Assembly: GCA_016281605.1 (NCBI GenBank)
Contig: JAEEJA010000019.1
Coordinates: 34,792-98,791, forward strand
Reading direction: 5' to 3'
DNA: 64,000 nucleotides
Source of the DNA: Lachnospiraceae bacterium
GTDB lineage: Bacteria > Bacillota > Clostridia > Lachnospirales > Lachnospiraceae
In this document: positions 1 to 64,000 of the stretch, one piece after another
Layout: each line of letters starts with the position of its first letter
Numbering within the stretch: the stretch's first letter is position 1
The notes under the pieces: generated by a model
What the model was told of the DNA's origin: nothing
The model's database searches: none
The model's input: the letters and a program-made list of their open reading frames with translations, nothing else
Program-made: the position numbers and the translations under genes

Positions 1-7
1 GGTTATA

Positions 8-757
8 ATGAGCGAAAATAGAAACATGGATTCTTTGGATAAAAAAGATGAGAATATGTACCTGTCAGTACAGGGTGTGAGAAAAAGCTATGGTGAAGGC
101 GGAAGTTATGTTCAGGTTTTAAAGGGCGTTGAAGCCGGAGTGATGGAAGGGGAAATGTGCGTTATACAGGGTACAAGTGGATCGGGTAAATCAACTCTTC
201 TTAATTGTATAGGTGGTTTGGATGAAATAGATGAAGGTTCTATAGTAGTTGACGGGACAGAAATTGGACAGCTGGATGCAAAGGAGCTTTCTGAGTATAG
301 AAGAGATAAACTTGGATTTATATTCCAGTTTTATAATCTGATTCCTAATCTTACTGTAAAGGAAAATATAGAGGTTTGTCAGTATCTTACGGATAATCCT
401 CTTGATATGGAAGACTTAATCGTAACCCTTGGGCTAAAGGAACATGTAGATAAATTTCCTTCCCAGCTTTCGGGCGGACAACAGCAGAGGTGCGCCATAG
501 CCAGAGCTCTTATTAAAAATCCCAAGCTTCTTCTTTGTGATGAGCCTACCGGTGCTCTTGACTCTAAGACTTCAAGAGATATATTAATACTTTTAGAAGA
601 AATTAATAGAAAATACGGAACCACAATGCTTATGGTAACTCATAATAATTCCATAAAAAGTATGGTAGACAGAGTTATTTTCCTAAAGGACGGAGTTGTC
701 AGCAGAGAGTATCTTAATAAAGCAAAAATTCCGGCAGCAGAACTTGAGGATTTATAG
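8..757 (+). CDS. ABC transporter ATP-binding protein (MacB/LolD-like exporter family)
   Basis: Walker A GTSGSGKST, signature LSGGQQQR, Walker B LLLCDEPTGALD; directly upstream of an FtsX-like permease. Confidence 0.95.
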   Translation: MSENRNMDSLDKKDENMYLSVQGVRKSYGEGGSYVQVLKGVEAGVMEGEMCVIQGTSGSGKSTLLNCIGGLDEIDEGSIVVDGTEIGQLDAKELSEYRRDKLGFIFQFYNLIPNLTVKENIEVCQYLTDNPLDMEDLIVTLGLKEHVDKFPSQLSGGQQQRCAIARALIKNPKLLLCDEPTGALDSKTSRDILILLEEINRKYGTTMLMVTHNNSIKSMVDRVIFLKDGVVSREYLNKAKIPAAELEDL

Positions 758-789
758 GATAATTTATATTAAAAAAGGAAAGTGTATAT

Positions 790-3519
790 ATGCAAAAAGT
801 ACTTAGAAAAAGGATACTCAGAGATTTAAAGAAAAATCTCATGAGGTATCTGGCATTATCAATATTAATTATAGCAAGTATGTACATGGTAATCAGTCTG
901 GTGGATGCAGCTGATATGATTATAGTCGGAAGACAAAGATATAATAAGAAAAATCATGTGGAGTCCGGTTGTTTTACGACTTTCGTAAAGCTTTCAGATA
1001 GTGATAGGCAACGACTTAAAGATAAAGGTGCACAAATAGAAGAAGAGTTTTATGTTGATTTTTTACAGGAAGATAAAAGCACATTGAGAATAACAAAGGT
1101 TCGTGAAAAAATCAATTTAATTGAGATTGATAAGGGGGCTTTACCTCAAAATGATAATGAAATACTTTTGGAAAAAAGATATGCACAGGAGCATAAATTA
1201 AAGGTTTCCGATAGTATAATAATAGCAGGAGAAAGTTATAAGATTAGTGGTATCGGTTGTACTCCGGATTATGATGCTCCTTATGAAAAAATAGGCGACA
1301 GTACAGTTTCAAGTAAGACATTTGGAGTGGGTTTTGTTACCGGGAATCAGTATAAAAAATTATCAAATTCCGAAAATCTTTACAAGGCAGAAGAACTGTT
1401 ATATGCATATGTTTTACAAGACGGTCTTACTCATTCCGCATTAAAAAATGAATTATCTAAGATCAGGGTTTCGCCTAAAAATATAGAAGATGAATATTTT
1501 CAGAAGTATTGGGAAGAAAACATCGCTGATGCAGATAAAGTTACAGATGGAGTCGGAGAACTAAAAGATGGAAGCAATAAGCTGACAGACAGTCTTAGCG
1601 AGGTAAATTCTAACAATTCAAATCTTCAGGATGCGGCAAAAAAACTCTTTGATAATTACTTGAAAAGTGCGGGGGAATCTTTGAAAAGTTACGGTCTGAA
1701 GGACAATCTGACCGAGGAAAACTTTGAAGAAAAAATAAAGAAAATTGCAGATAATGCTGAAAGCTCTATCGTTAACATGAGTATATCATCTGCTCTTGAA
1801 GACCTTAAAAATCTAAAGAAATTCAAGGATGGAATAATAGACTATACAGAGGCGGTTGAAAAAATCGGAAAGGGTCAGAAAAAGGTTGACGAAGGAATCA
1901 ATAAATTAGATGACAAGGTTGATGAGATAAAAAAAGAGTACTTCGTTACTGATATTGAAAATCTCGTTACATTTATAAAGGCATCTGATAATCCCAGAAT
2001 TAATGCCAGTTCAAATGATCAGATAATAAATAAGTATGCGGGACTGGTGGCCGGAGCTATAGTACTAATTCTTTTTGCTTATGTTATATCTGTATTTGTG
2101 ATACATGGTATAGATGAGGAAAGCACTATAATCGGTGCGCTTTATGTGCTTGGTGTTACAGAAAGAGATCTTTTAAAGCATTACCTGTTTCTGCCTGTCA
2201 TTGTTACTGCTGTTTCCGGACTGGTAGGGGCGCTACTTGGCTTTTCTGATTTTGCACTTGATTCGCAGATGGTAGATAATAATGCTTATTTTTCTACTCC
2301 AAACTTTGATTATTATTATGCACCTTATCTTATAGTGTATGCACTTATTCTTCCTCCACTCATGGCTTTGCTGGTAAATGTATTTGTAATTCGTAAAAGA
2401 TTAAATCAGCCTGTATTAAAGCTCATAAGAAATGAGAAAAATGAAAAGATAAAGACAGGTTTTGATATCGATAAGTTCGGTTTTATAAAAAAGTTTCAGA
2501 TTCGTCAGATAATGAGAGAATCAAGAAGCGCCCTGGCTGTGGTTTTAGGAATGTTCATATGCCTGCTCATTATGTTTATAGGCATCAATTGTTTTGTAAT
2601 GTGTGAAAGTATAAAGGAAAACTATGTAAAGGATACTAAATTTAAATATATGTATACCTTAAAATATCCGGGAAAAAAGGCACCCGATGATTCTCATAAG
2701 GCTTTCGCCAAAACATTAAAAAAGGAGGTCTATGGTTATAATCTGGATATTACGGTATTGGGAGTAGACAAGGATAATCCTTACTTTGATGCAACTATAT
2801 ATAAAAGTAAAAATAAGGTTTCCATATCTTCAGCCATGGCTCAGAAGTACGGAATAAAAGAAGGGGAGCAAATTATAGTTTCCGACGAGATTAATGATGT
2901 GGATTATGCTTTTATAGTAAAAAAAATAGTCAATTATTCTACAGGCTTTTATATATTTATGGATATAAAAAGCATGTGTGAGCTATTTGGTGAGGATGAA
3001 GATTATTATAATGTTTTGTTTTCTGACAAAGAGTTAAGCATCAAGTCCGGAAGAGTGTACTCTGTTCTTACAAAAGATTCAATTAAAAAATCATCAGGAG
3101 TATTTGTAGATCTGATGAAGGGCATGGTTTATTCCATGTGTATCATGTCTATGATCATATTTATAGTTGTTATGTATTTGATGATGAAGGTTATGCTGGA
3201 TAGATCTGCTCAGAATATTGCTATTATAAAGATATTCGGATTCAGACCGGGTGAGATAAGAAAGTTGTACCTTAATGGTAATTTCTATATTATATCAATA
3301 GGAGCGATTATAATAATACCTTTGGCAAAACTTATCATGGATGCACTTTACCCATATATGATAGCCAATGTTGCCTGTGCTATGGATTTAAAATATCCGA
3401 TATATTATTACCCGGTTTTAGTTGGAATGATAATAGTTTTTTATTTTATCATAAACAGAATTCTTATATTCAGGATAAACCGAATGAAGCCTACAGAAGT
3501 TCTCAAAAACAGGGAATAA
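790..3519 (+). CDS. ABC transporter permease, FtsX/MacB-like, large extracellular domain
   Basis: 909 aa, N-terminal TM, long soluble region, C-terminal TM bundle; 32 bp downstream of the ATPase gene. Confidence 0.9.
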   Translation: MQKVLRKRILRDLKKNLMRYLALSILIIASMYMVISLVDAADMIIVGRQRYNKKNHVESGCFTTFVKLSDSDRQRLKDKGAQIEEEFYVDFLQEDKSTLRITKVREKINLIEIDKGALPQNDNEILLEKRYAQEHKLKVSDSIIIAGESYKISGIGCTPDYDAPYEKIGDSTVSSKTFGVGFVTGNQYKKLSNSENLYKAEELLYAYVLQDGLTHSALKNELSKIRVSPKNIEDEYFQKYWEENIADADKVTDGVGELKDGSNKLTDSLSEVNSNNSNLQDAAKKLFDNYLKSAGESLKSYGLKDNLTEENFEEKIKKIADNAESSIVNMSISSALEDLKNLKKFKDGIIDYTEAVEKIGKGQKKVDEGINKLDDKVDEIKKEYFVTDIENLVTFIKASDNPRINASSNDQIINKYAGLVAGAIVLILFAYVISVFVIHGIDEESTIIGALYVLGVTERDLLKHYLFLPVIVTAVSGLVGALLGFSDFALDSQMVDNNAYFSTPNFDYYYAPYLIVYALILPPLMALLVNVFVIRKRLNQPVLKLIRNEKNEKIKTGFDIDKFGFIKKFQIRQIMRESRSALAVVLGMFICLLIMFIGINCFVMCESIKENYVKDTKFKYMYTLKYPGKKAPDDSHKAFAKTLKKEVYGYNLDITVLGVDKDNPYFDATIYKSKNKVSISSAMAQKYGIKEGEQIIVSDEINDVDYAFIVKKIVNYSTGFYIFMDIKSMCELFGEDEDYYNVLFSDKELSIKSGRVYSVLTKDSIKKSSGVFVDLMKGMVYSMCIMSMIIFIVVMYLMMKVMLDRSAQNIAIIKIFGFRPGEIRKLYLNGNFYIISIGAIIIIPLAKLIMDALYPYMIANVACAMDLKYPIYYYPVLVGMIIVFYFIINRILIFRINRMKPTEVLKNRE

Positions 3520-3537
3520 ATAATTTGATTTTTTTGT

Positions 3538-3879
3538 CAAAGTAATATAGTTAAAAACAAACCTGCTCCATCAGTTGTACCTTCAGCTGCTCCTGCAAAG
3601 CCTGCAACAACACAGGCTGTAACAACAGCAGGCGCAGTATTCTCAATCGTTCAGATTGGACCTAAGGCATTTAAGGGATTAAAGAAGGCTACAGTTTCTA
3701 AGGTTGGTAAGAATGTTACTGTTATCGGTAAGGGTGCATTTGCAGGAGACAATAAGGTTAAGAGTCTTAAGATTAAAGGAAAGAAGCTTAAGATTTTAGT
3801 TCCTAAGAAGAAATTCAAGGCTTATAAGAAGCTCGTCAAGAAGTCAAAGAGCAAGAAGATTAAAGTTAAAAAGTTCTGA
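3538..3879 (+). pseudogene. 5'-truncated remnant of a secreted surface protein C-terminus (PT/PA linker + LRR_5-like repeat + Lys-rich tail)
   Basis: Open frame without start codon reads ...VKNKPAPSVVPSAAPAKPATTQAVTTAGAVFSIVQIGPKAFKGLKKATVSKVGKNVTVIGKGAFAGDNKVKSLKIKGKKLKILVPKKKFKAYKKLVKKSKSKKIKVKKF*; in-frame TGA just upstream; tail resembles the C-terminus of the 35112-38297 protein. Confidence 0.75.
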
Positions 3880-3922
3880 TAACTTATGACTTAAGTAACA
3901 ATTATATATAAAGAAAATGTGT

Positions 3923-3958
3923 AAAGGATGTCCGTTTATATATGGGCATCCTTTTTTA
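3923..3958 (+). terminator. Rho-independent terminator
   Basis: aaggatgtcc-gtttatatat-gggcatcctt followed by a T-run. Confidence 0.8.
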
Positions 3959-4017
3959 TACGCATTTTTATGCTCAGATAATTATTGAAAAAAACCTTTA
4001 AATTAGCAAAATATTAA

Positions 4018-4046
4018 TTGAAAAAAAAATCTGTCTATAGTACAAT
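4018..4046 (+). promoter_or_regulatory. Sigma-A promoter of the sucrose/PTS operon
   Basis: TTGAAA (4018-4023), 17 bp spacer, TACAAT (4041-4046), about 50 bp before scrA. Confidence 0.75.
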
Positions 4047-4057
4047 TAAAAATAGCT

Positions 4058-4070
4058 TATAAACGTTTAA
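4058..4070 (+). promoter_or_regulatory. Candidate LacI-family (ScrR/CcpA-like) operator
   Basis: Palindromic core AAACGTTT in ttataaacgtttaa just downstream of the predicted transcription start. Confidence 0.5.
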
Positions 4071-5987
<1,917 letters not shown>

Positions 5988-6066
5988 GTCATTATTTCAC
6001 TTTTATGGATTTGCTACCGGTATCGTAAAAGACGATTATTATTTACGAAAATGGTGAGGTTTACAA

Positions 6067-7533
6067 ATGAATAAAGATAAAAATTTTCGATTACAATACC
6101 ATATCATGCCTCCTGTAGGCTGGCTTAACGATCCTAACGGATTATCCAAATACAGGGGAAAGTATCATGCTTTCTTTCAATATTCTCCCGATAATCCAAA
6201 TGGTGGAAGAAAGCTGTGGGGGCATTACATAAGTGATGATTATGTCCACTTTGAGTATGTGGGCGAAAGCTTGGAGCCTGATAAGCCATATGATAAAAAC
6301 GGAGTATATTCAGGCTCCGCCTTAATAGAAGATGATAAGATGTTTTTATATTATACGGGCAATGTTAAGCAAGAGGGAGACCATGATTTTACATATTCCG
6401 GTCGAGAAGCTAACACGGTCCTTGTTACAACTCCGGATGGTATGAGTGGATTTGAAAAACAGCTTATCATGACTAATGATGACTATCCTGATTTTTATAC
6501 CTGTCATGTAAGAGATCCTAAGGTCTGGAAAAAAGATAATAATTATTACATGGTTCAGGGAGGAAGACTTAATGGCAAAAAGCTAAATCCGGAGTCGGTA
6601 GATAAGGGAGCTGTTCTCACATTTGAATCCATGGACATGAAGAAGTGGAACTGCATATCAAATATCAGTACTGTAAAGCCTTTTGGGTATATGTGGGAAT
6701 GTCCTGATTACATGGAAATCTCGGGTTTAAAAGTACTTGGCTTATGCCCTCAGGGACTAGAGACAAAGGGGTTAAAATACCAAAATATATATCAGGCAGG
6801 TTACTTTGTACTTGGTGATGATTTTGATATAAAAAGAAGATGTCGTCCTGATTCGGAAGAAGACTTTATCATTATAGATAATCCGGATGAAGTTTTTTAT
6901 GAGTGGGATTACGGCTTTGATTTCTATGCACCACAGACATTTACTGATGATGACGGCAATATAATAATTGTTGGCTGGGCCGGTATTCCGGATGCGGATT
7001 ATGACAATGAGCCTACAGTTTTAGAGGGATGGCAGCATGCCTTAACATTTCCTCGTGTTATAAGCAGGTCTAAAGATGAGAGGAAGCTTTTATGTAATCC
7101 GCTTCCTACGATTCTTGAGTTTAGAGGTGATTCCAATGAAGAAAAGATTGAAAATTACGGTCAAGTATCATTAATCGTTTCGGAGTGCTCTGATACTGAG
7201 ATTAAAGATATATCAGGGGATATATACATCAATTTTTCTTCATCGGATGAGGAACTTTTTGAAATAAATATTACAAAAAATAATAATGAAATTCATCTTT
7301 CACTTAAAATGGATGAGAAAGCCGGAAGAGGCAGAGATAAAAGAAGTGTAACCCTTAAGCATGGTGATAATTTACGTATACTTTTGGATGTTTCCATGGT
7401 AGAAATTTTTGCTGATGATGGGGAGGCAGTTATGACTTCCAGATTTTACTTTGATAAAGAAAAGTCGGAGGGTACATTTGACATGACTGTGAAAGGGAAT
7501 TGTAACTTAAAGACATATATTCTAAATATTTAA
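6067..7533 (+). CDS. scrB: Sucrose-6-phosphate hydrolase (GH32)
   Basis: GH32 motifs WLNDPNG, RDPKVW and WECPD. Confidence 0.95.
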   Translation: MNKDKNFRLQYHIMPPVGWLNDPNGLSKYRGKYHAFFQYSPDNPNGGRKLWGHYISDDYVHFEYVGESLEPDKPYDKNGVYSGSALIEDDKMFLYYTGNVKQEGDHDFTYSGREANTVLVTTPDGMSGFEKQLIMTNDDYPDFYTCHVRDPKVWKKDNNYYMVQGGRLNGKKLNPESVDKGAVLTFESMDMKKWNCISNISTVKPFGYMWECPDYMEISGLKVLGLCPQGLETKGLKYQNIYQAGYFVLGDDFDIKRRCRPDSEEDFIIIDNPDEVFYEWDYGFDFYAPQTFTDDDGNIIIVGWAGIPDADYDNEPTVLEGWQHALTFPRVISRSKDERKLLCNPLPTILEFRGDSNEEKIENYGQVSLIVSECSDTEIKDISGDIYINFSSSDEELFEINITKNNNEIHLSLKMDEKAGRGRDKRSVTLKHGDNLRILLDVSMVEIFADDGEAVMTSRFYFDKEKSEGTFDMTVKGNCNLKTYILNI

Positions 7534-7550
7534 CTCAATCGGAGTAGTTT

Positions 7551-7578
7551 CCCACCTCTAAACTAAACAAAAGGTGGG
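7551..7578 (+). other. Intercistronic hairpin before scrK
   Basis: CCCACCT...AGGTGGG 7-bp perfect stem, 14-nt loop, ending 6 nt before the scrK RBS. Confidence 0.5.
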
Positions 7579-7594
7579 TGAAATGGAGAATGGT

Positions 7595-8581
7595 ATGAAA
7601 AAATTACTGGCAATAGGTGAAGCGTTAATTGATTTTACACCTGAAGAAACAGGGATGTCACTTTGTGATGTTCCGGGATTTATGCCTAACGTAGGTGGAG
7701 CACCTGCAAATGTTAGTGCGGCTTATGCACTTCTTGGAGGAAATTCTGCTATGATAACTCAGGTTGGAGAGGATCCCTTTGGTGATAAAATCGTGAATAA
7801 ATTAAAGGATGTAGGTGTTGATGTAAGTTACATACTGCGTTCGCATGAAGCGAAGACATCATTAGCTTTTGTTGCCCTTAAGGAAGATGGAGAAAGAGAT
7901 TTTTCTTTCTTTAGAAATCCCGGAGCAGATATGCTTTTTGATAGTTCTCAGCTTAAAGAAGAGTGGTTTAGAGATTGCTTTGCTCTTCATTTTTGTTCTG
8001 TAAGTCTTGGTGATTTTCCAATGAAGGAGACACACAAAACAGCTATAGAGTTTGCTCGAAAGAGCGGTGCACTGATAAACTTTGATCCAAATTTAAGATT
8101 TAATTTATGGGATGATGCAGAGGCTTTGAAAAAGACCGTTATCGACTTTATTCCTTTGGCTGATATAGTAAAGATTTCCGATGAAGAGATTTCATTTATT
8201 ACGGATGAGGACGATCCGTATGAAGGTATAAAGAAGCTTTTTGTGGGAAATGTTAAGATGGTAATATATACAAAAGGAGGGAAAGGTGCTGAAGCGCATA
8301 CAAAAAGCGCTAGTGCAACAGTCCCGGGCAACGGCATACCGGCTCTTGACTCAACAGGGGCAGGCGATGCATTTATCGGTTCATTTCTCTTCATGCTTTC
8401 GAAGAAGGAAAAAAATTCTGATAATATAGCTGATATGACTTCAGAGGAGCTAGAGGAGTGTCTTGCTTTCTCAAATAAGTATTGCAAATGGAGTATACAA
8501 AGGTACGGAGCCATCGAATCCTATGCAACATACGATGAAATAATAAAATATGCGTCGGAAGACCGACAGAAAGAGGTGTAA
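7595..8581 (+). CDS. scrK: Fructokinase (PfkB/ribokinase family)
   Basis: GEALIDF N-terminus, GGAPANVSAAYALLGG and DSTGAGDAF motifs; RBS ggag before ATG 7595. Confidence 0.92.
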   Translation: MKKLLAIGEALIDFTPEETGMSLCDVPGFMPNVGGAPANVSAAYALLGGNSAMITQVGEDPFGDKIVNKLKDVGVDVSYILRSHEAKTSLAFVALKEDGERDFSFFRNPGADMLFDSSQLKEEWFRDCFALHFCSVSLGDFPMKETHKTAIEFARKSGALINFDPNLRFNLWDDAEALKKTVIDFIPLADIVKISDEEISFITDEDDPYEGIKKLFVGNVKMVIYTKGGKGAEAHTKSASATVPGNGIPALDSTGAGDAFIGSFLFMLSKKEKNSDNIADMTSEELEECLAFSNKYCKWSIQRYGAIESYATYDEIIKYASEDRQKEV

Positions 8582-8582
8582 C

Positions 8583-8840
8583 ATGAAAACATTTGATTAT
8601 GTGATTACTGATGAAGTAGGAATCCATGCAAGACCGGCAGGAATTCTTGTTAAGGAAGCAAAGGGAATGTCGTCTAAGATTACTATCGAGGCTAACGGTA
8701 AGTCTGCAGAGGCTACAAAGCTTATGGCTATTATGTCACTCGGTGTTAAGAAGGGTGCAACCGTTACTGTTAAGGTAGAGGGACCTGATGAGGATGCTGA
8801 TGCTGAGAAAATAGAAAACTTCTTCAAAGAAAATCTTTAA
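8583..8840 (+). CDS. ptsH: Phosphocarrier protein HPr
   Basis: GIHARPA with His15; 85 aa HPr fold; ATG 8583 immediately after scrK. Confidence 0.95.
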   Translation: MKTFDYVITDEVGIHARPAGILVKEAKGMSSKITIEANGKSAEATKLMAIMSLGVKKGATVTVKVEGPDEDADAEKIENFFKENL

Positions 8841-8956
8841 CTCAGGCACGCGAGTCTTGACACGTGTACAATTTTTGGGACAGGGTAGGAAGTTCGTCTG
8901 TCTCTTGCTTTGTCTTTTTTACAAGATTATTTTCCAGATGTGATGGGAGGTTATTT

Positions 8957-10570
8957 ATGCAGCAATTTACAGGAAAAGGTATAGGCAAGGGTGTTGCCAT
9001 AGGAAAAATAAAAATATTCGACAAAAGTGAGGAAAAGGTTCGTCGCGTAAGTGTAGAGGATACAGCTGCTGAATTTGCTCGTTTTGAGGAGGCTAAAGCA
9101 AAGGCTATAGAGCAACTTGGTGTTCTTTACGAAAAAGCCTGCGTAGAAGTAGGAGAAGAAAATGCAGCTATATTTGAAGTTCATCAGATGATGTTGGATG
9201 ATGATGATTACCTAGATTCTATAAAGAATATTATAGAAGAGCAAAAGGTTAATGCAGAGTATGCAGTTGCAACTACAGGTGATAATTTCTCTGAAATGTT
9301 TGCAAATATGGAGGATGAATACTTTAAGGCTCGTAGTGCTGATGTTAAGGATATATCCGAGAGAGTCGTAAGGATTCTTTCGGGAAGTGATGGTGACAGT
9401 TCTTCCATGGACGAACCTGTGATAATAGTAGCCCAGGATCTGGCTCCATCAGAGACCGTACAGTTTGACAAGTCAAAGCTTCTTGCATTTGTTACCCATC
9501 TGGGTTCATCCAATTCCCATACAGCAATACTTGCAAGAATGATGAATCTTCCGGCTATTATAGGTATTGAATTTGATAAGGCTTGGGATGGAAAGAAGGC
9601 TATAGTTGACGGTTATAAGGGCACTCTTACCATAGACCCTGATGATGAGCAACTAAAAGAAGCTCTTCTTATACGTGAGAAGGATAAAGAAAAAGCGAAG
9701 CTTTTACGTACACTTAAGGGTAAGCCTTCTGTTACTAAGAGTGGTAAGAAGATAAAGCTTTATGCTAATATAAAGGGCGTTAATGATACTGCGTCTGCGC
9801 TTGATAATGATGCAGAGGGTGTAGGCCTTTTCAGAAGTGAATTTTTATATTTAGAGGGTGATGATTTTCCTTCAGAGGAAACCCAGTTTAGCGCATATAA
9901 GACTGTTGCAGAGAATATGGGTGGCAAGCAGGTAGTCATAAGAACTTTGGATCTTGGTGCTGATAAGCAGGTTAGTTACTTTGATCTTGGACAGGAAGAT
10001 AATCCGGCCATGGGTTACCGTGCTATACGTATCTGTCTTACCCGTCCTGAAATCTTTAAGACTCAGCTGAGAGCCATATACAGAGCATCTGCATTTGGAA
10101 ATGTAGCGATAATGTTCCCTATGATTATATCCTTGGATGAAGTTTTGCAATGTAAAAAGATAGTTGAAGAAGTTAAGGCTGAACTTAAGGCTGAGGGGAT
10201 TCCTTTCAAGGAGGATGTTGAACTTGGTATCATGATTGAAACTCCGGCAGCAGCTGTCATAAGTGAAACATTAGCACATGAGGTTGATTTCTTCAGTATA
10301 GGAACCAACGATCTTACTCAGTATACCTTGGCTATTGACCGTCAAAATGCAAAGCTTGATAATATCAATGATTCACATCACCCAGCTGTTCTTGAACTAA
10401 TCAGAATGACAATCGAAAACGGACATAAGGGTGGAGCATGGGTTGGTATATGCGGAGAGCTTGCAGCAGATACGACTCTTACCAAAACATTTATAGAGTA
10501 TGGTGTGGATGAGCTTTCGGTATCACCGGGCTTTGTACTCTCTGTTAGAAATGAAATCATAAATAACTAA
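8957..10570 (+). CDS. ptsI: PTS enzyme I (phosphoenolpyruvate-protein phosphotransferase)
   Basis: GSSNSHTAILAR active-site His, PEP-binding FRSEFLY, ICGE near C-terminus; gggagg RBS before ATG 8957. Confidence 0.95.
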   Translation: MQQFTGKGIGKGVAIGKIKIFDKSEEKVRRVSVEDTAAEFARFEEAKAKAIEQLGVLYEKACVEVGEENAAIFEVHQMMLDDDDYLDSIKNIIEEQKVNAEYAVATTGDNFSEMFANMEDEYFKARSADVKDISERVVRILSGSDGDSSSMDEPVIIVAQDLAPSETVQFDKSKLLAFVTHLGSSNSHTAILARMMNLPAIIGIEFDKAWDGKKAIVDGYKGTLTIDPDDEQLKEALLIREKDKEKAKLLRTLKGKPSVTKSGKKIKLYANIKGVNDTASALDNDAEGVGLFRSEFLYLEGDDFPSEETQFSAYKTVAENMGGKQVVIRTLDLGADKQVSYFDLGQEDNPAMGYRAIRICLTRPEIFKTQLRAIYRASAFGNVAIMFPMIISLDEVLQCKKIVEEVKAELKAEGIPFKEDVELGIMIETPAAAVISETLAHEVDFFSIGTNDLTQYTLAIDRQNAKLDNINDSHHPAVLELIRMTIENGHKGGAWVGICGELAADTTLTKTFIEYGVDELSVSPGFVLSVRNEIINN

Positions 10571-10606
10571 TGAATTTATTCTTAATCATTTTTATATTTC
10601 TCTTAA

Positions 10607-10639
10607 AGGCGTACCTGACTTTTCAGGTGCGCTTTTTTC
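10607..10639 (+). terminator. Rho-independent terminator after ptsI
   Basis: ggcgtacctga-cttt-tcaggtgcgc followed by TTTTTT. Confidence 0.85.
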
Positions 10640-10735
10640 AGTCTAAGCAAACTTGACGCAGACATCTAATGAAAGTATAATAGAAGCATTAGTTATATAT
10701 AGAAATATATATGCGATATAGAAAAGGAATACCAG

Positions 10736-11225
10736 ATGAACGACAATAGTAATCGTAAAAATGTTAAAAAAATTCAAAGGATTCATTTAAAAATGGTCCT
10801 TGTTTTCATGCTTATGATTCTTGTTGCAGTAGTTATCATAGCGAGGATTACAGTAAAAATAACGGATAGAGCCTTGAAAAATGAGGCGGTTTCATTGACA
10901 ACATCGCTAAATGTTCAGATGAAACTTAATGTGGAAAGTTATATATCCAGAAGAGTGGGCTAAACTTCAGGGAGTTGAAAAGGGAATACCCGTGAGTGAA
11001 GCTGCAAGGAAGATATTAGACGGCGAAGGAAAGCTTTCCGGATTGCAGTACGAGGCTTCTGTAGTTATGGATAATAATAGTATATTGAGTCCTATGAGCA
11101 CTCTTCACGAAAGCAGTGTACTTTATGAAGCTTATATTGCTTCGTGTAATCTTGTACTTTTCGAAAAAAGTAATATTAAAGATGCGTCAGAAAACTTATA
11201 TAAAGAATTCAAGGAAAATATCTAA
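10736..11225 (+). pseudogene. Disrupted membrane sensory-protein gene (internal deletion/frameshift)
   Basis: 75-aa ORF with a single N-terminal TM (VLVFMLMILVAVVIIARITV) stops at 10963; reading continues in another frame as a 98-aa ORF. Confidence 0.6.
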
Positions 11226-11250
11226 CTTATATAAAGATTAGGAGATTACT

Positions 11251-12879
11251 ATGTATCAATGTGAAAAATGTGGTGGAGAGCTTCGCTACAACATAGACAA
11301 GAAAAACATGAAATGTCAGTCATGCAGTTCTCTTTACTCTCCCTATGCGGTAGCAAAAGAGGAGGATGCAGAAGAAAGTGTGGGTAATAACGACGAAATG
11401 CTTATTAATGTATATCGTTGTCCGCAGTGTGGAGCGCAGATTCTTTCGGAAGATCAGGATGTAGCCGGCTTTTGCAGCTATTGTGCATCATCCGTGATAC
11501 TGGAGAAAAAGCTGGAAAGAGCTAAAAAGCCAGACTATATCGTTCCTTTTCTTTACAGTAAGGATTACTGTAAGGCAATGTACTTTAATCGTCTTAATAA
11601 AGATATATATGCTCCTTCAGATCTCAAAAATCCCGACGGAATCGAAGCTGTTAGAGGTATATACATGCCCTACTGGATTTATAAATTCAAGCAGTCAGGG
11701 TACTTAACTCTCAGTGCTACAGAGAAAAAGGATTATATATCAAAAGAACAAAATAAAAACTCAGGACAGTACTATACCTTCAATGCGGCTCTTCATGCGG
11801 AGTATGACGGAGTGGCACACGACGCTTCATCTACATATCCGGATTTTATAAGCGAAAGACTTGGAACTTACGATGTATATGATAACATGAAGGAGTTTAC
11901 TCCTGCATACTTATGCGGATTCTATGCTGATTCAGCCGACATAGGAAGCATTAATTATCAGTCATACGAAGCGGAGTGCTGTAAAGAACTTTCGGCAAAT
12001 AGAATAAGAGACAGAATATCACAGACCCATAATTTGATTTCGTCAAATGCCGAAATAAGAAAGCAAATCAAGTCAGAAACCCTAGAAACAAGGATGGCAC
12101 TCTTCCCGGTATGGTTTTTATCTTTCAGAAGGCATAAAAGAATGGCTTACGTTGCCATGAACGGACAGTCGGGAAGACTCCTTGCGGATATCCCCATATC
12201 CATCAGAAAATATCTGTTATTCAGCTTTTTGTTAACTATACCTTTGTTTTTATTATTTTACTTTATGCCGATTCATTCTAATACAGTTATGCTCCTTTCT
12301 GTAATTGCTATGACCCTGGTGGTTCAGCTTGTCTATAATAAAGAGCTTAAGTGGATTATGAAGAGAGACTTAATGATTGATGACGTGGGTCGAAAAATGC
12401 GGAAAAATAAAACTCTTGTCAAGGTTATGGATGATAGTCCCGATATAGAATCTATAGCAGGGATGATATCCGGAGGAAAACAAAACATAGGGCCATCTAT
12501 ATTATATACCTTTTTAATGATAATAGCGGCTATTGCACCCAATATGTGGACTTTGAATTTACATGTGGGCACAAGCTCCTTTTTATCTAAGCTTATGATA
12601 GGCATATATATTATAACAGTGGTTTCATCTGTTTTGATTTTCAGAAAAACCATAAGGCTTAAAAAAGGTAATAAGCGATTTGGTTTTATACTCTCAACCA
12701 TAGGAATCTTTGGTTGTGGCAATATAGTAGTTAAGCATACGGCAGAAGAAAGCCAATATGTAGTCGGTGCATTTATATGTATTATAGCGGTTATAGTACT
12801 GATTGTGGATCTTTTCCTGAATTATAATATGTTTGTAACTCAAAAAATCCCACAATTGGATTCAAGAAATAAGTGGTAA
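11251..12879 (+). CDS. Zinc-ribbon-containing membrane protein of unknown function
   Basis: Paired CxxC motifs (CEKCGG...CQSC; CPQCGA...CSYC) then several C-terminal TM segments. Confidence 0.75.
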   Translation: MYQCEKCGGELRYNIDKKNMKCQSCSSLYSPYAVAKEEDAEESVGNNDEMLINVYRCPQCGAQILSEDQDVAGFCSYCASSVILEKKLERAKKPDYIVPFLYSKDYCKAMYFNRLNKDIYAPSDLKNPDGIEAVRGIYMPYWIYKFKQSGYLTLSATEKKDYISKEQNKNSGQYYTFNAALHAEYDGVAHDASSTYPDFISERLGTYDVYDNMKEFTPAYLCGFYADSADIGSINYQSYEAECCKELSANRIRDRISQTHNLISSNAEIRKQIKSETLETRMALFPVWFLSFRRHKRMAYVAMNGQSGRLLADIPISIRKYLLFSFLLTIPLFLLFYFMPIHSNTVMLLSVIAMTLVVQLVYNKELKWIMKRDLMIDDVGRKMRKNKTLVKVMDDSPDIESIAGMISGGKQNIGPSILYTFLMIIAAIAPNMWTLNLHVGTSSFLSKLMIGIYIITVVSSVLIFRKTIRLKKGNKRFGFILSTIGIFGCGNIVVKHTAEESQYVVGAFICIIAVIVLIVDLFLNYNMFVTQKIPQLDSRNKW

Positions 12880-12901
12880 ATGTATAGAAAGAGAGGTAAA
12901 T

Positions 12902-13114
12902 ATGGTACATTTTTTCGGGAGTCTGTTTTTGGCTATTATGCTATCGTTGGTTATTAATTTTCTAATGGCAAGAAGTTTGTCTATGTCTAAGGAAGTTGAT
13001 GAAAAAGAGAAGATAACAAAAACTAAAAATTCATTAGAACTGAGTGGACAGATATTCAGACCTTCGAATCCTCTAGGTAAGGTTGCACAGAAATTCACGG
13101 ATAGATTCAAGTAG
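12902..13114 (+). CDS. Small single-pass membrane protein
   Basis: 70 aa; N-terminal hydrophobic helix; follows 11251-12879 by 22 bp. Confidence 0.55.
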   Translation: MVHFFGSLFLAIMLSLVINFLMARSLSMSKEVDEKEKITKTKNSLELSGQIFRPSNPLGKVAQKFTDRFK

Positions 13115-13210
13115 AATAAAGGTTTGCAATATATTGACAATTGATATAAAATATTGACTTATCTTAAATAATAAAGATAGAAATAAAATGCAATTTAGAA
13201 GGAGGCATAT

Positions 13211-14458
13211 ATGTCATATATAGATGAACTTGGTAAAAAGGCTCTTAAAGCTAAGCAGAGCATAATGACAGCATCTACGGACGAAAAGAACAAGATACTA
13301 AGAGCGATAGCTGCTAAGCTTGTGGAGAGAAGTTCTGAGATAATCAGGATAAATGAAGAAGAAGTTAAGAGAGCGGCCGACAGGGGTACATCTGGACCTA
13401 TGCTTGACAGATTGAAGCTTGATGAAGGTCGTATAAAGGGAATGTCAGATGCATGTATAGAGCTTGTTAATCTCGAAGACCCGGTTTACGAGGTTGTGGG
13501 AGGTACTAAGAGACCAAATGGCATGAGAATTACAAAGGTGAGAGTACCTATGGGCGTTATAGGTATCATATTCGAGTCCAGACCCAATGTTACAGTGGAT
13601 GCTGCTACACTTTGTATAAAGAGTGGTAATGCAACTATATTGAGAGGCGGAAGTGAAGCAATCGAAACCAATAAATGTCTTATGGATATCATGAGAGAAG
13701 CGGTTTCGGAGTGTGGTTTTAATCCGGATATAGTTCAGCTTGTAACAGAGACTTCCCATGAGGTATCAGCAGAGCTTATGAAGGCAAACGATTACCTTGA
13801 CCTTTTGATTCCCAGAGGTGGATATCGCCTTATAAATGCTGTGGTACAAAATGCTACTGTTCCTGTAATTGAGACCGGTACAGGTAATTGTCATATCTAT
13901 ATTGATGCTACAGCAGATATCGATATGGCTGTCAATATAACAAATAACGGTAAGACTCAGAGACCGGGAGTTTGCAATGCTCTTGAAACCTGTCTCGTAT
14001 CAGAGGAAATTGCCGACACTTTTTTACCTGCTCTTAAGGAAAAGCTTGATGAGCATAATGTAGAAATAAGAGGATGCGAAAGAACTAAGGCAATACTTGG
14101 AGAATCTGTCGTAGATGCTACAGATGAGGATTATGCTACAGAGTTCCTTGATTACATTATAAGCATAAAGGTTGTTAAGGATGTTTATGAGGCAGTAGAG
14201 CATATATCTAAGTACTCTACAGGTCACTCAGAGTGCATTATAACAAATGATTATAAAAATGCATGTGTATTTCAGCAGACAGTTGATTCTGCTTGTGTTT
14301 ACGTAAATTGTTCAACCAGATTTACAGACGGAGGTGAATTTGGACTTGGAGCTGAGATAGGTATATCTACTCAAAAGCTTCATGCCAGGGGACCTATGGG
14401 ACTTAAAGAGTTAACAACAATCAAGTTTTTGATAGAGGGAACCGGTCAGATAAGATAA
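13211..14458 (+). CDS. proA: Gamma-glutamyl phosphate reductase
   Basis: GVIGIIFESRPNVTVDAATLCIKSGNATILRGGSEA and FTDGGEFGLGAEIGISTQKLHARGPMGL motifs; AGGAGG RBS. Confidence 0.97.
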   Translation: MSYIDELGKKALKAKQSIMTASTDEKNKILRAIAAKLVERSSEIIRINEEEVKRAADRGTSGPMLDRLKLDEGRIKGMSDACIELVNLEDPVYEVVGGTKRPNGMRITKVRVPMGVIGIIFESRPNVTVDAATLCIKSGNATILRGGSEAIETNKCLMDIMREAVSECGFNPDIVQLVTETSHEVSAELMKANDYLDLLIPRGGYRLINAVVQNATVPVIETGTGNCHIYIDATADIDMAVNITNNGKTQRPGVCNALETCLVSEEIADTFLPALKEKLDEHNVEIRGCERTKAILGESVVDATDEDYATEFLDYIISIKVVKDVYEAVEHISKYSTGHSECIITNDYKNACVFQQTVDSACVYVNCSTRFTDGGEFGLGAEIGISTQKLHARGPMGLKELTTIKFLIEGTGQIR

Positions 14459-14476
14459 AAAACGGAGTTTATAATT

Positions 14477-15589
14477 ATGAGTACATTTGATGTAGAGCTT
14501 AAAAGGGTTGTTGATGACAGCTATGAGATAGAAACAGGTTATGAGCTTTCCGGAAAGCTTATAAGCGACTTACGAAAGGGACTTGTAGGCAAGATAAAGA
14601 AGTTTGCAGTCATTACGGACAGTGTAGTAGAGGAGCTTTATGCAAGACATATACATAAGCTGCTTTTGGATGAAGGTTACAGCTCCGAACTCTTTGTGTT
14701 TCCGGCAGGAGAGAAGAGCAAGGTTCGTTCGACCAAAGAAATGATTGAGGACGCCATGCTTGAAAAGGAATACAGGAGAGATTGCTGTATAATAGCTGTA
14801 GGCGGAGGAGTTGTTACAGATTTAGCCGGATTTATCGCCGGTACATTTGCCAGAGGGGTTCCTTTTATAAACTATGCAACCACACTTCTTGCGGCGGCAG
14901 ATGCATCGGTAGGTGGAAAGACAGCGGTTGATACACCGAGAGCAACTAACCTGATAGGTCTTTTCAATCAGCCTAAAAAAGTATATATAGATATTGCAAC
15001 ATGGAAGACTCTTCCGAAGAATCAGATTTCAAGCGGCCTTGCAGAAACCATTAAACACGCATGCATGGCAGATGAAGAATTTTTTAACTATCTTGAGAAA
15101 AATATGGATAGTATCTTAAAGCTTGAAAAGGAGGCATGCGACCACATATCATACAAGAATTGTGAGATTAAGTATAAGGTTGTTATGAAGGATGAGAAGG
15201 AGAGTGGCCTTAGAGAAATACTTAATCTTGGACATACAGTGGGAAGAGCAATAGAGACCTGCAGTGATTATCGACTTCTTCACGGAGAAGCTGTTTCTAT
15301 AGGACTTGTGGCTCAGACTCACCTTTCCAGAAAGCTTGGGTACATGGATGACAGTCAGGTTGTGAGAGTGAGAGAATTACTTAAGAAAGCAGCTCTTCCG
15401 ATTGAAATACCTGATTATATCGATAAAGATGAACTTTTGGAAAAGCTTTATACCGATAAAAAGGTAAGGGACTCTAAATTAAGATTTGTGGTCCAGTATG
15501 GAATCGGAAGTATGGTAGAGTTTGATAAAAATGATTTTGGAATTTCGGTTTCTAAAGAAGAAGCAAGTGAAATATTAGATGAAATATGA
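14477..15589 (+). CDS. aroB: 3-dehydroquinate synthase
   Basis: AVGGGVVTDLAGFIAGTFARGVPFINYATTLLAAADASVGGKTAVD; LNLGHTVGRAIE. Confidence 0.96.
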   Translation: MSTFDVELKRVVDDSYEIETGYELSGKLISDLRKGLVGKIKKFAVITDSVVEELYARHIHKLLLDEGYSSELFVFPAGEKSKVRSTKEMIEDAMLEKEYRRDCCIIAVGGGVVTDLAGFIAGTFARGVPFINYATTLLAAADASVGGKTAVDTPRATNLIGLFNQPKKVYIDIATWKTLPKNQISSGLAETIKHACMADEEFFNYLEKNMDSILKLEKEACDHISYKNCEIKYKVVMKDEKESGLREILNLGHTVGRAIETCSDYRLLHGEAVSIGLVAQTHLSRKLGYMDDSQVVRVRELLKKAALPIEIPDYIDKDELLEKLYTDKKVRDSKLRFVVQYGIGSMVEFDKNDFGISVSKEEASEILDEI

Positions 15590-15637
15590 TATTATATATT
15601 ATCGTAATAACCTTTTTTATAATTGGAGGAATTAATT

Positions 15638-16198
15638 ATGGCAGATGTTTATATTTTTCTAGCAGAGGGACATGAAGAAGTTGAGATGTTAACGGTTGTT
15701 GACATGCTTAGAAGAGCCGGAATATCGATTGATATGGTTTCCATAACAGGTGATCGTAAGGTTACAGGATCCCATAACATTACATTTGTGGCTGACAGAA
15801 CCCTTGAAGAAGTAACAGATGAAGATTTTTCTGATGCTAGGATGTTGGTTCTTCCCGGTGGTATGCCGGGAACACTGAATCTTAAGGATTGTAAGAGACT
15901 TACTGATAAGATACTTAAGTTCGATGAAGCAGGAAAGGGACTTGCAGCGGTTTGTGCAGCACCTACCGTATTTGGTGGACTTGGTATACTTGAAGGACGC
16001 CATGCAACATGCTATCCGGGTATGGAGGGCGACCTTACAGGTGCTATAGCATCAGAGGATGATGTAGTGGTAGATGATTATATCATTACAAGCAGAGGTA
16101 TGGGAACCTGTATAGATTTTGCAGGTGAGATAATAGCATTTCTCATCAACAGGGAGACTGCAGACAGAATCAAAAAGAGCATCGTTTATAAGAAATAA
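15638..16198 (+). CDS. DJ-1/PfpI family protein
   Basis: FLAEGHEEVEMLTVVDMLRRAGI, nucleophile region AAVCAAPTVFGGLG; ggagg RBS before ATG 15638. Confidence 0.92.
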   Translation: MADVYIFLAEGHEEVEMLTVVDMLRRAGISIDMVSITGDRKVTGSHNITFVADRTLEEVTDEDFSDARMLVLPGGMPGTLNLKDCKRLTDKILKFDEAGKGLAAVCAAPTVFGGLGILEGRHATCYPGMEGDLTGAIASEDDVVVDDYIITSRGMGTCIDFAGEIIAFLINRETADRIKKSIVYKK

Positions 16199-16225
16199 TA
16201 TATTAAAAACAGGAGGTTTATAATT

Positions 16226-16528
16226 ATGGTTAAGCACGTAGTACTATGGAAATTCAAGGATTCACTTACAGAAGTTGAGAAGGATGGTATCAAGAACGAT
16301 ATCAAGAGAAGACTCCAGAATCTTAACGGACAGATTGAGGGTGTTAATTCCATTGAGGTTCACACAGAAGGTCTTGAAAGCAGCAATATGGATGTTATGG
16401 CTGAGTGTGAACTTGCAAACAAGGAAGCACTTGTAAGGTATAATGGAAGTCCTGAGCACCAGAAGATTAAGGACGAGAGCATAACTCCATATATGGAATC
16501 GAGAAATGTGTTTGATTGGGTTGATTGA
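16226..16528 (+). CDS. Dabb (stress-responsive A/B barrel) domain protein
   Basis: MVKHVVLWKFKD N-terminus and small single-domain length typical of the Dabb family. Confidence 0.85.
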   Translation: MVKHVVLWKFKDSLTEVEKDGIKNDIKRRLQNLNGQIEGVNSIEVHTEGLESSNMDVMAECELANKEALVRYNGSPEHQKIKDESITPYMESRNVFDWVD

Positions 16529-16558
16529 TTTTTATTTTCGTAATAATATAAAAAAGGT

Positions 16559-16586
16559 TTGCAAAATACTAAAAATAGTGTATAAT
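16559..16586 (+). promoter_or_regulatory. Sigma-A promoter
   Basis: TTGCAA, 16 bp spacer, TATAAT upstream of the 16623 gene. Confidence 0.65.
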
Positions 16587-16622
16587 TAATATAACTTTTT
16601 GAGGAAGAGGGGTACATAAACA

Positions 16623-17204
16623 TTGGCAAAGAATATTTATGATCAGAGTTCAGATAATGACGAAATTGAGAGCGAAAAGGAATACGAAGAGCAAAACCAG
16701 GTGCCTGATTTAGGCAGTATTAATGCTACTAATGTATTCAGTCAAGGTATCTTAAAGGATGACCTTACTGCAAAGGAAAAGGATATTGCTCAGCAGGTAT
16801 GGGAATTTGTTCGTGAGTTCTCTCTTCCTGCAGATAAGGGTGGTATTACTGATGCAGAGAGACTTGAGGCATTTTCAAGTGCGAGTCCTATGGACATCTT
16901 CTCAAGTTTCAAGGATTTTGACAGCATCAAATCTAAGATTATTCAGTGGGATGCTGACAGCATCAAGCAGAATGATGTTATACAGAACAAGACCAAGGGT
17001 GAGATTGGTGTTGTTTTGAAGAAGTTTTATGTTAATGACCTTAATGGATATCTTACAAAGTATCAGGTATTTACTGAGGGCGGAATCTTTGCTATCTGGG
17101 AGTCAAGCGAGATTGGAAAAACTGATACAGCTATAGAGGGTGCTGATGAAGTATTCGGAAAGATCGTTGATCAGTTGAAGGACGTTAAGGATTCCATGAG
17201 ATAA
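16623..17204 (+). CDS. Hypothetical protein (193 aa)
   Basis: TTG start after a purine-rich RBS-like stretch; own promoter and terminator; no recognised domain. Confidence 0.7.
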   Translation: MAKNIYDQSSDNDEIESEKEYEEQNQVPDLGSINATNVFSQGILKDDLTAKEKDIAQQVWEFVREFSLPADKGGITDAERLEAFSSASPMDIFSSFKDFDSIKSKIIQWDADSIKQNDVIQNKTKGEIGVVLKKFYVNDLNGYLTKYQVFTEGGIFAIWESSEIGKTDTAIEGADEVFGKIVDQLKDVKDSMR

Positions 17205-17252
17205 TTTTATCATGTGAAGCAAAGAAAAGTTAAATATTTTATGAATTCTGAA

Positions 17253-17280
17253 ATCGGGCACTTGTGTGCCCGGTTTTTTC
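17253..17280 (+). terminator. Rho-independent terminator
   Basis: cgggcac-ttg-tgtgcccg followed by TTTTTT. Confidence 0.85.
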
Positions 17281-17327
17281 ATGTTATACTGTCAAACGTT
17301 GCTACAATATAAAGGATAAGAGATAAC

Positions 17328-19085
17328 ATGATTAAGTATAGATTAAAAAGAAGTATTACAGCTATTATGATAGCGTGTATGACCATTAGCAGTTCGTGCA
17401 TCCCGGCTGCTGATTCTCTGGCAGGGATGATAAATACTGCTTCAGAGGGTGAAGATATTAATAAAGACGCAATTTATGATGATTCAGATGTAGATGTAGC
17501 CGGTGAAGCTGACAGTAAGTTCATTATTCCTAAGGAAAAGAGTAAATATACCTTAAAGTACGATGACAGACTGACATTTGAAGAGAAGATAGAAAGAGTC
17601 GAAACAAAATCGGTAGATTCGTATAAGGTATCTTCACAGGAAAAAGATACAGAAGTAGTAAAGATTGATGAAAATGATAAGAATAAGCTAATTGCTACCG
17701 GTTGTGGTAAGGCAGAGGTTTTCCTTGCTTCGGGAGAAAAGAAAAAAATCAAGGTTAAGCCTGCCAGCATTAGTCTTGTTCTCATGGTCGGACAAAGTAA
17801 TATGGAGGGAAGCCCCAGTAATAAAGATATTATAATCCAGTACCAGCAGCAGTATATACTAAATGAAGAGGGGACGGTTTACAATACCTACGGTCCGAGT
17901 AATGGTTGGCATGCCAGGTATATCGGTAATTTTTCCGGTAATTCAGGATATCTGACAAAGGGTAGTGCAGGTGATTTTGTTCCTGATACTCTTACGGATA
18001 ATACAAGTGATAAGGAATGGGAGCATACCAACAATATCACAGATGCTCCGGGAGCGGTTGGTAAGACCGGTATAGACAGTGCATTTGCAAGTGAATGGTA
18101 TGACAAAACAGGTGAAAAAATATGGGTTGTTAATGCCGCACATGCAGGAAGTTCTATAACTTCATGGGATCCAAAATCAGGAAAAAACAATAACTTCTGG
18201 GAATCAGTTGCCCTCTATAAGGAATGTGAAAAGACATTAAATAAAGAGATTGAAGCCGGTCATTATAAGTTATCTTCTAAGGGATATATGTGGATGCAGG
18301 GTGAAGAGGACCATAAGATGAGCTTTGACAAATATTTAAAGCTATTTACACGTATGCATAAAAAGTATAAGGATGAGCTCAAGGGAAGTAAAAACTCTGC
18401 ATACAAAAATGTTTATAAGGATATAGATTTTGGTGGAGTTCTTATGGTAAGAGCGCATAAGAAACCTACCAGTATGATAGACCTATTATTGACAGGCCCA
18501 AGAAAAGCACTTTACTACATGTGTCAGTCAAACAAAGCAGAGTACAAGGATGTTTACCTTGCAAGTCAGCTTTCAGAAGTCTGGACAACTAATTCCGGAG
18601 TAAAGAATTACTTTAAAGAAAAGTATGGCAATACTAAGAAGTATGCAGAAAGAAACTATATGAGATCTGTTCAGCAGATGCCTACCAATCTTTCGCAGAT
18701 ACATTACACTATTCATTATTCACAGCTTGGTTACAATGAGTTAGGTAAGGATGCAGCCAAGAACATTCTTTATGCATCAGGTATTAAGAGTGCTCCAAAA
18801 AAAGGCGGTAAGGTTTCTCTTAAGATAGTTTCAGATGATGGATATACCAGTGCTTCTGAGCTGGAAAGCACTGAGTTATCATCCAACATGACCTTGCTTT
18901 GTAAGGTTTTCCCAACATGGAGAACTAAGAGTCTTTCGGTAGAGTATGATTCCTCCAGGCTGTCATACAGCAATCTGACAGCTAATTATAATCTTTCCGG
19001 AATACCTATTACATCAGCAGGAAGTGAGTATTCAATAAAGTATAAGGTTAAAGGTGGTAGTAAGAGCTACTCACCTGCTGGTTAA
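17328..19085 (+). CDS. Secreted SGNH/SASA-type carbohydrate esterase with N-terminal Ig-like domain
   Basis: Signal peptide; nucleophile block MVGQSNMEG; WMQGEEDH; C-terminal HYTIHYSQLGYNELGKDAAK. Confidence 0.85.
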   Translation: MIKYRLKRSITAIMIACMTISSSCIPAADSLAGMINTASEGEDINKDAIYDDSDVDVAGEADSKFIIPKEKSKYTLKYDDRLTFEEKIERVETKSVDSYKVSSQEKDTEVVKIDENDKNKLIATGCGKAEVFLASGEKKKIKVKPASISLVLMVGQSNMEGSPSNKDIIIQYQQQYILNEEGTVYNTYGPSNGWHARYIGNFSGNSGYLTKGSAGDFVPDTLTDNTSDKEWEHTNNITDAPGAVGKTGIDSAFASEWYDKTGEKIWVVNAAHAGSSITSWDPKSGKNNNFWESVALYKECEKTLNKEIEAGHYKLSSKGYMWMQGEEDHKMSFDKYLKLFTRMHKKYKDELKGSKNSAYKNVYKDIDFGGVLMVRAHKKPTSMIDLLLTGPRKALYYMCQSNKAEYKDVYLASQLSEVWTTNSGVKNYFKEKYGNTKKYAERNYMRSVQQMPTNLSQIHYTIHYSQLGYNELGKDAAKNILYASGIKSAPKKGGKVSLKIVSDDGYTSASELESTELSSNMTLLCKVFPTWRTKSLSVEYDSSRLSYSNLTANYNLSGIPITSAGSEYSIKYKVKGGSKSYSPAG

Positions 19086-19112
19086 GTTAGGCTCATTTAA
19101 AGTCTGACAGAT

Positions 19113-19166
19113 AAAAAAGCTGAGTCAATGTGAATTGATATATATCAATCGATGACTCAGCTTTTC
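19113..19166. terminator. Bidirectional terminator between convergent genes
   Basis: AAAAAGCTGAGTCA...TGACTCAGCTTTT enclosing a perfect inner palindrome ATTGATATATATCAAT. Confidence 0.85.
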
Positions 19167-19174
19167 TTAGTATT

Positions 19175-20320
19175 CTAATCTGTTTTCTTTATTTCTTCAC
19201 GTTTCTTCCCGATAAGGAAAGGACAATATGAATTTACAAATTGTATAACCCCCGCAGTCAGAAGCATCAGTTGAAGCAGTACAAAGAAGCATGCCCAAAG
19301 GTAGTTTGTATCGTAGTGCTTTGGTATGTATACATATCTTCTCCATCCGAGGAAGATGACAGCTTTAAAACCGAGAGCTGTATGAGTACACATTACTATA
19401 AGGCTGTTTTTGCCCCAGTATGAAAGTCCTTTAAGAGATACATATTGTGTTATGGCGTCCAAAAGAAAGATAGCTCCCATAGAACCTATGATTCCACAGA
19501 TATAGAATAATGGAATCACAGTGCCTTCTTTCAGTGTATTAATATCCACATGGTCATTTAACTGTGACAGCGGGATGTTAACAGCTGTAAGTAGTATACC
19601 CAAACCTAGTTTTATCTTTATGTTATCTAAACGCTTATAAAATGTGTATATTATGTATCCTGCACCTAAAAACCATGTAGCTAAAAGGCCTTTTCCAACA
19701 GCGTACGCCCATCTTGAAAATGCTTCATAAACGATGGAAGAGTGGCTTGCATGAGCATTGAGCCAGCCTAAGAAATGTTTGAAAAATGTTATGGAAAAAA
19801 CGCCTGCTATAGCATATAGAATCTGTATTGCTTTAGGACATCTAAGAAGAAAGTAAAAAACGATTTCTCCTATAAAGATTGTTGGTAAAAACCATAGTGA
19901 GTGGATTCCCTTTAAGAAGACAGAATCATATATTAATTTTATAACTTCTTTCTTTATTTCAGCAGAAGGAGTGTCTATAAGAGCAAGTCTTCCTGCGTTA
20001 TAGCCCACCGTAAGAATGCTGAATGAAATATAAGCGATTCCCAGATTCTTAAAAAGATTAAAGAGAAATTCTTTAAAGCTTCTCCTCTTGATAGAACCGG
20101 TATAGCTTAAAAGAAATCCTGATATGATGTAAAATATCGATACCTTAAATGATGACATCCAGTTATCAAGTGGATTTGAATAACTAGTAATATGTCCCAT
20201 CATAATCATGATTATACTTAAACCTTTAGCGGCATCAACATAGGATAACCGTTTTGGCTTTTTTTGTCCGAAATCAGCAGTATTAAATTGCTCCGGGTTT
20301 GTTGTACTTGTTTCGTTCAC
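19175..20320 (-). CDS. Acyltransferase family 3 integral membrane protein
   Basis: KRLSYVDAAKGLSIIMIMMGH...SFKVSIFYIISGFLLSY with multiple TM helices; GTG start at 20320 has a ggaggg RBS (the ORF track extends to 20356). Confidence 0.88.
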   Translation of the reverse strand: MNETSTTNPEQFNTADFGQKKPKRLSYVDAAKGLSIIMIMMGHITSYSNPLDNWMSSFKVSIFYIISGFLLSYTGSIKRRSFKEFLFNLFKNLGIAYISFSILTVGYNAGRLALIDTPSAEIKKEVIKLIYDSVFLKGIHSLWFLPTIFIGEIVFYFLLRCPKAIQILYAIAGVFSITFFKHFLGWLNAHASHSSIVYEAFSRWAYAVGKGLLATWFLGAGYIIYTFYKRLDNIKIKLGLGILLTAVNIPLSQLNDHVDINTLKEGTVIPLFYICGIIGSMGAIFLLDAITQYVSLKGLSYWGKNSLIVMCTHTALGFKAVIFLGWRRYVYIPKHYDTNYLWACFFVLLQLMLLTAGVIQFVNSYCPFLIGKKREEIKKTD

Positions 20321-20599
20321 CTTTACCCTCCATGACGAAGCTATTTGATAAAGCATTATCAGTACTTCGACGCTTTACTCAGCTATGATTATACTTTAGA
20401 AAAGAGAAACTTTCAATGTAATTTATGTATTTTTAGTATATTTTTATACACAAAAGAATAATTTTGTGGTATAATCCTAAACATCCGGAGCAGTTTTTCT
20501 ATGAATAATGTGATTGATTGGTTATTATTCAGTCTTTTTCTTTATTATAGAGATAAAAACTGCCTCCAAATATTTATCGCAGAAAGGATGTATTTACTT

Positions 20600-20842
20600 A
20601 TGGAAAAGGAGATATGCAAACGTCTGTGTAAGAAAATCGGGGAAGATGATTTAAAGTCTGCGGGCCTTAGCGAATCCTCTATTGAGTATTTCAAGAGTTA
20701 CGGATATGAGATATGGGAACCGGTGGAGAAGGATAAGTACATATACGTATTTGAACCCGATGACACCAATCACTTGTTTGCTATGGAATTTTTATCATAT
20801 CAGGGTATGGATGAAGCTTTTCAGATTTGGAAAGACTTATAA
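20600..20842 (+). CDS. Hypothetical protein (about 80 aa)
   Basis: ATG at 20600 preceded by aaagga; compact acidic ORF. Confidence 0.6.
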   Translation: MEKEICKRLCKKIGEDDLKSAGLSESSIEYFKSYGYEIWEPVEKDKYIYVFEPDDTNHLFAMEFLSYQGMDEAFQIWKDL

Positions 20843-20886
20843 AAAAGATATTTAATATTTTTGTAAAATAAACTTTATTTTTATCA

Positions 20887-20916
20887 AATTAGATGGTATA
20901 CTACTTATATCTAATT
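20887..20916 (+). promoter_or_regulatory. Extended -10 promoter inside an inverted repeat (candidate autoregulatory operator)
   Basis: AATTAGAT-14 nt-ATCTAATT perfect 8-bp inverted repeat; spacer contains TGGTATACT. Confidence 0.5.
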
Positions 20917-20935
20917 AAAGAAGGACGGTGATCTT

Positions 20936-21379
20936 TTGAAGGTATACATTGATGACTCAGCACTACACAGATTAGTTGATGACAGAAGACTTCCGGAAGT
21001 GAAGTACGATCGCGAGCTTATGGTTATGCTCGTTGAGATTATTGAAAAGGGGAGCATGGATTTTATTGGAAGTGAAGTGCTCAATAACCAGATTAAAGAT
21101 ACTGAGGATGTTTTTAAGAGAACAGTTCTCGAAGTATTATACAGCATGACAAAGGAAGAAGTTAAGGTTACAAGAAATATCTTAGATCGTGCTGAGGAAA
21201 TCAGACGTAAGCTTGTAGGCATTCATTATATTGACAGCCTTCATATAGCTTGTGCAGAGGCCGGTGAAGTTGACGCACTTGTTACGTGTGATACCAGATT
21301 GGTGCTTTTAAGTAAGGGGATTAAGCTTAAAACAAGACTCTTAACCCTGCCACAATGGATGATGGAGGTGCTTAAATAA
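20936..21379 (+). CDS. PIN-domain protein (putative VapC-like ribonuclease)
   Basis: VYIDDSAL, FIGSEVLNNQ, HYIDSLHIACAEAGEVDALVTCDTRL carry the expected acidic positions; TTG start. Confidence 0.8.
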   Translation: MKVYIDDSALHRLVDDRRLPEVKYDRELMVMLVEIIEKGSMDFIGSEVLNNQIKDTEDVFKRTVLEVLYSMTKEEVKVTRNILDRAEEIRRKLVGIHYIDSLHIACAEAGEVDALVTCDTRLVLLSKGIKLKTRLLTLPQWMMEVLK

Positions 21380-21573
21380 TGGCTATGTCAAAAGAAGATG
21401 AAGCTCAGAGAAAGAGTATATTTGCTATAAAGAACAAGGTTGGTGTAGCTCTTGCCATAAAGTCTCTTGAAAAGTATGATAATGGCGGTAGTGGAGATTA
21501 TACAGCAGCAAAGTATGAGGGAGAACAGGATAATCCAAGTGATGAAGAAATCCGTAAGATGTACGGTTTCTAA
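21379..21573 (+). CDS. Small acidic protein, putative partner of the PIN-domain protein
   Basis: 64 aa ORF whose start overlaps the PIN stop codon region. Confidence 0.65.
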   Translation: MAMSKEDEAQRKSIFAIKNKVGVALAIKSLEKYDNGGSGDYTAAKYEGEQDNPSDEEIRKMYGF

Positions 21574-21638
21574 TGCAGATATTTATCCTTATTCCCGGTG
21601 AATATGGTTCTTATTACTTAGTTTCTTATATATATATA

Positions 21639-21675
21639 AAGTCAGGCGAAGATTTTCTTCGCCTGACTTTTTTAT
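21639..21675. terminator. Hairpin 1 of three: Rho-independent terminator for the PIN cassette
   Basis: AGTCAGGCGAAGA-TTT-TCTTCGCCTGACT followed by a T-run. Confidence 0.88.
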
Positions 21676-21701
21676 GTCAAGACTCGCAAGCGAGTCTTGA
21701 C
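21676..21701. repeat. Hairpin 2 of three: perfect 12-bp inverted repeat
   Basis: GTCAAGACTCGC-AA-GCGAGTCTTGAC. Confidence 0.9.
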
Positions 21702-21709
21702 AAACTAAA

Positions 21710-21753
21710 AACCAACAACCCCGGCTTTTTTTATGAAGCCGGGGCTGTTGGTT
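21710..21753 (-). terminator. Hairpin 3 of three: long terminator serving the minus-strand gene
   Basis: AACCAACAACCCCGGCTT / AAGCCGGGGCTGTTGGTT, 17 of 18 paired; read on the minus strand it is followed by TTTTT. Confidence 0.85.
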
Positions 21754-21773
21754 ATTTATAGGGATTGGATATA

Positions 21774-23456
21774 TTAGCATTTTTCAAGGGATTTGTATAA
21801 TTCTAAGTTCTTAAAGTCGTTAAGAATGACCGGAACAGAATAGAAGTATCCCTGAAAATTTGTGGTAGGATAATTTTTTATAATATCTCTCATATGAGAA
21901 GTTTCTATACCCTCTACACAAATTCCTAAATCTATATCTCTAGCGCACTTTGTTATGGCTTGGATTATAGATTGATCAACTCTATTATCTTCTAAGTTCA
22001 GTATAAATCCTCTGTCTATCTTTATGGTATCTACAGGTAAATCTTTTAGAAGCGATAATGAAGAAAAACCGGTACCAAAGTCATCCAGAGCAATCTTTAT
22101 GCCAAGAGACTTAAGGAAGATTATCTCATTTCTTAAAAATTCCATATCCAGAAGTCTGCAACGCTCTGTAAGCTCTATACAGAGGTTATGAGGCGGAAAA
22201 GATGTCTCTTCTAAGATACGAACCAAACTGCTTCTAAAATCACTTCTTTCCAATTGGGTATAGGCAATATTTACATTCAATATAAGGTCCGGATGTGTTT
22301 TTATTATATCTAAAGTCTCCTTAAAGGCTTCCTCAAAAATCCAATAACCTAATTCGACAAAAGAATCATCAGTCTCGAGCCAAGGTAAAAATTCACCCGG
22401 TGGAACTGTGCCGAATTCGTCACTTTTCCATCTAAGAAGAGTCTCCATTCCCGTAAGAGATTCATTTTGTGCTGAGACTATAGGTTGGAAGGTGAGATAA
22501 AAGCCTTTGCAGTTATTATCTATACAATTTCTGATTTCAGACATGAGCTCTATAGTACGCTTATTATTACTTAGATACTCATCCTTATAGAGAACAAATA
22601 CTCCATGTCGTTTGTGCTTAGATAAATCCAAAGCATAACGAGCACAGCTAAAAAGCACCTGAGGATCGGTCTTTGGATTATTTGAAATAACAGCTCCTGC
22701 AGCTATTCTAATTGGTATATGGATACCATTCTCCTTAATATCAGTATTTAATATCTTTTTAATGTTATTATGGTGGTCTTCTAATATTTTGGTGTTCATA
22801 TCCCCGGTAATTAGTGCAAATCGCATGCCATCCAAGCGATATAACATCAAGTCTGAACCTGAAGCATTGATATACTCATTTATCTTTTCAGCAACAGCAC
22901 GGAGAACATTATTTCCAAATGAATATCCATACATATCATTTATCTCATGGAAATGACGAATGCTGAATATCTCGAGAAGGAAGGTTTCATCTTCATCATG
23001 CCTTGTACGCATATTTTCGAAAAGAAAATACTGGTTGGGAAGTCCTGTGGTTGGATCAAAATTATCGGATATACCATGATTTGTAATTGTGCCAATAAAG
23101 AAAGATGGTTTTTCGTTATCATCTTTTATTATACGTCCGTCACAACTACAGGTTACATAATTTCCATCCTTATCCATGGCCCTGTAATTCATAATATGAG
23201 AAGAAGCTTCACCGGAAAAGATTTCTTCTATACTCTTGATATAGGAGTCTCTATCCTTTGGATGAATATGTGTAGCCCAAATCTCACCGGCTTTTTCCAT
23301 GGTTTCTCCGGGCAATCCAAAAAAATCCACTGCATTTTTAGACCATCTTGAAACATCTGTTTCGAGATCTGCAATAAATACATATCGACTTTTTGAAGTT
23401 GTGTTAATCGCATCACAAACCTTATAAATAAGATCCAGGTGATCGGTAAATTGCAT
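21774..23456 (-). CDS. PAS - degenerate GGDEF - EAL cyclic-di-GMP protein (probable phosphodiesterase)
   Basis: GGDEF replaced by LDGMRF; EAL-type residues METLLRW, NVNIAYTQ, IELTE, ALDDFGTGFSS, IKIDRGF, CVEGIET, FQGYFYS; ATG at 23456 with ggggtg RBS. Confidence 0.92.
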   Translation of the reverse strand: MQFTDHLDLIYKVCDAINTTSKSRYVFIADLETDVSRWSKNAVDFFGLPGETMEKAGEIWATHIHPKDRDSYIKSIEEIFSGEASSHIMNYRAMDKDGNYVTCSCDGRIIKDDNEKPSFFIGTITNHGISDNFDPTTGLPNQYFLFENMRTRHDEDETFLLEIFSIRHFHEINDMYGYSFGNNVLRAVAEKINEYINASGSDLMLYRLDGMRFALITGDMNTKILEDHHNNIKKILNTDIKENGIHIPIRIAAGAVISNNPKTDPQVLFSCARYALDLSKHKRHGVFVLYKDEYLSNNKRTIELMSEIRNCIDNNCKGFYLTFQPIVSAQNESLTGMETLLRWKSDEFGTVPPGEFLPWLETDDSFVELGYWIFEEAFKETLDIIKTHPDLILNVNIAYTQLERSDFRSSLVRILEETSFPPHNLCIELTERCRLLDMEFLRNEIIFLKSLGIKIALDDFGTGFSSLSLLKDLPVDTIKIDRGFILNLEDNRVDQSIIQAITKCARDIDLGICVEGIETSHMRDIIKNYPTTNFQGYFYSVPVILNDFKNLELYKSLEKC

Positions 23457-23566
23457 AGCATCACCCCTATAAACCAATAAAAAAAATTAAATTGCTTTTT
23501 TTCTCGAATTAATGATATTATTATATAACATAATTATAAAAAAATCAAGCTAGAAAGGAATTAAAA

Positions 23567-23992
23567 ATGGACATATATAGAAGAAAGGTAAATTATTATG
23601 ATACTGATCAGATGGGAATAGTACATCACTCTAATTATATCAGGTACATGGAAGAGGCACGTGTACACCTTATGGATGAAAACGGGATAGGACTTCCTGA
23701 GATAGAAAAACTCGGACTGGTTATACCGGTTCTTAGTGTAACATCAAACTTTTTACGTCCGGCTCACTTTGGAGAAGATGTTGAAATTCACACTTTTCTA
23801 ACCGGCTTCAGAGGTATAAAGTTTTCCTTCAGATATGAAATATATAATCCGGCAAATGGAGAACTGCTAAATACAGGAGAATCTTCCCATGGTATAGTAA
23901 AGGCTGATATGACTCCTGTAAAACTCAAAAAGGACTACCCTGATCTTTATGCAAAGCTCCTTGCTATATCCGAGAAATCCTTGACCAAATAA
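23567..23992 (+). CDS. Acyl-CoA thioesterase (4HBT hotdog fold)
   Basis: YYDTDQMGIVHHSNYIRYMEEAR signature. Confidence 0.93.
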   Translation: MDIYRRKVNYYDTDQMGIVHHSNYIRYMEEARVHLMDENGIGLPEIEKLGLVIPVLSVTSNFLRPAHFGEDVEIHTFLTGFRGIKFSFRYEIYNPANGELLNTGESSHGIVKADMTPVKLKKDYPDLYAKLLAISEKSLTK

Positions 23993-24009
23993 CTCAGAAT
24001 ATGTATAAT
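23981..24009 (+). promoter_or_regulatory. Sigma-A promoter for transaldolase/transketolase
   Basis: TTGACC, 17 bp, TATAAT, starting inside the 3' end of the thioesterase gene. Confidence 0.75.
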
Positions 24010-24025
24010 TAAAGATAGTTTTTTG

Positions 24026-24074
24026 GCCCGCGAGAAGAGACGAGATATTACCGATAGGCTTAATTTTCGCGGGC
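24026..24074 (+). ncRNA. Structured 5' leader (candidate cis-regulatory RNA)
   Basis: GCCCGCGAGAA / TTTTCGCGGGC 11-bp stem with a 27-nt loop, between promoter and transaldolase ATG. Confidence 0.45.
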
Positions 24075-24116
24075 AATCGTTACATAATCATATAATTTAA
24101 GGAGGACACGAACAAA

Positions 24117-24773
24117 ATGAAGTTTTTTGTTGACACAGCAGACGTCGAAGAAATCAGAAAAGCCAATGACATGGGAGTAATATGTGGTGTTACAACCAAT
24201 CCATCACTTATAGCAAAGTCAGGAAGAGATTTTAATGAAGTAATCAAGGAAATCACTGAGATAGTGGACGGACCTATCAGTGGTGAAGTTAAGGCTACTA
24301 CTCAGGATGCAGAGGGTATGATAAAAGAGGGTAGAGAGATAGCTGCGATACATCCTAATATGGTTGTTAAGATACCTATGACAGTAGAAGGCTTAAAGGC
24401 TACAAAGGCACTTGCTGCAGAGGGAATCAAGTGTAATGTTACACTTATCTTTTCAGCTAATCAGGCTTTACTTGCTGCAAGAGCAGGTGCAGCTTACGTA
24501 TCACCTTTCCTTGGAAGATTAGATGATATTTCTACTCCGGGAATCGATCTTATCGAGTCTATTTCAGCTATATTCGACAATTACCCGGAAATTAAAACAG
24601 AAATAATAGCTGCAAGTATCAGAAATCCTATTCACGTTACTGATTGTGCTCTTGCAGGAGCTGATATAGCAACCATACCATACTCAGTTATCGAGCAGAT
24701 GACACGTCATCCTCTTACCGATCAGGGTATTGATAAGTTTGTTGCAGATTATAAGGCAGTTTTCGGAGAATAA
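24117..24773 (+). CDS. Transaldolase (Fsa/TalC type)
   Basis: [66 protein letters not shown]. Confidence 0.96.
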
Positions 24774-24797
24774 TATATCAGAATGGAGGAAGGTTTT

Positions 24798-25622
24798 ATG
24801 GATATCCAAAAGCTCAAAGTCACAGCCAATGAGATAAGAAAAGGTATAGTGACAGCGGTGTATAACGCAAAGTCAGGACATCCCGGTGGATCACTTTCAA
24901 GTGCTGACATTATGACATACCTTTATTTTGAAGAGATGAATATAGACCCTAAAGATCCTAAGAAAGAGGACAGAGATAGATTTGTATTATCTAAGGGTCA
25001 TTGTGCACCTGCACTTTACTCAACACTTGCAAACAGAGGATTTTTCCCTGTAAGTGATTTAGAGACACTTCGTCATACGGGTTCATATTTACAGGGACAT
25101 CCGGATATGAAGCATATTCCGGGTGTTGATATGTCAAGCGGTTCCCTTGGACAGGGTATATCTGCTGCAGTAGGTATGGCATTGGCAGCAAAGCTTGATA
25201 ATAAGGATTTTAGAGTTTATACACTTCTTGGTGATGGTGAGATACAGGAAGGTCAGGTTTGGGAAGCTTCCATGTTCGCTGCTGCAAAGAAGCTTGATAA
25301 TCTCGTTGTAATAGTAGATAATAATGGACTTCAGATAGATGGTAAGATTGAAGACGTTAACTCACCTTATCCGATAGTTGATAAGTTTAAGGCATTTAAT
25401 TTTAATACTATCGAGATTGATGCTCACAACTTTGAGGAAATCGAAGCTGCATTTAAAGCAGCCCGTGAGTGTAAGGGCGTTCCTACAGCTATCATAGCTA
25501 AGAGTACAAAAGGCAAGGGCGTATCTTTCATGGAAAACAGTGCAGGTTGGCATGGAAAAGCACCTAATGCTGAGGAGTATGAGAAGGCTATGCAGGAATT
25601 AAATAATAATGGAGGTGAGTAA
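24798..25622 (+). CDS. Transketolase, N-terminal (ThDP-binding) subunit
   Basis: NAKSGHPGGSLSSADI; LGDGEIQEGQVWEASMFAA; ATG 24798 after ggagg. Confidence 0.95.
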   Translation: MDIQKLKVTANEIRKGIVTAVYNAKSGHPGGSLSSADIMTYLYFEEMNIDPKDPKKEDRDRFVLSKGHCAPALYSTLANRGFFPVSDLETLRHTGSYLQGHPDMKHIPGVDMSSGSLGQGISAAVGMALAAKLDNKDFRVYTLLGDGEIQEGQVWEASMFAAAKKLDNLVVIVDNNGLQIDGKIEDVNSPYPIVDKFKAFNFNTIEIDAHNFEEIEAAFKAARECKGVPTAIIAKSTKGKGVSFMENSAGWHGKAPNAEEYEKAMQELNNNGGE

Positions 25623-25623
25623 G

Positions 25624-26556
25624 ATGGCTGATAAAATAGCTACAAGAGAAAGTTACGGTAATGCTCTTAAGGAGTTTGCCGCGTCTTATCCGGATTTGGT
25701 TGTTTTGGATGCGGACCTTGCAAATGCGACCAAAACATGTATATTCCAGGCGGAGTATCCGGACAGACACATAGATTGCGGTATTGCAGAGAGTAATATG
25801 ATGGGTATAGCAGCAGGTCTTGCTGCAGCAGGAAAGATTCCTTTTGTTAGTTCGTTTGCTATGTTTGCGGCAGGAAGAGCTTTTGAACAGGTTAGAAATT
25901 CGATTGGCTATCCTCATCTCAATGTTAAGATAGGTGCAACTCATGCAGGTATAAGCGTTGGTGAAGATGGAGCATCCCATCAGTGTTGCGAGGATCTTGC
26001 TCTTATGAGAGTTATTCCGGGAATGACAGTTATGAATCCTTCCGATGATGTAGAGGCAAAAGCTTGCGTAAAGGCGGCTCTTGATTTGGACGGACCTGTG
26101 TATATTCGCTTTGGTCGTTTGGCAGTTCCTGTTATTAACGGTAATCCGGATTATAAGTTCGAGGTAGGAAAGGGAGTTGTCCTTAGAGAGGGTAAGAATC
26201 TTACCATAGTTGCTACAGGTCTTGAAGTAAATGAATCACTTCAGGCGGCAGAGGAACTTGCTAAAGAAGGAATAGAAGCTAAGGTAATTAATATCCATAC
26301 CATAAAGCCTCTTGATGAAGAGCTTATTATAGCTGCTGCAAAGGAAACAGGAAAGATAGTTACAGTAGAGGAGCATTCTATCATTGGAGGTCTTGGAAGT
26401 GCAGTTTGTGACGTGCTTTCAAAAGAGTGTCCTACACCGGTACTTAAGATCGGTGTTGAGGACAGATTCGGTGAATCCGGTCCTGCTACAGAGCTTATTA
26501 AGCAGTTTGGATTGGATGCAGAGGGCATCGTTAAGAAAATAAAGAATTTTATCTGA
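25624..26556 (+). CDS. Transketolase, C-terminal subunit
   Basis: DADLANATKT, HIDCGIAESNMMGIAAGLA, TVEEHSIIGGLGSAV; ATG 25624 after ggaggtg. Confidence 0.95.
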   Translation: MADKIATRESYGNALKEFAASYPDLVVLDADLANATKTCIFQAEYPDRHIDCGIAESNMMGIAAGLAAAGKIPFVSSFAMFAAGRAFEQVRNSIGYPHLNVKIGATHAGISVGEDGASHQCCEDLALMRVIPGMTVMNPSDDVEAKACVKAALDLDGPVYIRFGRLAVPVINGNPDYKFEVGKGVVLREGKNLTIVATGLEVNESLQAAEELAKEGIEAKVINIHTIKPLDEELIIAAAKETGKIVTVEEHSIIGGLGSAVCDVLSKECPTPVLKIGVEDRFGESGPATELIKQFGLDAEGIVKKIKNFI

Positions 26557-26566
26557 TTAATTGTTT

Positions 26567-26626
26567 ACAGCGTTGTTGTTTGGCTCAGCACCTGTTACGT
26601 GCTGGGTCAAAAACGCTGTTTTTTTC
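26567..26626 (+). terminator. Rho-independent terminator with nested stems
   Basis: acagcgtt...cagcac-ctgttac-gtgctg...aacgctg followed by TTTTTTT. Confidence 0.8.
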
Positions 26627-26643
26627 ATAACAGGGGATTTGTA

Positions 26644-27723
26644 ATGATATTTGAGGAAATAAAAAAACTTCGATTTTTATTATTGATGATTTTGGTGATT
26701 ACCAGTATGGGCGTACAGGGGGATATATCACAAGCAAAGAGAAAAAAGAATAATATAAAATTAAATAAAACCAGTATAACTTTAAGAGTTGGCAATAAAA
26801 AGACGCTGAAGCTTAAAGGTGCTACAGGAAAGATTTACTGGAACAGTAATAAGAAAAAAATAGCCAAGGTGGGTAAAAGAGGCGTGGTAACCGGTGTAAA
26901 AAAGGGAAGCGCACACGTGACGGCTTTACATAAAGGTAAAAAATATACTTGTCAGGTAACCGTAAAAAAGAAGAAGAAAAAGAAAGAAGAAACTCCGGCT
27001 CAGGTTACTACCGGAACAGCTGTAAGTATTGTAACAGTACCTGCCATAAAGGTTGACCCCAATGCACTTAAGGAAGTTCACACAGGACAGGCTACATGGT
27101 ATGGAACAGATAAGTTAAATGGTTATACCAACGGATGTGCAGGGCTTACAACGCTTATTCAGTCTGAACTTATAGACGATATACCGGGAAAACCTCTTTA
27201 TATTTGTGCCCTCAATGTGCCTGATTTCAGGTCAGGACTTCAGGGAGCATATATAAGAGTAACCGATTCGCAGGGAGAAAGTGTGGATGTCATGGTTGCA
27301 GATCAGCTGGATACGCAAGCTAAGCTTGGAGATGTGGATCTTGACAGAAAAGCATTTCCTGTTATAGAGCCTTTGGCAACCGGAAGGATAGATATAACTT
27401 GGCGTATCATACCTTATCCTACCACCAAACCTATACAATATGTATTTCAGAAGGGATCTAATCAGTGGTGGTCACAGATTCAGGTCAGAAATCACAGATA
27501 CCCCATAGTTTCTGTTGAGTATAAAAAGCAAGGGGAGCCGGAAAGTAATTATAAAGAGCTTACTAAGACATATTATAATTATTATACATTGTCAAATGCC
27601 GGCTTAGGTCCGTTTGATATCAGAGTTACGGATATTCTGGGAGACAAACTCACTGATACGGTAACTCTTAATGTAGATGATCCAACAGCTACCATAAGCG
27701 GAACGAAGAATTTTCCCTACTAA
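26644..27723 (+). CDS. Secreted bacterial expansin (EXLX-like) with N-terminal Lys-rich Ig-like domain
   Basis: TGQATWYGT, VMVADQ...GDVDLDRKAFPVI, GRIDITWRIIPYP, GSNQWWSQIQVRNHRYPIVSVEY, GLGPFDIRVTDILGD match both expansin domains; upstream RKKNNIKLNKTSITLRVGNKKTLKLKGATGKIYWNSNKKKIAKVGKRGVVTGVKKGSAHVTA is Big_2-like. Confidence 0.88.
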   Translation: MIFEEIKKLRFLLLMILVITSMGVQGDISQAKRKKNNIKLNKTSITLRVGNKKTLKLKGATGKIYWNSNKKKIAKVGKRGVVTGVKKGSAHVTALHKGKKYTCQVTVKKKKKKKEETPAQVTTGTAVSIVTVPAIKVDPNALKEVHTGQATWYGTDKLNGYTNGCAGLTTLIQSELIDDIPGKPLYICALNVPDFRSGLQGAYIRVTDSQGESVDVMVADQLDTQAKLGDVDLDRKAFPVIEPLATGRIDITWRIIPYPTTKPIQYVFQKGSNQWWSQIQVRNHRYPIVSVEYKKQGEPESNYKELTKTYYNYYTLSNAGLGPFDIRVTDILGDKLTDTVTLNVDDPTATISGTKNFPY

Positions 27724-27776
27724 TTTCTGTAGTATGGCGTCTCGAAAAAAATTGGCATGGAGGTAAAGAAGCAAAT

Positions 27777-30700
27777 ATGAGATATTTATTTGAACAATTT
27801 ACAGAAAATGTTAAGGTGCATCACAATTCTCCTTTTATATATGATGAATCTACACCTAAGGGCTTAAGCTATAAGGATGTAGACATTTCTTCAGGTAAGG
27901 TTTATGCTTATTTAAAGGATAAAGGTGTAGGAAAAGAGGATTTTGTTCTCATTAATCTTCCAAGAGGTATACAGCCGATTATAGCTATAATAGGCATCTG
28001 GAAGGCAGGCGCTGCATTTGCCCTTGTAGAGGATAATTATGCTCCTGAGCGCATAGACTTTATAAGACAGGATTGCTCATGCAAGCTTGAGATAAATGCC
28101 GATGTTTGGACTGATATCATGAAGTATACATCTTTAGAGGGATATGAGAAACCGGATTATCATGATGCTGCTTATGCCATATATACATCCGGAACTACAG
28201 GGAATCCAAAGGGGGTTCTACATGAGTATGGAAATATAGATGAATGTCTTGAATCTTTGAATATAAATGGAGATCCCTTCTTAGAAAAGGGAGATAGGGC
28301 AGCGCTGTTAGCTCCTCTTAATTTCGTTGCCTCTATAATGGTTATTATCTATGTTCTGAATTTTTCCGGAGCCAGGATTTATATAGCGTCCTACCAGACT
28401 CTTAAAAATCCTATGCTTCTCATGAAGATGTTTATGGAGAAGCGTATCAGTATAACCTTCCTTACACCTTCTTATGTAAGGATGCTCGATGGCAAGACAG
28501 GTCCATTCTTAAAGAAGATGGTTGTTGGAAGTGAGCCGGCTAATAAGCTCTATATCAAGGGTGTAAAGATATATAATCTCTACGCTATGAGCGAAAGCGG
28601 ATTTGTAGTAGGCGTATTTCCTATAGATAAGGCTTATGACACGTGTCCTATAGGAGTTCCGCAGTTTGACCTTGATTATAAGCTGATAAGGGAGGACGGG
28701 ACAGAAGCGCCTGATGGAGAAACAGGAGAGCTTATATTTAAAAATTCTTATGTAAGAGGATATATAAATCTTCCGGAAGAAACCGCCGAAAGTTTTTGCG
28801 ATGATGGTTATTATCATACTCAGGATCTTGCAAGAAAGGATGAAAACGGAAATCTTATCCTGCTTGGAAGAGCCAATGATATGATAAAGATAAATGGAAA
28901 TCGTATAGAGCCTGCTGAGATTGAGGCAGCTGTAAAAAAGGTACTCAACATACGATGGGCTGCTGCAAAGGGCTTCGAGGAGGACGGAAGATCATTCTTA
29001 TGTGCTTATTATGTAGAGGATGCAAACGTTGACTTAGAAGCAGTAAGAGAAGCACTTTTAAGGCGTCTTCCCTACTATATGCTCCCATCTTTCTTTATGA
29101 AGATAGACAATGTGCCGCTTAAACCAAACGGAAAGCTTGACAGAAAAGCGCTTCCAAAGCCGGATACAAGCACATTTCAAAGTGATTATATAGCTCCTTC
29201 TACGGAGGTAGAAGAAAAGCTTTGCGATGCATTTGCCAATGTTCTATGCATGAGCAAAGTAGGTATAAATGACGATTTTTATGAGATGGGTGGAGATTCT
29301 CTTGGTGCCATAAATCTAATTGCAGTATGTCAGCTGCCCGGATTAAATGCTTCTGAGGTTTTCAGAGGCAGAACGCCTAAAAAAATAGCTGAGATTTATG
29401 AAAAAGCCCATGCTGAGGATGATGGTATATCCCCGGATGTAAAGAACGATGAGGCTATGAAATCTTCCCATCTGCTTACTACAGAGCAGCTTTACATGGT
29501 GGATTATCAGCTTAGAAAGCCCATGTCCACTATGTATAATCTCTTCACTCTTATGAGAGTAGATTTAAATGACTTCGATATGGTGCAGATGGCTGCAGCA
29601 CTTGAAAAGACAATAAAAAATCATCCTGCCTTGCTTACTACTTACTCATTTAATGAGGATGGAGATATTATCCAGACTTATCACCCTGAAACTTTGTATC
29701 CAATACAGGTCGAAAGGCTTACAGAGTGGGAATTTAATAATATTACAAAGGATATTTTGGTTCAGCCCTTTAAGATTGCTGACCAAAAGGTACCTCACAA
29801 GCTTTGCAGATGCAGAGTTTTCCAAACTGAGAAGTATGGCTATATATTTTTTGATGTTCATCACTCTGTATTTGATGGTACGTCTTTTAAGGTATTTATG
29901 GGAAATGTCGGTAAAGCTTATTTTGGTATGGAGCTTGATAAAGATTATTATTATCTCATGCTTAAGAGGCGTGAGGATATCATACATACGAGCTTTTACA
30001 ATGAAAGCCGTAGGTACTTCGAGGAAAAGTACGAAGGAGTGAAGTGGGAAACTTATCCTCATGTAGACGATAATAAAAATGAATCGGGAGAACTGGGTGA
30101 GATACTAAGTGATATGGATATTTCTCAAGGAGACTTAAATACAATTGAGAGAGTAAATCGTATATCACGTAATGAATTTTTTATAGCAGCTGCGATTCTT
30201 AGTATTGCTATATATAATAAAAGTTACAATGTCATGATTTCATGGATATATAACGGTCGCGAAGATATGGAGCTTATGAGCACTGTTGGACTTTTGTTCA
30301 GAGAGTTGCCTGTGGCAGTTAACTTAAATAAGTCAATGACATTGAGAGATCTTTTTAAAGAGGTTCATCTTCAGGTTCAGAAGGGTATAGAGCACAGTTG
30401 TTATCCCTATGTAGATAAGACTAATTCAGGAACTCTCAATGATGCGGCTTATCTGCTGTATCAGCAGGACTTAAGAGATAATCAGGGAATGGAAGGCATG
30501 GAGATGGAGACGGTGGATATTAGGCAGAATCAGGCTGCTACACAGACTATGCTTGATATAGAAATACTTGATGGATCAGACGGATTAGAGGTTATGATTG
30601 ACTATGCTGCAGGAATCTATAAGGATGAATCCATGGAGAAGTTCAGATTGCTCTTTATGAGAACAGTTGATGCCATGATTTCCCATGATTCACAGGATGA

Positions 30701-30794
30701 CATAAGTCTTGCTGAGATAAAGAAAGAAATAGATAACAAGAAGCCACTTATAACAGTTGCTTTAAGTAAAGTGAAATTTAAGTTCTTTAATTAG
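27777..30794 (+). CDS. NRPS-like protein, domain order adenylation - carrier (PCP) - condensation
   Basis: A: YTSGTTGNPKGV, LGRANDMIKINGNRIEPAEIE, PNGKLDRKAL; PCP: DDFYEMGGDSLGAI; C: HHSVFDGTS. Confidence 0.92.
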   Translation: MRYLFEQFTENVKVHHNSPFIYDESTPKGLSYKDVDISSGKVYAYLKDKGVGKEDFVLINLPRGIQPIIAIIGIWKAGAAFALVEDNYAPERIDFIRQDCSCKLEINADVWTDIMKYTSLEGYEKPDYHDAAYAIYTSGTTGNPKGVLHEYGNIDECLESLNINGDPFLEKGDRAALLAPLNFVASIMVIIYVLNFSGARIYIASYQTLKNPMLLMKMFMEKRISITFLTPSYVRMLDGKTGPFLKKMVVGSEPANKLYIKGVKIYNLYAMSESGFVVGVFPIDKAYDTCPIGVPQFDLDYKLIREDGTEAPDGETGELIFKNSYVRGYINLPEETAESFCDDGYYHTQDLARKDENGNLILLGRANDMIKINGNRIEPAEIEAAVKKVLNIRWAAAKGFEEDGRSFLCAYYVEDANVDLEAVREALLRRLPYYMLPSFFMKIDNVPLKPNGKLDRKALPKPDTSTFQSDYIAPSTEVEEKLCDAFANVLCMSKVGINDDFYEMGGDSLGAINLIAVCQLPGLNASEVFRGRTPKKIAEIYEKAHAEDDGISPDVKNDEAMKSSHLLTTEQLYMVDYQLRKPMSTMYNLFTLMRVDLNDFDMVQMAAALEKTIKNHPALLTTYSFNEDGDIIQTYHPETLYPIQVERLTEWEFNNITKDILVQPFKIADQKVPHKLCRCRVFQTEKYGYIFFDVHHSVFDGTSFKVFMGNVGKAYFGMELDKDYYYLMLKRREDIIHTSFYNESRRYFEEKYEGVKWETYPHVDDNKNESGELGEILSDMDISQGDLNTIERVNRISRNEFFIAAAILSIAIYNKSYNVMISWIYNGREDMELMSTVGLLFRELPVAVNLNKSMTLRDLFKEVHLQVQKGIEHSCYPYVDKTNSGTLNDAAYLLYQQDLRDNQGMEGMEMETVDIRQNQAATQTMLDIEILDGSDGLEVMIDYAAGIYKDESMEKFRLLFMRTVDAMISHDSQDDISLAEIKKEIDNKKPLITVALSKVKFKFFN

Positions 30795-30823
30795 GTTAAA
30801 TGTATTGTATTTTGGGAGGTAGC

Positions 30824-32461
30824 ATGAAAAAGGAGATAATTACAGGACCTTATGATGAGACACTTGGCGCAAAGTGTATAAACGGTACATATATCGGAAA
30901 AAAGAAGGGAAATGTGCTGGAGTTTAAGGGTATTCCCTATGCACTTCCGCCTGTAGGAGCTCTTCGTTGGAAAGAGCCGATAATAGCAGAGGAAGATGAA
31001 AATGTTTATGAGGCTTATAATTACGGTCCTACAGCTATACAAACAGTAATAGATACTGAAAAAGCATCCGCAAGCAATCAATCCGAGGATTGCTTATATC
31101 TTAATGTCTGGACAGGAGCGGACAGAGAAGTAAAAGGAAAGCCTGTTATGGTATTTATCCATGGCGGAGCCTATGGTTGGGGAGGAACTAATGACCCCCT
31201 CTATGACGGATATAATTTTGTAGAAGAAAACAATAATATAGTTTTGGTAACAATTGCATATCGTATAGGAATCTTAGGATTTTTGGATCTTTCATATCTT
31301 CCTGACAGTGAAGGCTATGAGAGAAGTCAGAACTTAGGATTGTTAGATCAGATATGCGCCCTTAGATATATAAAAAGAAATATCAAAAGCTTTGGGGGAG
31401 ATCCTAACAATATAACGATTTTCGGAGAGTCTGCAGGAGGTGGAAGTGTTTCGCTTCTCCCTCTTATACCTGAGGCAAAGGGGCTTTTCCGGAGAGTGAT
31501 TGCTGAGAGTGGCTCTGTAGCACTTACCTATAGCAAAAGGGAATGCAAGCATCTTACCAGAGAGTTTTTAAAGGCTGCACATGCATCGACCGTAGCCGAG
31601 CTTGTGGCTTTAACCGAGGATCAGATTAAAGAGTTAAATGAAGACTTAAACGATGATATTAATTATCCTCAGAGAGACGGTATACTTCTACCTGAAGACC
31701 TTTATGAAGCCTATGAAAAAGGTGTGGGAGCTGATGTCGACATGCTTATCGGAACCAATGCTGATGAGATGAGATACTGGATAAAGGATATCGGAAATGT
31801 CCATAAGTACAGTGCATTTGGCAGATTTTTATTTGAAAACAACATGCTTAGCCTAAGTAGAGATGACAGGAAGAGAGTTAAAGCATTTATGCTTTTACAG
31901 GACAACGAAACTGCTTTGAGACACATATGGGATATAACAGAGTTTTATAATGAGATAATCTTTCGTCTTCCTGCTATAAGACAGGCTACTGCCCATCACT
32001 TAAATGGCGGTAATACCTACATGTATTATTGGTCATACCCTTCAGCCATACCTCACCTAAAGGCTTGCCATGCAGTAGAGCTTGCTTATGTATTTAATAA
32101 TCCGGAAGTTAATACATATATTGGCGAGGATTACAATGAAGAGCTTGGTAAAACAGTGAGAAAGATGTGGGTGAATTTTGCTACTACAGGTAATCCTTCT
32201 ACTGATGAGTATGAGTGGAAGAAGTATACAAGAGCCCATAGAGAAACCATGATACTGGGTAATGATATAAGAATAGAAAATGATTGGCTCGGAGTATACA
32301 GAAAATTATTATTTCCGTTACTCGATCATCATTTTAACGGTTATAGAAATGATCTTACACCTAAGGTGCCTTTAGTTTACAAGACTGTAGGTATAACAGT
32401 GCTTGTAACCCTGGCTTTGGGAACCGGTATCTATGCCCTCGTGAATAGGAAAAAAACTTGA
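30824..32461 (+). CDS. Type-B carboxylesterase with C-terminal transmembrane anchor
   Basis: FGESAGGGSVSLL nucleophile elbow, IHGGAYGWGG oxyanion loop; C-terminus VGITVLVTLALGTGIYALVNRKKT; gggagg RBS before ATG 30824. Confidence 0.92.
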   Translation: MKKEIITGPYDETLGAKCINGTYIGKKKGNVLEFKGIPYALPPVGALRWKEPIIAEEDENVYEAYNYGPTAIQTVIDTEKASASNQSEDCLYLNVWTGADREVKGKPVMVFIHGGAYGWGGTNDPLYDGYNFVEENNNIVLVTIAYRIGILGFLDLSYLPDSEGYERSQNLGLLDQICALRYIKRNIKSFGGDPNNITIFGESAGGGSVSLLPLIPEAKGLFRRVIAESGSVALTYSKRECKHLTREFLKAAHASTVAELVALTEDQIKELNEDLNDDINYPQRDGILLPEDLYEAYEKGVGADVDMLIGTNADEMRYWIKDIGNVHKYSAFGRFLFENNMLSLSRDDRKRVKAFMLLQDNETALRHIWDITEFYNEIIFRLPAIRQATAHHLNGGNTYMYYWSYPSAIPHLKACHAVELAYVFNNPEVNTYIGEDYNEELGKTVRKMWVNFATTGNPSTDEYEWKKYTRAHRETMILGNDIRIENDWLGVYRKLLFPLLDHHFNGYRNDLTPKVPLVYKTVGITVLVTLALGTGIYALVNRKKT

Positions 32462-32533
32462 TTTTTATGGCTGTTTAGGGTAATATATTAGAAGTTAATG
32501 TATTGGGAAATAAACATCGGAGGACAAGTGAAT

Positions 32534-34987
32534 ATGAACAATATTAACAAAGAAGAATTTAAGAAACAGGTGAAAGACTATCTTAAGGTATTATCGCGTA
32601 AATCCATTGAAGAAGCTAACGATCAGCAGCTTTTCCAGGCTGTATCTTATGCTGTAAAGGATTTGGTGGTGGATCAGTGGATGGCTACTCATAAGCAAAT
32701 CAATGAGCAGGATGCTAAAACGGTTTATTATCTTTCAATGGAATTTTTAATCGGACGTGCCCTCGGAAATATGATTATTAATCTCTCCGCTGATAAGGAG
32801 ATTAAGGAAGCTATAGAGGAGTTAGGACTGGACCTGAATGTAATCGAAGATCAGGAGCCGGATGCAGCACTCGGAAACGGTGGCCTCGGAAGGCTGGCTG
32901 CATGCTTTTTGGATTCCCTTGCAACTCTCGGATATTCAGCTTATGGCTGTGGTATCAGATATAAGTATGGTATGTTTAAGCAGGGAATTGAAAACGGATA
33001 TCAGGTTGAAAAACCGGATAATTGGTTAAAGTACGGTAATCCGTTTGAGATTAAGAGACCTGAGTATGCCGTTGAAGTTAAGTTTGGCGGATATGTAAAT
33101 GTAAAGCGCGACGAGAACGGTCGTGATCACTTTGTACAGGAAGGATATCAGTCAGTACTTGCAGTGCCTTATGACCTTCCTATAGTAGGATATAAGAATA
33201 ATGTTGTTAATACCTTGCGTATATGGGACGCAGAGGCTATTGATACATTTAATCTTGATTCATTTGATAAGGGTGATTATCAGAAGGCAGTTGAGCAGGA
33301 AAACCTTGCGAGAACAATTTGTGAGGTGCTTTATCCTAATGATAATCATATGGCAGGTAAAGAGCTTAGACTTAAGCAACAGTATTTCTTTGTTTCAGCA
33401 AGTATACAGAGAGCTGTAGCAAAGTATATGGAAAATCATGATGATATTCATAAGCTTTATGAGAAGGTTTGTTTCCAGTTAAATGACACACATCCAACAG
33501 TAACCGTAGCTGAGCTCATGCGTATACTTATGGATGAGTACAGACTTGAGTGGGATGAAGCATGGTATATTACCAATAAGACTTGTGCTTACACTAATCA
33601 TACTATTATGTCAGAAGCCCTCGAGAAGTGGCCTTTAGAGCTTTTCTCCAGACTTCTTCCTCGTATTTATCAGATTATAGAAGAGATTAACAGAAGATTT
33701 ATCTTAAAGATTCAGCAGGAGTATCCGGGTGATCAGGAAAAAATCAGAAAGATGGCTATAATCTATGATGGAAAGGTTAAGATGGCTCACCTTGCTATAG
33801 TTGCAGGCTTCTCTGTAAACGGTGTTGCTCGTCTTCATACAGAAATCTTAAAGAAACAGGAGCTTCGTGATTTCTACCTTATGATGCCTGAGAAGTTTAA
33901 TAATAAGACTAATGGTATCACACAGAGAAGATTCTTACTTCATGCTAATCCTCTTTTAGCTGAGTGGGTTACAAAGAGAGTAGGAAATGATTGGATTACT
34001 GATCTTTCCAAGATTGAGGGAGTCGGTGTTTATGCCGATGATGAGCTTAGTCGCAAGGAATTCATGAATATCAAGTATCAGAATAAGGTTCGCCTTGCTG
34101 AGTACATAAAGGAGCATAACGGAATTGAAATAGAACCACGTTCAATCTTCGATGTACAGGTTAAGCGTCTTCATGAATATAAGAGACAGCTCTTAAATAT
34201 CCTTCACATCATGCATCTTTACAATGAACTTAAGAAGAATCCGGGTATGGATTTCTATCCGCATACTTACATCTTCGGTGCTAAAGCATCAGCAGGATAC
34301 AGAAGAGCAAAGGCTATAATTAAGCTTATTAACAGCGTAGCTGATGTTGTAAATAACGATAAATCCATAAAGGGTAAGATTAAGATTGTATTTATCGAGA
34401 ATTATAGAGTTTCTAATGCTGAGATTATATTTGCGGCATCTGATGTTTCAGAGCAGATTTCTACAGCAAGTAAGGAGGCTTCAGGAACAGGTAACATGAA
34501 GTTCATGCTTAACGGAGCACTCACACTTGGAACTCTCGACGGAGCAAATGTTGAGATTGTTGAAGAGGTTGGAGATGATAATGCTTACATCTTTGGTCTT
34601 ACTTCAGAGGAGGTTATAAACTACGAGAACAACGGTGGTTATAACCCAAGAGATATATACAACACAGATTCAGACATCAGAGCAGTGCTCACACAGCTTA
34701 TAGACGGCACTTATTCACCAAATAACTATGATGAGTTCAGAGAGCTTTATGATTCACTTCTCGACGGAGCAGGCGGAAGAGCTGATCAGTACTTTATCTT
34801 AAAGGACTTCCGTGCTTATGATGAAGCCAGAAGAGCTATTTCTAAGGCTTATGAGGATGAAGAAGGATGGGCTCGCTCAGCTATTATGAATGTAGCAAAG
34901 GTTGGTAAATTCTCATCTGACAGAACTATACAGGAGTATGTAGATGATATATGGAAGCTTGACAAATTAGAGGTTGAGCTCGACTAA
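32534..34987 (+). CDS. glgP: Glycogen/maltodextrin phosphorylase
   Basis: YYLSMEFLIGRALGNM, ALGNGGLGRLAACFLDS, EASGTGNMKFMLNGALTLGTLDGANVEI PLP region. Confidence 0.97.
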   Translation: MNNINKEEFKKQVKDYLKVLSRKSIEEANDQQLFQAVSYAVKDLVVDQWMATHKQINEQDAKTVYYLSMEFLIGRALGNMIINLSADKEIKEAIEELGLDLNVIEDQEPDAALGNGGLGRLAACFLDSLATLGYSAYGCGIRYKYGMFKQGIENGYQVEKPDNWLKYGNPFEIKRPEYAVEVKFGGYVNVKRDENGRDHFVQEGYQSVLAVPYDLPIVGYKNNVVNTLRIWDAEAIDTFNLDSFDKGDYQKAVEQENLARTICEVLYPNDNHMAGKELRLKQQYFFVSASIQRAVAKYMENHDDIHKLYEKVCFQLNDTHPTVTVAELMRILMDEYRLEWDEAWYITNKTCAYTNHTIMSEALEKWPLELFSRLLPRIYQIIEEINRRFILKIQQEYPGDQEKIRKMAIIYDGKVKMAHLAIVAGFSVNGVARLHTEILKKQELRDFYLMMPEKFNNKTNGITQRRFLLHANPLLAEWVTKRVGNDWITDLSKIEGVGVYADDELSRKEFMNIKYQNKVRLAEYIKEHNGIEIEPRSIFDVQVKRLHEYKRQLLNILHIMHLYNELKKNPGMDFYPHTYIFGAKASAGYRRAKAIIKLINSVADVVNNDKSIKGKIKIVFIENYRVSNAEIIFAASDVSEQISTASKEASGTGNMKFMLNGALTLGTLDGANVEIVEEVGDDNAYIFGLTSEEVINYENNGGYNPRDIYNTDSDIRAVLTQLIDGTYSPNNYDEFRELYDSLLDGAGGRADQYFILKDFRAYDEARRAISKAYEDEEGWARSAIMNVAKVGKFSSDRTIQEYVDDIWKLDKLEVELD

Positions 34988-35012
34988 TACTATTTATCTT
35001 TTTGTAACTATT

Positions 35013-35056
35013 CAATGTACAGTCTTTACTTATGTAGGGACTGTACATTGTTCTTT
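35013..35056 (+). terminator. Rho-independent terminator after glgP
   Basis: CAATGTACAGTC / GACTGTACATTG 12-bp stem followed by TTCTTT. Confidence 0.75.
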
Positions 35057-35111
35057 ATATAGCAAAATCGTCATAAGAAAGAATTAATAAACAAATATTG
35101 GGAGAATAATT

Positions 35112-38100
35112 ATGAAAAGGATAAGCAGAAGAGTATTATCGTTTTCTATGGCATTTATTATGTTTGTAACACTTTTACCTTTATCAGTTAAAAGTGACAT
35201 GAAAAATGCAGAGGCAAAGGATCAGGTTTCTTCTCAAAAGGAGCATACCTTTAATGAAGAAGAGCAAAATACCATGACCTACGGACTTACAAAGCACTTT
35301 ACAAACGCAAAGAAATTCATAGATTCGGATTTTTATTATAACGATTTATGGTTTGACAGTGATCCGAGCGATATGAGTGAAAAGCTGGCTCTTGCTTCCA
35401 TACAGTTTTCTTCTGCAGCTTCTTCAAAGGAGACAGCCATAAACCATTTAAATAATTTAGGTTTTAACAATACTAACGGAGTAAACTTTGATGAGAATGA
35501 TATATTAAAACCTGCTTATTGCTACGGAATTAAAAAGCTTTCTGACGAAACAACCCTTATTGCCATTAATTTCCAAGGAGCAAATTATCCTTCATCCATG
35601 TGGGAATCCAATCTATCCATAAATAAGGATGAAGAGGTTTTAGATTACCATTATGGTTATTACTCAAGTGCAAATGCAGTACTAAGTGATATAGTAAATC
35701 TGGCAGGATATGGTGATAAAAAGGTTAAATATTGGATAACCGGTTTAAGCCGCGGAGGAGCCATAACAAATATAATTTCTACATTGATTATGGATAAAAA
35801 AAGTGAATTTTCTGCATTATCAGATAAAGAAGTGAGTGTATACGCCTATACCTTCGAGGCACCCGGAACATATGATGCTTCCTACTTGGAAGATAAAAAT
35901 TATAACTACATACATAATTTTAAAACAACGGATGATTTCTTATGTAAATTTCCATTCTGGAATATGAGCTCAGCCGGAAATACTTATTATCTTGATAAGA
36001 TGGCAGACTCTAAAGAGGCTTTAAAGTATTTTTCTAAGTACAGTCCCGGTACTTCCAAATATGAAGCTCAGGAAATATTTTATAATGAATCGGCACTAGA
36101 GATTAATTCCGGATTAACAGCGAAAATCTTAAAGCTTATTCCTGAAAGAAAGGATTACTCTAGGGTTTTGAAGGATACTATCTATCAATTAAGTGAGCAG
36201 GGAATACCTCAGATAATAGATGAGGTAACATATTCTTATCAAAAATCACTTGTAAAGCTGTGGCCTGCTATATTAATGATTGCGAATGGAGGAGGGACAA
36301 TATCTTTCATGGAATTACTTAGTGACGAAGTAGTGTTAAAGTACTTTACCATGCTTCTTATGGCAGGTGTAAGCGATAAGTATAAGGATATGAAAGAGGA
36401 CCTTACACCTGAGGAAATTGCGAAGATTAAGGTTACGTCCGATAGTCTGTATTATCAGAGTGCTTTGGGATTAAAGGATATATTTAACGAAAAGTTCGGA
36501 ACTGATTTTGACACCTATAATCTTTATGGCGCTTTAAGAATACTGGCAAATCTTTTGATAAAGGAAAAAAATGTAATCTCTGCATATGAAGACGCTCAAA
36601 ATCAGGATATAGAAAATATATCTTACTTTGATTTTATTATTAATAATACTGAAATTGCAAAGCTTTCAAGTATTAAAACCATAATAACTTCGCATTTTTT
36701 TGAAGTAATCCTGGCAAGATTATACTCTATTGCACTTCCTCCATATGAGGATGAAATAGCATTGATAACTAACGATGATTATCTTCATTCATCCAAAGAG
36801 GAGGTAATACAGGAATTTAAGGATAAAGCAAAGGCACTTGAAAAAAAGTACTTAAGTGTTGAAAATGTTCAGATAGAAGGAGACTATGAGGAAGGCAAGG
36901 TATGCTACTTAAGCGCAGATTTTTTAACTACAGGTCATATTTTCTCAGATGATCACGTAATCACTTTAAACGGACAGATGCCTAATAATATGATTTTAAG
37001 CTATGAGCAGAAAGGAACGCTCGCTACATGTAAGTGGAAGATAGAGGTGGGAACACCTGCAACTTATAAGGTGACATTTGATGTTAATGGTATGGGAGAA
37101 AATCCGGAGAGCATGGAACTTAAAGATGGAGAGAATCTAGGCTATGTTAAGTTGCCTGAACTTCCGGATGTAGAGGTAGACGGTTTTACCTATAAAGCTT
37201 TCAACTGGGTGGACGAAGATGGAAATTCACTGAGTAATTATATAATAAACAATGATATAACTCTTACCATGAAGTGGAGAAAGATCATAGGAAAAGTCTT
37301 ATTTAATCTTGATATTCCTGAGTATAACACCAAGGTGGAGGATTATAGTAATCTCGTTAAAGTAAGTGAAGATGCTGATTATGAAGTCTTCAGTGTTACA
37401 GTTGCAAATGAAGAGGGAACAGATATTACTTATGATGATTATTATGAAATGAAGGAAGGCACCTACAAAGCAAGTATTATAATATCATTAAACGAAGAAT
37501 ATAACATATTTGCCGGTAAGGATGGCGTCTTTAATGGTGAAGTAATATGTAATAATGGAGATATTACTCCTTATTCTATAAGCTTAAATAATGATGCAGA
37601 CATACTATATGTTAGCTTGACATTTGATGTCTTAAAGCCTTCAAATCCTTCGAATCCTTCGAATCCTACTGATAAGCCAACTAGTATACCTGCCGTAACC
37701 AGCGCTCCTGCAGTTAGCAGTGAGCCGATAATTACGACTACAACAGAGCCTGCCGTAACAGTTATACCCGACGCTACGTCGTCGGCTTCTCCGGTACAGA
37801 CACCTCCTTCAAAGCAGACTTCTGTGTCTATACTACCTACTACACCCGTTTACTTAAATCCGGGTGATACATTTACTGATGCTTCATCAAATCTTATTTA
37901 TAAGGTTTTAATAGCAAATAAGGAAACGAATAAAGGGAAGGTGGCCTGCATAGGCTCAGCTGTTACAACAGCTTCAAGTATTTCAATTCCAAATTCAGTT
38001 TTTTCATCTCTAGTAACCTACAAGGTAACTCAGGTGGGTGAAAAGGCATTCAATGGATATAAAGAGTTAAAGGAGCTTATACTTGGCAAAAATATAGTAA

Positions 38101-38297
38101 AGATTAAAGGAGCAGCATTTAAGGGATGCAAGAATTTAAAGAAGATTCGTATAAAAACCAAGAAGCTTAAAAAGAAAGATCTTGCAAAGAGCGCATTTAA
38201 GAAAATTGCTGAAAATGCAACCATAAAAGTGCCAAAGAGTAAGTATAAGTATTATAAAAAAATATTTAAATCAATCGGAGTTAAGATAAAAAAATAA
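35112..38297 (+). CDS. Secreted lipase-like alpha/beta hydrolase with repeat domains, PSN/PT linker and LRR_5/Lys-rich C-terminus
   Basis: Signal peptide; nucleophile elbow WITGLSRGGAITNII; linker PSNPSNPSNPTDKPTS; C-terminal KAFNGYKELKELILGKNIVKIKGAAFKGCKNLKKI...VPKSKYKYYKKIFKSIGVKIKK. Confidence 0.85.
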   Translation: MKRISRRVLSFSMAFIMFVTLLPLSVKSDMKNAEAKDQVSSQKEHTFNEEEQNTMTYGLTKHFTNAKKFIDSDFYYNDLWFDSDPSDMSEKLALASIQFSSAASSKETAINHLNNLGFNNTNGVNFDENDILKPAYCYGIKKLSDETTLIAINFQGANYPSSMWESNLSINKDEEVLDYHYGYYSSANAVLSDIVNLAGYGDKKVKYWITGLSRGGAITNIISTLIMDKKSEFSALSDKEVSVYAYTFEAPGTYDASYLEDKNYNYIHNFKTTDDFLCKFPFWNMSSAGNTYYLDKMADSKEALKYFSKYSPGTSKYEAQEIFYNESALEINSGLTAKILKLIPERKDYSRVLKDTIYQLSEQGIPQIIDEVTYSYQKSLVKLWPAILMIANGGGTISFMELLSDEVVLKYFTMLLMAGVSDKYKDMKEDLTPEEIAKIKVTSDSLYYQSALGLKDIFNEKFGTDFDTYNLYGALRILANLLIKEKNVISAYEDAQNQDIENISYFDFIINNTEIAKLSSIKTIITSHFFEVILARLYSIALPPYEDEIALITNDDYLHSSKEEVIQEFKDKAKALEKKYLSVENVQIEGDYEEGKVCYLSADFLTTGHIFSDDHVITLNGQMPNNMILSYEQKGTLATCKWKIEVGTPATYKVTFDVNGMGENPESMELKDGENLGYVKLPELPDVEVDGFTYKAFNWVDEDGNSLSNYIINNDITLTMKWRKIIGKVLFNLDIPEYNTKVEDYSNLVKVSEDADYEVFSVTVANEEGTDITYDDYYEMKEGTYKASIIISLNEEYNIFAGKDGVFNGEVICNNGDITPYSISLNNDADILYVSLTFDVLKPSNPSNPSNPTDKPTSIPAVTSAPAVSSEPIITTTTEPAVTVIPDATSSASPVQTPPSKQTSVSILPTTPVYLNPGDTFTDASSNLIYKVLIANKETNKGKVACIGSAVTTASSISIPNSVFSSLVTYKVTQVGEKAFNGYKELKELILGKNIVKIKGAAFKGCKNLKKIRIKTKKLKKKDLAKSAFKKIAENATIKVPKSKYKYYKKIFKSIGVKIKK

Positions 38298-38329
38298 TTA
38301 TTTTCGATTGTTTAAAGAGGTGATTTGAT

Positions 38330-41128
38330 TTGAGTGATACACATAAAAGCGCTGAAAAAAAAGAAAGAGTAATTAGTAAAAGAAATACTGACAAGGTAAT
38401 TTTCGGATATAAGATTATACTTATTTTAATGCTTATATTTATCTTCATGCTGGCTGTTTTCTATGCCATAAAGGATAAAAAGGGTGCGATGGAAATCGAT
38501 AAGCCTGTATACATCGACCAATGGACTGTTACTGATTCTGAAGGCAATTCATTTACTACAGGCCGTTACCACGTCGCAGAGAAGGATTATAAGGACTACT
38601 TTACCATAGAAGCCACCTTACCTGATAAGATAAAGGATAATTCAGTGCTCTGCTTTCAGACAGGAAAAAATGTAGAAGTATATGTAAATGGAAAGCTTCG
38701 AAAGGATTTTGTGGAAAAAAGAGATGTAGTTCTTCCCGGAGGAAGTGTAAAGCGCTTTTATATGCTTGTTCCACTTGAATCTGAGGATTCCGGCGGACAG
38801 GTGCGTATGGTAAGAGAAGGAACATCTAAAAAAGGGCAGATAGTACCACGTACTTTTGTTTCTTCTATGGCAGGAGTTTATCTGTATATATTAACAAGAC
38901 ACGGACTTCCTTTTATGTTGGCAGAGGTGCTCCTTATCTTTTCGATTGTTGTTGTAATAATAAGCATGGTTCTTGCTTTTTGGCAGAAAAGAGAAATAAA
39001 CATGCTTTACGGAGCACTGGGAATCAGCATTATATGTGGATGGGTAATAACCAATTCCTTTGTTTTTCCATTTGTTTTCGGACATAATTACATAGACGGA
39101 ATACTTAATTACATGTTTTGTCTTCTTATCCCTTTCGGATTAGGGATGTACTTATATGTTATCCAAAAAAGAAGATACAGAAAATGGATGTTTGTAATAA
39201 TGATTGTTTCGACTATAAATGCGATTGTTTGGCCAATTCTTCATTTTACCGATATATTTCACTTCTACGATGCGCTTCCATTTATCAACGTTATACTTGG
39301 TTCAATGGCAGTGGCAGCCGTAATAATCATCGTAATTGATATAAAGAGAGGATACGCAAGAGAATATCAGTACACAGCCATAGGATTTATGGGATTTCTT
39401 TTCTTTGGTATTATAGAAGTTGTGGATTTACTGTTTTTGAATCCTATAAACGAAGAACTTCCTATGGTTTTCGGTATGACTGTTTTTCTGATTTTTATGG
39501 TTGTTCAGCAGGCTTATGATACAAGAAAGATATATTTTGAGAAACAGCGTGCGGTAGATATATCCGAGGCGAAGACAAGATTCCTGGCCAGTATGTCTCA
39601 TGAGATTCGTACTCCTATAAATTCAGTTCTCGGAATGAACGAAATGATATTAAGAGAGAATAATGATGAGACTATAGACGAATATGCTCAAACCATAAAA
39701 AGATCAGGAAATATGCTATTAATGCTTGTAAATGATGTGCTCGACTTCTCAAAGATAGAAGCTGGAAAGATTGAGATAGCTCACGCTGAGTACAATTTTG
39801 AGACCGTAGTAAGTGACGTAATCTCTCTTTCGGATGAAAAGGCATCAGAAAAGGGGTTGTCATTAAAGTATGAAATTCAAGATGATGTTCCTGTAGGTCA
39901 GGTAGGAGATGAATTTAGAGTAAGACAGATTCTTGTTAATCTTTTAAATAATGCTGTCAAGTATACTGATAGAGGAAGTGTTTCTCTTAATATCGGTGGA
40001 AGGTACACAGATGAAGGGTATGAACTTCATATAAGTGTAGCAGATACAGGAAGAGGAATAAAAGAAGAGGACCGGCAGGGACTTTTCGATGCATTTTCCA
40101 GGGCAGATATAAATACAAATGTAAATATAGAGGGTACAGGCCTTGGTCTTGCAATAGTAAAAAGTATTATAGATTCCATGAGTGGCTCGATAACTGTTGA
40201 GAGTGAGTATGGAGTTGGATCTGAATTTAAGATAGTCCTGCCTGTTGAAGTTTATGACAGGACACCTGTCGTTAAAAATATTATGAAAGAAGTAAAAAGA
40301 CAGAAAGAAGAAAAGGATGAAAGCTACTTCTATGCGCCGGAAGCCAATATTCTGGCTGTTGATGACAATAGGTCTAACTTAAATATCGTAAGACTCTTAC
40401 TTAAGAGAACAGGTATTATACCAGATCTTTGTACCGGTGGAAAAGAGGCTGTAGAGCTATGCAAGAGGAAAAGATATGATCTTATATTCATGGATCACAT
40501 GATGCCCTCACCTAATGGAATCGAGACTTTAAAGATAATAAGAGATGATAAAGAATCATTAAATCATGATACGACGATAATTGTATTAACTGCCAATGCT
40601 GTAGCAGGAAGCAGAAATATGTATATGAAAGCAGGATTTGCTGATTATATAGTAAAACCGATAGACTATAGAGTACTTGAGGGAGTAGTTAAAAAATATC
40701 TTCCTGAAGAGAAAATCGTTGATACAGGCATTAAAGAAAAGAGTAATTCCAGGTCTTTGAGTGATTTGGATTATAAGAGCAGGATATCTGCAATAGAAGG
40801 CTTTGATTATGATACCGCCATTAACTATTGTGCCGGAGATGAGGCATTTTTAAAGGAAATAATGGGCGATGTGTATGGAGAGTGTGATGAAAGAATAGAC
40901 AGGATGAGAGGAAACATACAAAAAAAGGATTTTGCATCATACCGAATTGAAGCTCATAGTATAAAGGGAAGTATGGCTACTATCGGATTTGGAGCGTTTA
41001 GTGAAAGGGCTAAGAAACATGAATTTGCAGCAAGAGATGGAGAATATGATTTCATCTTGGAGGATTTCGATTCATTTGTAGAGGAGTATACAAGTATTTG
41101 CCAAAAGATTAAGAGTGCATCTGAGTAA
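38330..41128 (+). CDS. Hybrid sensor histidine kinase (sensory domain, 7TM-like, HisKA, HATPase, REC, HPt)
   Basis: SMSHEIRTPINSVLG, GTGLGLAIVKSIID, LIFMDHMMPSPNGIETL, HPt EAHSIKGSMATIGF. Confidence 0.93.
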   Translation: MSDTHKSAEKKERVISKRNTDKVIFGYKIILILMLIFIFMLAVFYAIKDKKGAMEIDKPVYIDQWTVTDSEGNSFTTGRYHVAEKDYKDYFTIEATLPDKIKDNSVLCFQTGKNVEVYVNGKLRKDFVEKRDVVLPGGSVKRFYMLVPLESEDSGGQVRMVREGTSKKGQIVPRTFVSSMAGVYLYILTRHGLPFMLAEVLLIFSIVVVIISMVLAFWQKREINMLYGALGISIICGWVITNSFVFPFVFGHNYIDGILNYMFCLLIPFGLGMYLYVIQKRRYRKWMFVIMIVSTINAIVWPILHFTDIFHFYDALPFINVILGSMAVAAVIIIVIDIKRGYAREYQYTAIGFMGFLFFGIIEVVDLLFLNPINEELPMVFGMTVFLIFMVVQQAYDTRKIYFEKQRAVDISEAKTRFLASMSHEIRTPINSVLGMNEMILRENNDETIDEYAQTIKRSGNMLLMLVNDVLDFSKIEAGKIEIAHAEYNFETVVSDVISLSDEKASEKGLSLKYEIQDDVPVGQVGDEFRVRQILVNLLNNAVKYTDRGSVSLNIGGRYTDEGYELHISVADTGRGIKEEDRQGLFDAFSRADINTNVNIEGTGLGLAIVKSIIDSMSGSITVESEYGVGSEFKIVLPVEVYDRTPVVKNIMKEVKRQKEEKDESYFYAPEANILAVDDNRSNLNIVRLLLKRTGIIPDLCTGGKEAVELCKRKRYDLIFMDHMMPSPNGIETLKIIRDDKESLNHDTTIIVLTANAVAGSRNMYMKAGFADYIVKPIDYRVLEGVVKKYLPEEKIVDTGIKEKSNSRSLSDLDYKSRISAIEGFDYDTAINYCAGDEAFLKEIMGDVYGECDERIDRMRGNIQKKDFASYRIEAHSIKGSMATIGFGAFSERAKKHEFAARDGEYDFILEDFDSFVEEYTSICQKIKSASE

Positions 41129-41146
41129 TATACAAAAAGCCTATTA

Positions 41147-41176
41147 TAAAGGGGAGGATAAGGTCCTCTCCTTTTT
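41147..41176 (+). terminator. Rho-independent terminator
   Basis: AAAGGGGAGGA-TAAGG-TCCTCTCCTTTTT. Confidence 0.8.
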
Positions 41177-41199
41177 CGATTTATAATAATAAAAAATCA

Positions 41200-41228
41200 T
41201 AGACAATTAATAAGTGTTTTGATAAAAT
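41200..41228 (+). promoter_or_regulatory. Putative promoter of carB
   Basis: TAGACA, 17 bp, TAAAAT upstream of the AGGAGG RBS. Confidence 0.5.
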
Positions 41229-41261
41229 AAATTAGTTTAGATTTTTTTTAGGAGGATTATC

Positions 41262-44200
41262 ATGGCACAGAGAACTGACATCAAAAAGATACTTATTATC
41301 GGCTCCGGTCCTATTATCATAGGTCAGGCGTGCGAGTTCGATTATTCCGGAACACAGGCTTGTAAAGCCCTTAGAAGTCTTGGATATGAGATAGTACTTG
41401 TTAACTCAAATCCCGCTACTATCATGACGGACCCTGAGATGGCGGATGTTACTTACATCGAGCCTTTAAATGCAGAACGTATGGAGCAGATTATAGAAAA
41501 GGAAAGACCCGATGCCCTTTTACCTAACTTAGGTGGTCAGAGCGGTCTTAATTTATGTGCTGAGTTAAATAAGCTTGGTATACTTGATAAATACAATGTT
41601 AAAGTAATAGGTGTTCAGGTTGATGCCATAGAGAGAGGCGAGGATCGTATAGAATTTAAGAAAACTATGGATTCTCTCGGAATAGAGATGGCAAGAAGTG
41701 AAGTTGCCTATAGTGTTGAGGATGGTTTAAGGATAGCTGATGAATTAGGTTATCCGGTAGTTCTTCGTCCTGCATATACCATGGGTGGCGCAGGCGGAGG
41801 CCTTGTGTACAATAAAGATGAGTTAAGAACAGTCATAGCCAGAGGTCTTCAGGCTTCACTGGTTGGACAGGTTCTCGTAGAAGAATCTGTTATGGGCTGG
41901 GAAGAGCTTGAATTAGAGGTTGTAAGAGATAAAGAAGGTAATATGATTACCGTATGCTTCATAGAAAATGTAGATCCACTGGGAGTTCATACAGGTGATT
42001 CCTTCTGTACAGCTCCTATGCTTACCATAAGTGAGGATTTACAGGCAAGACTTCAAGAGCAGGCTTACAAGATTGTAGATAAGATTGAAGTTATTGGTGG
42101 AACCAATGTTCAGTTTGCTCATGATCCTGTTTCCGACAGAGTTATAGTTATAGAGATTAACCCACGTACTTCACGTTCTTCAGCTCTTGCTTCTAAGGCT
42201 ACAGGTTTCCCTATAGCACTTGTTTCAGCTAAGCTTGCTACAGGACTTACACTCAAGGATCTTCCTTGTGGTAAGTATGGAACACTTGATAAGTATAAGC
42301 CTGATGGAGACTATGTTGTTGTTAAGTTTGCACGCTGGGCATTTGAGAAGTTCAAGGGTGTTGAGGATAAGCTTGGTACTCAGATGAGAGCCGTAGGCGA
42401 GGTTATGAGTATCGGTAAGAATTATAAAGAAGCATTTCAGAAGGCTATTCGCTCGTTAGAGAAGGGAAGACATGGTCTCGGACATGTAAAGAACTTCGAT
42501 AAGCTTAGTAAAGAAGAACTTTTACATGAGCTTATTACACCTTCAAGTGAGAGGCATTTTGTAATGTACGAGGCACTCAGAAAGGGTGCAACTGTAGATG
42601 AAATCTTTGAAATCACAAAGGTTAAGCACTACTTTATCCAGCAAATGAAGGAGCTTGTGGAAGAGGAAGAACAAATACTTAAGTATAAAGGTTCTCTTTG
42701 TCCTGATGAATTGCTTATACAGGCTAAGAGGGATGGATTTGCAGATAAGTACTTAAGTGAAATCCTAGAGATTCCGGAGGAAACCGTAAGAGAGAAAAGA
42801 GAGTCACTTGGAGTTTCAGAGAGTTGGGATTATGTGCATGTAAGCGGTACAGAGGATGCTTCATACTTCTACTCAACCTACAATGCACCTGATAATAATA
42901 AAATAAATGAAGATAAACCAAAGATTATGATCTTAGGTGGCGGACCTAACCGTATAGGACAGGGTATCGAGTTTGATTACTGCTGTGTTCACGCAGCTCA
43001 GTCACTTAAGAAACTAGGTTTTGAAACGATCATAGTTAACTGTAACCCTGAGACAGTTTCAACCGACTACGATACATCTGATAAGCTTTACTTTGAGCCA
43101 CTTACACTTGAGGATGTGCTCAGTATATATAATAAAGAAAAGCCGGTTGGAGTTATAGCTCAGTTCGGTGGACAGACACCACTTAATCTGGCTGCAGACC
43201 TTAAGAAGTACGGTGTCAACATACTTGGAACATCTCCTGAGGTTATTGACCTTGCAGAGGATAGAGATCAGTTCAGAGCTATCATGGATAAGCTTGGAAT
43301 CCCTATGCCTGAGGCAGGTATGGCAGTAGATGTAGAGGAAGCTATCAGTATTGCAAATAAGATTGGTTATCCTGTTATGGTTCGTCCTTCCTACGTACTT
43401 GGCGGACGTGGAATGGAGGTAGTTTACGATGATGAAGCTATGAAGGATTACATGGCTGCAGCAGTTGGAGTAACACCGGACAGACCAATCCTTATCGACA
43501 GATTTTTAAATCATGCCATGGAGTGTGAGGCAGATGCTATCAGCGACGGAACACACGCTTTCGTACCGGCTGTTATGGAGCATATAGAGCTTGCAGGAGT
43601 TCATTCCGGAGACTCAGCCTGCATCATACCTTCAAAGCATATATCAGAAGAGAATTTAAAGACAATAAAAGATTATACACGTAAGATTGCAGAAGAGATG
43701 CATGTTGTGGGACTTATGAATATGCAGTACGCTATCGAGGGTGATAAGGTGTTCGTGCTTGAGGCTAATCCAAGAGCCTCCAGAACAGTACCTCTTGTAT
43801 CTAAGGTTTGTGGTATCAGTATGGTTCCGCTTGCTACAGATATTATTACATCTTCTCTTACAGGACGTCCATCACCTGTCAGTGAACTTAAAGAAAAGAA
43901 TATTCCTTACTACGGAGTTAAGGAAGCTGTATTTCCATTCAATATGTTCCAGGAGGTTGATCCTCTTCTCGGACCTGAGATGAGATCAACAGGTGAGGTT
44001 CTCGGGCTTTCACGTTCTGTGGGAGGAGCTTACTACAAGGCACAGGAAGCTGCTAAGTCAACACTTCCTCTCGAGGGAACAGTTCTCATATCTGTTAATC
44101 GTAAGGATAAGCCTGAGGTTCCTGCACTTGCAAAGCTTTTCGATGAAGCAGGCTTTAAGATTGTTGCGACGGGTACAACATATGAGCTTATCAAAGAGAA

Positions 44201-44480
44201 TAATATACCGGTTGAAAAGGTTAAGAAGCTTTATGAAGGAAGACCAAATATACTTGACCTTATAACAAACGGTAATATTCAGCTTATTGTCAACTCTCCT
44301 GTTAAGAAGGACAGCATCCATGATGACAGCTACTTAAGAAAGGCTGCAGTTAAGGCAAGAGTTCCTTATATAACCACTATGGCAGCAGCATTTGCAGCAG
44401 CTAATGGTATCAAGCATCTTAAGAAGCATGTTAAGAGTGATGTAAACAGCTTACAGTCATGGCATGAGGAAATTCAGTAA
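41262..44480 (+). CDS. carB: Carbamoyl-phosphate synthase large subunit
   Basis: KKILIIGSGPIIIGQACEFDYSGTQACKAL; duplicated ATP-grasp halves (GGGPNRIGQGIEFDYCCVHA); 1072 aa. Confidence 0.98.
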   Translation: MAQRTDIKKILIIGSGPIIIGQACEFDYSGTQACKALRSLGYEIVLVNSNPATIMTDPEMADVTYIEPLNAERMEQIIEKERPDALLPNLGGQSGLNLCAELNKLGILDKYNVKVIGVQVDAIERGEDRIEFKKTMDSLGIEMARSEVAYSVEDGLRIADELGYPVVLRPAYTMGGAGGGLVYNKDELRTVIARGLQASLVGQVLVEESVMGWEELELEVVRDKEGNMITVCFIENVDPLGVHTGDSFCTAPMLTISEDLQARLQEQAYKIVDKIEVIGGTNVQFAHDPVSDRVIVIEINPRTSRSSALASKATGFPIALVSAKLATGLTLKDLPCGKYGTLDKYKPDGDYVVVKFARWAFEKFKGVEDKLGTQMRAVGEVMSIGKNYKEAFQKAIRSLEKGRHGLGHVKNFDKLSKEELLHELITPSSERHFVMYEALRKGATVDEIFEITKVKHYFIQQMKELVEEEEQILKYKGSLCPDELLIQAKRDGFADKYLSEILEIPEETVREKRESLGVSESWDYVHVSGTEDASYFYSTYNAPDNNKINEDKPKIMILGGGPNRIGQGIEFDYCCVHAAQSLKKLGFETIIVNCNPETVSTDYDTSDKLYFEPLTLEDVLSIYNKEKPVGVIAQFGGQTPLNLAADLKKYGVNILGTSPEVIDLAEDRDQFRAIMDKLGIPMPEAGMAVDVEEAISIANKIGYPVMVRPSYVLGGRGMEVVYDDEAMKDYMAAAVGVTPDRPILIDRFLNHAMECEADAISDGTHAFVPAVMEHIELAGVHSGDSACIIPSKHISEENLKTIKDYTRKIAEEMHVVGLMNMQYAIEGDKVFVLEANPRASRTVPLVSKVCGISMVPLATDIITSSLTGRPSPVSELKEKNIPYYGVKEAVFPFNMFQEVDPLLGPEMRSTGEVLGLSRSVGGAYYKAQEAAKSTLPLEGTVLISVNRKDKPEVPALAKLFDEAGFKIVATGTTYELIKENNIPVEKVKKLYEGRPNILDLITNGNIQLIVNSPVKKDSIHDDSYLRKAAVKARVPYITTMAAAFAAANGIKHLKKHVKSDVNSLQSWHEEIQ

Positions 44481-44542
44481 AATATAGATTAGTATGCTTA
44501 TTTCTGAATCCTTATTTTAGGAATGCTTATTTATAAAAAACA

Positions 44543-44580
44543 AGAACCGCCAAAGATCTTTATTGCTTTGGCGGTTTTTT
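44543..44580 (+). terminator. Rho-independent terminator after carB
   Basis: AACCGCCAAAG-atctttattg-CTTTGGCGGTT followed by T-run. Confidence 0.9.
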
Positions 44581-44621
44581 ACTGATGTACACGGATTCGT
44601 AACTAAAAAAAGGAGATAATC

Positions 44622-45245
44622 ATGAATCCATTTAAATACAACTCAGCATTACAGCGCTTCATGGGAAGTCTTGCTGATTTTATATTATTGAATTTTTTAT
44701 TTATGATCTCATGTATTCCCATAGTAACTATAGGTCCTGCATTAAATGCTATGTACAGTATTTTAATTAGTGAAGCAAGACATGAACATGTACCATTTTT
44801 TAAGACCTATAGGATTAAATTTAAGGAAAATATATCGAGGTCCCTGATTTTATCGATCATAATGCTGATAACAGGAGTAATTCTTTCTGTTAATTTGTTT
44901 TTTTGGATGCAATTTAAAAGCATAATATTTACGATTATTTTTGTAATAATTGTACTGATAATGATTATATATATTTCAGTTTTTCCTTATGTCTTTGCAC
45001 TAAATGCAAGATATGATGAAAGTGTAGGAGTAACCTTAAAAAACGCCTTATATATAAGCATGGCATATATATCAAAAACTATGCTTATTCATGTTATAAC
45101 TGCTTTAATAGCGTCAATTTTATACTTTGTAGTCTTGCTAAGAATACCATTTTTTTTGTTTGGATTTTCATATATTTTGTATTGTGATGCTTATATAATT
45201 AATAAGATTTTTGAAAAAATTGAAAAAGATAATTCTTCAGAGTAA
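44622..45245 (+). CDS. YesL-like (DUF624) membrane protein
   Basis: FMGSLADFILLNFLFMISCIPIVTIGPALNAMYSI signature; about 200 aa; multiple TM helices. Confidence 0.85.
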   Translation: MNPFKYNSALQRFMGSLADFILLNFLFMISCIPIVTIGPALNAMYSILISEARHEHVPFFKTYRIKFKENISRSLILSIIMLITGVILSVNLFFWMQFKSIIFTIIFVIIVLIMIIYISVFPYVFALNARYDESVGVTLKNALYISMAYISKTMLIHVITALIASILYFVVLLRIPFFLFGFSYILYCDAYIINKIFEKIEKDNSSE

Positions 45246-45269
45246 ATTGTTAGATTGGAGAGATGATAT

Positions 45270-46667
45270 ATGCGGGCTTTAATGAAAAAGTATATCGGAG
45301 ACAGAAAATTTTATAATAACCTGCTAAAAATTGCAGTCCCTATAATGATACAAAACGGAATAACAAACTTTGTAAATATGCTTGATAATCTCATGGTTGG
45401 ACAGGTTGGTACAGAACAGATGTCAGGCGTTGCAATCGTAAATCAGCTCATGTTTATATATTTTTTATGTATATTCGGAGGTGTATCGGGAGTCGGCATA
45501 TTTACTGCACAGTATTGTGGAAATAAAGATGATGAGGGTATACGTTATACCTTTAGATATAAGCTTATTATGGGAGCTATACTCACAGCCCTGTGTGTGA
45601 CTGTATTTTTAATATGGGGCAAGGATTTGGTTCAGCTTTACCTAAACGGAGAGAGTGACGGAGGTGACCCTAAGGCAACTCTATCCTATGCGCTTGGATA
45701 CATGCATATAGAACTTTTTAGTCTCCCTGCTATACTGATATCCATAGTTATATCTTCGACTCTTCGCGAGTGTAAAGAGACCATAACTCCTATGAGAGCC
45801 GGAATTGTGGCTGTATTTGTAAATCTGATATTAAACTATCTGCTTATATACGGTAAAGCAGGACTTCCACAGCTTGGTGTTAACGGAGCTGCCATAGCAA
45901 CGGTAATAGCCCGGTTTGTAGAGATGTCAATAATGATTGTATGGGTACTTAGGCACAAGGACAAGCATACATACTTTAATAATGTACTAAAATCCTTTTA
46001 TATACCTAGATATCTGGTAAAACGCTTTTTTGTAAAGGGGCTTCCGCTTCTTGTAAATGAATCCATATGGTCTATAGGAATAGCAATGCTTTCTCAAGCG
46101 TACTCTATAAGGGGATTAAATGTAATTGCCGCCACCAATATAGCAAATACCATTAATAATGTATTTAATATTGTATTTATAGCTATGGGAGATGCGGTTG
46201 CGATTATTATAGGTCAGCTACTCGGAGCCGGAAAAATGGAAGAGGCTAAGGATCAGGATAATAAGATAATTGCATTTTCCATATTTAATTCAATAGTGAT
46301 AGGCTCTATCATGTTTGTAACATCAGGTCTTTATCCAAAGCTTTACAATACCAACGCACAGGCACAGGCTCTGGCTGCAAGCTTTATCATGGTTCAGGCT
46401 GTTATCATGCCAAAGGATGCATTTTTACATACTGCTTACTTCACCTTAAGATCAGGTGGAAAAACCATCATAACATTCCTTTTTGACAGTGTTTTCATGA
46501 TGGTTGTAAGTGTTCCTATAGCTTATGTGCTTAGTCGTTATACATCTCTTGATGTTATATGGATATTCTTTATAGTACATATGGCAGATCTTATAAAGTG
46601 TCTGATAGGATTAATACTTCTTAAAAAGGGCGTATGGATTAATAACATAATTAGTGAAGAGACTTAA
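45270..46667 (+). CDS. MATE family efflux transporter
   Basis: KIAVPIMIQNGITNFVNMLDNLMVGQVGTEQMSGVAIVNQLMFI; 12-TM pattern. Confidence 0.95.
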   Translation: MRALMKKYIGDRKFYNNLLKIAVPIMIQNGITNFVNMLDNLMVGQVGTEQMSGVAIVNQLMFIYFLCIFGGVSGVGIFTAQYCGNKDDEGIRYTFRYKLIMGAILTALCVTVFLIWGKDLVQLYLNGESDGGDPKATLSYALGYMHIELFSLPAILISIVISSTLRECKETITPMRAGIVAVFVNLILNYLLIYGKAGLPQLGVNGAAIATVIARFVEMSIMIVWVLRHKDKHTYFNNVLKSFYIPRYLVKRFFVKGLPLLVNESIWSIGIAMLSQAYSIRGLNVIAATNIANTINNVFNIVFIAMGDAVAIIIGQLLGAGKMEEAKDQDNKIIAFSIFNSIVIGSIMFVTSGLYPKLYNTNAQAQALAASFIMVQAVIMPKDAFLHTAYFTLRSGGKTIITFLFDSVFMMVVSVPIAYVLSRYTSLDVIWIFFIVHMADLIKCLIGLILLKKGVWINNIISEET

Positions 46668-46759
46668 AAAAACACTTGTTTTAATAATTGAATGGTGCTA
46701 TACTCCCCTTTGTGCAAAAAAACAGATAGAATATTAATACATATTACAGAGGGGGAAAA

Positions 46760-48007
46760 ATGTCAGACAAGATAACATCGGGAACTGATGCGGGCTTTTC
46801 CATAGATACAGATTCCGATAAAAGCGTTCTTCAAGAGCTCGAATTGGCAACCAAAAAGAAGGAAGCTAAAGAATTTGGAGAAGCTTTAGGAGAGATAGGA
46901 AGCTTTGTCAGAGTACAAAGAGAATTAGAAGAAAAAAGAAGAGAGCAGGAAAGAAAAGAAATCATGCTTCTAAAGCAGGCAGCTGAGGAAGCTAAGGCTC
47001 TTGAAGTAAAGAAAAAGAGTAAGAAGCGCCATGAAAGAAAGAGTCCGACAAACCCTGCAGAAGCGGTAGCTTTGGATGAATCAACCAGAGAGTATAACAA
47101 AAAAATTGCAAAAAAGAGAAGCTTTAAGCTTTTCTTATATATAGTTCCTTTTATTATACTTACATTATGTTTTTCTTATTTTCCACTACACGGTTGGATA
47201 TATGCTTTCTTTGATTACAATCCGACACTTGGAATATCAGGAAGTGAGTTCGTAGGTCTTAAGTGGTTTAAGATGCTTTTCGGTAATGAAGTACAGATGA
47301 AACAGATGGCTCAGGTTCTCGTGAATACATTTGTCATGAGTACTATTGGTATTATTACATCTATATTACCTATGCTTTTTGCAGTTTTCTTAAACGAAAT
47401 AAAATCAGAAAAATTTAAAAATATAGTACAGACATTTACAGCTCTTCCAAACTTTATCAGCTGGGTAATGGTTTACTCCATAGCATTCTGTCTTTTTTCT
47501 GACAGTGGTATGATAAATACATTACTTAATCATCTTGGAATAATAACAAATCCTATTAAGTTTTTGGACAGCGATAAGCATACATATCTTTGGATGACTC
47601 TTTGGAGCATATGGAAGGGTCTTGGATGGGGTGCTATTATGTATCTTGCGGCGATTACCACCATATCTCCGGAGCTTTACGAAGCAGCGCGGGTTGAGGG
47701 TGGAAGCCGTCTGCAGCTTATCAGATATATAACCATACCACAGCTTATGCCAACATTTATGGTTCTTCTCATGATGGCTATTGCAAACTTCCTAAATAAT
47801 GGTATGGATCAGTACTATGTGTTCCAAAATTCATTTAATAAGGAGCACATACAGGTTTTGGATTTATATGTTTACAATATTGGTATGACAGGAGGAAGTC
47901 TTTCTCTTGCATCCGGAATCAGTATGTTGAAAACCATTATAAGTGTTGTACTTCTTTCTCTGGTTAATTTTGTTTCAAAGAAGACCAGAGGAGAAAGCAT
48001 CATATAA
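46760..48007 (+). CDS. ABC sugar permease (LplB/YtePQ-like) with long charged N-terminal extension
   Basis: EAA loop EAARVEGGSRLQLIRYITIPQL; about 120-aa Lys/Glu-rich cytosolic extension before the first TM. Confidence 0.92.
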   Translation: MSDKITSGTDAGFSIDTDSDKSVLQELELATKKKEAKEFGEALGEIGSFVRVQRELEEKRREQERKEIMLLKQAAEEAKALEVKKKSKKRHERKSPTNPAEAVALDESTREYNKKIAKKRSFKLFLYIVPFIILTLCFSYFPLHGWIYAFFDYNPTLGISGSEFVGLKWFKMLFGNEVQMKQMAQVLVNTFVMSTIGIITSILPMLFAVFLNEIKSEKFKNIVQTFTALPNFISWVMVYSIAFCLFSDSGMINTLLNHLGIITNPIKFLDSDKHTYLWMTLWSIWKGLGWGAIMYLAAITTISPELYEAARVEGGSRLQLIRYITIPQLMPTFMVLLMMAIANFLNNGMDQYYVFQNSFNKEHIQVLDLYVYNIGMTGGSLSLASGISMLKTIISVVLLSLVNFVSKKTRGESII

Positions 48008-48062
48008 TAAGGGTTTTACATAACAATTCATACAATCCAGGATCGGAGGATATAAGTTTAAC

Positions 48063-49088
48063 ATGGAATCTAATAATAAATACAGGGCGCCGGGAAGTGC
48101 CGGAAAAGTTCAAGCAGACAAGGCACCGGGAAAACAAGTCACAACTCAATCAAGAAGGGCACCGGGCTCAAGACCGGACCTTTCGATAACGAAGAAAAAG
48201 AAGAAGACAAAGATATTCAATACTATTTTTAACGGAGTTATAATTGCTGTTTTTATAATACTTGCTTTTGTTTGTGCATATCCGTTTTATTATATGATCA
48301 TAAATACTTTAAGTGCCAATGATTTGAGTGCAAATGGTTCTGTGAATTTCATACCTAAGGGGATACATTTGAATAATTATATAGATGTGCTTAATATCAG
48401 AGGTATGGGAAGGGCAACCGTTATATCGTTGTTAAGGACAGTTATCGGTACATTTTGCACTGTTATGGCATCTGCCTTTTTGGGATATATGTTTACACAG
48501 AAGAGAATGTGGAAGAGAACCTTTTGGTACAGATTTTTCGTTATAACCATGTACTTTAATGCAGGCCTTATACCTATGTACATAACCATGAAGAATCTCC
48601 ATTTGACTGACAACTTTCTTGTATATATATTACCTGCAGTAGTTCAGCCATTCAATATAATTTTGGTTAAAACATATGTTGAATCAATTCCTGAATCACT
48701 GCAGGAAGCGGCTGCACTTGAAGGTGCATCGACTATAAAGATTTTTACCGGTATCATACTGCCCCTTTCTAAACCTATACTTGCAACCGTAGCCATATTC
48801 TCTGTAGTTGCACAGTGGAACGCTTTTCAGGATACGCTGCTTTATATAACAGACCAAGGTCTTTATTCTTTACAGTATCTGCTTTACACCTATATTAATC
48901 AGGCAAGTTCACTTGCTTCTATGGTAAGAAATAATAATGGTGCTATTGTTAATGCAGCTACACAGCAGACACCTACATCCATAAGGATGACAGTATCTGT
49001 AATCGTAGTATTACCGATTTTATTTGTATACCCAATCTTTCAGAGGTTCTTTATAAAGGGTATTATGATTGGTTCTGTTAAAGGATAA
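48063..49088 (+). CDS. ABC sugar permease (LplC/YtcP-like)
   Basis: EAAALEGASTIKIFTGIILPLSKPILAT; AYPFYYMIINTLS. Confidence 0.93.
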   Translation: MESNNKYRAPGSAGKVQADKAPGKQVTTQSRRAPGSRPDLSITKKKKKTKIFNTIFNGVIIAVFIILAFVCAYPFYYMIINTLSANDLSANGSVNFIPKGIHLNNYIDVLNIRGMGRATVISLLRTVIGTFCTVMASAFLGYMFTQKRMWKRTFWYRFFVITMYFNAGLIPMYITMKNLHLTDNFLVYILPAVVQPFNIILVKTYVESIPESLQEAAALEGASTIKIFTGIILPLSKPILATVAIFSVVAQWNAFQDTLLYITDQGLYSLQYLLYTYINQASSLASMVRNNNGAIVNAATQQTPTSIRMTVSVIVVLPILFVYPIFQRFFIKGIMIGSVKG

Positions 49089-49110
49089 TTAGATTCATAA
49101 AAAACTATTT

Positions 49111-49146
49111 TACCTCGGTAGTAAAGTGCTACCGGGGTTTTTTACT
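49111..49146 (+). terminator. Rho-independent terminator
   Basis: acctcggtag-taaagtg-ctaccggggt followed by TTTTTT. Confidence 0.85.
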
Positions 49147-49216
49147 GCTCCAACACAGTTTACAAATGCTATATGTATATGGTAAAATAATAGACAGCAA
49201 TTCAGTGGAGGTTTAT

Positions 49217-49777
49217 ATGGGGTTGAAAATAGTTTCGGAAGACATACTTCCGATTGAAAAAGGGAGATACTTATCTTTTACGGAGTCTACTCTAGCCGTA
49301 CTCGATGAATTTAAAAATGTATTGTTTCGTGATAAATCCGACAACTTTATGCTTCTTTGGAATGAAAAAAAGATAGATAAAAAAGGTAAGCTTCACATAA
49401 GTATAATTATAGATCATAGGAGTTTAGAGTTACATGATCATCTTCAGATTTCTTATGATGAGGCAGAGTTAGAAGAGCTTAAAGCAGAGGATGAGAACTC
49501 AGAATTACCCAAAAGCATATTAAAATTAAATATAGAATCCGGAGAGGAAGAAGAGAGTACATGGGAATATGATTTTATCTTCACAGATAAGGAAAAATTC
49601 ATGAATTTCTCTGAGCGTGTTTGTCCCGGATTAAATCAAAATATTCAGAAAAATTTTTGGCGCGCAATAAGGTATGAAATGGAGGAAAAGCCCACTTCTA
49701 AGCGTACTACATATAAAAAGTGGTGTATGAAAGCAAGAACCCATCATTACAATGCAACTAAAAATAAAGGTTATTAA
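49217..49777 (+). CDS. Hypothetical protein upstream of addBA
   Basis: ATG 49217 after gtggaggt RBS; about 186 aa; no recognised family. Confidence 0.65.
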   Translation: MGLKIVSEDILPIEKGRYLSFTESTLAVLDEFKNVLFRDKSDNFMLLWNEKKIDKKGKLHISIIIDHRSLELHDHLQISYDEAELEELKAEDENSELPKSILKLNIESGEEEESTWEYDFIFTDKEKFMNFSERVCPGLNQNIQKNFWRAIRYEMEEKPTSKRTTYKKWCMKARTHHYNATKNKGY

Positions 49778-49811
49778 CCTATTATAATTTTTGAAAGAGA
49801 GAATTTAAAAA

Positions 49812-52800
49812 ATGGGTAAATTACATTTAATATTCGGAAAACCACAAAGTGGAAAAAGCACTTATATTGTTGATAAAATTATAGATGATTCGAAAAAAAC
49901 AGGAAAAGAATATAAGAGAAGATTTGTTATAGTTCCTGAGAGCTTTTCTCATAGTATGGAAAAAAAGTTTATAGAAAAAACTGAGGGCAGAGGTCTTATG
50001 TTTACCGAGGTCCTCAGTTTTTCGCGTCTTTCCTATCGACTTTTTACAGAACTTGGTCACTCAAACGAAACTGTTTTGGATGATATTAATCAAAATATGC
50101 TCATAAGATATTTAATTATTAAAAAAGAGAAAGAGCTCTTATATTTTAAAAATAATGCAAGAATTAATGGGATAGTTTTTGAAATAACGGATCTTATCGA
50201 TGAGTTTAAAAATTATGGTTATGATTCTGATGATCTATCAAAAATCATAGAGTCTATGGAGAAGGATGATGATACTCCGGCTTCGCTTTGTATGCGCCTG
50301 AGAGATGTTTGCCTTATTTTTAAAAGCTATGAAGAATACTTAAAAGAAAAGAAGATGCGTCCAAGTAACAGCTCTCTTGAACTTCTCTATAAGCTTTTAA
50401 GTAAAAGAGATGATAATCAAAAGCTTCTCCCTTGTACATTGATAGATGGTGCAGACATATATATAGACGGATTTATGGGATTTATGTATTATCAGTTTGA
50501 GATAATACAAAATCTGCTCGAAAGATGTAATAATGTTTATATAACATTTTCAACCAATCAAAGAATAGTAAGCGGATATTGCGATAAGATTTTTGATCCT
50601 GTAAAGCATACTGTAGATCGCATAGTCAAAAGCGCATCCGAGATAATTGATGTAGAAGATATATCAGTGGAAATAACCGAAAAGGACAACTCTGATGATA
50701 GTAATGAATTTGATTTCTTACGCGAAAGGCTTTTCAGAAGAGGTAAAAAGAGCTTTAACAGTGTGAATAAAAATATTTTTATCAACAGTTTTAAAACAGC
50801 AGAAGATGAGGTAAAATTTCTTATTAAAAATATAAAAAATATTCTTATCAAAGAGAAGAATAATGGAATTCACTATACAGATATTGCTATTATTTCAGGA
50901 GATGTAGATAATTATGCTCATTTAATCAAAAGAAGTTTTTCTTCACATAGCATTCCTGTATTTATAGATAAAAAAGTTCCTTTGGCAGAAAACGTGCTAT
51001 TTCGATTTACGTCTGATATCATACGTATGATTGAGCTGGATCTTGATACTTCTTATGTATGTAGAATACTAAAAGGTCCTTTTTTAGAGTTTAATGAAAA
51101 TGAGGTTGATGAACTGGAAAATATGCTTCTTGCTACCGGTAAAAGAGGTTACTCTATATGGCAGAAGGAGTGGACTATGGAGGGAATAGAGCCGGAAGGT
51201 CAATCAGAGAATAAAGAGGTACTAAATCCGGATGAAGAGGATAATGAGTTTAAAGATGAAAAGGATTTTAAAGAAAATCCCGAGATTACAAGACAAAAAT
51301 TTATGGACATTTTCGGTGAAATCATAAAAAAACTTCATACCGGAAAGCATACCATCGGTTTTTATATAGACAATCTATTAACTCTTTTTGATTCTCTTAA
51401 AATAAAGGAAAAGCTTGAATCTTTGCGATCAGATGCAGAAAAAGCTCTTGATTTAGAAAAAGAGAATCAGTTTCATCAGGCTTATCCCATACTACTTAGT
51501 CTTTTTGAATCCATGAAACTTTTATTAGGTGATACAGAGTGTACATTAAGAGAGTTTTATGACATATATATAGGAGGAATAGAGAGGGCCTCGATAGGAG
51601 CGCTTCCCGAAAAGGATGGCATACTTTTTGGTGACGCAGTAAGTTCAAAGCTTGATAGTGTAAAGTATCTCTTTGTGATTGGCACCAATGATTGTTTCAT
51701 ACCGGGAAGTCGTATGGGAGGAGGCATAATAAATGAATCAGAAAGAGAATATATAGCATCAAAGGAGTTTGAAGGAAGACCAGTTAAGTTATCTCCCGGA
51801 GTATATGAAAAAAACAAAGAAGATGAATATAAGCTTTTTATAAATCTTTCAAAAGCAACAAAAAAGCTTTATATATCTTACTTTATGAACGATGCGGAAG
51901 GAAAAGCTGCTAACCCGGCTTTTGTAATTAACAGATTAATTAGTATATTTCCGGAAGCAGAAAAGTCATATGCAAAAAGTTTACCTGAAGAAATCCTCTA
52001 CGATGACTTTGGAAAGACCTATCTTTTGAATAGCATCAGAAATTATCGTGCCGGAGCCCAAGAGTTAGTTGACACATATATAGAGGCAGTTAAAACCGGT
52101 TTTTCCGAAGAAATAATAGATGAGTGGAATGATAAGGTTATAATCGGAGATAATATGGAAAAAATAGATAAAGACACTATAGAAGAGCTTTATAAGGATA
52201 AGGAATTTAGTATATCCCAGTTAGAGAGTCTCGCTGCATGTCCATATAGTTATCTTTTATCATATGGCATCGGTCTTAAGGAGAGAGCGATTCACAGGAT
52301 TGACCCCATAATTATCGGAAATATCATACACAGCGCCTTGAATAATCTTGTGAGATCCATGAAAAAAAATCGAGGGGATTTTGCTACATTTGATGATGAT
52401 GATTTTAGCATTCATGCGAATTCAGCCTTTGATAAAACCTGTGAAGAAATAAAAAATCCAGGACTGTTTGAGGGAAAGAGAGGGCAGGCAACTCTCAAAA
52501 GATTCAAGGATGTTTTTCTTAGAAATGTTTATGCCATAAGAGAGCAGATGAAGGCAGGAAACTATAAAACCGAAGGAAGCGAAGTTATATATGAGATTGA
52601 TTCACCCATACCTCTTAAAGCGGTAATTGACAGGGTAGATACAGCAGAGGGTGTATATGAGGATATGAAAACCGGAGAAAAACAGGATGCACTCTTTATT
52701 AGGATTACAGATTATAAAACCGGAAATAAAAAGGTTTCGTTATCAGATTTGTTTTACGGATTACAGCTTCAGATGGTTGTATATATGAAATCAAGTATGG

Positions 52801-53333
52801 AAAAACTTGAAAAAAAGGCGAAAAATAAGATAATCATGCCTGCCGGTGTATTTTACTATAATATTAAGGATGATTTTACGGAAAACGGAGAAGAAGATAT
52901 GAGGTCTGAAGGACTATTTGAAAAAAGTCCATCTACCATAAAGACATTTGATAATTCTTTAGTATACACAAATGGCGATACCGGTTTTAGATATGCAGAA
53001 AAAGCAAAGTCACAGGTGATTAAATTTACTACAACTAAGGAGGGGGAGCCTGACTCTTATACAAAGGCAAATATAGTTGATAAAGAAGAAATGGAAGAGC
53101 TTATAAGGTATGCGGATAGGAAAATAACCGAATTAGCTCAGAAAAGAAATAATGGCGATATAGAAACTTATCCCTTTATGCATATGGATAATCAAAATAA
53201 GCCTTCAGGTAAAGCATGTGATTATTGTCTCTACAATTCTGTATGCGGATTTGATAAGGAAAGCAATGGGTACAATGTTCATAAAGATGTGAAAAATCAG
53301 ATTGCTTTGGATATGATAAAAAAATCACTATAA
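49812..53333 (+). CDS. addB: ATP-dependent helicase/nuclease subunit B
   Basis: GKPQSGKSTYIVDKI Walker A; PDEXK nuclease ITDYKTGNKKVSLSDLFYGLQLQMVVYM; Fe-S cysteines CDYCLYNSVC and LAACPYSYLL. Confidence 0.95.
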   Translation: MGKLHLIFGKPQSGKSTYIVDKIIDDSKKTGKEYKRRFVIVPESFSHSMEKKFIEKTEGRGLMFTEVLSFSRLSYRLFTELGHSNETVLDDINQNMLIRYLIIKKEKELLYFKNNARINGIVFEITDLIDEFKNYGYDSDDLSKIIESMEKDDDTPASLCMRLRDVCLIFKSYEEYLKEKKMRPSNSSLELLYKLLSKRDDNQKLLPCTLIDGADIYIDGFMGFMYYQFEIIQNLLERCNNVYITFSTNQRIVSGYCDKIFDPVKHTVDRIVKSASEIIDVEDISVEITEKDNSDDSNEFDFLRERLFRRGKKSFNSVNKNIFINSFKTAEDEVKFLIKNIKNILIKEKNNGIHYTDIAIISGDVDNYAHLIKRSFSSHSIPVFIDKKVPLAENVLFRFTSDIIRMIELDLDTSYVCRILKGPFLEFNENEVDELENMLLATGKRGYSIWQKEWTMEGIEPEGQSENKEVLNPDEEDNEFKDEKDFKENPEITRQKFMDIFGEIIKKLHTGKHTIGFYIDNLLTLFDSLKIKEKLESLRSDAEKALDLEKENQFHQAYPILLSLFESMKLLLGDTECTLREFYDIYIGGIERASIGALPEKDGILFGDAVSSKLDSVKYLFVIGTNDCFIPGSRMGGGIINESEREYIASKEFEGRPVKLSPGVYEKNKEDEYKLFINLSKATKKLYISYFMNDAEGKAANPAFVINRLISIFPEAEKSYAKSLPEEILYDDFGKTYLLNSIRNYRAGAQELVDTYIEAVKTGFSEEIIDEWNDKVIIGDNMEKIDKDTIEELYKDKEFSISQLESLAACPYSYLLSYGIGLKERAIHRIDPIIIGNIIHSALNNLVRSMKKNRGDFATFDDDDFSIHANSAFDKTCEEIKNPGLFEGKRGQATLKRFKDVFLRNVYAIREQMKAGNYKTEGSEVIYEIDSPIPLKAVIDRVDTAEGVYEDMKTGEKQDALFIRITDYKTGNKKVSLSDLFYGLQLQMVVYMKSSMEKLEKKAKNKIIMPAGVFYYNIKDDFTENGEEDMRSEGLFEKSPSTIKTFDNSLVYTNGDTGFRYAEKAKSQVIKFTTTKEGEPDSYTKANIVDKEEMEELIRYADRKITELAQKRNNGDIETYPFMHMDNQNKPSGKACDYCLYNSVCGFDKESNGYNVHKDVKNQIALDMIKKSL

Positions 53334-53417
53334 AAATAGAAATATTTATCAGGAAGTAAAAGGAAAAAAGCATCAAAAAGTGCTTATGAATTATAAAAAT
53401 CGATATGGAGGAGAATA

Positions 53418-56400
53418 GTGGCAGAGTGGAATGAAAATCAAAAAAGAGTAATAGATTGGAGAAATGCAAACCTCCTTGTATCTGCGGCAGCAGGTTCCGG
53501 AAAAACAGCAGCTCTTATAGAGCGTATAGTAAGGATGATAATTGAGGATAAGTTAGATGTAGATAATCTTATTGTCGTTACATTTACCAAGGCTGCTGCA
53601 GGAGAGATGAAGGAAAGACTTGAGAAGGAGCTTTTAAATCAGATATCATTACTGGACGCAGATGCGGATCATAAGTTAATAGAGAGACTTGAAAAGCAGA
53701 TAACCATGACTAATTCTGCTCAGATTTGTACTATCGACAGCTTTTGTAAATTTATAATTAATAATTATTTCTATGAGTGTGAGGGACTTGATCCAAGTGT
53801 ATCGATTTTAGATGAAGATGAGGGGGTGCTTCTACTCGATAAAGCGCTTGAAAAGACAATTGATAAAAGATATGAGGATGAGGATAGTGAAGAACTTGAT
53901 AACATAATCAATTGCCTTTCGGGATGGAAGGATATAAGTGGTTTTAAAGGCTTGATTGTAAAGCTTTACAGACAAATACTTACAAATCCTGTTCCTGAAA
54001 AGTTATTAAGAGATATAGAGTGCTTTTATGATATAGAGTCCGAAAATTGGGACAGACTCTATAATACCGACTCTGATAATTATATATATAATCCGGATAA
54101 TTGGATGGAAAATCTTATCGATGATGTATGTTCGTCTGTCAAGACGTGTATTTCTATGGCGGAAAAGGCGAAGGAAAAGCTGGAAGGGTATGAGTGCTTC
54201 AATAAGAACATAGATTTAATTGAAAATGATATAAACAAGTTAAAACTAATATTAAAGTCAGATAATGATAGAGGTAAACCAACATTTAACGAGTTATATG
54301 ATAGATTAGAATCTACTTCCTTTGATAGATTTACGACGTCCAGAAATCTTAATGATGAAGAAAAAAAAGCAAAGGATGATGCTAAAAAGTATCGTGATTA
54401 TTATGCTCTCTCCTCCGGAAAGATAAATGTAATTACAAATGATTACTTTATGCTTTCTTTTGAAGAATTAAAAGAATCACTTATGCATGAAAGAAGCTTT
54501 GTTAATGCAATTATAAAAACTCTAAGAACTCTTCATGAAGAGTTTAGTCGTCTTAAGCATGATAATACTGTTATGGACTTTAATGATATAGAGCATATTG
54601 CATTAAGTATTCTTACGGTCGAAGATAATGAAGGCAATCTAAAACCCTCTTTAATTGCTCGTGATTTAGGGAAAAAGTATACTCATATAATGATAGATGA
54701 ATATCAGGACAGTAATCTTTTACAGGAAGCAATTCTTATGTCCATAAAAGGTGAAACTGTATCTAAAAGACCTTTCGTATTCATGGTAGGAGATGTAAAG
54801 CAAAGTATATACAGCTTTAGGTCAGCCAGGCCCGACCTCTTTATAAAAAAGTATGATACCTATGAGAAAGAAAATGAATATATTGAAAAGGCTGATAGTT
54901 CTCGTGAAGGTAAGGAGATTCTTATAAATCTTGATAGAAATTATCGAAGTCGTGAAAATGTACTGGAAACATCTAATACTATATTTAGTAAGCTGATGAC
55001 AAAGAACTTTGGAGGAATAGATTATGATGATTCTGCCTCTCTTAAGTACGGCGGACTGTATGGCGAAAGAGATAATCTGTATAACTCTGAACTAATGCTT
55101 GTAGATACAACAGTAGTTAGAGATGATAATGATAATTTATTTACAAAAGCACAGGCAATGGCAGCAGCTATCGGAAAGAGAATTTATGAATTGATGTCCG
55201 ATGAATCGATGCTTATTTCTGATAGAGATGAAGATAATAATCCTGTTAAAAGAAGAGTTTGCTATAAGGATATCGTGATACTGTTAAGAAGCACTTCGTC
55301 ATTTGCAGAGCAGTATAAAAAGACACTTGAAGAGATGGGGATTCCGGTTATTAGTGAGAGTAAAACCGGATTTTTTGAGGCCCATGAAATTCAAAACCTG
55401 ATTTCATATCTTAAAATAATTGATAATCCTTTGCAGGATATCCCTCTTGCAAATGTACTTAAGTCATCATTTGTAGGTATAAGTGAACATACATTGGCAA
55501 ATATCAGAATAATAGCAAAAGAAGAAAGATATTATTATCATGCTCTTCTTAGGTATGTAGATACCTATAAGGATGATAAACGGAGAAAAGAAATACCTAA
55601 GCTTTTAATCTTTTTAGAGAAACTTGCACTTTACCGAAAAAAAGCAAAGACAACCGATGTCTATGAAATATTATATGATTTATATTATACAGAGGGGTAT
55701 TATGATCTTTGTACAGTTCAGAAAGATGGAGAAAAAAAACAGGCAAACCTTGATGCACTTCTGAAGAAAACTTATAGCTTTATATCAAGTGGAAGCAGAA
55801 GTATATATGAATATGTAGATTTTATAGATAGTCTAAAAAGCGGTAATATTGACATGGGAGAAGCGGGTCTTATGGGAGAAGGAAGCGATGCTGTAAGAAT
55901 AATGACCATACATAAGAGTAAGGGTCTGGAATTTCCTATAGTTTTTGTTTCAAATCTTGGAAATGATTTTAATCTAAAAGACTCCGGTGATAAGTGTATA
56001 ATAGATGATAAATACGGGCTTGGAGTAGATGATTTTAATTACGATCTTCATACTAAAAAAACTTTTACATTTAAAAAGTACCTTGCCCAAAGAACAAAGA
56101 AGCTTTCTAAGGAAGAAGAGCAAAGAGTACTTTATGTAGCACTTACCAGAGCTAAAGAAAAACTTATAATGGTTGGTGATTTTAGAGCCGGCTTAAAAGA
56201 GGATAAAGAAATTGCAGATTCGTATACTGAATTATTTGATAAGCATGCTCAAGCTTATTTGACAGATTATAAGGAGCTTGAATCCAAGTCCAACTATCTG
56301 GACTGGATACTTGGATGTTTCTATGAGGAAATAGATTTTATGCCGCTGGTTTCTGCCTATGTTGAACAGTTAAGTATATACAGACTTCATAGTGATAAAT

Positions 56401-57296
56401 CCACATTAAGAGCTGATAAACTTGATTTAATGTATGAGTATCCAAGTCTTTCCATAAGGATACTGCATAGAGATAATGTTTTAGAGTATGATTCAACAAA
56501 GGCTACAGATGAAAAAAAGAGAAAAGAGAGTAAAACTAAGATATTTGATGAAAGCATAAGTTTGCAGATAGTAAAGCTTTTAAGAGCTCAAAGGGATTAT
56601 CACTATCCATATGAAGAAGAAAGGCTTACAAAGGCAAAGAAAAGCGTTTCAGAACTAAAGAATACTTCATATCAAAGTGAAGGCTTTACATTGATGCATA
56701 GTGATTTCGAAGAAAACTATCCTACGACTGCGCTGAAGCAAATAGATAACAGTAGTATAGATGGGGCTTCTCTCGGAACTCTTTACCATATCTTTATGTT
56801 TGATTTTGATTTTACTCATGCAAAAGATTATCAGGATGAAGCATATATAGAGAGTTGCATAGAGAAACTTATAAAAAAAGAGGTAATTACAAAAGAGCAG
56901 GCAGATAACCTTGATAAGAAAAAGTTTGTATCGCTGTCCCAAAATTCGGACTACTCATTAATTGAACGAATAATGAGCGCTGCTGTAAAAGGGAAGTGCT
57001 TTAAAGAGCAGCCCTTTTTGAAAGAATATGTGATAGATGGTAAAAAAACAATAGTTCAGGGTATCATAGATCTTTTCTTTGTAGACGATGACGGAGAACT
57101 AATACTTATAGATTATAAGACAGATAAGATGTCAGGTAATCCAAATTGGTTTAAAAATAAACTTATCGACAGGTATAAGGAGCAGTTTAAATATTACTCT
57201 GAAGCTCTCGAAGGTCTCCTTAAAAAAAGAGTGAAGGAGATGTATATATATTCCTTCACTCTGGATAAATTTATAAATGTAACAATCGATAATTAG
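53418..57296 (+). CDS. addA: ATP-dependent helicase/nuclease subunit A
   Basis: VSAAAGSGKTAALIERI, IMIDEYQDSN, VGDVKQSIYSFRSARPDLF, IMTIHKSKGLEFPIVFVSNLG; nuclease LILIDYKTDKM; GTG start after ggaggag. Confidence 0.96.
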   Translation: MAEWNENQKRVIDWRNANLLVSAAAGSGKTAALIERIVRMIIEDKLDVDNLIVVTFTKAAAGEMKERLEKELLNQISLLDADADHKLIERLEKQITMTNSAQICTIDSFCKFIINNYFYECEGLDPSVSILDEDEGVLLLDKALEKTIDKRYEDEDSEELDNIINCLSGWKDISGFKGLIVKLYRQILTNPVPEKLLRDIECFYDIESENWDRLYNTDSDNYIYNPDNWMENLIDDVCSSVKTCISMAEKAKEKLEGYECFNKNIDLIENDINKLKLILKSDNDRGKPTFNELYDRLESTSFDRFTTSRNLNDEEKKAKDDAKKYRDYYALSSGKINVITNDYFMLSFEELKESLMHERSFVNAIIKTLRTLHEEFSRLKHDNTVMDFNDIEHIALSILTVEDNEGNLKPSLIARDLGKKYTHIMIDEYQDSNLLQEAILMSIKGETVSKRPFVFMVGDVKQSIYSFRSARPDLFIKKYDTYEKENEYIEKADSSREGKEILINLDRNYRSRENVLETSNTIFSKLMTKNFGGIDYDDSASLKYGGLYGERDNLYNSELMLVDTTVVRDDNDNLFTKAQAMAAAIGKRIYELMSDESMLISDRDEDNNPVKRRVCYKDIVILLRSTSSFAEQYKKTLEEMGIPVISESKTGFFEAHEIQNLISYLKIIDNPLQDIPLANVLKSSFVGISEHTLANIRIIAKEERYYYHALLRYVDTYKDDKRRKEIPKLLIFLEKLALYRKKAKTTDVYEILYDLYYTEGYYDLCTVQKDGEKKQANLDALLKKTYSFISSGSRSIYEYVDFIDSLKSGNIDMGEAGLMGEGSDAVRIMTIHKSKGLEFPIVFVSNLGNDFNLKDSGDKCIIDDKYGLGVDDFNYDLHTKKTFTFKKYLAQRTKKLSKEEEQRVLYVALTRAKEKLIMVGDFRAGLKEDKEIADSYTELFDKHAQAYLTDYKELESKSNYLDWILGCFYEEIDFMPLVSAYVEQLSIYRLHSDKSTLRADKLDLMYEYPSLSIRILHRDNVLEYDSTKATDEKKRKESKTKIFDESISLQIVKLLRAQRDYHYPYEEERLTKAKKSVSELKNTSYQSEGFTLMHSDFEENYPTTALKQIDNSSIDGASLGTLYHIFMFDFDFTHAKDYQDEAYIESCIEKLIKKEVITKEQADNLDKKKFVSLSQNSDYSLIERIMSAAVKGKCFKEQPFLKEYVIDGKKTIVQGIIDLFFVDDDGELILIDYKTDKMSGNPNWFKNKLIDRYKEQFKYYSEALEGLLKKRVKEMYIYSFTLDKFINVTIDN

Positions 57297-57306
57297 TAAC
57301 TTTTTT

Positions 57307-57339
57307 CAGTCGGAGAGACAATTTCCGGCTGTTTTTTTT
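57307..57339 (+). terminator. Rho-independent terminator after addA
   Basis: cagtcggaga-gacaa-tttccggctg followed by TTTTTTTT. Confidence 0.75.
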
Positions 57340-57344
57340 GTGTC

Positions 57345-59678
57345 CTACTCATCACTAATACGTTTATTTACGATATTATAAATCATACTGATAGCAAAAC
57401 AAAGAATACCGCTTATAAGGAAGCAAAGAGCTCTTGTTATGGTACTTCTGTATTCAATATCAACCACCATAAGCTTTATAATACTTATAAAGGAGAGGGC
57501 AAGTCCATAATAACGAAGTGCTTTATACTTCCAAATAAAACCGCCTAGTATCGAGATTATTGAAAAGACAAAGCAACATATACTTATCAGGTAACCCGGA
57601 GTTTCAAAAGAAAACAGTATGCATATCATAAGGACTGTAAATTTTAAGCCTACATATATACCGAAGATAACATTTTTTCGATCTTGCAAAAGGTTATGTG
57701 CATTTACCATGAAGATTCCTACACCTGTTATGATATAGAGGAAGTGAAGAAAATCATCGTCTGAGTCATATATAAGTGCCATAAGCAGGGCAAACATCAG
57801 TATTGCATTTATTATACAGGTAACTACTCTTATAGCAATGTGTGTCTTGACTAAATGCATGGAAAAACCGGTTTTATTTACATACGTATTTAGGACTCCC
57901 GCAAAAAGGATAATCATGTAAAGTGCTATTTCTTCATCTATGATATCATTATTGGCAAAACATGCAAATATCGCAATTACAGCAGCACACTGAAAGATAT
58001 GGAAGATGATTTTAATAACTGTGTGTTCCTCGCCCATCTTTGACTTATTAGCAATAATCATCATTACATTGTAAAGGATTACAATTATCAAAAGGGCAAA
58101 TGCTTTATATATTGGATTTATATCGGTATTAAATATAAATACAAAGGATAAAAGCAGGGAAGAAAGCTTATATCGCATATCCTTCTTTACATATCCCATT
58201 ATCATAAAAGGAAGTGCAATTAATATACATCCTGTGTTTTTCTGTAAGGGAAGTATGAGGTTTGAGCTTATACATATTCCAAGAGTTGTAAATATGTATA
58301 GGATAATCATATCCGGTTTATAAAGCTCTTTCTTTTCATTCCTGTAATCATACTCTATGTAGATAAGTAAGATTATTGGAAGTGCTATACCGATTAGACC
58401 GGAAACAGTAGAGCGGGTATCCGAATTTTCGAAAAGGTACTGTGCAGGTATGGTTGTAATAACACCCGCCAGAATATAGTAAATAATGGAGAAAAGACCT
58501 TTAAGCTTTTCTCTTTTAAACTGTATCAGTAAAATCATAACCAAAAGGTATATGATAAGAGCTATAGCAGAGTAAGCCAGGGGGTGCGCAAGAGAAAGAT
58601 TACCGAGATTTATAAGTTCATCTATCCTAGAGTACCCTTCTCCCAAATAAGAGTGTGTCGAGTAAAATATATATGAAACAGTTGACACTATTAGCTTACC
58701 AAGAAGAATGGAACAGCTTATAATATTTGTAATGTGATTTATTATGGTATGTTTTGTGTCATTCATCAGCATGATAATATAAACCATGCTGCCAACTATA
58801 AAGTAGATAGTTAATATAAATATGTTTAAGGCAGAGCCTGAGGTTACACCAAATGCAACAGATACCAGTAATCCTGCCTGACCTATGATATGAAATACAC
58901 CTGACTCTTTTACAGCAAAGTAAATCGTTGCAAATATCCATAAAAGAAGCATGATATATAAAACATAGTTATTCAGTGCATGGAAGTATACATTGCTCAG
59001 AAAAAGTGTTATAAATACTGCTCCGCAGCCGCAACCTGCTATAGCCAGACCGAAGGTATCATAGCGGGTCTTCTTTATGATTGCAAAGCCACCTAAAAGC
59101 AGTGTGAAGCTAAAGACAAACAGCAGTCCTACTTTGAGACCGGTTGTAAGGTAATCTGAAACTACCGTAGCAAAGAGGATAAGGCTTATAAATATAAGTA
59201 TGGATGCAGAAACTGCCATTATCCTGCCGCCTAGCTTTGATTCCATAGTCTCTTTCTGGGGTTTGCTAACACCCGAAGAAGGAGTTGGATACGAAGTCGG
59301 ATACCTGGTCGGTGACTGTGCCTGTGCCGATGCCGGGGTGGGCTGTGCCTGTGTCGGCGTCGGAGTAGGAGTAGACTGTGCTTGTGCCGATGCCATGGTA
59401 GGCTGTGCCGTCGACGGAGTAGGAGTAGGTTGTGCTTGTGTAGGAGAAGACGAATAATAAGATGTATCCGGAACAGTATAGGATGGAGTAGGTACAGTAG
59501 TAGGAGTGGATTCAGGTGTTACTGCTTCATCAGTCTCCATATTATCCAGAGCATTTTTTAAAGAATTGAGCTCTATGGAGATGCGATTTATCCCCATTTT
59601 AAGGGACATCAATTCATCTTCTGCCATTTTTATCCTATTTTTTAAGTTTTCTTTAGAATCTATATTTTGATCAGGCAT
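57345..59678 (-). CDS. Large polytopic membrane protein (DUF2339-like) with N-terminal coiled coil and P/T/Q repeat linker
   Basis: ESKLGGRIMAVSASILIFISLILFATVV then about 20 TM segments; preceding AQAQPTPTPSTAQPTMASAQAQSTPTPTPTQAQPTPASAQAQ. Confidence 0.75.
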   Translation of the reverse strand: MPDQNIDSKENLKNRIKMAEDELMSLKMGINRISIELNSLKNALDNMETDEAVTPESTPTTVPTPSYTVPDTSYYSSSPTQAQPTPTPSTAQPTMASAQAQSTPTPTPTQAQPTPASAQAQSPTRYPTSYPTPSSGVSKPQKETMESKLGGRIMAVSASILIFISLILFATVVSDYLTTGLKVGLLFVFSFTLLLGGFAIIKKTRYDTFGLAIAGCGCGAVFITLFLSNVYFHALNNYVLYIMLLLWIFATIYFAVKESGVFHIIGQAGLLVSVAFGVTSGSALNIFILTIYFIVGSMVYIIMLMNDTKHTIINHITNIISCSILLGKLIVSTVSYIFYSTHSYLGEGYSRIDELINLGNLSLAHPLAYSAIALIIYLLVMILLIQFKREKLKGLFSIIYYILAGVITTIPAQYLFENSDTRSTVSGLIGIALPIILLIYIEYDYRNEKKELYKPDMIILYIFTTLGICISSNLILPLQKNTGCILIALPFMIMGYVKKDMRYKLSSLLLSFVFIFNTDINPIYKAFALLIIVILYNVMMIIANKSKMGEEHTVIKIIFHIFQCAAVIAIFACFANNDIIDEEIALYMIILFAGVLNTYVNKTGFSMHLVKTHIAIRVVTCIINAILMFALLMALIYDSDDDFLHFLYIITGVGIFMVNAHNLLQDRKNVIFGIYVGLKFTVLMICILFSFETPGYLISICCFVFSIISILGGFIWKYKALRYYGLALSFISIIKLMVVDIEYRSTITRALCFLISGILCFAISMIYNIVNKRISDE
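59284..59450. repeat. Degenerate tandem repeat encoding the P/T/Q/A linker
   Basis: Recurrent ggctgtgcctgtg / gtcggagtaggagtag / gcttgtgccgatgcc units. Confidence 0.7.
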
Positions 59679-59993
59679 AGATAATCCTCCACTTTTTTTA
59701 TTTCCGATTGTCTGAGATAATTCTTAGCTTGCTTATCTACTGATTATAATTGTTAAAATGTGTAATTGCAAGAATATTTACCTTTCGGTCTGTTTCGAAC
59801 TTTTTTTCAGTAAAAAACTTCAAAATTATTAAAAAAGACTTGAAAAATTCTAAAAAAAGTATAAAATAATAAATATATATGTGATCTTGAATAAAAATAA
59901 AAAAATTATATTGTTAATAATATGATACAATTATACAAAATCAAAAAGAATAAAGATGGAAGATGTATAATTGTATTTGTATTTATTCTTATA

Positions 59994-60031
59994 TGTAAGC
60001 AGGTATCGTGGAATTTATTTACCGGCTTACA
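59994..60031 (+). other. Stem-loop in the long upstream region of the CTLD protein
   Basis: TGTAAGCAGGTA / TACCGGCTTACA, 11 of 12 paired. Confidence 0.45.
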
Positions 60032-60162
60032 TTTGATGTTATAATGCGTATTATCGGGGGTTTTCATAGGAAGATTTTATCGGGAGAATCCATAAAGATA
60101 GTAAATCACTTTTAATCAGTTAATCTACTTTTTTAAATCAAAACATTTTTAGGAGGAAGAGT

Positions 60163-63100
60163 ATGAAGGTTACTAAAAAGCAACTATTCAACAAAAGAAC
60201 ATCAAGACGAGTGCTTTCCTGGCTGATTGCATTGGCCATGCTTCTTACAAGCGTGGTAGTGCCGACTGTCTATAAAAGCAAGGTCGCAAAGGCTAAAGTG
60301 GGAGATACTATAGCACTTGGAGCTGTTAGCTGGAACGGTGAAAAAACCGAGTATACATTTCCGGATGTAACAGCCAATGTGACAGGAAAGCAAACTGTTT
60401 TCACAATTAATGTTGAGAATGGCGGAACATTTAGGATAAACAGTTCAAATACAGATTCTGTTGCTGTTTTAAATGCCATGAAAGAAGGCAGACTTGACGG
60501 AAATGTAAAGTTAGGTGATGAGATAAAGTATTCATCAGATATTGAAGCTGATAAAGATTTAACATCGCTTACATTTATAGGAAATTCATATAATGGTATA
60601 ACAGGTACTCAGATAGAGAATTTTATAAAGGGACTTTCATTTTACAGAAATGGTGCATCAAAAACAGATGAGCATAAGGTTTCTGTAATGGCTAACAGTG
60701 TATTACTTGATGGTGAGATGGGTGCTTTGGTTATCGATGGTAAGATCCATTATTACAGGCATGTTTCCATAACTTCCGGACAAAAGGATTTTTCATGGTA
60801 TTCCGCTTATAATGCATCCAAAAAGCAATTATTTAACGGTATGAGAGGATATCTGGCTACCATTACCTCCTCAAATGAGCAAAATTATGTTTATCATTAT
60901 ACACAAAGTGTTAACGGCGGCTCTGCTTCTACGGATACAACATGGATAGGTGGTATCAGACCCCGTAAAAGCGTAATGGACTCTAATAATCTTTGGGATA
61001 TACTGGAATATTCCATATATGATGAGGATAATGCTAATCCGGGTGCAGGAGCATCGGGCGCAGGAACTACAAATGATGATAACAGGACATGGTACTGGGC
61101 ATGTGGTCCTGAAGCCGGACAAAGCTTTTATGTAACTAATGATACCGGTACAAAAGATGCTTCACTCAACAATTCTTCCACGAGAGATATAGATTTTGAT
61201 GCTTGGAATGACAGTGAGCCTGATAATACCTGGGCAAGTGATTCAGAACCTTATTATAACGAGTATTATGCCTCTGATCCTATAAAAGCTGCAAATGAAT
61301 ATTTTTATAAAAATAATCATCAGGAATATGTCCTTGAATATGGTTTTGGTGGAGAGGGATTATGGAATGATTATAATCCATATAATACACCTTTTACATC
61401 AGGTGGAATCAGTGGATATATAGTGGAATTCAGTCCTTATAACTTAAATGACGATGATCCTGATAATGATGCCGACGAGGATACACCGACTATAAGTGAT
61501 GAAAAGATAATTGTTATTGATAGAAAGCTTGCTTCTGCTACACTCGATAAAAAGACTGTAGTAGCAGGAGAGCCTGTAAGCGTTGCTACATGGACCGGTA
61601 ATGATATGACAGAGGGAGTAACAGCTACAGATAGTAATGCAGAATATCAATGGCAGATATATGATACTGATCTTTCTGTATGGAAGGACATATCAGGTGC
61701 TACAGAGCTTTCATATACTCCGGTAGCTTCAGATATCGGAAAGAGCCTTAGGGTAAAGGTATCTAATGGTACAGATAATGGTAATGATTATCCCGGAAGT
61801 GTTTATGTGGGATTGTCAAGCTCAGAAGATTCTGCCGATCCTGATGACCCGGGTGTACCGGTGGTTGCTTCACTTCTTCCCATAACTTATGCGGAGATTC
61901 TCAAGGATGGTACAAAGGTTGTAGATGGAGATAAGGTAAAAGTTGGAGATGTTATTTCGATAAATGTAAATAATATCAAAGCTACTGACGCCTCAGTCAA
62001 TGATACGGATGTTGATGAGATCGTAAACTATCAATGGTATATACTAAATGATGATGATAAACTTACTGCAATTACGGGAGCAACCTCATCTGTTTATACG
62101 GTAGAAGCTACGGCAGCAGGCAAAGAAGTTATATGTAAGGTTTCTGCGAAGTCTGCAAGTGTGAAATTTAAAGATGGAGTATATGTAGGGACTAATGTCG
62201 AAAGCATAACCGATCCGGATGCAAAGACTGAGCTTGAAGGTTTGGATGTAGAAAAGATTGCAGTAACCATAAGTGGAGATGATATTTATATTAGTCTTGT
62301 AGATGCTCAAAAATCGGATACCGATGCTTCAGCAGTAAAAGCCTTATCAGATTATAAAGTTTCAAATGATGAGGATAGTTCCGATGTAACAGATGAATTA
62401 GGAAAATATGTAAATGTAGATGTTACTGATCTTAATAATGTTACAAAGCCGGGCGATGTAACACTGACATTAGAAGGTAATAATGGCAATGTCGATTGGA
62501 CTAACTGCGATATAACGGTTCATGTATATGATAATGTTGATGAAGAGAATCAACCGGAGTATACATATACACATACTAATCATGATGCCAAGATAATATC
62601 AAATAATATCAGAATCACGATGACAAGAGCAAAAGAGTTACTTGAATTATCAAAGACTGATTATGATAATTATCTTAAAACACTCTTTAAAGAATTTATG
62701 ATTAAGGTTTGGTATGATGATAGTCTTGTGATCGATTATGAAACAGATGCTTATGGAGATAATACCCAATTAGTCATAAAGCAGACGCCATATTCGGGTT
62801 ATTATCATGATTTATTTAAATATAAAAATAATACTTCATTTGATCAAAGAGGAGAAGAAGATTTATCATACGATACACCTTATACTTTGACATTTGAATA
62901 TCATTATACTTCTGAATTATGGTCAAATACGGTAGAAACTAATCCTACCATCACAATTTATGATGATACTGTAGCTAAGTCACCTATAGTTTCTGCGACC
63001 ATAGTTAAGTCAGGAGAAAGTACACCGGCAACAACACTTAAGCCGGGTGATACTATCACTATTCTTAATAACAGTATAAAAGCGGAGAATACAGATACTA

Positions 63101-64000
63101 TTCCAAATAATGATTGTACATATGAGTGGTATACAGTTGATTCGGACGGAAATATATCTGCAACTCCTGTAGGAACAGGTAAAACATACACCATAGGTTC
63201 TACAGATTCAGGTAAAAATATAATCTGTAAAGTTAGTGTTCCGGATGATAACACAAAGTACAAAGGCTTTATCTATGTTGGTAAGGATGTTATAACAGAT
63301 CCAACCGATAAAACAGAAGTAAAGACAGATGATATACCAATTAGTGATGTTTATACAGCAACAGGTAATGATGTAACATTAAATCTAAGTGATGTTATAG
63401 AAGCTATAGATAATGATACTTTAGAGGATCTCGTTAAAGCGAAAGTTACTGCCTCAGGTACTAAGAATGGAACTCCGGTAGCAGCTTCTGATATTACAGT
63501 TACGGTTGATACAGCTACTATTAAGGGAATTGTAGATACTTATGCGGATGTTATATCAGTTAAGGTTGGAACAGCTACAACCAGGTACGATGTTATAGTT
63601 GTTGATGATGCACGTGAGTTAACAATCACACCTACCGCATCTCCTATACCGGGTGCGCCTGTAACACCGGCACCACCTACAGTTGTGGATCAGACACCGG
63701 CACCCGGAGATACTACAGATCCTAAAGCAATCACAGTAAGAAAGACAATAGAAGTAGATAATGAGACAACATCAGTTAAGCTTAATCCTGCAGCACTTAC
63801 AGGAACTATAGTAGAAGGTGAGACAAGTAAGGTATCAGGTCCGGGAACACTTGTAGAAGTAACTAAGAATACTACCGGAAATGTGACAGACCTTTCTTAT
63901 GAAACAGATACAGTAGTTAAGTATCAGGTAAAGGCAGCAAATGGTGATACAACAACCTACATTTATACAATCAAGAGAAAGGCACCATCCGCAGTAGGTA
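60163..64000 (+). CDS. Very large secreted surface protein (partial; runs off window): signal peptide, C-type-lectin-like domain, at least three Ig-like repeats, Pro/Thr linker
   Basis: AGGAGG RBS then MKVTKKQLFNKRTSRRVLSWLIALAMLLTSVVVPTVYKSKVAKA; CTLD-like GYLATITSSNEQNYVY...TWIGG...WYWACGPEAGQSFY...DAWNDSEPDN...EYVLEYG...LWNDYNP...GYIVEF; no stop found reading to 64000. Confidence 0.88.
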   Translation, partial: MKVTKKQLFNKRTSRRVLSWLIALAMLLTSVVVPTVYKSKVAKAKVGDTIALGAVSWNGEKTEYTFPDVTANVTGKQTVFTINVENGGTFRINSSNTDSVAVLNAMKEGRLDGNVKLGDEIKYSSDIEADKDLTSLTFIGNSYNGITGTQIENFIKGLSFYRNGASKTDEHKVSVMANSVLLDGEMGALVIDGKIHYYRHVSITSGQKDFSWYSAYNASKKQLFNGMRGYLATITSSNEQNYVYHYTQSVNGGSASTDTTWIGGIRPRKSVMDSNNLWDILEYSIYDEDNANPGAGASGAGTTNDDNRTWYWACGPEAGQSFYVTNDTGTKDASLNNSSTRDIDFDAWNDSEPDNTWASDSEPYYNEYYASDPIKAANEYFYKNNHQEYVLEYGFGGEGLWNDYNPYNTPFTSGGISGYIVEFSPYNLNDDDPDNDADEDTPTISDEKIIVIDRKLASATLDKKTVVAGEPVSVATWTGNDMTEGVTATDSNAEYQWQIYDTDLSVWKDISGATELSYTPVASDIGKSLRVKVSNGTDNGNDYPGSVYVGLSSSEDSADPDDPGVPVVASLLPITYAEILKDGTKVVDGDKVKVGDVISINVNNIKATDASVNDTDVDEIVNYQWYILNDDDKLTAITGATSSVYTVEATAAGKEVICKVSAKSASVKFKDGVYVGTNVESITDPDAKTELEGLDVEKIAVTISGDDIYISLVDAQKSDTDASAVKALSDYKVSNDEDSSDVTDELGKYVNVDVTDLNNVTKPGDVTLTLEGNNGNVDWTNCDITVHVYDNVDEENQPEYTYTHTNHDAKIISNNIRITMTRAKELLELSKTDYDNYLKTLFKEFMIKVWYDDSLVIDYETDAYGDNTQLVIKQTPYSGYYHDLFKYKNNTSFDQRGEEDLSYDTPYTLTFEYHYTSELWSNTVETNPTITIYDDTVAKSPIVSATIVKSGESTPATTLKPGDTITILNNSIKAENTDTIPNNDCTYEWYTVDSDGNISATPVGTGKTYTIGSTDSGKNIICKVSVPDDNTKYKGFIYVGKDVITDPTDKTEVKTDDIPISDVYTATGNDVTLNLSDVIEAIDNDTLEDLVKAKVTASGTKNGTPVAASDITVTVDTATIKGIVDTYADVISVKVGTATTRYDVIVVDDARELTITPTASPIPGAPVTPAPPTVVDQTPAPGDTTDPKAITVRKTIEVDNETTSVKLNPAALTGTIVEGETSKVSGPGTLVEVTKNTTGNVTDLSYETDTVVKYQVKAANGDTTTYIYTIKRKAPSAVG

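Follow-up and report, generated by a model that had tools for sequence, protein, structure and literature searches.

Gut Clostridia make ligands of human GPCRs with split NRPS-like enzymes, and OaaC of a gut fatty-acid-amide pathway joins acyl-ACP to free amines (PMC13142362). The adenylation (A), ACP and condensation (C) functions of the Oaa pathway reside in free-standing proteins. Here we analyse a 64,000-nt stretch of DNA from a gut-type Lachnospiraceae bacterium (the window, to which all plain coordinates refer) in which A, carrier (T) and C domains are instead fused in one protein, encoded just before a type-B carboxylesterase (CE). The two genes form a conserved and apparently undescribed unit that falls within a known type of chemistry; their pairing is well supported, and the chemistry proposed for them below is read from sequence.

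The first gene (27777-30794, + strand) encodes a 1005-residue NRPS-like protein with Pfam matches to AMP-binding, PP-binding and Condensation, hereafter A-T-C. The adenylation core (AMP-binding, residues 8-326; 27798-28754, + strand) is placed by Pfam and by alignment with LgrA, which together extend the C-terminal subdomain of the A domain to about residue 462. A carrier domain follows (PP-binding, residues 480-518; 29214-29330, + strand; E 5e-5, over the cut-off), carrying the Ppant serine Ser508 in a GGDSL motif (29298-29300). The terminal C domain, delimited by Pfam and motif comparison (residues 578-974; 29508-30698, + strand), contains the motif HHSVFDG at residues 695-701 (29859-29879). 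Both the serine and the HHSVFDG motif are conserved among relatives, and the catalytic motifs of all three domains are intact in a single chain, in which Pfam detects no thioesterase (TE) or reductase (R) domain. Sequence and hydropathy further delineate a basic, mostly amphipathic C-terminal tail (30729-30791, + strand), a possible membrane contact, less pronounced here than in relatives. AlphaFold2 models are of low confidence, with a mean pLDDT of 42 for A-T-C with five sequences and 33 for CE alone.

The CE gene (30800-32461, + strand; 553 residues as called) begins 5 nt after the A-T-C gene. A second ATG at 30824 follows a GGGAGG Shine-Dalgarno sequence and is probably the true start, which would yield a protein of 545 residues. 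The COesterase domain matches residues 27-490 (Pfam, E 4e-103), and the Ser-Glu-His triad of the type-B carboxylesterase family is present as Ser211 (31430), Glu323 (31766) and His424 (32069), all conserved in relatives. The nearest solved structure is p-nitrobenzyl esterase (PDB 1qe3), which shares the family and the triad positions; the window CE differs from such type-B esterases in its linkage to an adenylating enzyme and in a C-terminal transmembrane (TM) segment, identified by hydropathy (residues 530-548; 32387-32443, + strand; Kyte-Doolittle 2.11) and followed by NRKKT. This TM feature recurs in the CEs of L057, L053 and, by eye, L078, and is weaker in that of L056. Since hydropathy reveals no N-terminal hydrophobic segment or signal peptide, CE most likely faces the cytosol as a tail-anchored protein. 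The first-pass annotation had described a single A-T-C protein lacking a thioesterase or reductase, followed by a type-B carboxylesterase with a C-terminal TM anchor and no signal peptide; open reading frames, Pfam matches, intact motifs, triad and hydropathy agree with both descriptions.

In A domains, Asp235 holds the α-amino group of the substrate. Val184 (28326-28328, + strand) occupies this place in the window protein, as judged by alignment with PheA and checked on the LgrA alignment, where the same column is found (NFVAS against SFDGS). Valine or isoleucine stands here in 18 of the 20 stand-alone A-T-C proteins in which the position is present, the exceptions being a threonine in L042 and an aspartate in the remote L044. 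Other A domains of the family keep Asp235 in 19 of 24 cases; the five without it comprise four N-terminal loading modules (L009, L010, L011 and L019) and one lone A domain (L024), so that among the multimodular NRPSs sampled the residue is missing only in loading modules. Three of these modules (L009, L010 and L011) share with the window protein both the N-terminal A-T-C order and a valine at this place, but they continue into further modules and are only 28-30% identical to it. The remaining pocket residues are mostly hydrophobic. Together with the loss of Asp235, this suggests that the A domain probably activates a hydrophobic acid without an α-amino group, the exact acid not being readable from sequence, and the best reading of A-T-C would be an acyl-activating "loading module plus C". 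A D-alanyl carrier ligase was considered and rejected: the DltA model TIGR01734 scores 151 bits against a cut-off of 560, and no DltB-like partner lies nearby.

Because A-T-C has no downstream module, the acceptor of its acyl group must come from outside. Transfer from the carrier to a free acceptor, as proposed in the first-pass annotation, is supported by the architecture and by the missing Asp235. The terminal C domains of stand-alone A-T-C proteins form their own group in the tree, with moderate support, apart from C domains of multimodular NRPSs. The window C domain also lies outside the OaaC clade, so a free amine as the acceptor is suggested by analogy. A-T-C does not belong to the Oaa clade itself: instead of the (D/H)HxxxDS/A motif it carries HHSVFDG, its place in the tree is separate, and its domains are fused rather than free-standing.

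The window genome encodes an Oaa-like system of its own. On another contig (C54; L051:5442-8768) lie a split C domain (DHRLVDS), an 82-residue carrier and an AMP ligase, likely a fatty-acid-amide cluster; its C domain matches PDB 12kh, which we infer to be OaaC, at E 2e-169, and the window C domain at only E 0.026 (BLASTP). A second related cluster (C89; L043:7819-12332) comprises a MATE-HATPase fusion, a C-domain-like protein (YHGLADG, no Pfam match) and a lone A domain with isoleucine in the Asp235 place; no carrier was found in it. In this genome, about 90% complete, we saw no second amino-acid-loading NRPS module, and the only other C domain is the Oaa-like one. A search for an acceptor carrier returned only carriers encoded in the fatty-acid operon, in the Oaa-like cluster and in one unrelated cluster.

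Within the window, the genes flanking the pair look unrelated to it: transketolase halves and an expansin-like protein lie upstream, and glycogen phosphorylase downstream. A profile search of the neighbourhood found no PPTase or further biosynthetic gene adjoining the pair, as the first-pass annotation had noted; an AusB/Sfp-type PPTase is present on another contig. Since the flanks differ in the relatives examined, a role for the neighbouring sugar-metabolism genes was rejected. Promoter and terminator scans at the locus gave matches at or below chance. The gene directly 5' of A-T-C (26599-27723) combines a Big_2 domain with an expansin EXLX1-type region and is unlinked in relatives. Farther downstream, a 1061-residue protein (35112-38297) joins a class 3 lipase domain to BspA-type leucine-rich repeats.

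Relatives of A-T-C at 54-67% identity to the window protein form a clade with support of 96/99. Two further genera include three genomes (G237, L056; G286, L057; G814, L078) in which A-T-C and CE form a same-strand operon with a gap within 25 nt or a one-base overlap, so that, counting the window, the same tight order is found in four genomes of three genera. The CEs of these loci have no signal peptide and a hydrophobic C-terminus, although that of L056 falls below the TM threshold used and that of L078 was judged by eye. The flanking genes of the pair differ in every genome, and this holds even for G286 and G814, which belong to one genus. Of the family's 396 genomes, 6 hold a CE relative of such strength, and in three of the six it adjoins A-T-C; with the window genome left out and adjacency not counted, co-occurrence has a hypergeometric p of 1.3e-3. 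In the window genus, both genes are present in the same two of four genomes. The pairing proposed in the first-pass annotation is thus well supported as functional rather than due to chance. Neighbourhood conservation, which it had put forward as a check, holds in these three further genomes and fails in most A-T-C relatives, which have no adjacent CE.

Across the A-T-C clade, CE alternates with a MATE exporter, usually accompanied by SpoIIE-HATPase and STAS genes. The order SpoIIE-phosphatase/HATPase protein, A-T-C, MATE is seen in L033, L034, L035 (where the first protein is split) and L055; a STAS gene follows MATE in all of these except L033, whose contig ends soon after. L036, cut off on its upstream side, has MATE only, and its A-T-C is 73-76% identical to those of the CE-linked L056, L057 and L078, which indicates that CE and MATE swap at short distance. 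Two clade members (L037 and L050) have neither. No close CE was found in the MATE-bearing relatives G355, G193, G137 and G820-G822, and remoter A-T-C proteins also lie near MATE, SpoIIE or, judged by a look at the sequence, a sodium-solute symporter. A stand-alone pair is therefore too narrow a description: the CE operon is real in four genomes, but most relatives have MATE, with or without SpoIIE-HATPase/STAS, in its place. These other conserved neighbours count in part against the pairing, yet they are themselves telling.

Several related arrangements were seen alongside. In L055 (4864-12226) and L034 (5952-12673), a sensor-type SpoIIE phosphatase fused to a HATPase lies beside A-T-C, MATE and STAS; this partner-switch module appears dedicated to a small-molecule locus and not to a sigma factor. 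In G255 (L072:325-8255) and G081 (L073:6582-14428), a signal-anchored CE lies beside an AMP-dependent ligase, with an HGSNAT-like membrane acyltransferase and SpoIIE-HATPase nearby and, in G081, also STAS; this cassette looks undescribed. Taken with the context of A-T-C, it links both CE and A-T-C to the activation of acids and, in some of the genomes, to a shared regulatory module. Elsewhere (L039 and L063 in G080; L085 in G823), several soluble CE genes are interleaved with amidohydrolase-like genes, an array that in G080 adjoins an A-T-C gene.

To the elements observed here, namely the domains, their motifs, the loss of Asp235, the conserved operon and the CE/MATE alternation, our model adds a substrate class, a free acceptor, a membrane site and a role for CE. 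The first-pass annotation had suggested that the pair could make, and then hydrolyse or release, a small ester or amide at the membrane, which stands as a prediction in our model too. We propose, with roughly even confidence, that A-T-C is a self-contained acyl-conjugating enzyme, which couples a hydrophobic acid other than an amino acid with a free amine or alcohol, and that the tail-anchored CE works at the membrane on that acyl group too. The A domain would adenylate a hydrophobic carboxylic acid lacking an α-amino group and load it onto its own carrier, which the Sfp/AusB-type PPTase encoded on another contig would prime. From there, the C domain would acylate a diffusible amine or alcohol, so that a small amide or ester is formed. 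CE, with its catalytic domain in the cytosol, would most likely hydrolyse this conjugate and so limit its level, and in relatives the MATE exporter would take its place. We favour conjugate hydrolysis on the ground that CE and the exporter substitute for one another, each being a way to lower internal product; acid supply and thioester editing are possible alternative roles for CE.

That the two genes are neighbours without a shared function is highly improbable. A-T-C and CE do lie apart in G202, the CEs from the pairs fall into no single resolved clade, and CE is absent beside most A-T-C relatives, yet a rare type of CE closely follows A-T-C in four genomes, which represent three genera and differ in their flanks. 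If the genes do act together, CE could instead supply the substrate, freeing an acid from an ester or lipid for A-T-C to re-activate and conjugate, both enzymes working forward in one pathway. The tight operon fits this arrangement, as do the CE relatives of G255 and G081 that adjoin an AMP-dependent ligase and a membrane acyltransferase as if feeding acid; we nevertheless consider it unlikely, given that MATE-bearing relatives need no close CE to obtain their acid and that a CE without a signal peptide would reach only intracellular esters.

In a loading module, the C domain normally delivers the acyl group to the module that follows, and the resemblance of the A domain to such modules raises a different prospect: A-T-C might be one of two halves of a divided assembly line, handing its acyl group by way of the C domain to an aminoacyl carrier on another protein, with CE releasing the product in the manner of a thioesterase. 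With no second NRPS module found in the roughly 90% complete window genome, and stand-alone C domains grouping apart from multimodular ones, this is improbable. A DltA-like role, in which the enzyme would modify a membrane lipid or an envelope polymer and the membrane CE would strip the modification, is very improbable. DltA is among the models that score on the A domain, the basic amphipathic tail of A-T-C and the anchored CE would suit such a role, and the MATE superfamily includes lipid flippases; against this, DltA models score far below their cut-offs, the linked genes include neither a DltB-like gene nor any other for the envelope, and Asp235, which would hold the amino group, is lost. 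Extending our preferred reading of acyl conjugation followed by turnover or export, we suggest more tentatively, and with considerable doubt, that the A-T-C clade is a fused acyl-conjugase family of gut and rumen Lachnospiraceae. The family would make undescribed conjugates, signals or membrane-active lipids, and exchangeable partner genes would decide what becomes of them. A tail-anchored esterase in the cytosol would destroy them; alternatively, a MATE exporter controlled by a SpoIIE-phosphatase/HATPase/STAS partner switch would release them in response to an external signal.

The first-pass annotation had not recognised the pair as a described pathway. We likewise found neither the pair, nor the fused form with CE or MATE, nor the MATE/SpoIIE/STAS cassette in the literature searched, weak evidence given a search largely confined to openly accessible papers; the kind of chemistry, however, is known (PMC13142362). 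If our reading is correct, a second family of conjugases, fused and equipped with a hydrolase or exporter, would broaden the set of acyl metabolites made by microbes of gut and rumen, and its loci, of only one or two genes, are compact enough for direct expression and testing. The vibriobactin enzymes VibE, VibB and VibH offer a parallel to A-T-C, in that separate A and T proteins work with a C domain whose acceptor is a free polyamine; they differ in their aryl acid, split proteins and siderophore cluster, none of which is seen for A-T-C. The Oaa pathway (OaaA/OaaACP/OaaC, Coprococcus eutactus; PMC13142362), found like A-T-C in Lachnospiraceae-type bacteria, has in common with it a carrier, a C domain that needs an outside acceptor and, as predicted for A-T-C, adenylation of a non-amino acid. 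The A domain, however, is NRPS-like in A-T-C and FadD-like in Oaa, the C motif is HHxxxDG rather than (D/H)HxxxDS, and a linked CE or MATE sets A-T-C apart. The A-T-C/CE unit may be regarded as an uncharacterised cousin of the gut fatty-acid-amide pathways.
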